A stretch of DNA of 40,001 nt from Nitrososphaerota archaeon (GTDB lineage Archaea > Thermoproteota > Nitrososphaeria > Nitrososphaerales > Nitrosopumilaceae): NCBI GenBank assembly GCA_027315065.1, contig DAHUYT010000011.1, forward strand, positions 12,305 through 52,305, written 5' to 3'. Positions 1 to 40,001 of this stretch are shown in pieces. The notes beneath the pieces were generated by a model, which was not told the origin of the DNA, made no database searches, and saw only the letters and a program-made list of their open reading frames with translations. How positions within the stretch are numbered: the first letter of the stretch is position 1; the number at the start of each line of letters is the position of its first letter. The translations under genes were made by a program, and so were the position numbers.

Positions 1-613
1 TGGCTTGCAACAGAACGGTCTCTGCTTCCGCAGTCCTGATGAGTTTTGCCTTTTCGATTCCTACATGCCTTACATGAATTACTTTCTTAACTGCTGCCAT
101 TATGTCCGAATTTATCTTACCAAAGGCCGTAGCTTGGATAAACTGGTCTATTGTCATTTCTGGTATAGTTTTTGCCATTACATCTTTTGCAATCAATCTC
201 AGGGCATGCTTTCTTGATGTGTTAAGCTTTTTCTGAGTTAAGGCAATAATCTTGATTCTAAAAAGATATCCATCCTTAGTTCTTACGTCTCCAATCAGAT
301 TAATCAAGGAAGAACCACGTCGTACAAGGCTTCTAAGAAATTCCTTGGCATACTCGTATCGTTTAAAGATCGAGGTCGCAGTATCTCCTTCTACTTTGCT
401 TATTTGGAAGTAAAGCTTGAATTGATGTTGAGAAGGATCGCCTTTTACAATATCAAATAAGGTAACTTCAACAACTCTACCGACTGCACTTTCATCGTCA
501 GTTATAGGGATGTATGCAATAGGTGCGTTATTGAATGCTAAAGGGGCAATAACCGTAACCCATTTTTTCTCTCTCCACTTGTCTTTGACCCTTGTAGTCT
601 TTTGGCGTGCCAA
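1..613 (-). CDS. rps3ae: 30S ribosomal protein S3Ae (partial, runs off the left edge)
   Basis: Structural protein of the small ribosomal subunit, archaeal/eukaryotic S1e family. The frame opens with TTG at 613 (LARQKTTRVKDKWREKKWV) and stays open to the window edge, about 204 codons, close to the family's usual 200-220. Family-like stretches include the N-terminal KDKWREKKWVTVIAP, DVRTKDGYLFRIKI, and RKHALRLIAKD near the C-terminus. The TTG start is supported by a TATA-like box (complement of 636-646) centred about 27 nt upstream, which gives a leaderless transcript. It is followed at a distance by serS on the same strand. Confidence 0.88.
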   Translation of the reverse strand, partial: MARQKTTRVKDKWREKKWVTVIAPLAFNNAPIAYIPITDDESAVGRVVEVTLFDIVKGDPSQHQFKLYFQISKVEGDTATSIFKRYEYAKEFLRSLVRRGSSLINLIGDVRTKDGYLFRIKIIALTQKKLNTSRKHALRLIAKDVMAKTIPEMTIDQFIQATAFGKINSDIMAAVKKVIHVRHVGIEKAKLIRTAEAETVLLQA

Positions 614-774
614 CTAAAATCAACCTTTTAAGCCAAAATATAAGTTATGTCAATACTGGCACTGGTAACTCCGGTGGATCGATAGTGATATTATGAACAA
701 GAAAATGTAAAATCAACCGCTAATTTGCCAATTCCTTTTTGTGACCTGAAACTATGATAAACTTGTATGACATT

Positions 775-2037
775 TTAGATTGTACTCATACCGACGTATT
801 TTTGTAAAACCTTTGGTATGGATATGTGTCCATCCTTTGTTTGGAAGTTTTCTAGCATTGCAACCATTGTTCTTGTAGTTGCAACAAGAGTGCTGTTTAA
901 CGTATGCAGATACTGCGGTTGTTCATTGGTTTTATCGCGGAACCTTATCTTGAGCCTTCTTGCCTGAAAGTCAAGGCAATTAGAACAAGAGATGATCTCT
1001 CTGTAGTCATTCTGGCCTGCCATCCATGCCTCTAGATCGTATGTTTTTGCAGAAACTTTTCCCATGTCGCCACTTGAAAGCAACATGACTCTATATGGCA
1101 CCCCAAGTTTTTGATAAAATTCCTCTGCATTTGACAGCATTTTTTCATGTTCGTTCCACGATTCTTCTGGCCTTGAAAAAATAAACTGTTCTACTTTTTC
1201 AAATTGATGGACCCGGAATATCCCTTTCTGATCCCTGCCATGAGCTCCTGCTTCCTTTCTAAAACATGAACTGATTCCAGCATATTTGAGGGGTAATCTA
1301 CTTCCTTCTATTATCTCGTCTGCATACATTGAAGCAACTGCATGTTCTGATGTTCCAATCAGGTAGAGGTCTTCTCCATCAATCTTGTAAATGACATCTT
1401 CAAAATCATGTGCTATTATTGTCCCCTCCATAGAACTTTTGTTTATCATGTAGGGAGTTTGGATAGGCGTGTAATTCTTTTCAGATAGAAAGTCTAATGC
1501 AAACTGGATTAATGATTGGTTTAGCTTGACAAGTTGATTTTTTAGATAGTAGAATCTTGCACCCGATACTTTTGCAGCCCTTTCAAGATCTACTAGATCC
1601 AGACTTTGCGCCAAATCTACATGATTTTGTATCTTGAAATCAAATACAGGCACGTTCCCCCATTTTTTTATTTCTTTGTTTGCGCTTTCATCCTTTCCAG
1701 TAGGAACTGATTCATGAATCATGTTAGGTAATGTTAGAAAAAGTTTTTTGTATGAATCTTCAGCTCTGATCTGGGCCTCTTCTAGTTTCTGTAACTCATC
1801 TGAGACTGAGTGCATTTGTTCTATGAGGCTTGATACATCTTTGTCCGATTTCTTTTTATTCGCAATATCCACTGATATTAGATTTCTTGTTTTTCTTAGT
1901 TCGTCCGTTTTTATTATTAGTTCTCTTCTCTCTTTGTCTAATTTTATGAGTTCATCAAGTGGAAAATCTACATCTCTTGCTTTTAGCATATTTCTTATTC
2001 TGTCAGGATTATCTCGGATGAGTTTTGGATCAAGCAT
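775..2037 (-). CDS. serS: Seryl-tRNA synthetase
   Basis: Charges tRNA-Ser with serine in the cytoplasm. 420 aa, normal for the common class II SerRS. Residues 1-110 are the N-terminal coiled-coil tRNA-binding arm, rich in K/E with LRKTRNLIS. The catalytic domain shows GTSEHAVASMYADE (about 228-241), motif 2 FRKEAGAHGRDQKGIFRVHQFEKVEQF (259-285) and motif 3 around NSTLVATTRTMVAMLEN near the C-terminus. The usual LNGS/T-like serine-site segment reads LNSTLVATT here. Its ATG shares one base with the stop codon of the upstream Pcc1-like gene (TAATG), so it is the last gene of a translationally linked S15-RecJ-Pcc1-SerRS series. Confidence 0.96.
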   Translation of the reverse strand: MLDPKLIRDNPDRIRNMLKARDVDFPLDELIKLDKERRELIIKTDELRKTRNLISVDIANKKKSDKDVSSLIEQMHSVSDELQKLEEAQIRAEDSYKKLFLTLPNMIHESVPTGKDESANKEIKKWGNVPVFDFKIQNHVDLAQSLDLVDLERAAKVSGARFYYLKNQLVKLNQSLIQFALDFLSEKNYTPIQTPYMINKSSMEGTIIAHDFEDVIYKIDGEDLYLIGTSEHAVASMYADEIIEGSRLPLKYAGISSCFRKEAGAHGRDQKGIFRVHQFEKVEQFIFSRPEESWNEHEKMLSNAEEFYQKLGVPYRVMLLSSGDMGKVSAKTYDLEAWMAGQNDYREIISCSNCLDFQARRLKIRFRDKTNEQPQYLHTLNSTLVATTRTMVAMLENFQTKDGHISIPKVLQKYVGMSTI

Positions 2038-2279
2038 TAACTAGTCACTCTCAGAATAACTTGAATCTGTTCAAGAACTTCATCAATAGTAGAAATCAGC
2101 GTTCGTATATTTCCTTTACCCTCGAATGTAAGAATCAATGTTTCTTTGTCATTTTCAATCTTAAAGGATAAGTTTTTTGGAAAGTCTACATTGTCAGGTT
2201 CCAAAGCCTTGTGAATGGCTTCTGCCTTTTTTTCGGAGATATTATTTAGAAATACTAGCACTTTGCATTCTAGAGACAT
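2037..2279 (-). CDS. KEOPS complex Pcc1-like subunit
   Basis: 80 aa. Pcc1 is the small dimerising subunit of KEOPS, the complex that makes N6-threonylcarbamoyl-adenosine at position 37 of ANN-decoding tRNAs. The family pattern is visible: an N-terminal beta strand (KVLVFLNN), a helix ending in KALEPDNVDFP, the strands LSFKIENDKETLILTFEGKG, then a final helix RTLISTIDEVLEQIQVILRV. It overlaps the 3' end of the RecJ-like gene by 38 bp in another frame and shares one base with serS, consistent with co-translation. The call rests on pattern, length and context; no alignment was run. Confidence 0.75.
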   Translation of the reverse strand: MSLECKVLVFLNNISEKKAEAIHKALEPDNVDFPKNLSFKIENDKETLILTFEGKGNIRTLISTIDEVLEQIQVILRVTS

Positions 2280-3660
2280 TTTCTTGCAGGTGATCTAGGA
2301 ATTCATCTAATTTATCCTTGGTAATTCTGGCACCAGCCGCTGCATTATGTCCTCCGCCTATTCCTGACACCATTGCAGCACATTCTCTCATGAGTAGCCC
2401 TAAATTTACTTCTGATTTACATCCTGTTGATTTTCGTGAAGAGAATTTTATCGTGCCTTCCTCACCATTTGTTCTAAGTATTATTATTTTTCCAGTGTTT
2501 TTCTGTGAGCCACCCAGAAGTGATGATACAGCTCCTGTCATATTTTCTGGTACCAATCCTTCACCATTTACAAGTATGTACAAACCATTGTCTGTTATCC
2601 TCCATCTCTCGCTTGATAATGTGTTCATATACGTTCTCAAAAACGTCCTATATTCTAACAAGATACTTTCTCCTTCTTGCAACATTTTAGTCCTATCTCC
2701 CATGCATATTGCAATGCCTACTCCAGCTTTGCGTATCCTGCCACATGAGTTTAGCATTGTAGAAAACTCTCTTGCATCGCGCAAGAAACTTCGTCTGTCC
2801 TCTCCTACCAATGTATAGGTATAACCGACAAGATCATCGATAATATCACTAGCATTCTTGCTTGGGATGAACTTGGAAATAGTCTGTAACAGAGTTCTTT
2901 TTTCATCCTCGGTAAGCTCTGATGGCACCCTCCATCTTCCGCCATCCTTTAATTTTATTCCAGATGAATTTAACAATGAGAGGCATGCATCACGATTCCA
3001 TGTGAGACCTTCTATGAAAGGCTGTGATGTAAACGCAAGAGCATCAGGAAGGGGTCTTGTCTCTCTTCCCACAAGAAGTATATCAAGATCAATTTCAACC
3101 TGGTAATTCTTTTTTGCTACTGCGGCAATCTCAAGATTAATACCTGTAAAAGATTTTTTTTCTCCCTGATCCTGTCGATCTCCTAACGCAGCTACTACCG
3201 CAATCCAAGCCAAATCCGTATTTTCTTTATGTAGTGCGTTTGAAACTAGGTATGACATACCGCCAGCCGATACATCTAGTCCGCCATCAAGGTCATATTT
3301 CCAAGCATTGATGACTCTTTCATTATCAAATTCTTCTTGTGGGATCTGATGATGATCAACAACCATCCAATTATCATCAAGCACAGTATCCAACTCTTTT
3401 GCAAATCCTCCTCCTAGATCAGTTATGACGTGAAATTGTCTTGAATCGTTTCTGAGTCTGTCAACCAAATTTTTACTAAACTCGTTGACTGTTTTAACGG
3501 TGCATTTTGCTCCAGATCTGATGAGGGATTTTGTGATAATACTTCCAGACGTAATTCCATCGCAGTCTAGGTGGGTTATTACAGAAATATTCTTGCCAGA
3601 TTTTATACAATCTGAAACTTTGTCATGAAAATAGGATAATGCTTGATCAATCTTGCTCAT
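2242..3660 (-). CDS. DHH-family phosphoesterase, archaeal RecJ-like nuclease
   Basis: 472 aa DHH/DHHA1 protein. Archaeal members act as single-strand exonucleases (GAN, Cdc45-like replisome partner) or oligonucleotide hydrolases. Motif I HLDCDG (H30, D32, D34), motif II ITDLGGG (D81), motif III VDHH (102-104) and motif IV around ALGDRQD (D161) are intact, so it should be catalytically active with two divalent metals. The C-terminal DHHA1 motif GGGHNAAAGARI starts at about residue 435. Its ATG shares one base with the rps15 stop. Linkage to S15, Pcc1 and SerRS is a conserved informational setting. Whether it is the replisome GAN protein or a paralogue cannot be told from this window. Confidence 0.9.
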   Translation of the reverse strand: MSKIDQALSYFHDKVSDCIKSGKNISVITHLDCDGITSGSIITKSLIRSGAKCTVKTVNEFSKNLVDRLRNDSRQFHVITDLGGGFAKELDTVLDDNWMVVDHHQIPQEEFDNERVINAWKYDLDGGLDVSAGGMSYLVSNALHKENTDLAWIAVVAALGDRQDQGEKKSFTGINLEIAAVAKKNYQVEIDLDILLVGRETRPLPDALAFTSQPFIEGLTWNRDACLSLLNSSGIKLKDGGRWRVPSELTEDEKRTLLQTISKFIPSKNASDIIDDLVGYTYTLVGEDRRSFLRDAREFSTMLNSCGRIRKAGVGIAICMGDRTKMLQEGESILLEYRTFLRTYMNTLSSERWRITDNGLYILVNGEGLVPENMTGAVSSLLGGSQKNTGKIIILRTNGEEGTIKFSSRKSTGCKSEVNLGLLMRECAAMVSGIGGGHNAAAGARITKDKLDEFLDHLQENVSRMQSASISK

Positions 3661-4109
3661 TACTCAAGTTGAGCAATGACTGCCTTATATTTCCAAGTTT
3701 TAGGAATGCGGTCAATCTTTTTGTAATATGAGGATAGTCTATGGACTTTGGCCTCTAACAACTCAAGTGATCTGACGTTTCTTCTGTCTGACTTGTGTGC
3801 CTTTAGATGTTTTTGTAGACCTAGTGCCTTTGTAACTAGATTATTGAGGTCTTCTGGCATATCTGGCTTGACTCCTTTCTGCTCCAAAATCTGTACTATT
3901 GACTTTTTAACAATATGCTTGGTAATTGGAATCGCATATTGATCTCGTAACTTTATTCCAATCTCACTTGGGGTGTGTCCCTCTTTTGAATACTTTGCTA
4001 CTAGTTCCTCTATCTCATCTGGAGTCTGCTTTACCCAAGTTGGTGGACTAGGGGTAACGGGTCTTATGGAATGAGATTTTCCATGTCGGTGTGAATGAAG
4101 TCGGCCCAC
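3660..4109 (-). CDS. rps15: 30S ribosomal protein S15
   Basis: 149 aa archaeal S15 (uS15), a primary 16S rRNA-binding protein. It begins MGRLHSHRHGKSHSIRP, has the archaeal/eukaryotic N-terminal extension with PPTWVKQTPDEIEELV, and the core KALGLQKHLKAHKSDRRNVRSLELLEAKVHRLSSYYKK, with HKSDRR in the rRNA-binding loop. The start is GTG at 4109. A TATA-like element (complement of about 4130-4138) lies at the leaderless distance. It is first in the overlapping S15-RecJ-Pcc1-SerRS run. Confidence 0.95.
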   Translation of the reverse strand: MGRLHSHRHGKSHSIRPVTPSPPTWVKQTPDEIEELVAKYSKEGHTPSEIGIKLRDQYAIPITKHIVKKSIVQILEQKGVKPDMPEDLNNLVTKALGLQKHLKAHKSDRRNVRSLELLEAKVHRLSSYYKKIDRIPKTWKYKAVIAQLE

Positions 4110-4216
4110 GTAGCGCTTGTTTTTTCAGCAAACATAAATGTTACTTGTAGATCGGGAGTTTTGAATTACATAAGAGTTAAATATAAACAGGAGTCACTCT
4201 GAGTAGGTGCTATAGA

Positions 4217-4528
4217 ATGAACAAACCAATAATTATTGGAGCTGCACTACTCACTCTCTTCGTAGCGTCATCATTTGCTCCATTCGCTGCTGCACAGTAC
4301 GCAGGTGTAGGGGGCGGTGGTCATATTACTCTAGAAGAGCAGTTGAAGCTAGCGCGAGCAAGAATAGCTGATGTACAAGCAAATCCACATGCTGGATCTG
4401 GTACGCCATACCTTGACGCTAACGGTGTCATTGGTGCAACCATAATCTCTGGCTCAATATTCGGCGGAATATTCATTGCTTTTGTCATAAGAGCAAAACA
4501 AGTGGAAAAAGCAAGAAAACAGCACTAG
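4217..4528 (+). CDS. Small exported single-pass membrane protein (candidate AMO accessory subunit)
   Basis: 103 aa, no function recognised directly. A signal peptide (residues 1-26, ending PFAAA-Q) is followed by a Gly-rich segment YAGVGGGGH, an amphipathic helix EEQLKLARARIADVQ, then one membrane helix (about 74-93) and a basic tail KQVEKARKQH. TTAAATATAAA at about 4175-4185 is a strong TATA box, and the stop is followed by a pyrimidine-rich run (CTCTCTTTTTCTTATTTTATT), the same pattern as the amo genes. It is paired with the next gene. The ammonia monooxygenase of Nitrososphaera viennensis is reported to contain small extra subunits (AmoX, AmoY, AmoZ); this gene or its neighbour may be one of them, which is inference. 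Confidence 0.8.
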   Translation: MNKPIIIGAALLTLFVASSFAPFAAAQYAGVGGGGHITLEEQLKLARARIADVQANPHAGSGTPYLDANGVIGATIISGSIFGGIFIAFVIRAKQVEKARKQH

Positions 4529-4622
4529 ATCTCTCTTTTTCTTATTTTATTATTTATTACTAGATCCCATCTTACTCCCATAATACAGAAATGTATATAT
4601 CGTACATAAATTGTTTTGAATA

Positions 4623-4892
4623 ATGATGAGCGCGATATTCATGCTCGTAGGTATGCTGTCTAACTTTGCAGGTCAGATAGGTCCAAACTATGACCCGCTT
4701 TTTTACGATGTCATGACCTACATATTTGCAACTATGATGTTCGCAGTATTCCTACTCGGCGTCATTGCTTTCTGGCTCAGAGCACACGGATTGGGACAAG
4801 GAGCTGTCCGAGAAAGATGGGTCTCCGAACTCGATAAACACTTTGAGAGAGAAGGCATTGGTCTGATACCAGACAACGGCAAATACTGGTAG
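4623..4892 (+). CDS. Small two-helix membrane protein (candidate AMO accessory subunit)
   Basis: 89 aa with two hydrophobic segments (about 3-20 and 32-54), then a charged, aromatic C-terminus RAHGLGQGAVRERWVSELDKHFEREGIG ending NGKYW. TGTATATATCG (4592-4602) lies 27 nt upstream, so the transcript is probably leaderless at ATG 4623. The stop is followed by a long CT-rich run (TCCATCCTTTTTCCTTCTTTTTATT). No catalytic motif is visible. The compact size, strong promoter and terminator, and pairing with the gene at 4217 suggest a highly expressed small subunit of a membrane complex, possibly the AMO. Identity is not established from this sequence alone. Confidence 0.8.
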   Translation: MMSAIFMLVGMLSNFAGQIGPNYDPLFYDVMTYIFATMMFAVFLLGVIAFWLRAHGLGQGAVRERWVSELDKHFEREGIGLIPDNGKYW

Positions 4893-4949
4893 GATTCCAT
4901 CCTTTTTCCTTCTTTTTATTAACACAGTTATCGTAAGATTACGATGATT

Positions 4950-5465
4950 CTAGCTAGGTGGAGTAAAGCTTGGGGCCACTTCACTGTTCTTTGAGACAAA
5001 TTCAGCTTTGTAATGTGCACCATCCTGTAAGATAGTATGTATGAAATCAGGCGACTCTACGCCATTGACATAGATCTTAGACTGTTTATCATCCATACTG
5101 TGCAAATCAAACCCCATTAGCCACAAGAAATGACCCACCTCAAATGGATATTCCTTTGTCCATGCTGCATGGATTACCCCATTATCTGATAGGGTATACA
5201 TTGACCGTTGACAGCCTTTTATGATGCCAACATTAGCAGGTATGTTTTGTTTTACTCCGTCTACATAAATCTCCAAAGTGGCAGATATTTGGTATGTTAT
5301 ATCTTGGCCATTTATGCACTGATAAAGAGGATCATCTGCTTTTACTATCTTTTGTACTACTAGGGTATTGATTAGTGCTACTCCGATTCCTATGGCAGCC
5401 GTAATTGCAAGATACCTCAGGGTTTTCTTTCTTTTTGAAGGATCCCCCATTCCGGGCCAGATCAT
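4950..5465 (-). CDS. Membrane-anchored extracytoplasmic protein, function unknown
   Basis: 171 aa. A basic N-terminus (GDPSKRKKTLRY) precedes one membrane helix (about 17-37). The rest should lie outside the cell: YQCINGQDITYQISATLEIYVDGVKQNIPANVGII and later KIYVNGVESPDF look like short beta-rich repeats, each with a V(D/N)GV turn. Two cysteines (in YQCING and KGCQRS) could form a disulfide. A TATA-like box (complement of 5489-5496) is 27 nt before the ATG. I do not recognise the family beyond 'anchored secreted protein'. It converges with the small gene at 4623. Confidence 0.75.
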   Translation of the reverse strand: MIWPGMGDPSKRKKTLRYLAITAAIGIGVALINTLVVQKIVKADDPLYQCINGQDITYQISATLEIYVDGVKQNIPANVGIIKGCQRSMYTLSDNGVIHAAWTKEYPFEVGHFLWLMGFDLHSMDDKQSKIYVNGVESPDFIHTILQDGAHYKAEFVSKNSEVAPSFTPPS

Positions 5466-5949
5466 GAGCTTGCTTGGATTAATCGGGTTATATACATTGA
5501 CATCATGTCTATCAACATACGGTCAACCGTCCAAGACTTGTTAGGTCATACTTATTTTGTCTGTAGAATTCACTTGAATCCTCCCACATGCCAAGATATG
5601 CAAATCATTTAATAGAAAAATGAGGCGACAGTACAAGAATCTCAGTTACATCAATCGTTATCATGAGATACTATCATACAAAAGACAATAAGATTTTGCG
5701 GGATCTGGGATCATTTAATAAAAATTCGTGCTTTATTGAACAACTCTGAATCTAGTTGTTAATTTTATAATTTTTGATATCTTGTATGACTTAGTTGATT
5801 ATTCGTGGCAGCCAGTATTGAAAAATTTATGACACTCAACGAATTTTGTAGTCGACAAAGCAAAAATTTGTTATTAGCCATAAATTGGACAGAACTATAA
5901 ATCTTGTATTATGCAATTAACTAATTTTATGAAAATATATAAAAGAAAT
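5466..5949. other. 484-bp intergenic region holding MITE copy 1
   Basis: Between the divergent end of the 4950 gene and the 3' end of glnK. It contains the promoter of the 4950 gene at its left side (TATA-like box 5489-5496), about 200 bp of AT-rich DNA in which I see no gene, and the 134-bp mobile element copy at 5729-5862. Confidence 0.7.
5729..5862. mobile_element. MITE-like element, copy 1
   Basis: 134 bp, starting TGCTTTATTGA and ending TCGACAAAGCA, an imperfect 11-bp terminal inverted repeat. It is flanked by an 8-bp near-perfect direct repeat (AAAATTCG at 5721-5728, AAAATTTG at 5863-5870), as left by transposition. Just inside the left end is a second inverted repeat AACAACT...AGTTGTT. 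It has no coding capacity. It matches copy 2 at 13061-13194 at 132 of 134 positions with no gaps, in the same orientation. A transposase elsewhere in the genome would have to mobilise it. Confidence 0.85.
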
Positions 5950-6303
5950 TTAGAGTGAAGGCTCGCCGCGCTTCTTAGTTCCAACATCTATGGCATCGTC
6001 TACATTGTAGATGAATATCTTACCTTCTCCTGACATCCCAGTACTTGCATGAGATGTTATAGCATCGACGACCTTGTCTACCATATTATCATGTACCACA
6101 ACATAGATGTTCACGTTCACATTGTAGGCAGATTGGAAGCGTCCGCTTCTTCCGGAGGATACCATTTCTCTAGGTCTTTTTCCCCTACCTTTCGCTGTGA
6201 AGTATGTGAAGCCGCCTATATCTAGTTGCGTTAATGCACTAAAGACTGCATCCAACTTGTCTTCTGGAATTACAGCTTCTATTTTTTTCATATCTAGATT
6301 CAT
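5950..6303 (-). CDS. glnK: PII family nitrogen regulatory protein (GlnK-like)
   Basis: 117 aa trimeric signal protein that binds ATP/ADP and often 2-oxoglutarate, and typically blocks Amt ammonium channels through its T-loop. The body matches PII: MKKIEAVIPEDKLDAVFSAL, B-loop STGMSGEGKIFIY (about 87-99) and C-loop GTKKRGE (108-114). The T-loop (about 37-58, GRGKRPREM...RFQSAY) is unusual: the position of canonical Gln39 appears to be Arg43, and the uridylylation tyrosine (Tyr51) is absent. Start could be 6303 or the Met at 6291 (MKKIEAV). It diverges from the Cas4-like gene across a 124-bp shared promoter region and is near amt. Confidence 0.92.
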   Translation of the reverse strand: MNLDMKKIEAVIPEDKLDAVFSALTQLDIGGFTYFTAKGRGKRPREMVSSGRSGRFQSAYNVNVNIYVVVHDNMVDKVVDAITSHASTGMSGEGKIFIYNVDDAIDVGTKKRGEPSL

Positions 6304-6385
6304 TGCAACTATGAAATACTTTTATTAAAATCGTTGCTTAGAAGTATACTGAAGAAGAAATAATATCATAAAAAAATGATTTTAG

Positions 6386-6405
6386 GATAAAATACCTTTT
6401 ATAGA
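6386..6405 (+). promoter_or_regulatory. Promoter of the Cas4-like gene, identical to the amt promoter
   Basis: A 20-bp element beginning GATAAAATACC and ending TTTTATAGA, containing a TATA box centred about 28 nt before the ATG at 6428. The same 20 bases occur at 9661-9680 before amt, and in both cases the element starts exactly 42 bp before the start codon. The spacing implies leaderless transcripts and joint regulation. Confidence 0.8.
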
Positions 6406-6427
6406 ACAAAACCCCCACTTTCAAAGA

Positions 6428-7174
6428 ATGACCGAATCTAAAATCAAGAAGGTTCGAATAGTAGAAAAAGTTCAAGAAAAGCTCAAGCAAGGAATAGATA
6501 ATTACAGAGCAGCAGGTGACGCAGCACCAAAATTTGATGTCTATGATGTGATAGAAGAAGTGTTTGCAGCAATTAATCCAACAATAGCTGACGAAGGTAA
6601 AGTAACAGTAGATGAGGTCAGCGGTTGTCTGCGAGCTTCATATCTGGATAGAAAGGATCCATCTGAAAAAACTCATAAACAAATGCTGTCAAAAATTATG
6701 CAAAAGAGCGCATTGAGTATTATGGAAAAGCCAATAGAAGGGCAACTTGATGCTGGCTCGGGCGTAAAACTAGTTGGCAGAGCAGAACGAGTTGAGGATG
6801 ATGTAGCAATGGTGTTCAAGACAGTAGAGGAATTACCAGAAATGCCATATGCCGAGCACTTCATACAACTGAATTCCTATCTGCACATGTTTAACAAACC
6901 AGAAGGGGTGATTGTTTACTTTGACAAGGAAGGAAATGAGATGGAATTTCAAGTTCCAAAAAGTGATAGGCTAATAGGTGAAACAAAACGCAGAGCTCGC
7001 ATATTGAACACACTGTTGAAAAATAATGTAGCTCCTATGATCGAACCGTCGGAGAGATGCCTTGAGTGTCCTCATAATGAAAAATGTTACTATGCATCTG
7101 AGGACAAGGTAAAGTGGGGATTCTGGGCTCGTGGAAAATGGCGCGAACTTAAACCCAAAGATGGCATCTTATAA
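6428..7174 (+). CDS. Cas4/PD-(D/E)XK-like Fe-S protein with degenerate nuclease motif
   Basis: 248 aa. The Cas4/AddB-type four-cysteine Fe-S pattern is present: C67 in SGCLRASYL, then C211, C214 and C220 in ERCLECPHNEKCYY. The helix following the nuclease core carries the QxxxY motif (Q147, Y151 in HFIQLNSYLHMF). The core itself is altered: the GxxD position reads GRAE (117-120) and the (D/E)xK position reads VFK (129-131), so the acidic metal ligand is missing and nuclease activity is doubtful. There are no cas genes or CRISPR repeats nearby. It diverges from glnK and shares its promoter with amt, which points to a role tied to nitrogen status rather than CRISPR immunity (inference). Confidence 0.8.
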   Translation: MTESKIKKVRIVEKVQEKLKQGIDNYRAAGDAAPKFDVYDVIEEVFAAINPTIADEGKVTVDEVSGCLRASYLDRKDPSEKTHKQMLSKIMQKSALSIMEKPIEGQLDAGSGVKLVGRAERVEDDVAMVFKTVEELPEMPYAEHFIQLNSYLHMFNKPEGVIVYFDKEGNEMEFQVPKSDRLIGETKRRARILNTLLKNNVAPMIEPSERCLECPHNEKCYYASEDKVKWGFWARGKWRELKPKDGIL

Positions 7175-7199
7175 CTACAATTTTTTTATTAATTTTCTT

Positions 7200-7934
7200 T
7201 TATAAAATTCCAATAATTGTATTAGATTTTTCGTCTCTACTCACAACTGCGTCCTCTGGAATCCATTCATATGGAGTTACCAGATATTTTTTACCGCCGA
7301 TTGTTAGTGTGATATACTTGTATCTTGCAACCATGTGCCGTTCTGCATAAGTTAGTAATGCGGATAGCGGAATAAATCGCAAGCCTGGCTCCAGAATCAT
7401 TTTTATGTTATCATCATATTTCCATACTGGATAAGGGAGCTCATCAGAATATTTTGGCTTGAAAAAATTAGGTTTAATTGCTATTGCAAGACAAAAAGAT
7501 AATGTGAGTATTCCAGCAATAAAGTATTCATCTGCAATAGAATTTGGAGAAATCACAGCAGCGTGTTTTATTCCATATCCTAATCGATTAGCTACATATG
7601 GGCTTGCCAGTTGTATTGTTGCATTTGTAGTATGAAAGAAGATCATTCCACCATAGGTCATCATAGCTCCTACGAGCGAAAGGAATGTACACGCGATATT
7701 TCTCCAAAAAATACTGATGACAAATAATGTGAGAATTAGTATGACTAAAAATTCTGTTTGTTGTCTTGTAGAAGGATTGGTCTGTGACACGAAATTGAGA
7801 ATAATTTGTAGAACAAAAACTGAGACCAAAATCAGAATACTAATCGTGAGCCAAAAATGGTTTCTATGTTGAAACCAATCTTGAGCTTTTTCAATGAAAA
7901 ACCATCTATCTTCAATATACTGTTTATTTCCCAC
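7200..7934 (-). CDS. Multi-pass membrane protein with C-terminal soluble domain, unknown
   Basis: 244 aa. Four hydrophobic segments (about 27-49, 61-80, 84-103, 139-156) precede a soluble tail that contains KYDDNIKMILEPGLRFIPLSALLTY and ITLTIGGKKYLVTPYEWIPEDAVV. No family recognised. It converges with the Cas4-like gene (25 bp apart) and is the first of a run of orphan genes (7200-9303) that separates glnK and the Cas4-like gene from amt. Confidence 0.65.
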   Translation of the reverse strand: MGNKQYIEDRWFFIEKAQDWFQHRNHFWLTISILILVSVFVLQIILNFVSQTNPSTRQQTEFLVILILTLFVISIFWRNIACTFLSLVGAMMTYGGMIFFHTTNATIQLASPYVANRLGYGIKHAAVISPNSIADEYFIAGILTLSFCLAIAIKPNFFKPKYSDELPYPVWKYDDNIKMILEPGLRFIPLSALLTYAERHMVARYKYITLTIGGKKYLVTPYEWIPEDAVVSRDEKSNTIIGIL

Positions 7935-7989
7935 AGATGTAATTATGCAGAGTAGAAATTATGTACTTCTATAGTTTACTTTAACAACA

Positions 7990-8199
7990 TTAACTTTCTA
8001 TATTCTTAAGGAAAACGCGAGTTTTATACGGCTTTGGCACGTCTTTGTGATAATATAATGCCTTAATCCCATGCTCAAAAGTCATTATCTTGATTGAATC
8101 TGTTGGTTGTAAGGTATTGTCAGTTTCTTTAAGATATTGGTATATCTCTCTTTCAGACATGCTGAGAATTTCACCTATCGTTTTTCTGCTTGGTTTCAA
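7990..8199 (-). CDS. Small protein with possible helix-turn-helix, unknown
   Basis: The frame is open from TTG 8241; I prefer TTG at 8199 because a TATATA element (complement of 8222-8229) sits 27 nt upstream, giving about 69 aa; ATG 8160 is another option. The N-terminal part, KPSRKTIGEILSMSEREIYQYLKE, has the spacing of a helix-turn-helix, followed by IKIMTFEHGIKALYYH. If real it could be a small DNA-binding protein. No family recognised. Confidence 0.45.
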   Translation of the reverse strand: MKPSRKTIGEILSMSEREIYQYLKETDNTLQPTDSIKIMTFEHGIKALYYHKDVPKPYKTRVFLKNIES

Positions 8200-8316
8200 T
8201 ATGTAAAAAATCCAACTCCAGTATATAATGTATATTTCCAAGCTTTACTGTGATTAATAAAAATATGATTCGGACAGGTCTAATGTTAAATACAGTAAAT
8301 GATTTTAAACGTTTGA

Positions 8317-8805
8317 ATGGTAGATTCTAAAATAGATTGGTTTGATGATTTCTTGGGGCTTGGATATCACATGTATGATGTTAGACCTACTGTTTTCTTG
8401 ATATTTAATGGAAGGAAAAAGATTGGTACCGCTTGGAACAAAATTATAAAATATTTTCCAGATGATGAGATAAAAATTAGATTTATAGAAAAAGAATCTA
8501 ACTATGAATTTGTTCTTTACTGTCAATCGCGCATATTGTCAACCATCTGGGTTTTTTTAAAATCTCTCAAGGTTTCAGAACATTATAAACAATTCAAAGA
8601 AGATTACGAGGGAGCTGCTAATCTAAAGCTTGCACTGTATATTCCAAAAAAAGATACGTATGAACTTGAAATATTCAAATATGTGAAAAGAATTACAGAT
8701 CTCAAGTTTCTGACGGAATCTGAGGTAGAACAAGATTTCATACTGGCAAGGTCAGTTGAGAATCTTCATAGGCCAAAGAATATTGATGACACTGATTTGA
8801 AATAG
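8317..8805 (+). CDS. Hypothetical protein
   Basis: 162 aa, soluble, no membrane segment or signal peptide, no motif recognised. GTTAAATACAG (8285-8295) is a TATA-like box 27 nt before the ATG, so the gene has a proper leaderless promoter. The composition is AT-rich (many K, I, F, Y, D). It converges with the PH-like gene at 8818. Confidence 0.6.
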   Translation: MVDSKIDWFDDFLGLGYHMYDVRPTVFLIFNGRKKIGTAWNKIIKYFPDDEIKIRFIEKESNYEFVLYCQSRILSTIWVFLKSLKVSEHYKQFKEDYEGAANLKLALYIPKKDTYELEIFKYVKRITDLKFLTESEVEQDFILARSVENLHRPKNIDDTDLK

Positions 8806-8817
8806 ATTCTAATCGAT

Positions 8818-9303
8818 TTACATGTGCGATTTTAACAAGGTTACCCAATCTGTCCAATCCAAACTATAATACATCAATGGCTGTCGCTGTGGATAGCTTA
8901 TCACTGATTTTGTTATTGCAAAATCATATTTTTTTATCTTGTTTTTTTCATCCTTGAATGTTATTCTTAGAAAATTTACTTTCCTTATTGTAACACTTTC
9001 TACATTTACTAAGGAATTTAATGGAATTATCTGACTCTTGGAATTCTTTGATATATCCTCATCTAGATCCGCCTCGGAATAATTGGCAAGTTTTGTTACT
9101 ATGGCCTTGTCACCTCCGAAATATTTTTCTCTTTCATTAGACATGAGTTGCAAGAATCTTGGTACAAAGATTATGTTTTTGTTTGTTAATGCAAAAACGC
9201 CTTCCTTACTTTTATGAAAGAAACCTGATAATCCATGAGCAATATCCCAAATCTTAGGAAGCGAAGCTATGATGTATTCCTCGTCCTCTAAATTAACTCT
9301 CAC
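8818..9303 (-). CDS. PH-domain-like hypothetical protein
   Basis: 161 aa, soluble. The order of strands and the phrase GVFALTNKNIIFVPRF (about 35-50), then IIPLNSLVNVESVTIRKVNFLRITFKDEKNKIKKYDFAI, resemble bacterial/archaeal PH-like domains (GRAM/bPH type, 'ltn.rliy...'), which often act as small adaptors at membranes. The start is GTG at 9303. The assignment is from pattern only and the partner is unknown. Confidence 0.6.
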   Translation of the reverse strand: MRVNLEDEEYIIASLPKIWDIAHGLSGFFHKSKEGVFALTNKNIIFVPRFLQLMSNEREKYFGGDKAIVTKLANYSEADLDEDISKNSKSQIIPLNSLVNVESVTIRKVNFLRITFKDEKNKIKKYDFAITKSVISYPQRQPLMYYSLDWTDWVTLLKSHM

Positions 9304-9376
9304 TGAAATAAACCATGTCGGTATTGGTAAATCAATCTATCTTGTTTATATTGAAATATTAAAAATAACGCGGATT

Positions 9377-9538
9377 TTATGGATGGCCTTCGCCTTCAAA
9401 TGTCATTCCATAAGTTCCAACATGCTTACCTTCTCTGATCCTCTTGTATCTATATGCTCTTTCGCCAAAGTAAATGGCAATAGTCATTCCAAGAGTAACC
9501 GCAGTTGCAATGAATATATTTATGCCTGCTTCTGCCAT
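9377..9538 (-). CDS. 53-aa single-pass membrane protein
   Basis: Reads MAEAGINIFIATAVTLGMTI... and ends FEGEGHP, 53 aa; an in-frame ATG at 9547 would add three residues. One membrane helix (about 6-24) is followed by a strongly basic stretch (ERAYRYKRIREGKH) and an acidic-Gly tail. The element TATAATAA (9561-9568, read on the minus strand) is centred 27 nt before ATG 9538, the same leaderless geometry as amt and the amo genes. It is divergent from amt with about 160 bp between the starts. Size and form suggest a small subunit of a membrane complex; which one cannot be told. Confidence 0.75.
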   Translation of the reverse strand: MAEAGINIFIATAVTLGMTIAIYFGERAYRYKRIREGKHVGTYGMTFEGEGHP

Positions 9539-9660
9539 GGCAAACATACTATTTAGCTTGTATAATAATTTTTTTTAAGATTTTTTGAAATTTTATGATA
9601 CCATACTTACGATCAAAAAGCCAGTCAGTTCTGTATTGTATCATAAAAAGAATTTTCTAA

Positions 9661-9680
9661 GATAAAATACCTTTTATAGA
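9661..9680 (+). promoter_or_regulatory. amt promoter
   Basis: The same 20-bp sequence as at 6386-6405 (GATAAAATACC...TATAGA), starting 42 bp before the ATG at 9703. The TATA core CTTTTATA is centred about 28 nt upstream of the start, so the amt transcript is probably leaderless. Confidence 0.85.
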
Positions 9681-9702
9681 CGGCAACCTTCTCTACGAAA
9701 AG

Positions 9703-11208
9703 ATGTCGGAAACAATCTCGAGAACGCCATTACAGATAATATCTAAGCACAAGTGGCCGCTCGTTTTTGCCCTAGCAGCTTTGGTTGTTACAATGTCGGG
9801 ACTCACTGCAATACAAGACGCAAATGCGCAATTTGGTCCAATAAACAAACTAGCTAATCCACAAATGACACATGAAATTCACTGTGGTCAACCAATGACA
9901 CCACCAGGTAACGGAACATTTGGTGGTAGTGAAGCACCATGTATTGATACAGGCGACACGACATTCATGTACGCAGCAGCCGTGTTCGTCATGATTATGA
10001 CTCCGGGAGGCGTCGGTTTCTTGTACGGTGGTTTATCACGAAGAAAACACGCACTCATGGTAATCTTACAAAACTTCATGGTATACGCAATTGTGAGTGT
10101 CCAGTGGGTCATTTGGGGCTACTCTATAATGTTTGGTCCATCTGCAGATCCATATGGTTTCATTGGAAACTTGGATTGGGTTGGACTGAATAATGTCTTC
10201 CATAATGCACCAGCTGATGTTTATGCACCAACGATTCCACATTTGGCATATGTGATGTTCCAGCTCATGTTCGCAGCCATCACACCTGCACTGGCAATAG
10301 CAGGATACGCTGATAGAGTTAAGATGAGTGCATTCCTAATACACATAGTACTGTGGACCACATTTGTCTATGACTTTGTGGGACATGCGAACTGGTCACT
10401 TGGAAGCCAAGGCACCGCAGTAGGTTGGCTTGCCAACATTGGAACTGAAGACTTTGCAGGAGGGACAGTCATCCACATAACATCAGGTTTTGCTGGACTG
10501 GCTGCAGCAATGTTCCTTGGAAGGAGAATAGGTTATGGGAAGGCCCCATTTGAACCTCATTCGATTCCACTGATCATGTTAGGCGCTGTACTGCTCTGGT
10601 TTGGTTGGTTCGGTTTCAACCCAGGAAGTGCAGGATTTGCGGGCTTTCTTGAAACTCAGGCTTTCCAAAACACAAACCTTGCAACAGCTGTTGCAGCAAT
10701 TTGGTGGATGTTTTTGGCTTGGGCTCACACAGGAAAAGCGAGTGCGATTGGCGCTGCTAACGGGGCAGTAGCAGGACTTGTAGCAATTACCCCTGCGTCA
10801 GGATTCATTGGAACGTGGGCATCCATAATTGTAGGCTTTGCTTGCGCGACAGTCTGCTTTTACTGTGTTCTAATCAAGAACAGGAAAAGAATAGATGATG
10901 CACTAGACACATGGGGTGTACACGGAATGGGCGGTGTAGTTGGTGCTCTTTTAACAGGTGCATTCAGCGAAACGCGAATCAATCCGTATGGTCACAACGG
11001 GCTATTCTTTGGAAATCCAATGCAGTTTGTGATAAACTGTGAGGGAGCAGGCTTTGGAGCAGCATGGTCGTTTGGTATAACTTACATCATATGGAGAATA
11101 CAAGACGCGATTTGGCCTGGCGGTGTAAGGGTAACACCAAAAGAAGAAGAAATAGGCTTAGACTTGTCGCAAGTCGGAGAAAGGGCATACTCACAGTTTG
11201 CGGAGTAG
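9703..11208 (+). CDS. amt: Ammonium transporter, Amt/MEP/Rh family
   Basis: 501 aa. Moves ammonium across the cytoplasmic membrane to feed biosynthesis and keep intracellular supply. An N-terminal hydrophobic segment (19-37, likely a signal peptide) and an extracellular stretch with C61 and C80 precede 11 membrane helices. Signature features: TPGGVGFLYGGLSRRKHA (100-117), the first pore-lining twin histidine H258 in GGTVIHITSG, and the second H407 in DTWGVHGMGGVVGALLTGAF. FNPGSAG follows the family too. GlnK is encoded 3.4 kb away and is the likely gate. A pyrimidine-rich tract (CCCCTTATTTTTCTGTTTATTCTT) after the stop looks like a terminator. Confidence 0.97.
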   Translation: MSETISRTPLQIISKHKWPLVFALAALVVTMSGLTAIQDANAQFGPINKLANPQMTHEIHCGQPMTPPGNGTFGGSEAPCIDTGDTTFMYAAAVFVMIMTPGGVGFLYGGLSRRKHALMVILQNFMVYAIVSVQWVIWGYSIMFGPSADPYGFIGNLDWVGLNNVFHNAPADVYAPTIPHLAYVMFQLMFAAITPALAIAGYADRVKMSAFLIHIVLWTTFVYDFVGHANWSLGSQGTAVGWLANIGTEDFAGGTVIHITSGFAGLAAAMFLGRRIGYGKAPFEPHSIPLIMLGAVLLWFGWFGFNPGSAGFAGFLETQAFQNTNLATAVAAIWWMFLAWAHTGKASAIGAANGAVAGLVAITPASGFIGTWASIIVGFACATVCFYCVLIKNRKRIDDALDTWGVHGMGGVVGALLTGAFSETRINPYGHNGLFFGNPMQFVINCEGAGFGAAWSFGITYIIWRIQDAIWPGGVRVTPKEEEIGLDLSQVGERAYSQFAE

Positions 11209-11330
11209 CGCTTTCAAGAACCCCTTATTTTTCTGTTTATTCTTACTGCATAACCAAAATATGGTGTAAAATGAGATGAGTTTGTATTGATTTCAGAAAC
11301 GGTAAAAAGTGGGGGGCTTAGACTCAAACG

Positions 11331-11525
11331 ATGGTAGATAGATGGCTTGCATTTTGCCTATTGCAGTTTGTAAGTGCAGTATTAGGATTTTTATGGGGAT
11401 TTTATGTGCGAAGTCCGCTCTTCTTATACATAGGAGGATTTTTTTTCTCACTTGGCGTATTTGCTATAACGCGATGGGGATATGATAGATGGAAGGCAAA
11501 ACAAAAACCAAGGCGACGCAAATAA
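11331..11525 (+). CDS. Small two-helix membrane protein
   Basis: 64 aa: two hydrophobic segments (about 5-24 and 28-46) separated by a short RSP turn, then a basic tail RWKAKQKPRRRK that should face the cytoplasm. The start is ATG. It is followed by a T-rich run. No family recognised; it lies 122 bp downstream of amt on the same strand but after a likely terminator. Confidence 0.6.
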   Translation: MVDRWLAFCLLQFVSAVLGFLWGFYVRSPLFLYIGGFFFSLGVFAITRWGYDRWKAKQKPRRRK

Positions 11526-11629
11526 AAATTAATTTTTATTATCATTTTAAAATCATCTTTTTAAAATAAATTTTTTTACAGATTAGGTTTGTTTATATCG
11601 ATCACTACTACGAGTACTCTTGATATTAT

Positions 11630-12322
11630 TTGTCTAAAGACGGAACAACTCGTTTGACCAGAAAACGAAGATATGTACTTTTTGCAGTTATTACGGCATT
11701 AGGAGTAACATTCGCATTTTATAATTCACTGAATAGCTTCCATTACTCACATTCAAAAGAATGGAATTTTGATTCATATCAAAATAATACCACGCCTGAA
11801 GATTTTATCTCATTTCAATCTAATTCTTTACCTGAATTATGGGTGGTAAAGACCGACAGTTCAGCACCGTCACAACCTAATGTGCTGGCAGCGTTGCCTG
11901 CGGAGAACAGTACCGGGTATCACATACAAGTGATGCCAGACTCTCCTACTACATCTGATGCCAAAATAAGCGTAAAATTCATGATATTGCCAGGCCGTGA
12001 GGTAGAACAGGCAGGTCTAATAGTCCGCTTTATAGACCCGCATCACTATTTTGTTTTGATAGCAGACCCGATAAATAGTAGGATCTCATTATGTAAATCT
12101 ACCACTCAATTCCTAATTTGTAACTATGAAACTCGGGCCCAGCTTAGTACTGGAATATGGTATACTTTGGAAGCCACCATATCATCACAAGGAATTGGTG
12201 GTTGGTTGGATGGCAAAGAGGTAATAAAGGCCAATAATAATTACTATCAAACAGGACAAATTGGATTGTGGACTAAAGGGGACACTGAAGCTTATTTTGA
12301 TGACTTGCAAATCAAGTATTAA
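11630..12322 (+). CDS. Membrane-anchored LamG/concanavalin-like domain protein
   Basis: 230 aa. A basic N-terminus (RLTRKRRY) and one membrane helix (about 15-32) anchor an outside domain. The sequence WNFDSYQNNTTPEDFISF...ISVKFMILPGREVEQAGLIVRFIDPHHYFVLIADP...GIWYTLEATISSQGIGGWLDGKEVIKA...GQIGLWTKGDTEAYFDDLQI matches the jelly-roll pattern of the LamG/DUF1080 superfamily, which binds or cleaves glycans. No catalytic residues can be assigned, so a binding role is likelier. The start is TTG with TTTATATCG (11591-11599) upstream. Confidence 0.7.
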   Translation: MSKDGTTRLTRKRRYVLFAVITALGVTFAFYNSLNSFHYSHSKEWNFDSYQNNTTPEDFISFQSNSLPELWVVKTDSSAPSQPNVLAALPAENSTGYHIQVMPDSPTTSDAKISVKFMILPGREVEQAGLIVRFIDPHHYFVLIADPINSRISLCKSTTQFLICNYETRAQLSTGIWYTLEATISSQGIGGWLDGKEVIKANNNYYQTGQIGLWTKGDTEAYFDDLQIKY

Positions 12323-12388
12323 CAACTGATCAATTATTCTAAACCCAAAAATTGAAAGTTTAATTAAATGATTAGTTGAAACTAAAAT

Positions 12389-12697
12389 ATGCTGTTTGGT
12401 ATTTTTGCTGTGCACAGTCCAGAGTCATGCCCATTAAACAATGTGAGGAGTAAGAGAATTTTTCTGGAAATTCAAAATAAAATGAAAGTAAACATGAAGA
12501 AATTCCACGTATCGAAGATCATAGCATTTTACATGTCAGTACTTGAACATGAATGGATAATTATCTTGGATGCCGAAAACGCGCATGATATAGAACGACT
12601 CTGCATTGCAGTTGGAATTTCGTCCATAAGTACAGTAAAAATTGTACCAATGAGTGATTTTAAAGAAACTGTAAAGCGACTGGAATCTCAAAACTGA
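12389..12697 (+). CDS. DUF3303-like alpha/beta barrel protein
   Basis: 102 aa. Pattern of small dimeric ferredoxin-like folds: MLFGIFAVHSPESCPLNN, then a helix, HVSKIIAFYMSVLEHEWIIILDAENAHDIERLCIAVGI, then VKIVPMSDFKETVKRL. The phrase 'eHe...ldA.n...ie.l' recalls DUF3303/YCII-like families common in these archaea, of unknown function. A TATA-like box (TTTAATTAAATG, about 12358-12369) sits 27 nt before the ATG. Confidence 0.6.
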   Translation: MLFGIFAVHSPESCPLNNVRSKRIFLEIQNKMKVNMKKFHVSKIIAFYMSVLEHEWIIILDAENAHDIERLCIAVGISSISTVKIVPMSDFKETVKRLESQN

Positions 12698-12762
12698 GCA
12701 CTGTGGACCTCTCATTTGCCTATATAGGCAAGGATTAGTATGACAATGATGAAAGATTTGAT

Positions 12763-13059
12763 GTGAGTTCAAGTCATGATAATAATAACACTGGGAAAGT
12801 TAATCTTAAAAGTCAACTAATTCTGGCATTAATTCCAAGTTTTATTTCGCAGATAATTGCCTTTTACAGGATTAAGAAACTGTTTCATGGGATTATCGTG
12901 GAGGCTGTAGTTTTCTTTATTGATTTGATTATTCAACTGATAGTATCCTGGCCTGTTGGAATGCTGATAACTTTTCCTATCACAGTTGGAGTGCCTGCAT
13001 ATTATGTCAGAAAATGGACAATAGAGTTTAATCGTGCAAATAAAGGCTTATTCGGATAA
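12763..13059 (+). CDS. Small membrane protein, 3' end abuts MITE copy 2
   Basis: 98 aa from GTG 12763. After a polar N-terminus (SSSHDNNNTGKVN) come two or three hydrophobic stretches (about 18-36, 42-62, 66-80), then RKWTIEFNRANKGLFG. CCTATATAGGC (about 12719-12729) is a TATA-like box. The stop codon lies inside the 8-bp target duplication left of the MITE at 13061, so the insertion fell exactly at the gene's end. The reading frame does not appear broken, but the original C-terminus could have differed. No family recognised. Confidence 0.55.
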   Translation: MSSSHDNNNTGKVNLKSQLILALIPSFISQIIAFYRIKKLFHGIIVEAVVFFIDLIIQLIVSWPVGMLITFPITVGVPAYYVRKWTIEFNRANKGLFG

Positions 13060-13060
13060 T

Positions 13061-13194
13061 TGCTTTGTTGAACAACTCTGAATCTAGTTGTTAATTTTAT
13101 AATTTTTGATATCTTGTATGACTTAGTTGATTATTCGTGGCAGCCAGTATTGAAAAATTTATGACACTCGACGAATTTTGTAGTCGACAAAGCA
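13061..13194. mobile_element. MITE-like element, copy 2
   Basis: 134 bp, ends TGCTTTGTTGA / TCGACAAAGCA, forming an 11-bp terminal inverted repeat with one mismatch. Flanks CGGATAAT (13053-13060) and CGGATTGT (13195-13202) are a decayed 8-bp target duplication (6 of 8). It differs from copy 1 only at two A/G positions. It lies 57 bp beyond the 3' end of amoB. Confidence 0.85.
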
Positions 13195-13251
13195 CGGATT
13201 GTGAAATTTTCTAGTTGGGGCTAAGAAAATGAAAAGAGAGGGGGTGATTTT

Positions 13252-13818
13252 TTAAATCACTTGCCAAGGTCTTGTTGCAAATGTAATCGCATAACCTACT
13301 CCAATTATTATTGATTGATATACAACGTTTGCATATGGAATTGGTTTTACGATTGGGTTGCCTGTTACGACTACTGTCTGTCCTGGACCTAGACCTGGAC
13401 CGATGCTTGCTATGTTAAGCTGCGTGTGCATGTGGTATACTCCTGGCTCTAAAGCTCTGATTGTGATCTTGTATGGAATCACACTGTTTGCTGGTATGTC
13501 CATTACGTTCCCGGGTGGATCTCTTGCGACAATCTCCCATCTGTTTCCAGCGTTAGGTGAGTCACCATACACAGTGTACCAGCCTCTAAGATCTCTGTTT
13601 ACGAGACTCGTAAACTTGCCAGAGTCTGTCAGAGTCTCGCCTGTTTGGACAGATTGTTTAGACCATGTCTCATCGTCTATCCTAACGAAACGGCTCTGCA
13701 GCTGTGCTTGTACACCGTGAGCTTCTGCATGTTGGAACATTTGTGCAAATGATGGTCCAACCGCTCCAAGTGCAACTATTACACCTATTGCAGCTACAAT
13801 AAACTTCTTATCGACCAT
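13252..13818 (-). CDS. amoB: Ammonia monooxygenase subunit B
   Basis: 188 aa periplasmic-facing subunit of AMO, which oxidises ammonia to hydroxylamine. A signal peptide (1-26, FAQ end) precedes the soluble cupredoxin domain. The copper-site histidines known from the pMMO/AMO B subunit have counterparts: H30/H34 near the mature N-terminus (QHAEAHG) and the HxH pair H129/H131 in YHMHTQLN. One C-terminal membrane helix (about 163-181) follows; the second cupredoxin domain of bacterial PmoB is missing, as usual in archaea. The stop overlaps a small inverted repeat (GTGATTT/AAATCAC) followed by a CT-rich tract. Divergent from amoC. Confidence 0.97.
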   Translation of the reverse strand: MVDKKFIVAAIGVIVALGAVGPSFAQMFQHAEAHGVQAQLQSRFVRIDDETWSKQSVQTGETLTDSGKFTSLVNRDLRGWYTVYGDSPNAGNRWEIVARDPPGNVMDIPANSVIPYKITIRALEPGVYHMHTQLNIASIGPGLGPGQTVVVTGNPIVKPIPYANVVYQSIIIGVGYAITFATRPWQVI

Positions 13819-14082
13819 ATCGCTTAACTAATGCAAATGACAAACAACAATGATATATGTTTTGCTCTATCTGTAGTCGATCGTGAATCGCGTGAGATAA
13901 ATGATGATTAACACTGATGTTTATCATGGGTGTGCCAATTTTTTATTCTTAAATTAATTGTAATAATACATAGTTAAATTAAATATATTTTATATATCAT
14001 GATTTAACATGTAAATAAATATGATAAATATTGCGATTCTTATAGCTACTACTTTAAATAAGTAAATAACAACTCTCAATAC
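13819..14082. promoter_or_regulatory. Divergent amoB/amoC control region
   Basis: 264 bp of very AT-rich DNA. Toward amoC, CTTTAAATA (14052-14060) is centred 27 nt before the ATG at 14083, implying a leaderless transcript. Toward amoB, GATATATG (13852-13859, read on the minus strand) is the likely TATA box, leaving a leader of about 10 nt. The middle (about 13940-14040) is over 80 percent A/T and could hold regulator sites, but I see no clear palindrome. Confidence 0.7.
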
Positions 14083-14646
14083 ATGGCACAAATGCCGGCA
14101 CTTATTCCAAAAGAAGTTGAGATCCAGAGGCTGAAGAAGATCTGGATGATCATCATCGCAATGGGATCTATTGCTGCATCCGTAGAGGTTGACAACTTTG
14201 TAGATGGCTCTCTACACCAAACATCAATCAGAGACAGTGCCTTCACACCAGCACACTGGTGGTTATACAGCCACTTTATTGCTCTACCATTAGGTTGGGC
14301 TTCAGTAGCAATGTATGACAGAAAGGTACCAATTCTGAGAGGTCCAAACAACTCAATGAACACCGGTCTTAAGATGACCATTCTAGGTTATCTAGCAACA
14401 ATGTTTACAATCGGTGTTAATGAGCTGTGGCACTTTTGGTATGTAGAGGAAATCTTTGCAGTTCCAAACCATTGGATGTTTAATATGGGTGTAGTCGTTG
14501 CATTCATGGGCGCACTTGCCTATGTAGTAAGAGTATATGCACGTCTTGTTGAACTTGGCGCAGAAACACCAGGTGAAAACCCATATGTTGCAGAGATGTA
14601 CAAGATGGCCTTAGAGGGCAAATTGTACAGCCGATCAATCCCATAA
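14083..14646 (+). CDS. amoC: Ammonia monooxygenase subunit C
   Basis: 187 aa integral membrane subunit of AMO. The metal-binding signature of the C subunit, D-x3-H-x12-H, is intact: D41, H45 and H58 in VDGSLHQTSIRDSAFTPAHWW. Further conserved segments are GWASVAMYDRKVPILRGPNNSMNTGLKMT and GVNELWHFWYVEEIFAVPNHWMF. It has about five membrane helices. It has its own TATA box 27 nt upstream and a hairpin plus T-run terminator downstream, so it is probably transcribed separately from amoX and amoA. Confidence 0.97.
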   Translation: MAQMPALIPKEVEIQRLKKIWMIIIAMGSIAASVEVDNFVDGSLHQTSIRDSAFTPAHWWLYSHFIALPLGWASVAMYDRKVPILRGPNNSMNTGLKMTILGYLATMFTIGVNELWHFWYVEEIFAVPNHWMFNMGVVVAFMGALAYVVRVYARLVELGAETPGENPYVAEMYKMALEGKLYSRSIP

Positions 14647-14650
14647 ACAA

Positions 14651-14680
14651 GCGCGCAACGCGCATTTTTTCTTATTTTTT
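14651..14680 (+). terminator. amoC terminator (GC hairpin plus T-run)
   Basis: Five bases after the amoC stop, GCGCG-CAA-CGCGC (14651-14663) forms a perfect 5-bp GC stem with a 3-nt loop and is followed by ATTTTTTCTTATTTTTT. It looks like a bacterial intrinsic terminator, whereas archaeal termination normally needs only the T-run. Confidence 0.75.
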
Positions 14681-14747
14681 AGATATACAAAATCAGTACT
14701 TTTATTCGGGAAAAACTTAAAAGCAAATGCCTTTCTAATTAATCCAA

Positions 14748-15113
14748 ATGACCTTACCAAAAGGATTCGGTTCAGGTGGCGGCGCTTCAAGTTCTGATGT
14801 CTCCAAGATGATTGGTAGACGTATAGAAAACTACATAGGCCCAATCACAGGCATATTTATCGCCTTGTGGCTAGGCACATGGGGAGGAGTTGCCGTTGCG
14901 GTTACCTACTATCCGTGGGCATATCCACCGCCAAGTGCACATTTTGCACTGACTGTATTGACCATCATTGAGTCTATTGGATACCTATTCTGTGTTAAAG
15001 TAGCAACAGAGGGTACAGACAAGGCAAAGACATACAATGGTCTTATTGCAGGTGTGATAGGAGCACTTGCGATCGCAACAATATTGACAGACTGCTTCTT
15101 CTTTGGCGGATAG
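14748..15113 (+). CDS. amoX: AMO-associated membrane subunit AmoX
   Basis: 121 aa, the small gene conserved between amoC and amoA in archaea and considered an additional AMO subunit. A Gly/Ser-rich N-terminus (GFGSGGGASSSDVSKM) precedes three hydrophobic helices (about 31-53, 65-83, 95-116), with the loop TYYPWAYPPPSAHF between the first two and CFFFGG at the end. ACTTAAAAG (14715-14723) lies about 27-30 nt before the ATG, so it has its own nearly leaderless promoter, and CTCCTTTTTTATT follows the stop. Confidence 0.9.
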   Translation: MTLPKGFGSGGGASSSDVSKMIGRRIENYIGPITGIFIALWLGTWGGVAVAVTYYPWAYPPPSAHFALTVLTIIESIGYLFCVKVATEGTDKAKTYNGLIAGVIGALAIATILTDCFFFGG

Positions 15114-15188
15114 AAGAACTATTTCTCCTTTTTTATTAAACATGTCCTAGCAGATGCTCTGTAATCTTGATCTCATGCATCATAAAAT

Positions 15189-15196
15189 TTTATATA
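15189..15196 (+). promoter_or_regulatory. amoA TATA box
   Basis: TTTATATA within AAATTTTATATACATC, centred 27-28 nt before the amoA ATG at 15221, again predicting a leaderless transcript. It is the best consensus TATA box in the amo cluster. Confidence 0.8.
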
Positions 15197-15220
15197 CATC
15201 ACATATGCCATTAGAAGCTA

Positions 15221-15871
15221 ATGGTCTGGCTAAGACGATGTACTCACTACTTATTCATAGTAGTGGTGGCAGTAAACTCGACCTTGTTGACAATCAACAC
15301 TGGAGACTACGAGTTCTATACCGACTGGGCATGGACATCCTATGTGATATTCACACTAGGACAGTCATTGATGCTTGCAGTTGGTGCAGCGTATTACCTT
15401 ACGTTCACTGGCGTGCCAGGAACAGCAACCTACTATGCACTGATAATGACAGTGTACACGTGGATTGCAAAAGGTGCGTGGTTCTCCTTAGGATATCCGT
15501 ACAGCTTTATCGTTGTACCAGTATGGATTCCGTCTGCGATATTGATGGATTTGACGTATTGGGCAACCAAGAGAAACAAGCACATGCTAATCTTGGTTGG
15601 AGGTGTGCTGTGTGGAATGTCAATGGCGATGTTTAACATGGTCAATCTATTGACAATAGATGATCCATTAGAGACTGCCTTCAAATATCCAAGGACTACA
15701 TTGCCTCCATACATGACTCCTATAGAACCCCAAGTGGGCAAGTTCTATGATAGTCCTGTAGCGCTGGGTGCAGGTGCTGGCGCAGTTTTGACAGTTACTA
15801 TGACTGCATTAGGCACCAAATTGACCACCTGGACTTACAGATGGATGGCAGCTTGGTCTAAATGGGACTAA
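15221..15871 (+). CDS. amoA: Ammonia monooxygenase subunit A
   Basis: 216 aa, the full length of archaeal AmoA and the standard marker gene for ammonia-oxidising archaea. It begins MVWLRRCTHYLFIVVVAVNS and contains the archaeal signatures TGDYEFYTDWAWTSYV, YYLTFTGVPGTATYYALIM, KGAWFSLGYPYSFIVVPVW and NMVNLLTIDDPLETAFKYPR. It is integral to the membrane with five or six helices. Promoter at 15189; the stop is followed by CCCCCTTTTCCTTTTACTTTATTTTG, the C-then-T-rich terminator style shared by the highly expressed genes here. Order amoC-amoX-amoA on plus, amoB divergent. Confidence 0.98.
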   Translation: MVWLRRCTHYLFIVVVAVNSTLLTINTGDYEFYTDWAWTSYVIFTLGQSLMLAVGAAYYLTFTGVPGTATYYALIMTVYTWIAKGAWFSLGYPYSFIVVPVWIPSAILMDLTYWATKRNKHMLILVGGVLCGMSMAMFNMVNLLTIDDPLETAFKYPRTTLPPYMTPIEPQVGKFYDSPVALGAGAGAVLTVTMTALGTKLTTWTYRWMAAWSKWD

Positions 15872-16012
15872 AACCCCCTTTTCCTTTTACTTTATTTTGT
15901 TAGTACTGGATCCAGAGATTTCTTTTAATCTTATTTTGATTAAAAAAAACTACACAACATGTGATCTTTTCTTGCCACATTACACAAAATAAGATTTTGA
16001 AATTAGTCTATA

Positions 16013-16870
16013 TTGAAGCAAGAATATAGATTAATTTCATCAACACCAAAACCCTTTGTAAAATGGGCCGGGGGTAAAAGACAGCTTTTACCTGTCATTG
16101 CAAATCATATCCCAAAGTTTGAGCGGTATTTTGAACCATTTTTGGGTGGGGGGGCAGTATTCTTTAGCTTGATTTCTCAAGACAGAGATGTCAAATGGTT
16201 TGTATCTGATTTGAACTCTGATCTGGTCTTGTCTTATGTTACGGTAAGAGATAGGGTAAAAGAATTGATCCACGCCCTGGAGTTGCACTCTGTAAATTAT
16301 TTCAAGAATCCAAGTTCGTATTATTACAAGATTCGCGAGAGTAATCCAAAAGGTGAGATTGATAAGGTGTCAAAACTTATCTTTCTCAATAAAACATGTT
16401 TTAATGGACTATATCGTGTAAACAGCAAGGGAAAATTTAACGTGCCTCTTGGCAAGTACATAAATCCAAATATCATAAATAAAGAAAGCCTTCTTGCAGT
16501 AAGCGAGACCCTTCAATCAAAAGAGGTGTCAATCAAATGTCAGGATTTTGAAAGAGCTCTCAAAAATGCGGTCAGTGGTGACTTTGTCTATATGGATCCT
16601 CCCTATCACCCAGTAAGCGAAACTGCAAGTTTTACAAGCTACACAGAAGGAGATTTTGATTATAAAGACCAAGAAAGACTATGTGCTAAATTCAAGGCTC
16701 TTGACAGAAAGGGTGTAAGGGTGTTATTATCCAACTCAAAATCTCCTGAAATATTAGATCTATTCGAAGAATTTTCGGATGGAATCATAGAGATAAATGC
16801 GAATCGATTTATAAACTCCATATCGAAGAAAAGAACCGGTCACACTGAACTTTTGATCAAGAATTACTGA
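16013..16870 (+). CDS. DNA adenine methyltransferase, Dam/M.DpnII class
   Basis: 285 aa N6-adenine methylase. N-terminal PFVKWAGGKRQLLP (14-27) and EPFLGGGAVFF (41-51) form the AdoMet pocket, LNKTCFNGLYRVN (125-137) is typical of Dam-like enzymes that recognise GATC, and the catalytic DPPY is at 195-198 (FVYMDPPYHP). The start is TTG at 16013. It is complete, with no restriction endonuclease beside it; the next gene encodes an AbiTii-like protein instead. Target specificity is inferred from the class only. Confidence 0.9.
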   Translation: MKQEYRLISSTPKPFVKWAGGKRQLLPVIANHIPKFERYFEPFLGGGAVFFSLISQDRDVKWFVSDLNSDLVLSYVTVRDRVKELIHALELHSVNYFKNPSSYYYKIRESNPKGEIDKVSKLIFLNKTCFNGLYRVNSKGKFNVPLGKYINPNIINKESLLAVSETLQSKEVSIKCQDFERALKNAVSGDFVYMDPPYHPVSETASFTSYTEGDFDYKDQERLCAKFKALDRKGVRVLLSNSKSPEILDLFEEFSDGIIEINANRFINSISKKRTGHTELLIKNY

Positions 16871-16919
16871 GTTCTTGGCAACTATCATCAGATAAAGTAA
16901 AATCCAAGATGCTTTAGAC

Positions 16920-17471
16920 TTGATAAGTGTGAGCAATACAGAAAAAGGAAACCTCTTACGACTTGCTGAATCTGTAAGTGTGGATCTACTGGAGGAAAAA
17001 AAATCACTGCATGATATATTGTTAACTTGTAGACAGATAAGCAAAACACTTCGGGTTTCTGATGAGAATTATTGGATAGAACTTGAACTCAATGGCTATC
17101 TGGTTAGATACAAGACTAGAGATCAACTTTATGATAATTTGCCAAACTACAGAAAAACTGATTGGATGTTCTATGATCTATATGGTAATATGATATCTCT
17201 ACCGTCTGATATAACTGATCTTTTTGGTAAATCAACTGTGTATCACTCTGTGTTAGATCTAGAAAATAGTAATCAGATCATTATAGGCAATCAGTTTTTC
17301 GAAAAATTCAATAAATTTATCGCTGATCATGGAATGGATTATGTGTCAAAAACTGTAAGAATACACGAGGCGAGAGTTTCAAAAAATGAAATAAATCAGG
17401 TGTTAACAGGATTGAAGCTCAGAATTCAGGAATTTCTCGATGTTGTCATATCAATTCTTGAATTTGATTGA
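16920..17471 (+). CDS. AbiTii-like domain protein
   Basis: 183 aa. The N-terminal part has the pattern of the AbiTii domain found in phage-abortive loci: SLHDILLTCRQISKTL, then DENYWIELELNGY and LPNYRK, then YGNMISL (about 28-100). The second half is charged and helical (ARVSKNEINQVLTGLKLRIQEFLDVVIS) and could form an oligomer or effector. The start is TTG at 16920, with GTG at 16929 possible. It lies 49 bp after the methylase on the same strand, so the two form a likely transcription unit. A defence role is inference from domain and context. Confidence 0.65.
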   Translation: MISVSNTEKGNLLRLAESVSVDLLEEKKSLHDILLTCRQISKTLRVSDENYWIELELNGYLVRYKTRDQLYDNLPNYRKTDWMFYDLYGNMISLPSDITDLFGKSTVYHSVLDLENSNQIIIGNQFFEKFNKFIADHGMDYVSKTVRIHEARVSKNEINQVLTGLKLRIQEFLDVVISILEFD

Positions 17472-17552
17472 TAATACAATATGATCTATTTAAAAATAAA
17501 AAATTGTTCATTTTATTTTGTGATTTAAAATAAAGATTCAAAAAACACTAGA

Positions 17553-17626
17553 AGCTTCGAACGGGATTCGATCCCGCGACCTTTACCTTACCAAGGTAAC
17601 GCTCTACCAGGCTGAGCTATCGAAGC
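17553..17626 (-). tRNA. tRNA-Thr (GGT)
   Basis: Complete cloverleaf on the minus strand: acceptor GCTTCGA pairs with TCGAAGC, D-stem GCTC/GAGC, anticodon stem TTACC/GGTAA around the loop TTGGTAA with anticodon GGT, and T-arm GCGGG-ATCGAAT-CCCGT. 74 nt including the discriminator base, no intron, CCA not encoded. Confidence 0.95.
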
Positions 17627-17724
17627 ATGACATGCTCGACCTTGTGAATCCTTATTAATCTTACTTGGTTTTAAAAATTTTTTTCATAAAACATTTAATT
17701 TCTCCAAACTTGTGGTAATAAAAC

Positions 17725-17843
17725 GCAGGAGTCGCCGAGCCTGGCCAAAGAAGGCATGGCCTTTGGACGCGCGGGACTTAAGATCATAAAAATGGGTGAT
17801 CCCGTCTCTTAGGGGTTCGTGGGTTCAAATCCCACCTCCTGCA
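17725..17843 (+). tRNA. tRNA-Leu (TAA) with two predicted introns
   Basis: 119 nt. Acceptor GCAGGAG pairs with CTCCTGC; class II variable arm CTCTTAGGGGTTCG; T-arm TGGG-TTCAAAT-CCCA. Two insertions must be removed to make a normal 85-nt tRNA-Leu. Intron 1, 18 nt at 17751-17768, splits the D-arm: its removal joins CCAAAG to GC and restores D-stem GCC/GGC. Intron 2, 16 nt at 17783-17798, lies at the canonical position after base 37: its removal gives stem CGGGA/TCCCG around CTTAAGA, anticodon TAA (17779-17781). Intron 1 can fold as AAGGC-ATG-GCCTT; intron 2 junctions pair as GATCA/TGATC, as needed for the splicing endonuclease. Junctions could shift by a base. Confidence 0.88.
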
Positions 17844-17847
17844 TTTT

Positions 17848-18234
17848 TTATCTCTGGTGCTTTATTCCTCTAGCATTTAGAACTTCGTATACTTCAGAAA
17901 GTGAAAATACAAACCCTACATGGACGCAATTTTTCTCTTCACACAATAAACAATAAAGTTCGCCATTCTGGACTGCAACTTCTGCAATTCTATTTTTGAT
18001 GTTGTCTTTTACTACTACTCTATTATCATCGGCAGATATTTTTTCTAACTTGGGAGCAAATCTTGCAAAGGTTTCATCCTTTTGCATCCTATCTTCCATC
18101 ATGAATGTTATGTACCCTGCGAAGCTATTGACGCCCTTCATTGCAAGTTCATGTCTGTTCTTCTTGTAGATATCATGGAATCTGTTGTAGACTTCTTCTG
18201 AAACTGTTATGGATTTGAAACCTGCTTTTGGCAA
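17848..18234 (-). CDS. RHH-like regulator with Cys/His cluster
   Basis: 128 aa. The N-terminus GFKSITVSEEVYNRFHDIYKKNRHEL (5-30) resembles a ribbon-helix-helix DNA-binding unit. The C-terminal half has YCLLCEEKNCVHVGFVF (about 93-109), a C-x2-C-x5-C-x-H cluster that could bind zinc and looks SWIM-like, followed by SLSEVYEVLNARGI. It probably regulates transcription; the target is unknown. It converges with tRNA-Leu, its stop only 4 bp from the tRNA end. Confidence 0.7.
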   Translation of the reverse strand: MPKAGFKSITVSEEVYNRFHDIYKKNRHELAMKGVNSFAGYITFMMEDRMQKDETFARFAPKLEKISADDNRVVVKDNIKNRIAEVAVQNGELYCLLCEEKNCVHVGFVFSLSEVYEVLNARGIKHQR

Positions 18235-18702
18235 ATTATGTACCTATACCGTACTTTAAAGTACTAATATTTAACATTTCTGAACACAAACAACGTAACT
18301 TGGGGTTAGCTTCAAGTCAATTAGGGCACAAACGAAGATCCTATTTTTCAAATTAGTAAATACATGAAACTTGTTTAAATCTGGAAATGTCATTAATTAA
18401 GAAACCGACACGCTCATTTATCTTGAGATCAGTGTGTTGGCTTTACATTTGTTTCCACAATTGTTAGATGAAAAAGGCATATTTTCGATCAAACTTTTAA
18501 GTATTTAGTATTAATGATGCGCTGTTTTTATTTACTTTTTACGCATTTATGATATCAACAGTGCGCTTGTGCTTCACGCATACCACACCATCGCACTTGG
18601 ACCATCAGACCATACCAAAGTACCTGTCAGCAGATGCCTCAAAATTGGGCATCTGCTGAATTTTAGTAATTCTATATACTGGAGAATCAGATCAGAAATC
18701 TA
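18235..18702. other. 468-bp intergenic region with possible structured RNA
   Basis: Between two divergent regulators. The left part (18235-18490) carries the promoter of the 17848 gene and otherwise no visible gene. The right part contains the candidate structured RNA described at 18524-18665 and, at 18672-18679, the TATA box (CTATATAC) of the following gene. Confidence 0.6.
18524..18665 (+). ncRNA. Candidate structured RNA ending in an 11-bp hairpin
   Basis: Upstream ACTTTTAAGTAT (about 18493-18504) could be a TATA box. The region is richer in G/C than its surroundings and ends in a perfect 11-bp inverted repeat CAGCAGATGCC (18628-18638) / GGCATCTGCTG (18648-18658) with a 9-nt loop. Further upstream TGCGCTGTT and AACAGTGCGC pair imperfectly. 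No known RNA family recognised; the hairpin could also serve as an operator for the gene at 18703. Confidence 0.35.
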
Positions 18703-19602
18703 GTGACACGAGGATACAATCCAGAAGAAATAAGGGAGAAATTAATTGATGTTCTAAGTAAATCAAAAACCGGTCTTACTGGCACAGAGATATCAAAAAA
18801 ACTTCACGTCAGCCGAGTAACAATGTCCAAATATCTTCAAGTTTTTGCGGCAGAGAGTTTAATCAAACAAAAAAATATTGGTAGCATAAATTTATGGTTT
18901 ATTGAAAAAGGTGTAGACCAGCTAAATTTTCCAGCAGATCTTTTTCAGGTAAAGAATAGATACTTGGAATATGTGTTGTCTGCTGCAAGTTATGAAGCAC
19001 ACAATCTCATAAGAACATCACTGCACTCGGGAGCAAATCCATCTAAACTGGTAAATGAAGTTATCGTATATGCCATAGACGCCGTAGCTAATTCCTATGA
19101 GAATGGGAAGATAGGAAAATCAGAAAAGAATTTACTCGACGAAATAATATCGTCATCAATATATTTAATTCGATTGTCAGAAAAAGAGATAGACCCAAAA
19201 AAGAATATAGTCCTCATTTCAACCGATTATCAAAACTACCTTCTTGCACAAGCTGCTTCATCTATATTTCAGACTGAGGAATGGAAAGTGTCGTTTTTGG
19301 GAGATATGTCTTCTGCAATAGACGTATTATTTGATATAGATTTACAGAGATTTCTTAACAAAGTATGGATCAAAAGAGAGGGAATAATGATTGTTGTCAT
19401 ATTTTCTTCCACAGAGAGGACGATCAAGTTCTTTTCTCAAGCAGTTGACGCAAGCAAGGAAAAATTTGGCAAAAATCTCTATCTTGCGTTATGTAGCAAA
19501 ATTGCAAAAAAATCGAAGGTTACAGCAGATTTTGCCTCAGACGACTTGGAAATATTGTTACAATGGTCTCAGACCATTTTTGAAAGTTCTCAAAATCAAT
19601 GA
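18703..19602 (+). CDS. HTH regulator with degenerate cobalamin-binding-like domain
   Basis: 299 aa. Residues 8-68 form a winged helix-turn-helix (LTGTEISKKLHVSRVTMSKYLQVFAAESLIKQ). Residues 85-165 are a helical cap like that of B12-binding proteins (KLVNEVIVYAIDAVANSYENGKIGKSEKNLLDEI), followed by a Rossmann-like part (IVLISTDYQNYLLAQAASSIFQTEEWKVSFLG, 169-200). In B12-binding proteins this loop reads DxHxxG; here it is D175-Y-Q177-N-Y-L180, so the cobalt-ligand histidine is missing. It probably senses something other than base-off cobalamin. The start is GTG, with CTATATAC 27 nt upstream (leaderless). Its 3' end overlaps the convergent gene by 7 bp. Confidence 0.75.
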   Translation: MTRGYNPEEIREKLIDVLSKSKTGLTGTEISKKLHVSRVTMSKYLQVFAAESLIKQKNIGSINLWFIEKGVDQLNFPADLFQVKNRYLEYVLSAASYEAHNLIRTSLHSGANPSKLVNEVIVYAIDAVANSYENGKIGKSEKNLLDEIISSSIYLIRLSEKEIDPKKNIVLISTDYQNYLLAQAASSIFQTEEWKVSFLGDMSSAIDVLFDIDLQRFLNKVWIKREGIMIVVIFSSTERTIKFFSQAVDASKEKFGKNLYLALCSKIAKKSKVTADFASDDLEILLQWSQTIFESSQNQ

Positions 19603-19946
19603 GACAGTATTTTTAGTATCTTAAATGGAATATCTGAGAAATTAACTCCTTTCTCAGCAGACAATAACAGGACGTTATCTTTGACAGGAAAACTCATGAT
19701 TATTATTTTCTCTCTATATGACATGGCAAATTGTACTGGTCCTAATACCTTGTCAAACTCGCGCCTCATTTTTGCTCTAAGAACCAGTTCCATATACAGC
19801 ATTTCGTCATCTCTAGAATCCTCAAGAGATTTGAGTCCATCTCTCATTCCTCCTGCAAACAATCTGCCTTTTTCATTTATTATGCCAGCAAATCTTATCT
19901 TGGGATCAAGCTCCATTACATTTTTGCATATTTTTTCATAATTCAT
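19596..19946 (-). CDS. Roadblock/LC7-like protein (DUF6659-type)
   Basis: 116 aa. The sequence ICKNVMELDPKIRFAGIINEKGRLFAGGMRDGLKSL...DEMLYMELVLRAKMRREFDKVLGPVQFAMSYREKIIIMSFPV...LLLSAEKG follows the Roadblock-like fold of small proteins very common in ammonia-oxidising archaea. Such proteins often pair with small GTPases or act as sensors; no partner lies next to it. It converges with the HTH gene. Confidence 0.7.
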   Translation of the reverse strand: MNYEKICKNVMELDPKIRFAGIINEKGRLFAGGMRDGLKSLEDSRDDEMLYMELVLRAKMRREFDKVLGPVQFAMSYREKIIIMSFPVKDNVLLLSAEKGVNFSDIPFKILKILSH

Positions 19947-20485
19947 GACTTGTCACACTGTTTCCAAAATAATGTATCCATGGATTGATTCCTACCAACA
20001 ATGATGATATATAATTTACAACTATTTATCGAGATCTCTTACACAAATATATTTTAAAAATAGTTAAAACAAAAAAGGCCTTAATGGAGATGCCACTGCA
20101 GATTGATTTTTGTTTCACCTCGTATGCATGTTCTAGTATCTCTTGTCTCCAGTACATCTAGGCACTAATCCTGTCACTGATATCGTGAAATGACCATGCT
20201 TTTGTATTTGTAGTATAACCTGATTCAAAGGAGAACGGATGTTCTTTTTTGTTATACTTTCTCAGATAGTATATAGATCCCAATGATAAGTAGCAGGGAA
20301 GGGAGAAAAACTGCATATCATATCGGTATTTGGCAAGAATAAGGAGATAGGGTGAGATTTTTCTATTTGTACTCTCATATGAGATTACGCCATAGGTTAC
20401 TATAACGGAATAGTCAATTTTTAGGTGGCTTTTTTTGGGCCTGCACTGTCTAATAAGTAAGCTTGACACATGATTTACTGATCTG
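19947..20485. other. 539-bp region without a confident gene
   Basis: AT-rich. The minus strand is open across 20158-20676 (172 codons), but that frame is antisense to the small membrane protein at 20486 and its protein looks unlike the neighbours, so I do not call it. The left part (19947-20157) holds the promoter region of the Roadblock-like gene. A decayed gene in 20158-20430 cannot be excluded. Confidence 0.5.
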
Positions 20486-20671
20486 ATGCTAAAAATTGAT
20501 AATAGAATATTGATAATTGTAGCCATTATCATATTGGCGTCATTTACATATGCTGCAACTCTTATGCACAATTCAGGATTGTTTGTTGCTTCTTTAGCTG
20601 TTGTTTTACTTGGAGCATGGTTTCTCTTTATGAGTTTGTGCGTAATGATATGTGACAGAGTTCTGGCATGA
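20486..20671 (+). CDS. Small two-helix membrane protein
   Basis: 61 aa, two hydrophobic segments (about 8-26 and 33-55) with a short loop HNSG between them. CTAATAAGTAAG (about 20450-20461) lies near 27-30 nt before the ATG and could be a TATA box. No family recognised. A longer frame runs antisense, so reality rests on composition. Confidence 0.5.
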   Translation: MLKIDNRILIIVAIIILASFTYAATLMHNSGLFVASLAVVLLGAWFLFMSLCVMICDRVLA

Positions 20672-20765
20672 ATCACATGTAGTTAACAACACTCCATTTT
20701 TACAAGATAGATCCTTCTTGTCTAAGATATATGCGCGTATGCACTCGAATCATTTTAAGAAGGTC

Positions 20766-20853
20766 TGGGCCGAATGGGATTCGAACCCACGACCTTTCGA
20801 TATCTGAATAACTTTATCAGTCGAACGCTCCAGCCAAGCTGAGCTATCGGCCC
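20766..20853 (-). tRNA. tRNA-Ile (GAT) with a 13-nt intron
   Basis: Minus strand. Acceptor GGGCCGA pairs with TCGGCCC, D-stem GCTC/GAGC, T-arm GTGGG-TTCGAAT-CCCAT. The anticodon stem TTCGA/TCGAA encloses 20 nt instead of 7; removing 13 nt (20802-20814) at the canonical site after base 37 leaves the loop CTGATAA with anticodon GAT (20816-20818). Exon CTGA pairs with intron TCAG, giving the usual bulge-helix-bulge-like arrangement. 75 nt mature. Confidence 0.92.
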
Positions 20854-20879
20854 AAGAAATTTTCCGATTCAACTGCAAT

Positions 20880-21440
20880 TTAAGTCTGCTGGCTTTTCCA
20901 CTTGATAGAACAACCCATAGATGGCTCAAAGTCCTTTTCTATCTTTTTTCCTACCAACAATTTATCTACATTAGAAATCATTGTCTTCTCTGTAGGGGTG
21001 TCCTCTGGTTTCATCGCATTGTCTATTCTTCCATGGAAAACCAGTCTTCTATTACTGTCAAAGAGGAACGGATCAGGAGTACAAACAGCGCCATATCGCT
21101 TTGCCACTTCTTGAGTCTCATCTATTAGATATGTAAATTTTATACTTCTTTCTTTTGTAAATTTCTTCATGTTGTCAAAACTGTCATCAGGATAATCTGT
21201 TGGGTTATTGCTGTTTATCCCTATCATTGCTAATTTACCCTTGAACTTTTCAGAAATCTCATTCATTGCAGTAACTTTGGCTTGCACGTATGGACAATGA
21301 TTACACATGAAAATAACTAGTAATGCTGGATATTCATTGAATTCTGATAAAGAGTGGTTTTTGTCATCAGTTCCAAGTAGATTAAACTCTGGGGCCTTGT
21401 CACCTGATTTTAAAACGATCTCGGATTTGAGTAAGACCAC
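20880..21440 (-). CDS. Thioredoxin-fold redox protein (AhpC/TSA-like)
   Basis: 186 aa, soluble. GDKAPEFNLLGTDDKNHSLSEF (13-34) opens a peroxiredoxin/thioredoxin-like fold; the active site is C46-NH-C49 in FMCNHCPYVQAK. Later parts GINSNNPTDYPDDSFDNMKKF, YLIDETQEVAKRYGAVCTPDPFLFD (with cis-Pro TPDP) and FHGRIDN are typical of the thioredoxin-family proteins with a CxxCPY site. It probably reduces thiols or peroxides in the cytoplasm. The start is GTG; a TATA-like stretch lies near 21455-21465. Confidence 0.85.
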   Translation of the reverse strand: MVLLKSEIVLKSGDKAPEFNLLGTDDKNHSLSEFNEYPALLVIFMCNHCPYVQAKVTAMNEISEKFKGKLAMIGINSNNPTDYPDDSFDNMKKFTKERSIKFTYLIDETQEVAKRYGAVCTPDPFLFDSNRRLVFHGRIDNAMKPEDTPTEKTMISNVDKLLVGKKIEKDFEPSMGCSIKWKSQQT

Positions 21441-21524
21441 TATAATTTTGATATGTTATATCAATAAAATCTTTACCACCTAAAAGGAACAATTAAAATC
21501 CACACACCTTTCAACCCATACGAT

Positions 21525-21596
21525 GGGCTGGTAGTTCAGCGGTAGAATACCCGCCTTGCACGCGGGGGGTCTGGGGTTCAAATCCCCACCAGTCCA
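21525..21596 (+). tRNA. tRNA-Ala (TGC)
   Basis: 72 nt, no intron. Acceptor GGGCTGG pairs with CCAGTCC and includes the G3:U70 wobble that identifies tRNA-Ala to its synthetase. Anticodon stem CCCGC/GCGGG around CTTGCAC, anticodon TGC; T-arm TGGGG-TTCAAAT-CCCCA; discriminator A. An AATTAAAATCC element (about 21490-21501) lies upstream as a likely TATA/box A. Confidence 0.96.
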
Positions 21597-21609
21597 CTCC
21601 TTACGAGGG

Positions 21610-21888
21610 TTACACATCTCGCTTTCCGGTCCCGAAATTCTCAAATACTGCCTTTTCTCCGGGCAAATTTCCGACAAATCGCCAACCTTGCGCGATCATT
21701 TTTTCGGCCTGATCAATTCCCGCAACAATCTGAACTGGCTGCTGTTGCGGTGTCATTGAATTTTTTGCCATTGCCTCTTTTTCATGCATTTCAAGACTTT
21801 GTTTTTCAGTATGCAGCTCAAGGTCTAGAAATTCCTGACTTCGCTTGAAAGCACTTTTCATTTCGCTTACAAGATTATCTGGAAGCAT
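21610..21888 (-). CDS. Hypothetical protein, C-terminal GWRFVG motif
   Basis: 92 aa. A charged helical N-terminal half (KSAFKRSQEFLDLELHTEKQSLEMHEKEAMAK) is followed by a linker rich in Q and P and a compact end IVAGIDQAEKMIAQGWRFVGNLPGEKAVFE. The latter resembles a small domain seen in uncharacterised archaeal proteins. No function known. It is convergent with tRNA-Ala and follows the ParB gene on the same strand. Confidence 0.6.
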   Translation of the reverse strand: MLPDNLVSEMKSAFKRSQEFLDLELHTEKQSLEMHEKEAMAKNSMTPQQQPVQIVAGIDQAEKMIAQGWRFVGNLPGEKAVFENFGTGKRDV

Positions 21889-22035
21889 TCTCTTGTTTGT
21901 CGTGTATCTTGCTTCCGTACTATCTCATGTCCAATTGGGAATGCTCTGACATGACCGGAACCAAAACAGACTATCTTGAAATCTCAGTTAATTTTTAGCG
22001 ATCAATTGGAACAAAAATGTAATCTAGTTTTAAAA

Positions 22036-22893
22036 CTAGTATCCACGTTTCCCAAGCCAATCTGACACAATTTTATTTGCAAGTTCATTTGGGTGCAGAT
22101 CTTGTTGGTGTGATTGTACCACTAGTCCACGTGTCTTTCTCTTTGATAACCTTAATGAAACATTCTGTTGCAATGCCAAAGATCTTGCCTTTTTCATTAT
22201 CTTTTTGTGGGATAAGTTAGGACTATATCCTAAAACCTTGAGATATCGCTTTTTTACTTGTGGTTCAAGTCCTGATATCTGATATGCGATTCTAACTGCC
22301 TTTGAGACATCTGGTATGATTTGATGCAGTTTTGTTGCACTGTCTCTTGAGATTGTCTTTGGTACCAGTTCTTTTATCTTGTCTGGTACTCCTGCAAAAC
22401 CGTGGTATTTCTGAAATGTTGACATTGAAAGTCCCAATGACTGTGCAGCCTTTGACTTGCCCATCTGTTCTGCCAAAAACGCACATGAATCTGCCATATC
22501 CTTTACGCTCATATTTTTACGGTGAATATTTTCAATAACAGACGCAGCCTTGGCATCTGGGATATCATACTCTGTTTTTCTTGTCAAAACCAAAACAGGT
22601 ATCTTTTTTGCGCCCAGTCTTTTCAGTGCAGCAAGTCTTCGTTGCCCTGACATCAAAAGGTACAAGTTCCCCTCTTTTTGCACCATTGGGGGATTTTGCA
22701 GTCCCTCAGTTTTGATTGATTTTGCCAATTCTGAAATTCCTTCCCTATCCAGTTTTCTTGCCTGAGCCTCTTTCCAAACCTGAATCTGTTTTATTGGAAT
22801 CTCCTTTAAACGATAGGAAACCTTTGATGCATATCTTGTTTTTCTAAAAGTAAGTTTTTTAGTGATTTTCCTGACCTTCTTTTTTTTAGCCAT
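22036..22893 (-). CDS. ParB/Spo0J-like nuclease-domain protein, no ParA partner
   Basis: 285 aa from ATG 22893 (TTG 22899 also possible; AAATTTAAG on the minus strand is about 24-27 nt upstream). A very basic N-terminus (MAKKKKVRKITKKLTFRKTRY) precedes the ParB N-terminal domain: IPIKQIQVWKEAQARKLDREGISELAKSIKTEGLQNPPMV, then LMSGQRRLAALKRLGAKKIPVLV with the GxRR-type CTP-site motif SGQRR, then VIENIHRKNMSVKDMADSCAFLAEQMG and an HTH (KAAQSLGLSMSTFQKYHGFAGVP). A ParA gene is not adjacent. It may be a chromosomal or plasmid-derived centromere-binding protein or regulator. Confidence 0.85.
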   Translation of the reverse strand: MAKKKKVRKITKKLTFRKTRYASKVSYRLKEIPIKQIQVWKEAQARKLDREGISELAKSIKTEGLQNPPMVQKEGNLYLLMSGQRRLAALKRLGAKKIPVLVLTRKTEYDIPDAKAASVIENIHRKNMSVKDMADSCAFLAEQMGKSKAAQSLGLSMSTFQKYHGFAGVPDKIKELVPKTISRDSATKLHQIIPDVSKAVRIAYQISGLEPQVKKRYLKVLGYSPNLSHKKIMKKARSLALQQNVSLRLSKRKTRGLVVQSHQQDLHPNELANKIVSDWLGKRGY

Positions 22894-23330
22894 TACCAAC
22901 TATGTGGGTTAACTTAAATTTCGTAAAAAGGAGGTTGGTTGAATCCGATTCGCTTGTATGTGATGGATAATTAGGTGAGACATGGTCATAATCATCTCTG
23001 AGAAACATTGATCTTATGGTAAAAGTGTACACCATGTGAGAAGACAAGAATTGTAGTGAGTATCTCGCAACAAACACCAGCACAGCAGGAGATATGCTAC
23101 AAGTACAATTTATCCACAAACCCGTGTATCCATGGAAGGACGATCTTCTGGAGGGAGATAAAAGATGATGATACTTTGTAAAGTGGATGGTCTGCGGTTA
23201 TTCTATTGTAGTAAGATGATGATATCATCAGGACAAACTAGATCTGGATAATATATTGCAGGTTCTTGTAAGATTTGGGTTCACGTGTCTTAACCTATAC
23301 TTTAAAAATCATTTATCAAAGAATAAAATT
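22894..23330. other. 437-bp intergenic region
   Basis: Left end holds the parB promoter; right end holds the TATA-like box TTTAAAAAT (about 23300-23308) for the gene at 23331. In between I see no convincing gene or RNA; the only open frame (22886-23119, minus) overlaps parB and lacks protein-like composition. Confidence 0.6.
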
Positions 23331-23897
23331 GTGAAGCTCAATAACTTACAAAAAACAATGATCTTATCGTCATTGATTTTTGTTGTTTACCACTTGGCTA
23401 CTTTGCCAGTTTTCGGACAAGAAATAGATCTTACAGGTATTCAAACAAATCCTTCGCATGTTCATGTTGGAGATTCTTTTCAAATTAATGCAACTATAAT
23501 AAACGATTCCCCCGGTATCATCTACTTTAATGGTGGATGTCAGTCCCCACTTTCTGTAATCTTTGACAAGAATGTAGCTGTAGGTCACGCAATGGATTGT
23601 TTTGCAATATTCAAAACCGATCTTAAGCCAGGAGAGAACGCTACGATAGTTGGACCTAGCCAAGACAATTCGTATACTGCAAACTTGTCTGGCATTACAA
23701 ATGCAGATGTGATATTCTCATACCAGACCAAAAATAAATCTGAAAATACCATTTCAAAATCGTTTACTTTTGATATATTTAAAAGAACATCCATTCCAGA
23801 ATTTCCTTCCATTTCTGTATTGATATTTACAATAGCTACGATGTCATCTATAGCTGTGATGGTTTCAAGGAAAGATCATGATTTGTTTAAACTCTAG
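23331..23897 (+). CDS. Secreted CARDB-like protein with PEFP C-terminal sorting tail
   Basis: 188 aa from GTG 23331, chosen because a TATA-like box is centred about 27 nt upstream and because it starts right at a signal peptide (KLNNLQKTMILSSLIFVVYHLATLPVFGQ). An Ig-like CARDB/FxLYD-like domain follows (NPSHVHVGDSFQINATIINDSPGIIYFNGGC...LKPGENATIVGP). The C-terminus has SIPEFPSIS, a hydrophobic helix and basic end SRKDHDLFKL, the three-part layout of archaeosortase-type (PEF/PEFP) cell-surface anchoring. Confidence 0.75.
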   Translation: MKLNNLQKTMILSSLIFVVYHLATLPVFGQEIDLTGIQTNPSHVHVGDSFQINATIINDSPGIIYFNGGCQSPLSVIFDKNVAVGHAMDCFAIFKTDLKPGENATIVGPSQDNSYTANLSGITNADVIFSYQTKNKSENTISKSFTFDIFKRTSIPEFPSISVLIFTIATMSSIAVMVSRKDHDLFKL

Positions 23898-24003
23898 ATG
23901 TTGACGATAAGCGCATCATATTCTAGGAAATTCTATGCTCTTGCAAAAAATGTCTACAATTTGCAAGTAATCTTTTTAAGTATCATGTGTAAAAACGAGA
24001 TAG

Positions 24004-26109
24004 ATGAATAGAACAATTCTATGTAGCTTTATTATAGTGGCATTATTACTTACCTCAAGTCTTGCCGTTCCTGGGGCATTTGCCAGTAAGGGTCCACGTG
24101 ACATAGTTGCACACCCGCCAATTCACATCAAAAGATTTTCTGGAATATCGCCTTCAGGCTATGGCCCACAAACTATCTGGACTGCGTATGGTTTCAATAA
24201 TCTAGGCTGTACACATACTACCACAACAGATTGGACTGATCCAAGTCTCTGTGGACATGATCAAACGATTGCAATTGTAGATGCATACGATGATCCAAAC
24301 ATTGCAAGTGACCTTCAAACATTTGACAGCCAATATGGTCTACCTTCTTGTCCTGCAGGTTCTTGTTTTGTAAAGGTAGAACCACAAGGAACCCCTAAGA
24401 CAAATTCTGGTTGGGCATTAGAAATATCACTTGATGTAGAATGGGCTCATTCCATTGCACCTGGTGCTAAGATTATCCTTATTGAAGCAGCGAACAGCAA
24501 TCTTGGCAATCTTCTCAGTGCGGTAGATACCGCTGTAGGACAAGGTGCCCAACAAGTTTCTATGAGCTGGGGTGGTTCAGAATTTTCGTCCGAGTCTAGT
24601 TATGATTATCATTTCAATAGTGCCACAACTAGCTTCTTTGCATCATCTGGAGATAGCGGCAGTGGTATAGAATATCCAGCGGCATCTCCTTATGTCATAT
24701 CTGTCGGTGGTACCACACTTAATGTCGACAGCTCCGGCAATTACGTTAGTGAATCTGCATGGAGCGGCAGCGGCGGTGGGGTGAGCGCATATGAATTAAA
24801 ACCAAGCTATCAGAATAATTTCCAACCATATGCTGGAAGGGCAATACCTGATGTAGCTTATGATGGCGATCCAAACACAGGTGTAGCTGTTTACGATAGT
24901 GTTCCATACTTTGGTCAAAGCGGTTGGTTCGAAGTTGGTGGAACCAGTGTTGGTGCACCACAATGGGCAGGCATATCTGCAATAGCAAATAGCGGGAACG
25001 CAAAACTCGCGTCAGCATCATTTGGAACAAGTAGCGCTTTTTATGGTGCTGCCTCTGGAGCTGAATCAAGCCCTCAAACTCTTCCATATATTACCAATTA
25101 TCATGATATTACAACGGGAAGCAACGGAAACTGTGGTTCAATTTGCAATGCAGGACCAGGTTATGATGAAGTAACTGGCGTTGGAAGCCCACAGTCAAAT
25201 AATCTCATTCCTTATATCACTCCAACTCCTATTCCTGACTTTACAATTTCCTCAAACCCATCCTCACTGACAGTTAATGCAGGAGGTTCCGGCAGTTCAA
25301 CAATGACAATATCATCAATTAACGGATTTTCTGGAACTGTGAACCTTGCAGTTACTTCACCCTCGGCACTAACTGCCACACTGTCAACATCATCAGTTTC
25401 AGTTTCATCAACGAATCCGGGCTCTGCTACACTTACCATATCAGCTGCTAGCAATGCTGGAGGCACATATTCAGTTGCAGTAACTGGCACAAGTGGCACA
25501 TTGACTCATTCAACAACAGTTACTGTCACAGTTCCAACTGTTCCATCTTCACCGCAAAACTTGGTGGCTACTGCAGGCAATAACCAAGTATCATTAACGT
25601 GGAATCCACCTGCATCTGACGGCGGTTCTCCGATCACTGGCTATAATGTATACCGTAACGGTACAGAGATTGCTACGAACATAGCATCTACTAGTTACAC
25701 TGATACCGGACTAACAAACGGCGATACTGATACCTATCAAGTAACCGCAGTTAATGCGGTTGGCCAATCCCAACCATCAAACAGCGCATCTGCCACACCT
25801 GTAGCAACGCCAACTCTTAATGTCGTAGTTACAACAGACAAGGCTTCATACCAGCAAGGGTCTCAGGCACACATCACTGTTACCGTTACTGGCCCAGCTC
25901 CAATTAGTGGCGCATCAGTGACGTTGACAGTAACGACCTCAAGTGGTGGAACCTCGCAAGGAACTGGCACAACAAACTCCAACGGGCAAGTGACCTTTAC
26001 CTATCATATTCTAAAACATGCTTCACTTGGTACATACACGGCAAGCGCTACTGCAACTAAATCAGGATACATATCAGGTAGCGGCTCGACAACATTTAGT
26101 GTAACCTAA
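24004..26109 (+). CDS. Secreted sedolisin (S53) serine-carboxyl peptidase with FnIII and Ig-like domains
   Basis: 701 aa exported protease. Signal peptide 1-27. The S53 catalytic set is present: E140 and D144 in WALEISLDVEW, oxyanion D217 in ASSGDSGS, nucleophile S315 in GGTSVGAPQWAG; the calcium site fits YHDITTGSNG...GPGYDEVTGVGSP (about 366-397). No propeptide of usual length precedes the catalytic domain. Then come a PKD/Ig-like domain (about 410-510), a fibronectin III domain (VPSSPQNLVATAGNNQVSLTWNPP..., about 513-600) and a Big-like domain (PTLNVVVTTDKASYQQGSQ..., about 603-701). S53 enzymes typically work at acid pH, so the host may live in acid surroundings. TATA-like TTTTTAAGTAT is 27 nt upstream. 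Confidence 0.92.
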   Translation: MNRTILCSFIIVALLLTSSLAVPGAFASKGPRDIVAHPPIHIKRFSGISPSGYGPQTIWTAYGFNNLGCTHTTTTDWTDPSLCGHDQTIAIVDAYDDPNIASDLQTFDSQYGLPSCPAGSCFVKVEPQGTPKTNSGWALEISLDVEWAHSIAPGAKIILIEAANSNLGNLLSAVDTAVGQGAQQVSMSWGGSEFSSESSYDYHFNSATTSFFASSGDSGSGIEYPAASPYVISVGGTTLNVDSSGNYVSESAWSGSGGGVSAYELKPSYQNNFQPYAGRAIPDVAYDGDPNTGVAVYDSVPYFGQSGWFEVGGTSVGAPQWAGISAIANSGNAKLASASFGTSSAFYGAASGAESSPQTLPYITNYHDITTGSNGNCGSICNAGPGYDEVTGVGSPQSNNLIPYITPTPIPDFTISSNPSSLTVNAGGSGSSTMTISSINGFSGTVNLAVTSPSALTATLSTSSVSVSSTNPGSATLTISAASNAGGTYSVAVTGTSGTLTHSTTVTVTVPTVPSSPQNLVATAGNNQVSLTWNPPASDGGSPITGYNVYRNGTEIATNIASTSYTDTGLTNGDTDTYQVTAVNAVGQSQPSNSASATPVATPTLNVVVTTDKASYQQGSQAHITVTVTGPAPISGASVTLTVTTSSGGTSQGTGTTNSNGQVTFTYHILKHASLGTYTASATATKSGYISGSGSTTFSVT

Positions 26110-26295
26110 AAAGAAGCAGTTTTCATCTGTGTTTGTGTCCTGGCTCAAGCTGTTTGATAATCATGCTGTCATGTTAATTCTTACGCATGATTTTTCTTAA
26201 TTCTAATGAAAATTCCTAATAACATCATCAACTCGGAAAAATGAGTATGAATTTGAGGCGTATGTATTTGCGAATCTTTAGACTTGCGTGAATTT

Positions 26296-27624
26296 TTACC
26301 CGCTCAATCCTTGGTGAAATGAGGAATCTTTTTGTCTGTACTTTGCCCATGCATTATTGATAGTGAAAACTAGGCGCTTGCCAAGGATCTGTTCCAACCA
26401 CAACGGAAGCAAAAACTTTCTATCTGGGGAAAAATAACGATAATATTTTTCATTATCTAATTCTTTGTTATCCAGTACATTCCTTGCGGCGAAATCTCCA
26501 CAAAAAGTAGCCCATGGCAGTCCGACACATCCTAATACAAAATGTATCCAAGGATGAGCAGGATCTCTAAGTACAGTTGGAATAAGATCTCTAGTCATAT
26601 CGATCCTTCCCTCCCAATATTGTACAAATCTAAGATCTCTGATAGACGGAATTTTTTCCTTCAGGTTGGTTATAACACGATTAATGATGCGAGGTGTCGT
26701 TGTGTCATTCTTTGCATAGGTTGTCAAAAGATCTCCACCACCAACCAAGAGTCGGTTTCCCCCAGTGAGTCTAAAATAAGTATAAACAAGATCAGAATCC
26801 CAGCACTGAAGCGGTCCCTGTGGGAATAGTTCTGCAATGTCTTCATCTCCAAGTGGCTCGCTAATGGAGAGAAAAGTCTGTGCATGATATACTTCTTTAT
26901 AGTATTTTGTTACCTCAGGCTTTGGTTTGTCAATGCAAAAAATAATCTCATCTGCCGTAACTGAACCTAGGTGAGTGTAAACAGTATGGCCGTTATACGA
27001 AATTATTTCTGATGATTCAAAAATCTCAACATTGTTATCCAACAGAACCTGTTTTATTCCCTGAGCATACAAGAGAGGGTTTACTCCGAACGTACCGGGA
27101 TACCGAATTGCTCCCGAATATGCTTTTGAACCTAATACTGATGGTACTTCATCTTCGGTGTAAACTGTACTAGAATATCCGAGTTTCTTGCGTGCTTCTA
27201 CTTCTTCCTGAACATCTTTCCATCCACTCGAACCCTTTCCAATGAATAGGCAGTCCTGAATTTGGAGATCACACTCAATCTTATGTTTTTTGATGTTTGA
27301 TACCATGGTTTCAACGCCTCTTGCAGCTACCTCCCACAAATCCTTGGCACCCTGTTGTCCATATTTGCGCAACAATTGTGAGAGCTCAAGCTCGCTGTCA
27401 GGAGTTAGAAAGCCAGCACTCTTGCCAGTTGAACTCCCACCGCAAATATTTCTGTCTAAAAGTACAACTTTTTTTCCAGACCCTGCAAGCCTAAGAGCAG
27501 CTGCAAGACCTGCTGCCCCTGCACCAACAATCAAGACATCTGTTTTGATATGATCTTTGAGTGGTGGTCTAATCGGTCCTTTAATTCCTAAAAGCGTGGT
27601 AAACCACCAATTTTGTAAAATCAT
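26296..27624 (-). CDS. FAD-dependent oxidoreductase (DAO family)
   Basis: 442 aa. The dinucleotide-binding fold is clear: TDVLIVGAGAAGLAAALRLAGSGKKVVLLDRN with GAGAAG at 34-39, then GGSSTGKSAGFLTPD typical of the D-amino-acid oxidase/gamma-glutamylputrescine oxidoreductase group. GGNRLLVGGGDLLTTYA and YWEGRIDMTRDLIPTV...VLGCVGLPWATFCGDFAA are family parts near the C-terminus. It would oxidise an amine or amino acid with FAD; the substrate is not evident and no transporter or partner is next to it. Confidence 0.88.
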   Translation of the reverse strand: MILQNWWFTTLLGIKGPIRPPLKDHIKTDVLIVGAGAAGLAAALRLAGSGKKVVLLDRNICGGSSTGKSAGFLTPDSELELSQLLRKYGQQGAKDLWEVAARGVETMVSNIKKHKIECDLQIQDCLFIGKGSSGWKDVQEEVEARKKLGYSSTVYTEDEVPSVLGSKAYSGAIRYPGTFGVNPLLYAQGIKQVLLDNNVEIFESSEIISYNGHTVYTHLGSVTADEIIFCIDKPKPEVTKYYKEVYHAQTFLSISEPLGDEDIAELFPQGPLQCWDSDLVYTYFRLTGGNRLLVGGGDLLTTYAKNDTTTPRIINRVITNLKEKIPSIRDLRFVQYWEGRIDMTRDLIPTVLRDPAHPWIHFVLGCVGLPWATFCGDFAARNVLDNKELDNEKYYRYFSPDRKFLLPLWLEQILGKRLVFTINNAWAKYRQKDSSFHQGLSG

Positions 27625-27767
27625 AAAATATTATCAGCCTATCATGTACGATAATCCACAGCTATTTCTATATTGTTGATTCTCATAATACATATGCTGT
27701 ATTGGTTCATCATAACACCTGTTGAGATTTTGTAGGACAAATTAACTATAGTTTACAATATTTCCAA

Positions 27768-28160
27768 TTAAAATGACAGGATAAGCAGGTATGACAATAC
27801 TATAACACCAAAAATAATGATGCCTGCACTTGCAGTATAATTGATAGAACGGCTTGTAGTGTACTTACCCATCTCTATAGATTTTTCATTTTTGAGATAA
27901 TTTTTCAAGGCGTATATTATCAACAAGATTCCTAATGCAATCATGCTCATGCCAAGTATTGTTGAAGAAGATTGGATTGATGTATGCAAGGAAGGTACTT
28001 GATCTTTTGTAATTATACTAAATTCCCTGAGAAACAGACTGAATCTTGCAACAACAAACCCCAAGCCTATTAGCGCTATGCATGTACGCAGCCAAGCCAA
28101 AAACGTGCGTTCATTTGCAAGATGCTGAGTGGAATGATCCGTCTTGTCTTCTGGAGCCAT
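27768..28160 (-). CDS. DUF202 (YidH-like) membrane protein
   Basis: 130 aa. The DUF202 signature HLANERTFLAWLRTCIALIGLGFVVARFSLFLREF (about 13-47) forms the first membrane helix, followed by SSTILGMSMIALGILLIIYALKNYL and a third helix ASAGIIIFGVIVLSYLLIL. Family of unknown function, widespread in bacteria and archaea. Confidence 0.9.
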   Translation of the reverse strand: MAPEDKTDHSTQHLANERTFLAWLRTCIALIGLGFVVARFSLFLREFSIITKDQVPSLHTSIQSSSTILGMSMIALGILLIIYALKNYLKNEKSIEMGKYTTSRSINYTASAGIIIFGVIVLSYLLILSF

Positions 28161-28489
28161 TTTAACTAAAAATCTAATAATGTACTTTGAATTTAGTTGT
28201 ACTGATCAAATTATGATAACTACTACTGTATATGAAAATTTTCTCAAGTGCGTATGGTGGTTCAATTTTGTTAAATTTAGAACTAAACCGGATCTTGAGC
28301 AGATCCAAGTACCCTAAAATGATACCTATATGTCATTAGATTTGGATCGTAAATATTCAAACTTCATGATGGATAATATGGGTTTATGAAAAATTACATG
28401 TCATCAACTTTTGTTCTTATTGTGTAGACAAATTTTACAAAACATTACGAAATGACATAGGGCAGAAAAACCGCGCCTCTACTATGAAT
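28161..28489. other. 329-bp intergenic region
   Basis: AT-rich. Besides the promoter area of the DUF202 gene I see no gene, tRNA or repeat here. Confidence 0.6.
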
Positions 28490-28603
28490 TTAAGCTCTCC
28501 ATAACATTATTGCCAGAGATATGGTGGCAACTGATATTATGGTACAACATGTAATTATTACGATCTTTATACTTTTTTCCACGTGTTTACTATTTTCTCC
28601 CAT
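28490..28603 (-). CDS. Possible 37-aa membrane peptide
   Basis: Within an open frame reaching to 28726, the part from ATG 28603 reads MGENSKHVEKSIKIVIITCC... ending AIMLWRA, a polar head with one membrane helix, similar in style to other small proteins here. The upstream part of the frame is unlikely protein. Weak support. Confidence 0.3.
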   Translation of the reverse strand: MGENSKHVEKSIKIVIITCCTIISVATISLAIMLWRA

Positions 28604-28726
28604 GATAAATCTGTGAATGAACATTGTTACTTTAGTTTTGTTTGATAATATTATTTGGAAATGGAAAAGTTTAGGCTTTGACCAATAAGAAAAAATGACA
28701 ACTGGCAAAGGAGCACTGAAAATCAC

Positions 28727-29136
28727 ATCTGTAGCAGTTTTATCATGAACAAATTTACTACTCTCGAAAATTTAAGAATGAGCCCAAAAATTAAACCGCG
28801 AAGTTTATGACTTGATATGATTTTGACTAAAATTAACTGTATACGTAACACTTTCCTATGTATATGGTGATCTTCATTTTTAACCGTTATTCTATTCTAT
28901 AACCGGCTGAAACTGTTCTTGGACTGTACATTGAAAAATAGAGTCCATCTTATCTATCTATATCAATTATGTGGATTTGAACTAAATTAAATTCTAAATA
29001 AAAATTAGAAAGTATTCTGTTTCACCCTGATCACCTGATTATTTTACGGTGCAGAAATGTAATATGTTGACACGCCCTTAATTCAGCTGCCAGCACATGT
29101 TTTCGAATTTTCGCTAATCATAGCATTCTTTATACT
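28727..29136. other. 410-bp intergenic region
   Basis: Very AT-rich. No open frame, tRNA or convincing hairpin seen. The right end carries CTTTATACTATGG just before the ATG at 29137, probably part of the promoter of the next gene. Confidence 0.55.
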
Positions 29137-29325
29137 ATGGAACATAGTTGGCATCATTTAATGGCGTGGGATTTTGATTTTGAAATGCTGTTTTTTCTAT
29201 CCATGATTACTGCAGGGGTTTTCATAGCTCCTATAGACTCCAATCCTCCATACTTTTTTGTTATAGGTGTAGTTCTTGTAGCAGTAGGAGTTGGTCTAGT
29301 ATTTCGTAAAGTGAGGAAGAAATGA
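29137..29325 (+). CDS. Small two-helix membrane protein
   Basis: 62 aa: an acidic/aromatic head EHSWHHLMAWDFDFEM, two hydrophobic segments (about 17-31 and 38-56) linked by DSNPP, and a basic end RKVRKK. No family recognised. It converges with the gene at 29330, 4 bp apart. Confidence 0.55.
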   Translation: MEHSWHHLMAWDFDFEMLFFLSMITAGVFIAPIDSNPPYFFVIGVVLVAVGVGLVFRKVRKK

Positions 29326-29329
29326 TATC

Positions 29330-29710
29330 TTATTGTGGTCCTTTGAATTTTGATTCTGTTTTGAGTTTATTTGCTAACTTGCTGAATGTCTCATTGTGAC
29401 TTACGTCTGTGAAATTCACAGTACCGCCTTCTTTTACTACCTGTCGTTCAAACTTTTCCTTGACTACGAAAGTTACAGATGAATAATGAATTCTGCCCTT
29501 GATCTTTTCTTGTACTGTGGTCTCAGTATCCGGAAAAGTTGTAAAATGAAACGCGATTCCGCCTGCCCAAAAAATTGTAGGTATTCCTCCTCCTGCTGAT
29601 CGCGTGGTTGCAATCACCTGAGTAATCCATTCGTCAAACTTTAATTCTAATACTTCATGTATGATTAATTCTTTCCAAGGATCAATTGTTATCTCCAAAT
29701 CTAGTTTCAA
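29330..29710 (-). CDS. Hypothetical soluble protein
   Basis: 126 aa, no membrane segment. Beta-rich: LDLEITIDPWKELIIHEVLELKFDEWITQVI, then GGGIPTIFWAGGIAFHFTTFPDTETTVQEKIKGRIHYSSVTFVV. The middle Gly-rich stretch TRSAGGGIPTIFWAGG is distinctive. A TATA-like TTTTATTTAAAG (about 29731-29742) is 27 nt before the ATG. No function recognised. Confidence 0.65.
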   Translation of the reverse strand: MKLDLEITIDPWKELIIHEVLELKFDEWITQVIATTRSAGGGIPTIFWAGGIAFHFTTFPDTETTVQEKIKGRIHYSSVTFVVKEKFERQVVKEGGTVNFTDVSHNETFSKLANKLKTESKFKGPQ

Positions 29711-29907
29711 CTCGAGTATAGTTTTATTTAAAGAAGAATGCTTTATCAGTAATGAAAAAGCATGCTATATAACGCAGAAGTGAAAACAAAGATCGCTATT
29801 TTTAATATTGACCTGAAACACTTTTTCATTCACTGTTTATGAGGAGGTACTTCTGAAAGATGGATTTAAATACTATAGCCGTATCTGAATAGCTAGGTAA
29901 TTAAAAA

Positions 29908-30012
29908 ATGCAAGATTGGAGTCAAGCAGGTGTATACATACCATTGGCCGTTGGTTTAATTCCAGGGTTCGTGTACTGGTGTGTCATCACCGCAATGAAG
30001 AAACACAAGTAA
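29908..30012 (+). CDS. 34-aa membrane peptide with strong expression signals
   Basis: Reads MQDWSQAGVYIPLAVGLIPG and then one continuous hydrophobic helix ending in TAMKKHK, 34 aa. TTTAAATAC (29865-29873) is a good TATA box with a short leader that contains an AGGT element before the ATG. The stop is directly followed by a CT-rich tract (CCACCTTTTATTCTTCTTTTTG), the terminator style of the amo genes. One membrane helix with a basic end, no soluble domain, fits a tiny subunit of a respiratory or AMO-type membrane complex (inference). Confidence 0.7.
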   Translation: MQDWSQAGVYIPLAVGLIPGFVYWCVITAMKKHK

Positions 30013-30142
30013 GTTACCACCTTTTATTCTTCTTTTTGTAGTCTACTACACTCAAGTATATTTTGGTAAAAGCTTCTAATCCACGTTGTATAGATTATGA
30101 TATGTCGCATGTGATTAATTACTTGTGCAAAAAGTATGGTAT

Positions 30143-31228
30143 ATGAGAATCATAATTCTTTCAATTCTGATCATTTTCACATTATTTTCTGTTGGTGCCA
30201 TGTGGTCATCCGTAGAAGGAACACCACAACAACCATGTCAACAAAATGCCGCATCTGGTGGTGGAGAAAATTTACCTCCTTCAAGCTCGCTAACAGTTGT
30301 AGTCTGCTCATCATACAGCTATAAAGCATCTGACGGCACAACCGCGGTCTTGGGCGAAGTCCAAAATAACAATAATTTTCCAGTAACCAATGTTAAAGTT
30401 GGAATTACCTTTGAGGATCTTAACAACAATGTACTGGAATACAAAACCGGCACGACACTCCTTCAAGTTGTTGAGCCAAATTCAATGGCACCCTTTTCCA
30501 TATCATCCACAAAGGCTGATCCTTCAATTTCCCAAGTCGCAGTCAATCTAGCAGGTTTTACACCCGCATCTACAAAAGATCAAGTACTGATAATACCGTC
30601 TAGCTCGCTTCAGATATCTGACAATTTGATCCTAACTGGCACTATAAGAAATGATGGAACATCTACTGCCACAAATACTCATCTTTATCTGATATCCTAT
30701 GACGCATTTCAAAGAGTAGTTGCAGTTGGAGCAACTACCATATCTGATATCGGTGCAGGAAACGCTGCAAACTTTACCATGACATCAACTCCTAGTAGCC
30801 GCGCAAAAACATTCCAGATTATTGCCGAGTCTGATAACTATCAATCAATACCTACAGATGTTACAAATATAATTGCGTCATTACCTGTGATAATAAGCAA
30901 TACAACTGTCACAAATCCGTCGGGAAGTCCCTATTCCTCAATTCCGGTAGATGCTCCAGTTAAGATCAGTAGCGATTTGAAATATCTGCTTGATAACCCG
31001 CAACCATATGTTTACTATGTGCAAGTAAAAAAGTTTGGAGGACAAGTTGAGTTTATTGGCAATACAACAGGCTTATTTCTAGGTGGTAATGATCAGGACC
31101 ATGTAGAATCTGTATCATGGACTCCTGATGCAGCAGGCTCATATTATATCGAAACCTATGTATGGGATTCTAACGGCGTACCAATTTCATCTGCAGGAAC
31201 TGAGATTAACATAGTGCTTGTGAAATAG
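30143..31228 (+). CDS. Secreted FxLYD-domain protein
   Basis: 361 aa from ATG 30143 (GTG 30125 also in frame; an ATTAATT element 27 nt upstream favours 30143). Signal peptide or anchor RIIILSILIIFTLFSVGAMW, then a Gly-rich stretch, then two FxLYD/CARDB-like domains: YKASDGTTAVLGEVQNNNNFPVTNVKVGITFEDLNNNVLEY... and LQISDNLILTGTIRNDGTSTATNTHLYLISYDAFQRVVAVG.... A third Ig-like part follows (PVDAPVKISSDLKYLLDN... SVSWTPDAAGSYYIETYVWDSNGVP). A cell-surface protein of unknown partner. Confidence 0.75.
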   Translation: MRIIILSILIIFTLFSVGAMWSSVEGTPQQPCQQNAASGGGENLPPSSSLTVVVCSSYSYKASDGTTAVLGEVQNNNNFPVTNVKVGITFEDLNNNVLEYKTGTTLLQVVEPNSMAPFSISSTKADPSISQVAVNLAGFTPASTKDQVLIIPSSSLQISDNLILTGTIRNDGTSTATNTHLYLISYDAFQRVVAVGATTISDIGAGNAANFTMTSTPSSRAKTFQIIAESDNYQSIPTDVTNIIASLPVIISNTTVTNPSGSPYSSIPVDAPVKISSDLKYLLDNPQPYVYYVQVKKFGGQVEFIGNTTGLFLGGNDQDHVESVSWTPDAAGSYYIETYVWDSNGVPISSAGTEINIVLVK

Positions 31229-31264
31229 TGATATCATTTAATTACTAATTGGAGTTGTATCTAT

Positions 31265-31741
31265 ATGAAAAAATACATGTTGGTAGCTCTTGGTGGAACG
31301 TTTGATCTTTTACACCTAGGACATTTGGAACTTTTACGCAAAGGATTCTCCATATCCTCTAAAGTTATTATTGGATTGACTAGCGATGAGCTTGCTAGAA
31401 AAAAGGGCAAACATCTAATCAATGCTTACGCGCAAAGATACCACACCCTGGAAGACGCGATAAAAAGAAATTTTCCAAATGTAACGTATACGATAAGTAA
31501 ATTAGAAAATGATTTTGGTCCCGCAGTTCTGGAAAAAGAAGTTGAGGCTCTGGTTGTAAGTGAAGAAACGATATTTCAGGGCAATGCATTGAATCTACTG
31601 CGAAGGCAAAGAAATTTGCCTGATGTGGATGTGATAATGGTACCAATGGTACTTGCAAAAGATGGCACGCGTATATCGACCTCACGAATAAAGAACTCTG
31701 AGATAGATTCTAATGGTAATATTCTTGCCGTTGACAAATAG
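31265..31741 (+). CDS. coaD: Phosphopantetheine adenylyltransferase, archaeal type
   Basis: 158 aa nucleotidyltransferase that transfers AMP to 4'-phosphopantetheine, the penultimate step of coenzyme A synthesis. GGTFDLLHLGH at 10-20 is the HxGH nucleotide-binding motif; VIIGLTSDELARKKGK and the C-terminal DGTRISTSRIKN (the ISSTxIR-like motif) complete the family pattern, and the N-terminal phosphopantetheine loop is of the archaeal type. Length matches the archaeal enzymes. Confidence 0.9.
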   Translation: MKKYMLVALGGTFDLLHLGHLELLRKGFSISSKVIIGLTSDELARKKGKHLINAYAQRYHTLEDAIKRNFPNVTYTISKLENDFGPAVLEKEVEALVVSEETIFQGNALNLLRRQRNLPDVDVIMVPMVLAKDGTRISTSRIKNSEIDSNGNILAVDK

Positions 31742-31796
31742 CTCTTCTATATTTGAGTAATTGTTCTAAAACCTAAGAAAATGCATTTGTAGATTA

Positions 31797-32129
31797 TTGA
31801 AAGAGATAACTGATAATATGCTCAGTAAGATGTACTCGGATATTGCTTGTCTAAAAGATGGTCTTGATCCTGTAAACATTGCATTTTGGTACAAGAAGAT
31901 AATTGAGGAAGCAAAAGAGATGGCACCGCCGTGGCTTGTAGACAAGATAAATGTCAAACAAGATCCTATCTTGTATCTCAAGTTTAACTTGGATATCTCA
32001 AAGCGTGCAGTACGTTATCTTATGATTGCAATAGAAAATAATTTGGATGATATGCCATATACGACTAGACTGTACTTTCTAAAAATACAGGAAATTATAT
32101 CACAAGAAATGGACAAATCGTTAGTATAG
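31797..32129 (+). CDS. Conserved-looking hypothetical helical protein
   Basis: Up to 110 aa from TTG 31797; ATG 31818 is another start. All-helical and charged: MLSKMYSDIACLKDGLDPVNIAFWYKKIIEEAKEMAPPWLVDKINV then LKFNLDISKRAVRYLMIAIENNLDDMPYTTRLYFLKIQEIISQEM. No family or motif recognised. It converges with the small gene at 32136, 6 bp apart. Confidence 0.6.
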   Translation: MKEITDNMLSKMYSDIACLKDGLDPVNIAFWYKKIIEEAKEMAPPWLVDKINVKQDPILYLKFNLDISKRAVRYLMIAIENNLDDMPYTTRLYFLKIQEIISQEMDKSLV

Positions 32130-32135
32130 GAATTG

Positions 32136-32423
32136 CTATTCTTTTGTTATCTCTACAATGTTTTGAGTAACTTTGGTATCAACCAGTCTACTGCCTTTTT
32201 CTATCACTGCTTGAATAAAATCCGCAAAAGATTCTGCTTCCATTCTATCCTTGAAAAGTATACTATGAGCTGACTTATCCTTTAGGGATATTACAATCTC
32301 GTTTTCTATAATCTCAAGTATTCCAGCTATGAATGTTTCGTTGTTATCTTTAACATGTATTAAACTTGCAAGCTTTTGTGCTTCATATCCGTCCTCGCAG
32401 GTTATTTTCTTCTTCATTTTCAA
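32136..32423 (-). CDS. Small hypothetical protein downstream of trpS
   Basis: 95 aa: MKMKKKITCEDGYEAQKLASLIHVKDNNETFIAGILEIIENEIVISLKDKSAHSILFKDRMEAESFADFIQAVI, an alternating strand/helix pattern similar to KEOPS Pcc1/Cgi-type or other small alpha-beta proteins, but not assigned. It begins 2 bp after the trpS stop on the same strand, so it is co-transcribed with it. Confidence 0.65.
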   Translation of the reverse strand: MKMKKKITCEDGYEAQKLASLIHVKDNNETFIAGILEIIENEIVISLKDKSAHSILFKDRMEAESFADFIQAVIEKGSRLVDTKVTQNIVEITKE

Positions 32424-32425
32424 AA

Positions 32426-33541
32426 CTAATCAAACAAGAACTTGTCTACTTGGTTTTTTGCTTTTTCTCTCTTTTTTTTGAAATCTGAGATGAAAGGCTT
32501 GGTGGCATCCTTGAGATTGCATTTGCATTCACCACAAAGAAGCTCACCTGATCTGCATTTTCTTGCTCGTTCATCTGATTTTTTTTCGGTATCAAAAAAG
32601 TATCTTAGATACCAAAATACTGGGCATATATTGAAATTTGCTCCAAGTTTTCGTTGCAAGTCTACAGTAGGCTGACCTCCTGTGAATGTATTTGAGATCT
32701 TTTTGTCTATTACCTCTTCTGTGTCAGTTGTAAATATTGCGGTATCTGGGATGGAAGATGACATTTTTCCCTGCATTCCAAGTCCTGGCAAGAATTTGGA
32801 ATGAATTTGTGCTGGCTTTGGAAAGCCAATCTTTTCTGCAATATCCCTTGTGACGCGCCAGTATGGATCCTGGTCTATTGCTGCAGGTATGAGAACAGGC
32901 GTTGGCTTGCCTTCCATGACTGATGGAAGAAAGCATGGTGCAGCCTGAATGGGAGGAAAGCCTATCATTCCTATGTTTGTCGAATTTTGAAATCCAAATA
33001 CCGCCTTTACGGTTGAAAATGTTATGCGTTTTGCTATCTCAAGTGCTATTGGGTAAATTCTCTTGATGTCTTTTGTGTCTACTAGAATCTTTGTCTTCTT
33101 TGGATCAAAACCTACCGCAATGATATCGTATATGTTATCTGTTGTATATTTTGATACATCTTGAAAGGATTTTTCATCATTGTACAAAAACTTTTCATCG
33201 TCAGTAATTTGAAAAATTAGATTTACATCAAATTTTTCTTGTAAGTATTTGGTAAATATCCATGGTAGTATGTGTCCCATGTGGACTGGGCCTGATGGAC
33301 CTCTACCTGTATACAAATAGAACTTGTTACCTTTTTCATATTCTGTTAAAATTTTATCAAAATCTCTATGGCTAAAAAAATATCCAAGCTTTAGCATGGG
33401 ATGAATATCTCCTGTTATTTTTTCTACGCGTGTCTGTAAGTCATCTGAAATTTTTTCTGTGCCAAATTTCTGTATTAGTTTGTCATAATCAATATCGCCC
33501 TCTACACTCCAAGGGGTAACTGTAAAATCCTCAGACGACAT
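32426..33541 (-). CDS. trpS: Tryptophanyl-tRNA synthetase
   Basis: 371 aa class I synthetase of archaeal/eukaryotic type. The HIGH-like motif is HMGH (87-90) in YTGRGPSGPVHMGHILPW, the KMSKS-like motif is KMSSS (259-263) in GMQGKMSSSIPDTA, and AIDQDPYWRVTRDIA carries the tryptophan-site residues. A cysteine cluster RKCRSGELLCGECKCNL near 330-346 is unusual-looking and could bind zinc. A TATA-like GTTTAAAAAG (about 33562-33571) is 27 nt before the ATG. Confidence 0.95.
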   Translation of the reverse strand: MSSEDFTVTPWSVEGDIDYDKLIQKFGTEKISDDLQTRVEKITGDIHPMLKLGYFFSHRDFDKILTEYEKGNKFYLYTGRGPSGPVHMGHILPWIFTKYLQEKFDVNLIFQITDDEKFLYNDEKSFQDVSKYTTDNIYDIIAVGFDPKKTKILVDTKDIKRIYPIALEIAKRITFSTVKAVFGFQNSTNIGMIGFPPIQAAPCFLPSVMEGKPTPVLIPAAIDQDPYWRVTRDIAEKIGFPKPAQIHSKFLPGLGMQGKMSSSIPDTAIFTTDTEEVIDKKISNTFTGGQPTVDLQRKLGANFNICPVFWYLRYFFDTEKKSDERARKCRSGELLCGECKCNLKDATKPFISDFKKKREKAKNQVDKFLFD

Positions 33542-33658
33542 TTATAATTCAGTTAGATTCAGGTTTAAAAAGTCTTTATATATCTACACAGCATTTACCA
33601 TATTGTTTTTTGAATCCTATCGAATTCTCTTGGATAGTAAAACAAAAATTCTTACGCA

Positions 33659-34936
33659 TCAATGAGCTAGCAGCGCTATAAAAAAGTAAAAGACTAGCAA
33701 ATTTACCAACGTTACAATTGATCCAATCTTTAGAAATTCAAAGAATGTAAATGTTTTGATTCTCTTAGAGTCTGAGGCTTGGATTATGATAACATTGCTA
33801 GCAGCTGCAAGAATTGTGAGGTTCCCAGATATGGTACTTGCCGCTGCAAGCATCATCCACTGTGGTATGTCATTACTGGAAAACCCATTGTTTATCATTA
33901 CATAGTGGTATAGTGCAACAAATGGAACATTGCTCAATACTTGACTCAATGTTATACTTGTAACGGAAATTACAGCATTACTTTGTAGCAAGTCGTGTGG
34001 ATTTGGGGAAGGTATGTGACTCATTATCATAGGTATTGCACCTGATGACCAAACTGCAGCTGTAACTACAAACATTGCAGCAAAAAACACTAGAACTGAA
34101 TAATCTACATTCTGCATTATCTCTCGGCGTTCTTTACTTACGGAGTAGATTATTACAGCACCAGCTAGTGCTATCACACTTATACTGATATTTGCAATTT
34201 GTAGAAAATGAAGCGCCTCTGTAATGAAGAAACCTGCGATGGTTGCAACAAGTACAATTATGGAAATCTTTGCAAGTCGCTTGTTTTCTATTATGGGTTG
34301 GTCTAAAACAATACTCTTGTAGTCTACGAGAGCAATCTCTTTCTTGAAATAAAAACGTAGTATGCAGTACGTCAAAAACAAGTTGATAATAGTAGGTATG
34401 GCAAGAAACTTTAGAAAATCAGTAAAAGGAAGTGATATGCCACTTTGAATTGCAATTAGAAGGTTTTGTGGGTTTCCAATCGGTGTCATGGCACTCCCAA
34501 CTGTGATGCTAAATGCAAGTGATATTAAAAATACAGCCGGTCTGATGTTCAGTTGTCTTGATATGTACGCAACAAGTGGTATGCCAATTAATGCTATGGT
34601 GTCATTTACCAAGAAAGCAGAAAGAATTCCCATGCCAACGACAAAAATCATGAGTAGTGCGTTGACTGATTTTGCTTTTGCGAGCATTTTGATCGCGATC
34701 ATCCTTAAAACTCCAGCTTTCTCAAGGGCAGAAACTATGCTAAACATACCAAAAAGAAACATTATGACATCAAGTTGTACTGCCTTGAAGGCAGATTCAG
34801 GGCTGATTATCTGAAAACCAATCATTAGCGCAGCCCCGATCAACATGGACGTCCAGATTGGTATCTTGAATCTTATTCTGCCAATTATGAGTATGTAGAT
34901 AAACACAAAGATTGCAAGGGAGATGTATTCTTTCAT
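33659..34936 (-). CDS. ArsB/NhaD/SLC13-superfamily anion permease
   Basis: 425 aa from ATG 34936 (an in-frame TTG at 34945 is an alternative; a TATA-like CATTAAATC about 27 nt upstream favours 34936). Eleven or so membrane helices. Family motifs: VNDTIALIGIPLVAYISRQ, GSAMTPIGNPQNLLIAIQSG in the first half and QVLSNVPFVALYHYVMINNGF, AASTISGNLTILAAASNVIII in the second, the paired re-entrant loops of the IT superfamily. Substrate (arsenite, citrate, sodium/proton or sulfate) cannot be told from sequence. Confidence 0.85.
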   Translation of the reverse strand: MKEYISLAIFVFIYILIIGRIRFKIPIWTSMLIGAALMIGFQIISPESAFKAVQLDVIMFLFGMFSIVSALEKAGVLRMIAIKMLAKAKSVNALLMIFVVGMGILSAFLVNDTIALIGIPLVAYISRQLNIRPAVFLISLAFSITVGSAMTPIGNPQNLLIAIQSGISLPFTDFLKFLAIPTIINLFLTYCILRFYFKKEIALVDYKSIVLDQPIIENKRLAKISIIVLVATIAGFFITEALHFLQIANISISVIALAGAVIIYSVSKERREIMQNVDYSVLVFFAAMFVVTAAVWSSGAIPMIMSHIPSPNPHDLLQSNAVISVTSITLSQVLSNVPFVALYHYVMINNGFSSNDIPQWMMLAAASTISGNLTILAAASNVIIIQASDSKRIKTFTFFEFLKIGSIVTLVNLLVFYFFIALLAH

Positions 34937-35027
34937 GACTACCAACCCTTGCTAGTTTTTACTCATTAAATCTTATTTTAAGACCAAAAAAGTATGCTTT
35001 AAAAAGTCTTTTTGACTGCTTTTCATA

Positions 35028-36458
35028 ATGTCACAAGTTTTGCATCCGATAGAACAAAAGATCTTAAAATCATTGCTTGAGAGACAAAATTTGACGCCTG
35101 AAGAACTTACAGAAAAAACACAACTATCGATAGATCAAGTAAGGCGTGGCATAGAGTGGCTCAAATTCAAAGACTTGATTCAAGTCAATGAATCTGAAAG
35201 AAATTTTGTCATGCTGGGAAAAAGAGGAAACGAGGCATTACAGAATGGATTGCCAGAACGGCGACTTGTTAATTATCTCAAATCATTACCTACTTTTTCA
35301 TGTGAAATCAATGAGGCAAAAGATCAACTGCAAAATGAATTTGGTCCTGCCATTGCAAACGCAAAGAAAAATGGCTGGATGGAAATACATGAAAACAGAA
35401 TAATGCTTAGAGGATATCACGATCATACTTCAGAAGAAAAAATAATAAAATTAATTGCATCGAAAAATTCTACAATGGTGTCATTAGATGAGATAGAAGA
35501 CAAAGATTCACTTGACTTGCTCAAAAAAAGACCAGAGTTTCTCAACTTTGCTTCTACCAAATATGTAACGGTAAGCATTACAGAAAAAGGAATGGCAGCA
35601 GCCAAAAACGCAACAAGCCAGATAACAGAGTCTGTAAAACGGGCAATTGACGTGGAGGCTCCCGCTCCTGTAATTTTTGCAGCACGAAGTCATCCATTAA
35701 CAGATGTAATCGATGAGGTTCGGGAAATATTTGTCAGCCTGGGATTCGCTGAACTGGTAGGTAACAGCATACAATCGAGTTTTTGGAATTTTGATGCTCT
35801 GTTTATTCCTCAGGACCATCCTGCAAGAGAGATGCAAGATACTTTTTACCTCAAAGATATAAGTGCAAAATCAGTTGCAACACCAAAACAAATCAAGCAA
35901 GTAGATATGGCTCACCAAAACGGATGGCACTATGACTGGCGTCTGGATGCTGCAAAAAGAATGGTTTTAAGGACTCATACTACATGTGTTACCATAAAGG
36001 CACTGGCGGACCAAAAATACGATGAGGCAAGATTATTCTCAATAGGTAGAGTGTTTCGTAACGAGAAGGTCAGCTACAAACATCTTGTAGAATTTAATCA
36101 AGTAGAGGGGGTGGTTGTTGGAAAAAATGTAACACTGCAAGACTTGATGGGTTTGCAAATGGAGTTTTATCGCAAGATGGGAATCAAAAAAGCCAAGTTC
36201 TGGCCAACATTTTTTCCGTATACGGAACCCTCGCTTCAATCAATGATATACAATGAAAGGCTTGGCAAGTGGGTGGAATTATTTGGCATGGGGATCTTCA
36301 GACCAGAAGTCACAAAACCACTCGGCATAAAAAATCCAGTTCTTGCATGGGGGGGAGGAATTGAAAGGATAGCAATGCTACGATATGGTCTTGATGATGT
36401 TCGTGAACTCTATAACAACAAATTGGGGTGGTTGAGGAGCGTACCAAAATGCCAGTAG
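35028..36458 (+). CDS. pheS: Phenylalanyl-tRNA synthetase alpha subunit
   Basis: 476 aa, archaeal-length alpha chain. The N-terminus is a winged helix (LHPIEQKILKSLLERQNLTPEELTEKTQLSIDQVRRGIEWLKFKDLI) as in eukaryotic/archaeal PheS, followed by a linker; the catalytic class II core begins near 210 with HPLTDVIDEVREIFVSLGFAEL. Motif 2 lies at HTTCVTIKAL...LFSIGRVFRNEKVSYKHLVEFNQVEGVVV and motif 3 at AWGGGIERIAMLRYGLDDVRELY. CTTTAAAAAGTC (34997-35008) is centred 27 nt before the ATG. Overlaps pheT by 10 bp. Confidence 0.96.
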   Translation: MSQVLHPIEQKILKSLLERQNLTPEELTEKTQLSIDQVRRGIEWLKFKDLIQVNESERNFVMLGKRGNEALQNGLPERRLVNYLKSLPTFSCEINEAKDQLQNEFGPAIANAKKNGWMEIHENRIMLRGYHDHTSEEKIIKLIASKNSTMVSLDEIEDKDSLDLLKKRPEFLNFASTKYVTVSITEKGMAAAKNATSQITESVKRAIDVEAPAPVIFAARSHPLTDVIDEVREIFVSLGFAELVGNSIQSSFWNFDALFIPQDHPAREMQDTFYLKDISAKSVATPKQIKQVDMAHQNGWHYDWRLDAAKRMVLRTHTTCVTIKALADQKYDEARLFSIGRVFRNEKVSYKHLVEFNQVEGVVVGKNVTLQDLMGLQMEFYRKMGIKKAKFWPTFFPYTEPSLQSMIYNERLGKWVELFGMGIFRPEVTKPLGIKNPVLAWGGGIERIAMLRYGLDDVRELYNNKLGWLRSVPKCQ

Positions 36459-38080
36459 TTACATTATACTTCAATAGGATAACAAAATTACTAGGAAGCA
36501 AGGTATCAAGAGAAAAAATCACTTCCACATTGCCTTTTCTTGGCCTTGATATTGAAGACGAGACATCAGACTACATCAATGTTGAATACAGTCCTAACAG
36601 ACCTGACTTTTCCACAGATTATGGTATAGTCAGCAGCCTGCAGGGCCTTCTTGGGATAAAGCTCGGGGCTCCTAAACTTGGAATCAAAAAAGGAAACCAT
36701 GTGATAAAAGCAGACGCTTCAGTTGCCAAGGTCAGGCCTTACATTGTTGCAATAGAGGCACTAAATGGGAAGATTGATGATGAAACAATAAGGCAGATAA
36801 TCACAATGCAGGAGGATCTGCATAACGGCATTGGAAGAAAAAGAAAGAAGGTCTCTGTTGGTATCCATGACTTGGGCAAAATAAAATTCCCGCTTGTATA
36901 CAAGACTGTGGAAAGAACGCACAGATTCATTCCATTAAACTCTCAAGATAGCATGACGATATCTGAAATACTTGACAAGACAGAGACTGGTTTGGCATAT
37001 GCGCACTTGTTAAAAGAAAACAAGAAAGTGCCTGTTATTGTGGACTCTGCAGAAAACACAATATCATTTCCGCCAATAATTAATTCAAACCTGACCGAAG
37101 TTACTACCGCAAGCAGAAATCTCCTGATCGAAGTAACCGCCACCGACAAAAATGCAGCTGAAGATGCGCTTGCTGTAATGGCGTATACCATGCAGAATGC
37201 TGGATTTCAATTGTCCTCTATCCGTGTATCAGGACCGCGTAATTCTACTCCAATATTGGCATCTAGGAATATGTTGCTTGATCCAGTACTTGTGAAAAAT
37301 ACACTTGGACTTGATATGCCTACATCTATGGTGGTAAAGTCACTTCGAAAGAGTAGGCTTGATGCTACAGTGAAGAGCAAAAAAATTCTTTGCCTGGTTC
37401 CAAGATACAGGACTGATATCTTTGGACCGATTGATCTTGTAGAGGAAATAGCACTGGGATATGGAATTCAAAATCTCGAGCCTACAATACCGCAGGCCAA
37501 GTCCGCTGGTCAAAAAAACAAAGTTACTGTATCATTAGAAGCAATCAGGTCCACGATGATAGGCCTTGGATATTCTGAGGTGATGAACTTTGGATTGGCA
37601 GGAAAACATACTCTCTATGATCTGGCAAAAAGAGACTCGTCTGGTATGATCTCAGTATCTGACGCTAAGAGTCAGGAGCACCAAATATTGCGTGATGCGC
37701 TCCTTCCGGGACTGATTGACGTACTGTCAAAAAACATACACGAGACATATCCGCAGAGAATTTTTGAGATGGGAACTGCATTTTACAGAGGCGATCCGGT
37801 TGGTGAAGAGATTCATCTGGCATGTGCAAGTGCACACAATGATGTAAACTATACTGAGATAAAATCAATACTGCAATCGCTTTTAAAATCAGGGTTTGAT
37901 ATTACATCTACCACAAAAATTTCAAACGATCCATTATTTGTTCAAGGAAGAACCGCGGACATTCTTATTGATGATAAAAAGATTGGAATTGTTGGAGAAC
38001 TGGCGCCTGAGGCGCTGGATAATTTCAAGCTTAGAATACCTGTAGCTGGTTTTGAGCTAAATCTTACTGACTTGATTTAG
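36449..38080 (+). CDS. pheT: Phenylalanyl-tRNA synthetase beta subunit
   Basis: 543 aa from ATG 36449 (open frame from 36428); the start is supported by the purine-rich element GAGGAG at 36434-36439 about 10 nt upstream, usable because pheT is internal to the operon. The archaeal beta chain lacks the bacterial N-terminal EMAP domain. Parts: MPVVTLYFNRITKLLG, EYSPNRPDFSTDYG, YIVAIEALNGKIDDE, GPIDLVEEIALGYGIQNLEPTIP (B5 domain) and the C-terminal class II-like fold with GLGYSEVMNFGL, DALLPGLIDVLSKN and the final IGIVGELAPEALDNFKLRIPVAGFELNL. It forms the heterotetramer with PheS. Confidence 0.96.
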   Translation: MPVVTLYFNRITKLLGSKVSREKITSTLPFLGLDIEDETSDYINVEYSPNRPDFSTDYGIVSSLQGLLGIKLGAPKLGIKKGNHVIKADASVAKVRPYIVAIEALNGKIDDETIRQIITMQEDLHNGIGRKRKKVSVGIHDLGKIKFPLVYKTVERTHRFIPLNSQDSMTISEILDKTETGLAYAHLLKENKKVPVIVDSAENTISFPPIINSNLTEVTTASRNLLIEVTATDKNAAEDALAVMAYTMQNAGFQLSSIRVSGPRNSTPILASRNMLLDPVLVKNTLGLDMPTSMVVKSLRKSRLDATVKSKKILCLVPRYRTDIFGPIDLVEEIALGYGIQNLEPTIPQAKSAGQKNKVTVSLEAIRSTMIGLGYSEVMNFGLAGKHTLYDLAKRDSSGMISVSDAKSQEHQILRDALLPGLIDVLSKNIHETYPQRIFEMGTAFYRGDPVGEEIHLACASAHNDVNYTEIKSILQSLLKSGFDITSTTKISNDPLFVQGRTADILIDDKKIGIVGELAPEALDNFKLRIPVAGFELNLTDLI

Positions 38081-38082
38081 TT

Positions 38083-38212
38083 ATTTTGTGCCTGTTATGA
38101 AACGTTTTTCTAAAATCTAACTTTTTAACACTTGAGAAGATTGTACTGAAAAAATCATCACAAAGTCTGTGAATGTTTCATAAGGATTTCATTTTTGTGC
38201 CTGTTGTGAAAC
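38083..38212 (+). repeat. Paired 21-bp direct repeat after pheT
   Basis: TTTTGTGCCTGTT(A/G)TGAAAC occurs at 38083-38103 and 38192-38212 (19 of 21 positions, including one flanking base) at a centre distance of 109 bp. The second copy is also part of an inverted repeat, AATGTTTCA (about 38172-38180) with TGAAACATT (about 38206-38215). It begins 3 bp after the pheT stop. Confidence 0.55.
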
Positions 38213-38262
38213 ATTGATTAAACTTCACTGGATTAATATTTGACTAGAAGATAATTCATTAC

Positions 38263-38410
38263 GCCCCAAAATGCACGCAGACGGACTGTGATGATAAAAT
38301 GTGATTTTTGGTCCACCCAGCCGTGCGACAGGGCACCCCGGTATGAAAACAAGATGAGGGTTTAGGCTAAAATTACCAATGATTCTCTGTGAGTCAGAAC
38401 CGGGGAACAT
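38263..38410 (+). ncRNA. Candidate double-hairpin H/ACA guide RNA
   Basis: Hairpin 1: GCACG (38273-38277) pairs with CGTGC (38322-38326), then a two-sided internal loop (CAGAC / ACCCAGC) and upper stem GGAC (38283-38286) / GTCC (38311-38314), capped by a TGATGA...GTGA K-loop-like sequence; one base after the stem follows ACA (38328-38330), 14 nt from the upper stem, the spacing of a pseudouridylation guide. Hairpin 2: CCCCGG (38336-38341) pairs with CCGGGG (38400-38405), followed by ACA (38407-38409); its upper stem is less clear. ATTAATATTTGA (about 38232-38243) is a TATA box 27 nt before the proposed 5' end, and a T-rich run follows 38410. Targets not determined. Confidence 0.7.
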
Positions 38411-38562
38411 TTATTTAATTTTTGAAAAATCTCGACAATCACAATAATTTTTGCTATTTTGAATGTAAAACACGCATTATTCTTAATTATGTGCTGCTGG
38501 GCAATTATTGAAAGACTGAAAACAACAGATCTATTGATATATTTGCCTTGTATAGATATAAC

Positions 38563-38802
38563 ATGGCAACTGCATATGTGCTAATAAATTGTGAATTAGG
38601 CTCAGAAGAAGCAATCATTTCACAGCTGAAGGCAATCGCTGGAGTAAAAGAAGTACATGGTACGTTTGGAGCCTACGATATTTTGGCCAAAATTGAATCT
38701 CCAACGGTAGAAGCCCTCAGGGAGATAATCACGTGGAAGATCCGTAAAATAGAGAAGATTCGTTCTACTCTAACCTTGATGGGAATTGAAGGTCAAAGTT
38801 AG
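38563..38802 (+). CDS. Stand-alone Lrp/AsnC effector (RAM) domain protein
   Basis: 79 aa from ATG 38563 (in-frame ATG 38548 possible). It consists only of the ligand-binding/oligomerisation domain of Lrp/AsnC regulators: MATAYVLINCELGSEEAIISQLKAIAGVKEVHGTFGAYDILAKIESPTVEALREIITWKIRKIEKIRSTLTLMGI. The YDILA and V.EV.G.FGAYD parts are the family hallmarks; there is no HTH. Such proteins bind amino acids and may modulate full-length Lrp proteins. A TATA-like TTGATATATTTG (about 38533-38544) precedes it. Confidence 0.88.
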   Translation: MATAYVLINCELGSEEAIISQLKAIAGVKEVHGTFGAYDILAKIESPTVEALREIITWKIRKIEKIRSTLTLMGIEGQS

Positions 38803-38909
38803 TTTCCTTGCCTTCTATTGATCTACTCTGCATCTTTTTAGGAGTATGATCTTCAATTTTTGTTTTTCATGCCAGATGTGCTGATAAATTAATGACGAAT
38901 CATTAACAA

Positions 38910-38956
38910 TATGTGCAAAAGTTATAACATCTCGTACTAACCGGTATGTGCAAAAG
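38910..38956. repeat. 12-bp direct repeat upstream of the HExxH gene
   Basis: TATGTGCAAAAG occurs at 38910-38921 and 38945-38956, 35 bp apart (about three and a third helical turns), ending 3 bp before the TATA-like box of the gene at 38989. The position suggests a regulator site. Confidence 0.5.
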
Positions 38957-38988
38957 ACCTTTTAATTGTACAATATTCTTGAACAAAT

Positions 38989-39555
38989 GTGTTACTCCAC
39001 ATCATATTTCTTGTAAAGGAAGAAGAACGCGAGAAAAGAAATTGGGAATTTCAATATGTGGAAAAAATGGCCAACTTTTACAAGACATGGATTGAAGAGA
39101 CATTTTCGCAGAAAGTTGATGTCCAATCAGACGAGATGATAGTAAGATCTGGTGGAAGACTAAGAATACTTGATACGCCAGTGCTTATGGAGGACCATCT
39201 AAACAGAGGTGAGCACATTTTTCACTTTTACCTGACATATTTTAGGCCAATGTGGACAGACTGTACATGTGAGGGTTATTTTGCCGAAAACTTTGGTATG
39301 GTATGGTGGCAAAAGAGTCCTCAAAAAGATGATCTTAATTTTCTAATGGAGAAAAACTGTACAAAAGTTTCTCATGAACTTTCTCACGAGTTTCTCAGAC
39401 AAGCCAGATACAAAAACTATAAGGAACTTGTACATGAGGTATGGGACAAGCATCTTTTTGCGTCATTGCCATTTGAATACTATGACGCCAATTACAAAAA
39501 GACTGAGAAGGATCCTCTCTTTGCTACACTTGACACCTCAAGTCTTAGACCTTAG
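38989..39555 (+). CDS. Protein with HExxH motif, putative metallohydrolase
   Basis: 188 aa from GTG 38989, leaderless with TTTTAAT (about 38959-38965) 27 nt upstream. HELSH at 129-133 (KVSHELSHEFLRQARYKNYK) fits the zinc-binding HExxH of metallopeptidases; HEVWDKH at 149-155 offers further possible ligands. Cysteines CTC at 92-94 are also notable. The rest does not match a known family; it could be a minimal metalloprotease or simply a protein with a chance motif. A 12-bp direct repeat lies in its upstream region. Confidence 0.65.
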   Translation: MLLHIIFLVKEEEREKRNWEFQYVEKMANFYKTWIEETFSQKVDVQSDEMIVRSGGRLRILDTPVLMEDHLNRGEHIFHFYLTYFRPMWTDCTCEGYFAENFGMVWWQKSPQKDDLNFLMEKNCTKVSHELSHEFLRQARYKNYKELVHEVWDKHLFASLPFEYYDANYKKTEKDPLFATLDTSSLRP

Positions 39556-39581
39556 GAATCAAGGCCAAAGGTATAGGCATG

Positions 39582-39836
39582 CTAGACTAGGTTTTCAACA
39601 AAAGACTTGGTGTTAAGCAGACTCGAGCAGCTCTTACAAAGCTTACGTCTGAAAAGTTGATCTGCGTCAGTAAAACGAACATGTGAGATATCTGAAAGTT
39701 CCACTATATGATTACCACATAATGTATGCCATTTTCCGGGTGGGAGGTAATGGTTCTTTGTAACCCCGAAATATCTTCCTCTTTTATAGTAGAACCATCC
39801 AAAGGTCTTTGTAATCACTGTGCCCTCCATGGCCAT
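39582..39836 (-). CDS. Small protein with possible Zn site, unknown
   Basis: 84 aa from ATG 39836 (frame open to ATG 39872). MAMEGTVITKTFGWFYYKRGRYFGVTKNHYLPPGKWHTLCGNHIVELSDISHVRFTDADQLFRRKLCKSCSSLL: the C/H residues of WHTLCGNH and LCKSC could coordinate one metal. No family recognised. It converges with the HExxH gene. Confidence 0.55.
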   Translation of the reverse strand: MAMEGTVITKTFGWFYYKRGRYFGVTKNHYLPPGKWHTLCGNHIVELSDISHVRFTDADQLFRRKLCKSCSSLLNTKSFVENLV

Positions 39837-39962
39837 TATCTTAACAAATTCTATGTCATAATTGAAATACATTGCGTAGCTTTTCTACTGTTTATCTCAA
39901 TGCATACGCTTTGGGTTTCAAATGTTCTAAAAGACTATAAGTAAGTGCTTTAGAGTTTTTTC

Positions 39963-40001
39963 ATGCCAGAATTCATTTGCCCTGACTGTGGACAGAAATT
40001 G
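39963..40001 (+). CDS. 5' end of a zinc-ribbon protein (partial)
   Basis: Thirteen codons reach the window edge: MPEFICPDCGQKL, with a CPDC knuckle. GACTATAAGTA (about 39932-39942) is a TATA box about 27 nt before the ATG, supporting a real leaderless gene. The remainder is outside the window. Confidence 0.6.
   Translation, partial: MPEFICPDCGQKL

What the first reader, a model, noticed from the sequence alone, without database searches (positions are those of the whole stretch)
5729..13194. Pair of 132/134-identical MITE-like elements with terminal repeats and target duplications
Copies at 5729-5862 and 13061-13194 align without gaps and differ only at two A/G positions. Each ends in an 11-bp inverted repeat (TGCTTTGTYGA) and is flanked by an 8-bp direct repeat (7 of 8 and 6 of 8 matches). 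There is no coding capacity. This is the hallmark of a recently active non-autonomous transposon in an ammonia-oxidising archaeon.
Basis: seen in the sequence. Interest (0 to 1): 0.75.

Follow-up and report, generated by a model that had tools for sequence, protein, structure and literature searches.

The report
Small transposon relic pair in archaeon
Two nearly identical 134-base stretches are copies of a tiny "passenger" jumping element that borrows the transposase of a known insertion-sequence family (IS5, ISH1-like); this is an ordinary kind of mobile DNA, though we found no paper describing such elements in ammonia-oxidising archaea.

Summary
The copies at 5729-5862 and 13061-13194 differ at 2 of 134 bases, have terminal inverted repeats and carry imperfect 8-bp flanking repeats (7/8 and 6/8). 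Three more full-length copies (81-86% identical where aligned) and a 30-bp fragment lie elsewhere in the genome; all full copies are intergenic. At the 13061 site and at a third copy's site, sister species have the flanking genes without the element. The matching autonomous partner was found through its ends: about 1-kb IS5-family elements (NCBIfam transpos_IS5_2) with TGCTYTGTYGACTAACTC-type ends and perfect 8-bp duplications in related archaea, including a decayed copy in the same genus. The window's own assembly holds only transposase remnants, one a 268-bp internally deleted IS. So this is a MITE family, most likely mobilised in trans by an IS5/ISH1-like transposase. "Recently active" is only partly supported: the bodies are nearly identical, but the duplications carry 3 mismatches in 16, so the 13061 copy looks old. 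Either the 5729 copy is a younger daughter, or gene conversion homogenised two old copies. No intact transposase is in this assembly. New member of a known kind.

The parts
5729..5862 (+). MITE copy 1 (134 bp); carries both derived G-to-A changes (positions 7 and 110)
   Evidence: alignment A1
5721..5728 (+). left 8-bp target duplication AAAATTCG
5863..5870 (+). right 8-bp target duplication AAAATTTG (7/8)
13061..13194 (+). MITE copy 2 (134 bp), 1 bp after the stop codon of the ORF 12763-13059 and 57 bp beyond the 3' end of convergent amoB
13053..13060 (+). left 8-bp target duplication CGGATAAT (holds the TAA stop codon of the upstream ORF)
13195..13202 (+). right 8-bp target duplication CGGATTGT (6/8)
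5729..5739 (+). left terminal inverted repeat TGCTTTATTGA of copy 1
5852..5862 (-). right terminal inverted repeat TGCTTTGTCGA of copy 1
13061..13071 (+). left terminal inverted repeat TGCTTTGTTGA of copy 2
13184..13194 (-). right terminal inverted repeat TGCTTTGTCGA of copy 2

Best explanation
The two sequences are copies of a MITE: a short non-coding element whose terminal repeats are recognised by a transposase encoded elsewhere. The transposase is most likely an IS5-family, ISH1-like DDE enzyme. It would bind the TGCTYTGTYGACTAACTC-type ends, cut the element out, and insert it at a staggered 8-bp cut that is repaired into an 8-bp duplication. The end match, the 8-bp duplication and the empty sites are shown; mobilisation in trans is inferred. 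Copy 2 (13061) is the older insertion. Copy 1 (5729) is a later daughter of it (or of an unassembled sister), or else the two were made alike by gene conversion. No function for the host is indicated.
For: Five full-length copies plus one 30-bp end in this genome, all full copies between genes. Empty sites: both flanking genes found without the element for copy 2 and for the C33 copy (56 bp between the flanks in the closest relative versus 196 bp here). Full-length partners with the same type of ends and perfect 8-bp duplications: 1007 bp (AGTTGTGT twice), 1051 bp (GGGTCTGC twice), and a decayed 1096-bp one in the same genus (GTTTACTC twice). Their transposases are IS5 (NF033579, E 1e-74 to 1e-90; PF01609). 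This genome holds remnants: a 268-bp deleted IS with TTTTTTCC twice and the transposase C-terminus, and C65:32882-33265. A same-genus genome has contig ends made of the same IS ends, as expected of a multicopy IS. 134-137-bp MITEs with the same type of ends occur in another family of the order, one with a perfect duplication GTAATACA.
Against: No intact transposase with these ends is in the 86-contig assembly. Similarity between the MITE and any IS is confined to the terminal repeats of about 12-19 bp, so the pairing rests on ends and duplication length. All five copies have imperfect or ambiguous duplications. The exact pre-insertion sequence of copy 1 cannot be shown, because sister species lack about 270 bp around it as well.
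Confidence: 0.88

Rival explanations
1. The near identity of the two copies comes from gene conversion between two old MITE insertions 7.3 kb apart in direct orientation, not from recent transposition (a rival about age and history, not about the MITE identity).
For: 3 mismatches in 16 duplication bases versus 2 in 134 body bases (Fisher p 0.009; Poisson p 0.002 if both were fresh). The other old copies show the same duplication decay.
Against: Both substitutions are on the copy 1 lineage (the other copies all have G at both sites). A scenario in which copy 2 is an old donor and copy 1 a daughter needs only one duplication mismatch in the young copy (expected about 0.12-0.24, so p about 0.11-0.21; hand calculation). 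The two share a 4-bp deletion next to the right repeat, which either history explains.
Confidence: 0.35
2. A duplicated regulatory or RNA element (terminator, riboregulator) rather than a transposon.
For: Copy 2 lies between convergent genes, 57 bp beyond amoB; copy 1 lies next to the P-II gene.
Against: Empty sites in sister species, 8-bp duplications, copies beside unrelated genes, no Rfam family, no unusual folding.
Confidence: 0.03
3. A MITE of another IS family that uses 8-bp duplications (for example IS1595 or IS6).
For: A degraded IS1595 transposase is in this genome.
Against: IS1595 loci in this and related genomes lack these ends, whereas the full-size elements with these ends encode IS5 transposases or their remnants. 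IS6 was not searched for.
Confidence: 0.05

Closest known systems
IS5 family, ISH1 group insertion sequences (e.g. ISTth7, listed as IS5/ISH1: 900-1150 bp, 8-bp direct repeats, one ORF; PMC6352166)
   Same: 8-bp duplication; the partners found here are 1.0-1.1 kb with one IS5 transposase ORF and ends beginning TGC or TAC
   Different: the MITE is 134 bp, has no ORF, and shares only the terminal repeats with the IS
Prokaryotic MITEs (reviewed in PMC10969869; archaeal cases named there: Sulfolobus, Halobacterium, Haloquadratum, Desulfurococcus)
   Same: short, non-coding, multicopy, terminal inverted repeats, target duplications, intergenic
   Different: host is an ammonia-oxidising archaeon; the review's text has no word beginning 'Nitroso', and the survey of thaumarchaeal mobile elements PMC6563490 reports IS but has no occurrence of 'MITE'

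Membership tests
MITE | short, no transposase ORF | tested here: met
   134-143 bp, no ORF
MITE | terminal inverted repeats | tested here: met
MITE | target site duplication | tested here: met
   8 bp, 6-7 of 8 matching, versus 0.6% and 0.09% of random positions; none of the MITE-1 copies is a clean 8/8
MITE | multicopy at unrelated sites with empty orthologous sites | tested here: met
   five full copies; empty sites at two
MITE | cognate autonomous element sharing the ends | tested here: met
   in related species, and as remnants in this genome; no intact copy in the same assembly
MITE | mobilisation in trans shown by experiment | not testable with these tools
   -
IS5/ISH1-group transposon (partner elements) | IS5-type DDE transposase | tested here: met
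   NF033579 and PF01609
IS5/ISH1-group transposon (partner elements) | 8-bp duplication, 900-1150 bp, one ORF | tested here: met
   1007 and 1051 bp with 8/8 duplications; group values from PMC6352166
IS5/ISH1-group transposon (partner elements) | phylogenetic placement within the ISH1 group | not tested
   no ISfinder reference set at hand
IS1595-derived MITE | IS1595 element with the same ends | tested here: not met
   IS1595 loci of this and related genomes lack the ends

The most novel reading that the evidence does not exclude
The MITE copies evolve in concert by gene conversion in an archaeon that has lost its active transposase, so that near-identical copies mislead about recent transposition.
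Probability: 0.3. Interest if true: 0.4.

Novelty: new member of a known kind. Interest (0 to 1): 0.22.

Why it matters
It adds a MITE family with an identified type of partner IS to ammonia-oxidising archaea, for which MITEs were not described in the papers found here. It also shows that copy identity alone can overstate recent activity: the target duplications suggest a different age. Practically, the element and its TGCTYTGTYGACTAACTC-type ends can be used to annotate mobile DNA across the order.

Tried and rejected
IS1595 as partner: PF12762 matches occur in this and related genomes, but none carries these ends. Exact end pattern in 84,980 genomes: three Bacteroidota hits, two of them inside a ribosomal protein gene and one inside another unrelated gene, so chance. 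Viral contigs: none. Structured RNA: no. The extra roughly 270 bp around copy 1: its left 229 bp have no second copy in the genome and the region shows no transposase similarity. A 5-bp duplication (AAAAT and CGGAT are perfect in the two window copies) was considered, but the C33 and C85 copies and the full-length IS fit 8 bp. Weak model hits in sister species were treated as noise except one (138 bp, E 2.5e-4).

Full report
Observation. The flanking 8-mers match 7/8 and 6/8. In the window, 8-mers at that spacing match at least 6/8 in only 0.6% of positions, and further copies show the same, so these are decayed target duplications.

Family in this genome. A search of the window's own assembly (1.74 Mb, 86 contigs; window = C2:12305-52305) gives three more full-length copies at C13, C33 and C85 (81-86% identity where aligned, 136-143 bp) and a 30-bp end at C32. 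Flanks: C33 6/8, C85 6/8, C13 seven contiguous bases in a poly-A context. All full copies are intergenic. No blastn match was found in 60 related genomes. A sequence model finds one weak full-length relative (138 bp, E 2.5e-4) in a sister species, with one end TGCTTTGTTGATTAACTT.

Empty sites. For copy 2, sister species have the ORF upstream and amoB downstream with a short spacer and no element. The insertion lies 1 bp after the upstream ORF's stop codon, which is kept. For the C33 copy, the closest relative has 56 bp between the flanking matches where this genome has 196 bp. For copy 1, sister species have a short spacer of a few tens of bases between the two genes, whereas this genome has over 400 bp, of which only 142 is MITE plus duplication. 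So the whole stretch is absent there and the exact empty form cannot be shown. The left part of that extra stretch is single-copy.

Partner. The ends of the MITE and of a 268-bp element at C33:71095-71362 (TTTTTTCC on both sides) resemble TGCTYTGTYGACTAACTC. Searching 400 genomes of the order with this motif led to full-length elements with perfect 8-bp duplications: 1007 bp in G373, 1051 bp in G111, and 1096 bp (decayed) in G029 of the same genus. Multicopy 997-bp elements with similar ends occur in G085, a genome of another family of the order. The ORFs are IS5-family transposases (NF033579, PF01609), and the decayed G029 element still encodes pieces of one. IS5 of the ISH1 group is listed at 900-1150 bp with 8-bp repeats and one ORF (PMC6352166), which fits. 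A transposase search of this genome found only remnants: C65:32882-33265, and the last 28-30 residues inside the 268-bp element, which is therefore an internally deleted IS. In G026, same genus, four contig starts and one contig end consist of the same type of IS end, as a multicopy IS would give. MITEs of 134-137 bp with the same kind of ends occur in G142 in another family, one with a perfect duplication; they show no clear similarity to the window's MITE beyond the ends, so small derivatives may have arisen more than once (inference).

How recent. If both window copies were fresh, 0.24 duplication mismatches would be expected in 16 bases; 3 are seen (p 0.002). Both body changes fall on copy 1 (A against G in all other copies). 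A scenario that fits is an old copy 2, whose right-hand duplication has drifted while the left is held by the stop codon, and a younger copy 1. Gene conversion of two old copies fits as well. "Recently active" is thus possible but not shown.

Known or new. This meets the sequence-based criteria for a MITE with an IS5 partner. The host is an ammonia oxidiser by its archaeal AmoA, with AmoB, AmoC, P-II and an ammonium transporter; the genus name was not determined. No paper in the held library has both "miniature inverted-repeat transposable" and "ammonia-oxidizing archae", and a survey of thaumarchaeal mobile elements (PMC6563490) reports IS but does not use the word MITE; its supplementary IS table could not be read. 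New member of a known kind.

Noticed in passing
window 5505-5728 and 5871-5920: About 270 bp of extra sequence around MITE copy 1 that is missing between the same two genes in sister species; possible older nested insertion with faint ACATCATG/AAATCTTG flanks.
   Followed up: partly
L043:6096-6363 (G000:C33:71095-71362): 268-bp internally deleted IS5 element with a perfect 8-bp duplication and the C-terminus of its transposase; a related stretch at G000:C34:5900-6160 begins with the same end.
   Followed up: partly
L054 (G000:C51:4002-4312): Degraded IS1595 transposase with an assembly gap of N inside a repeated stretch.
   Followed up: partly
L104, L105, L113 (G142, genus g8): 134-137-bp MITEs with the same terminal motif in another family of the order; several g8 genomes hold 17-32 matches to the motif.
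   Followed up: partly
L099, L100 (G026): Several contigs start or end inside the same kind of IS5 element, as if a multicopy IS were collapsed at contig ends.
   Followed up: partly
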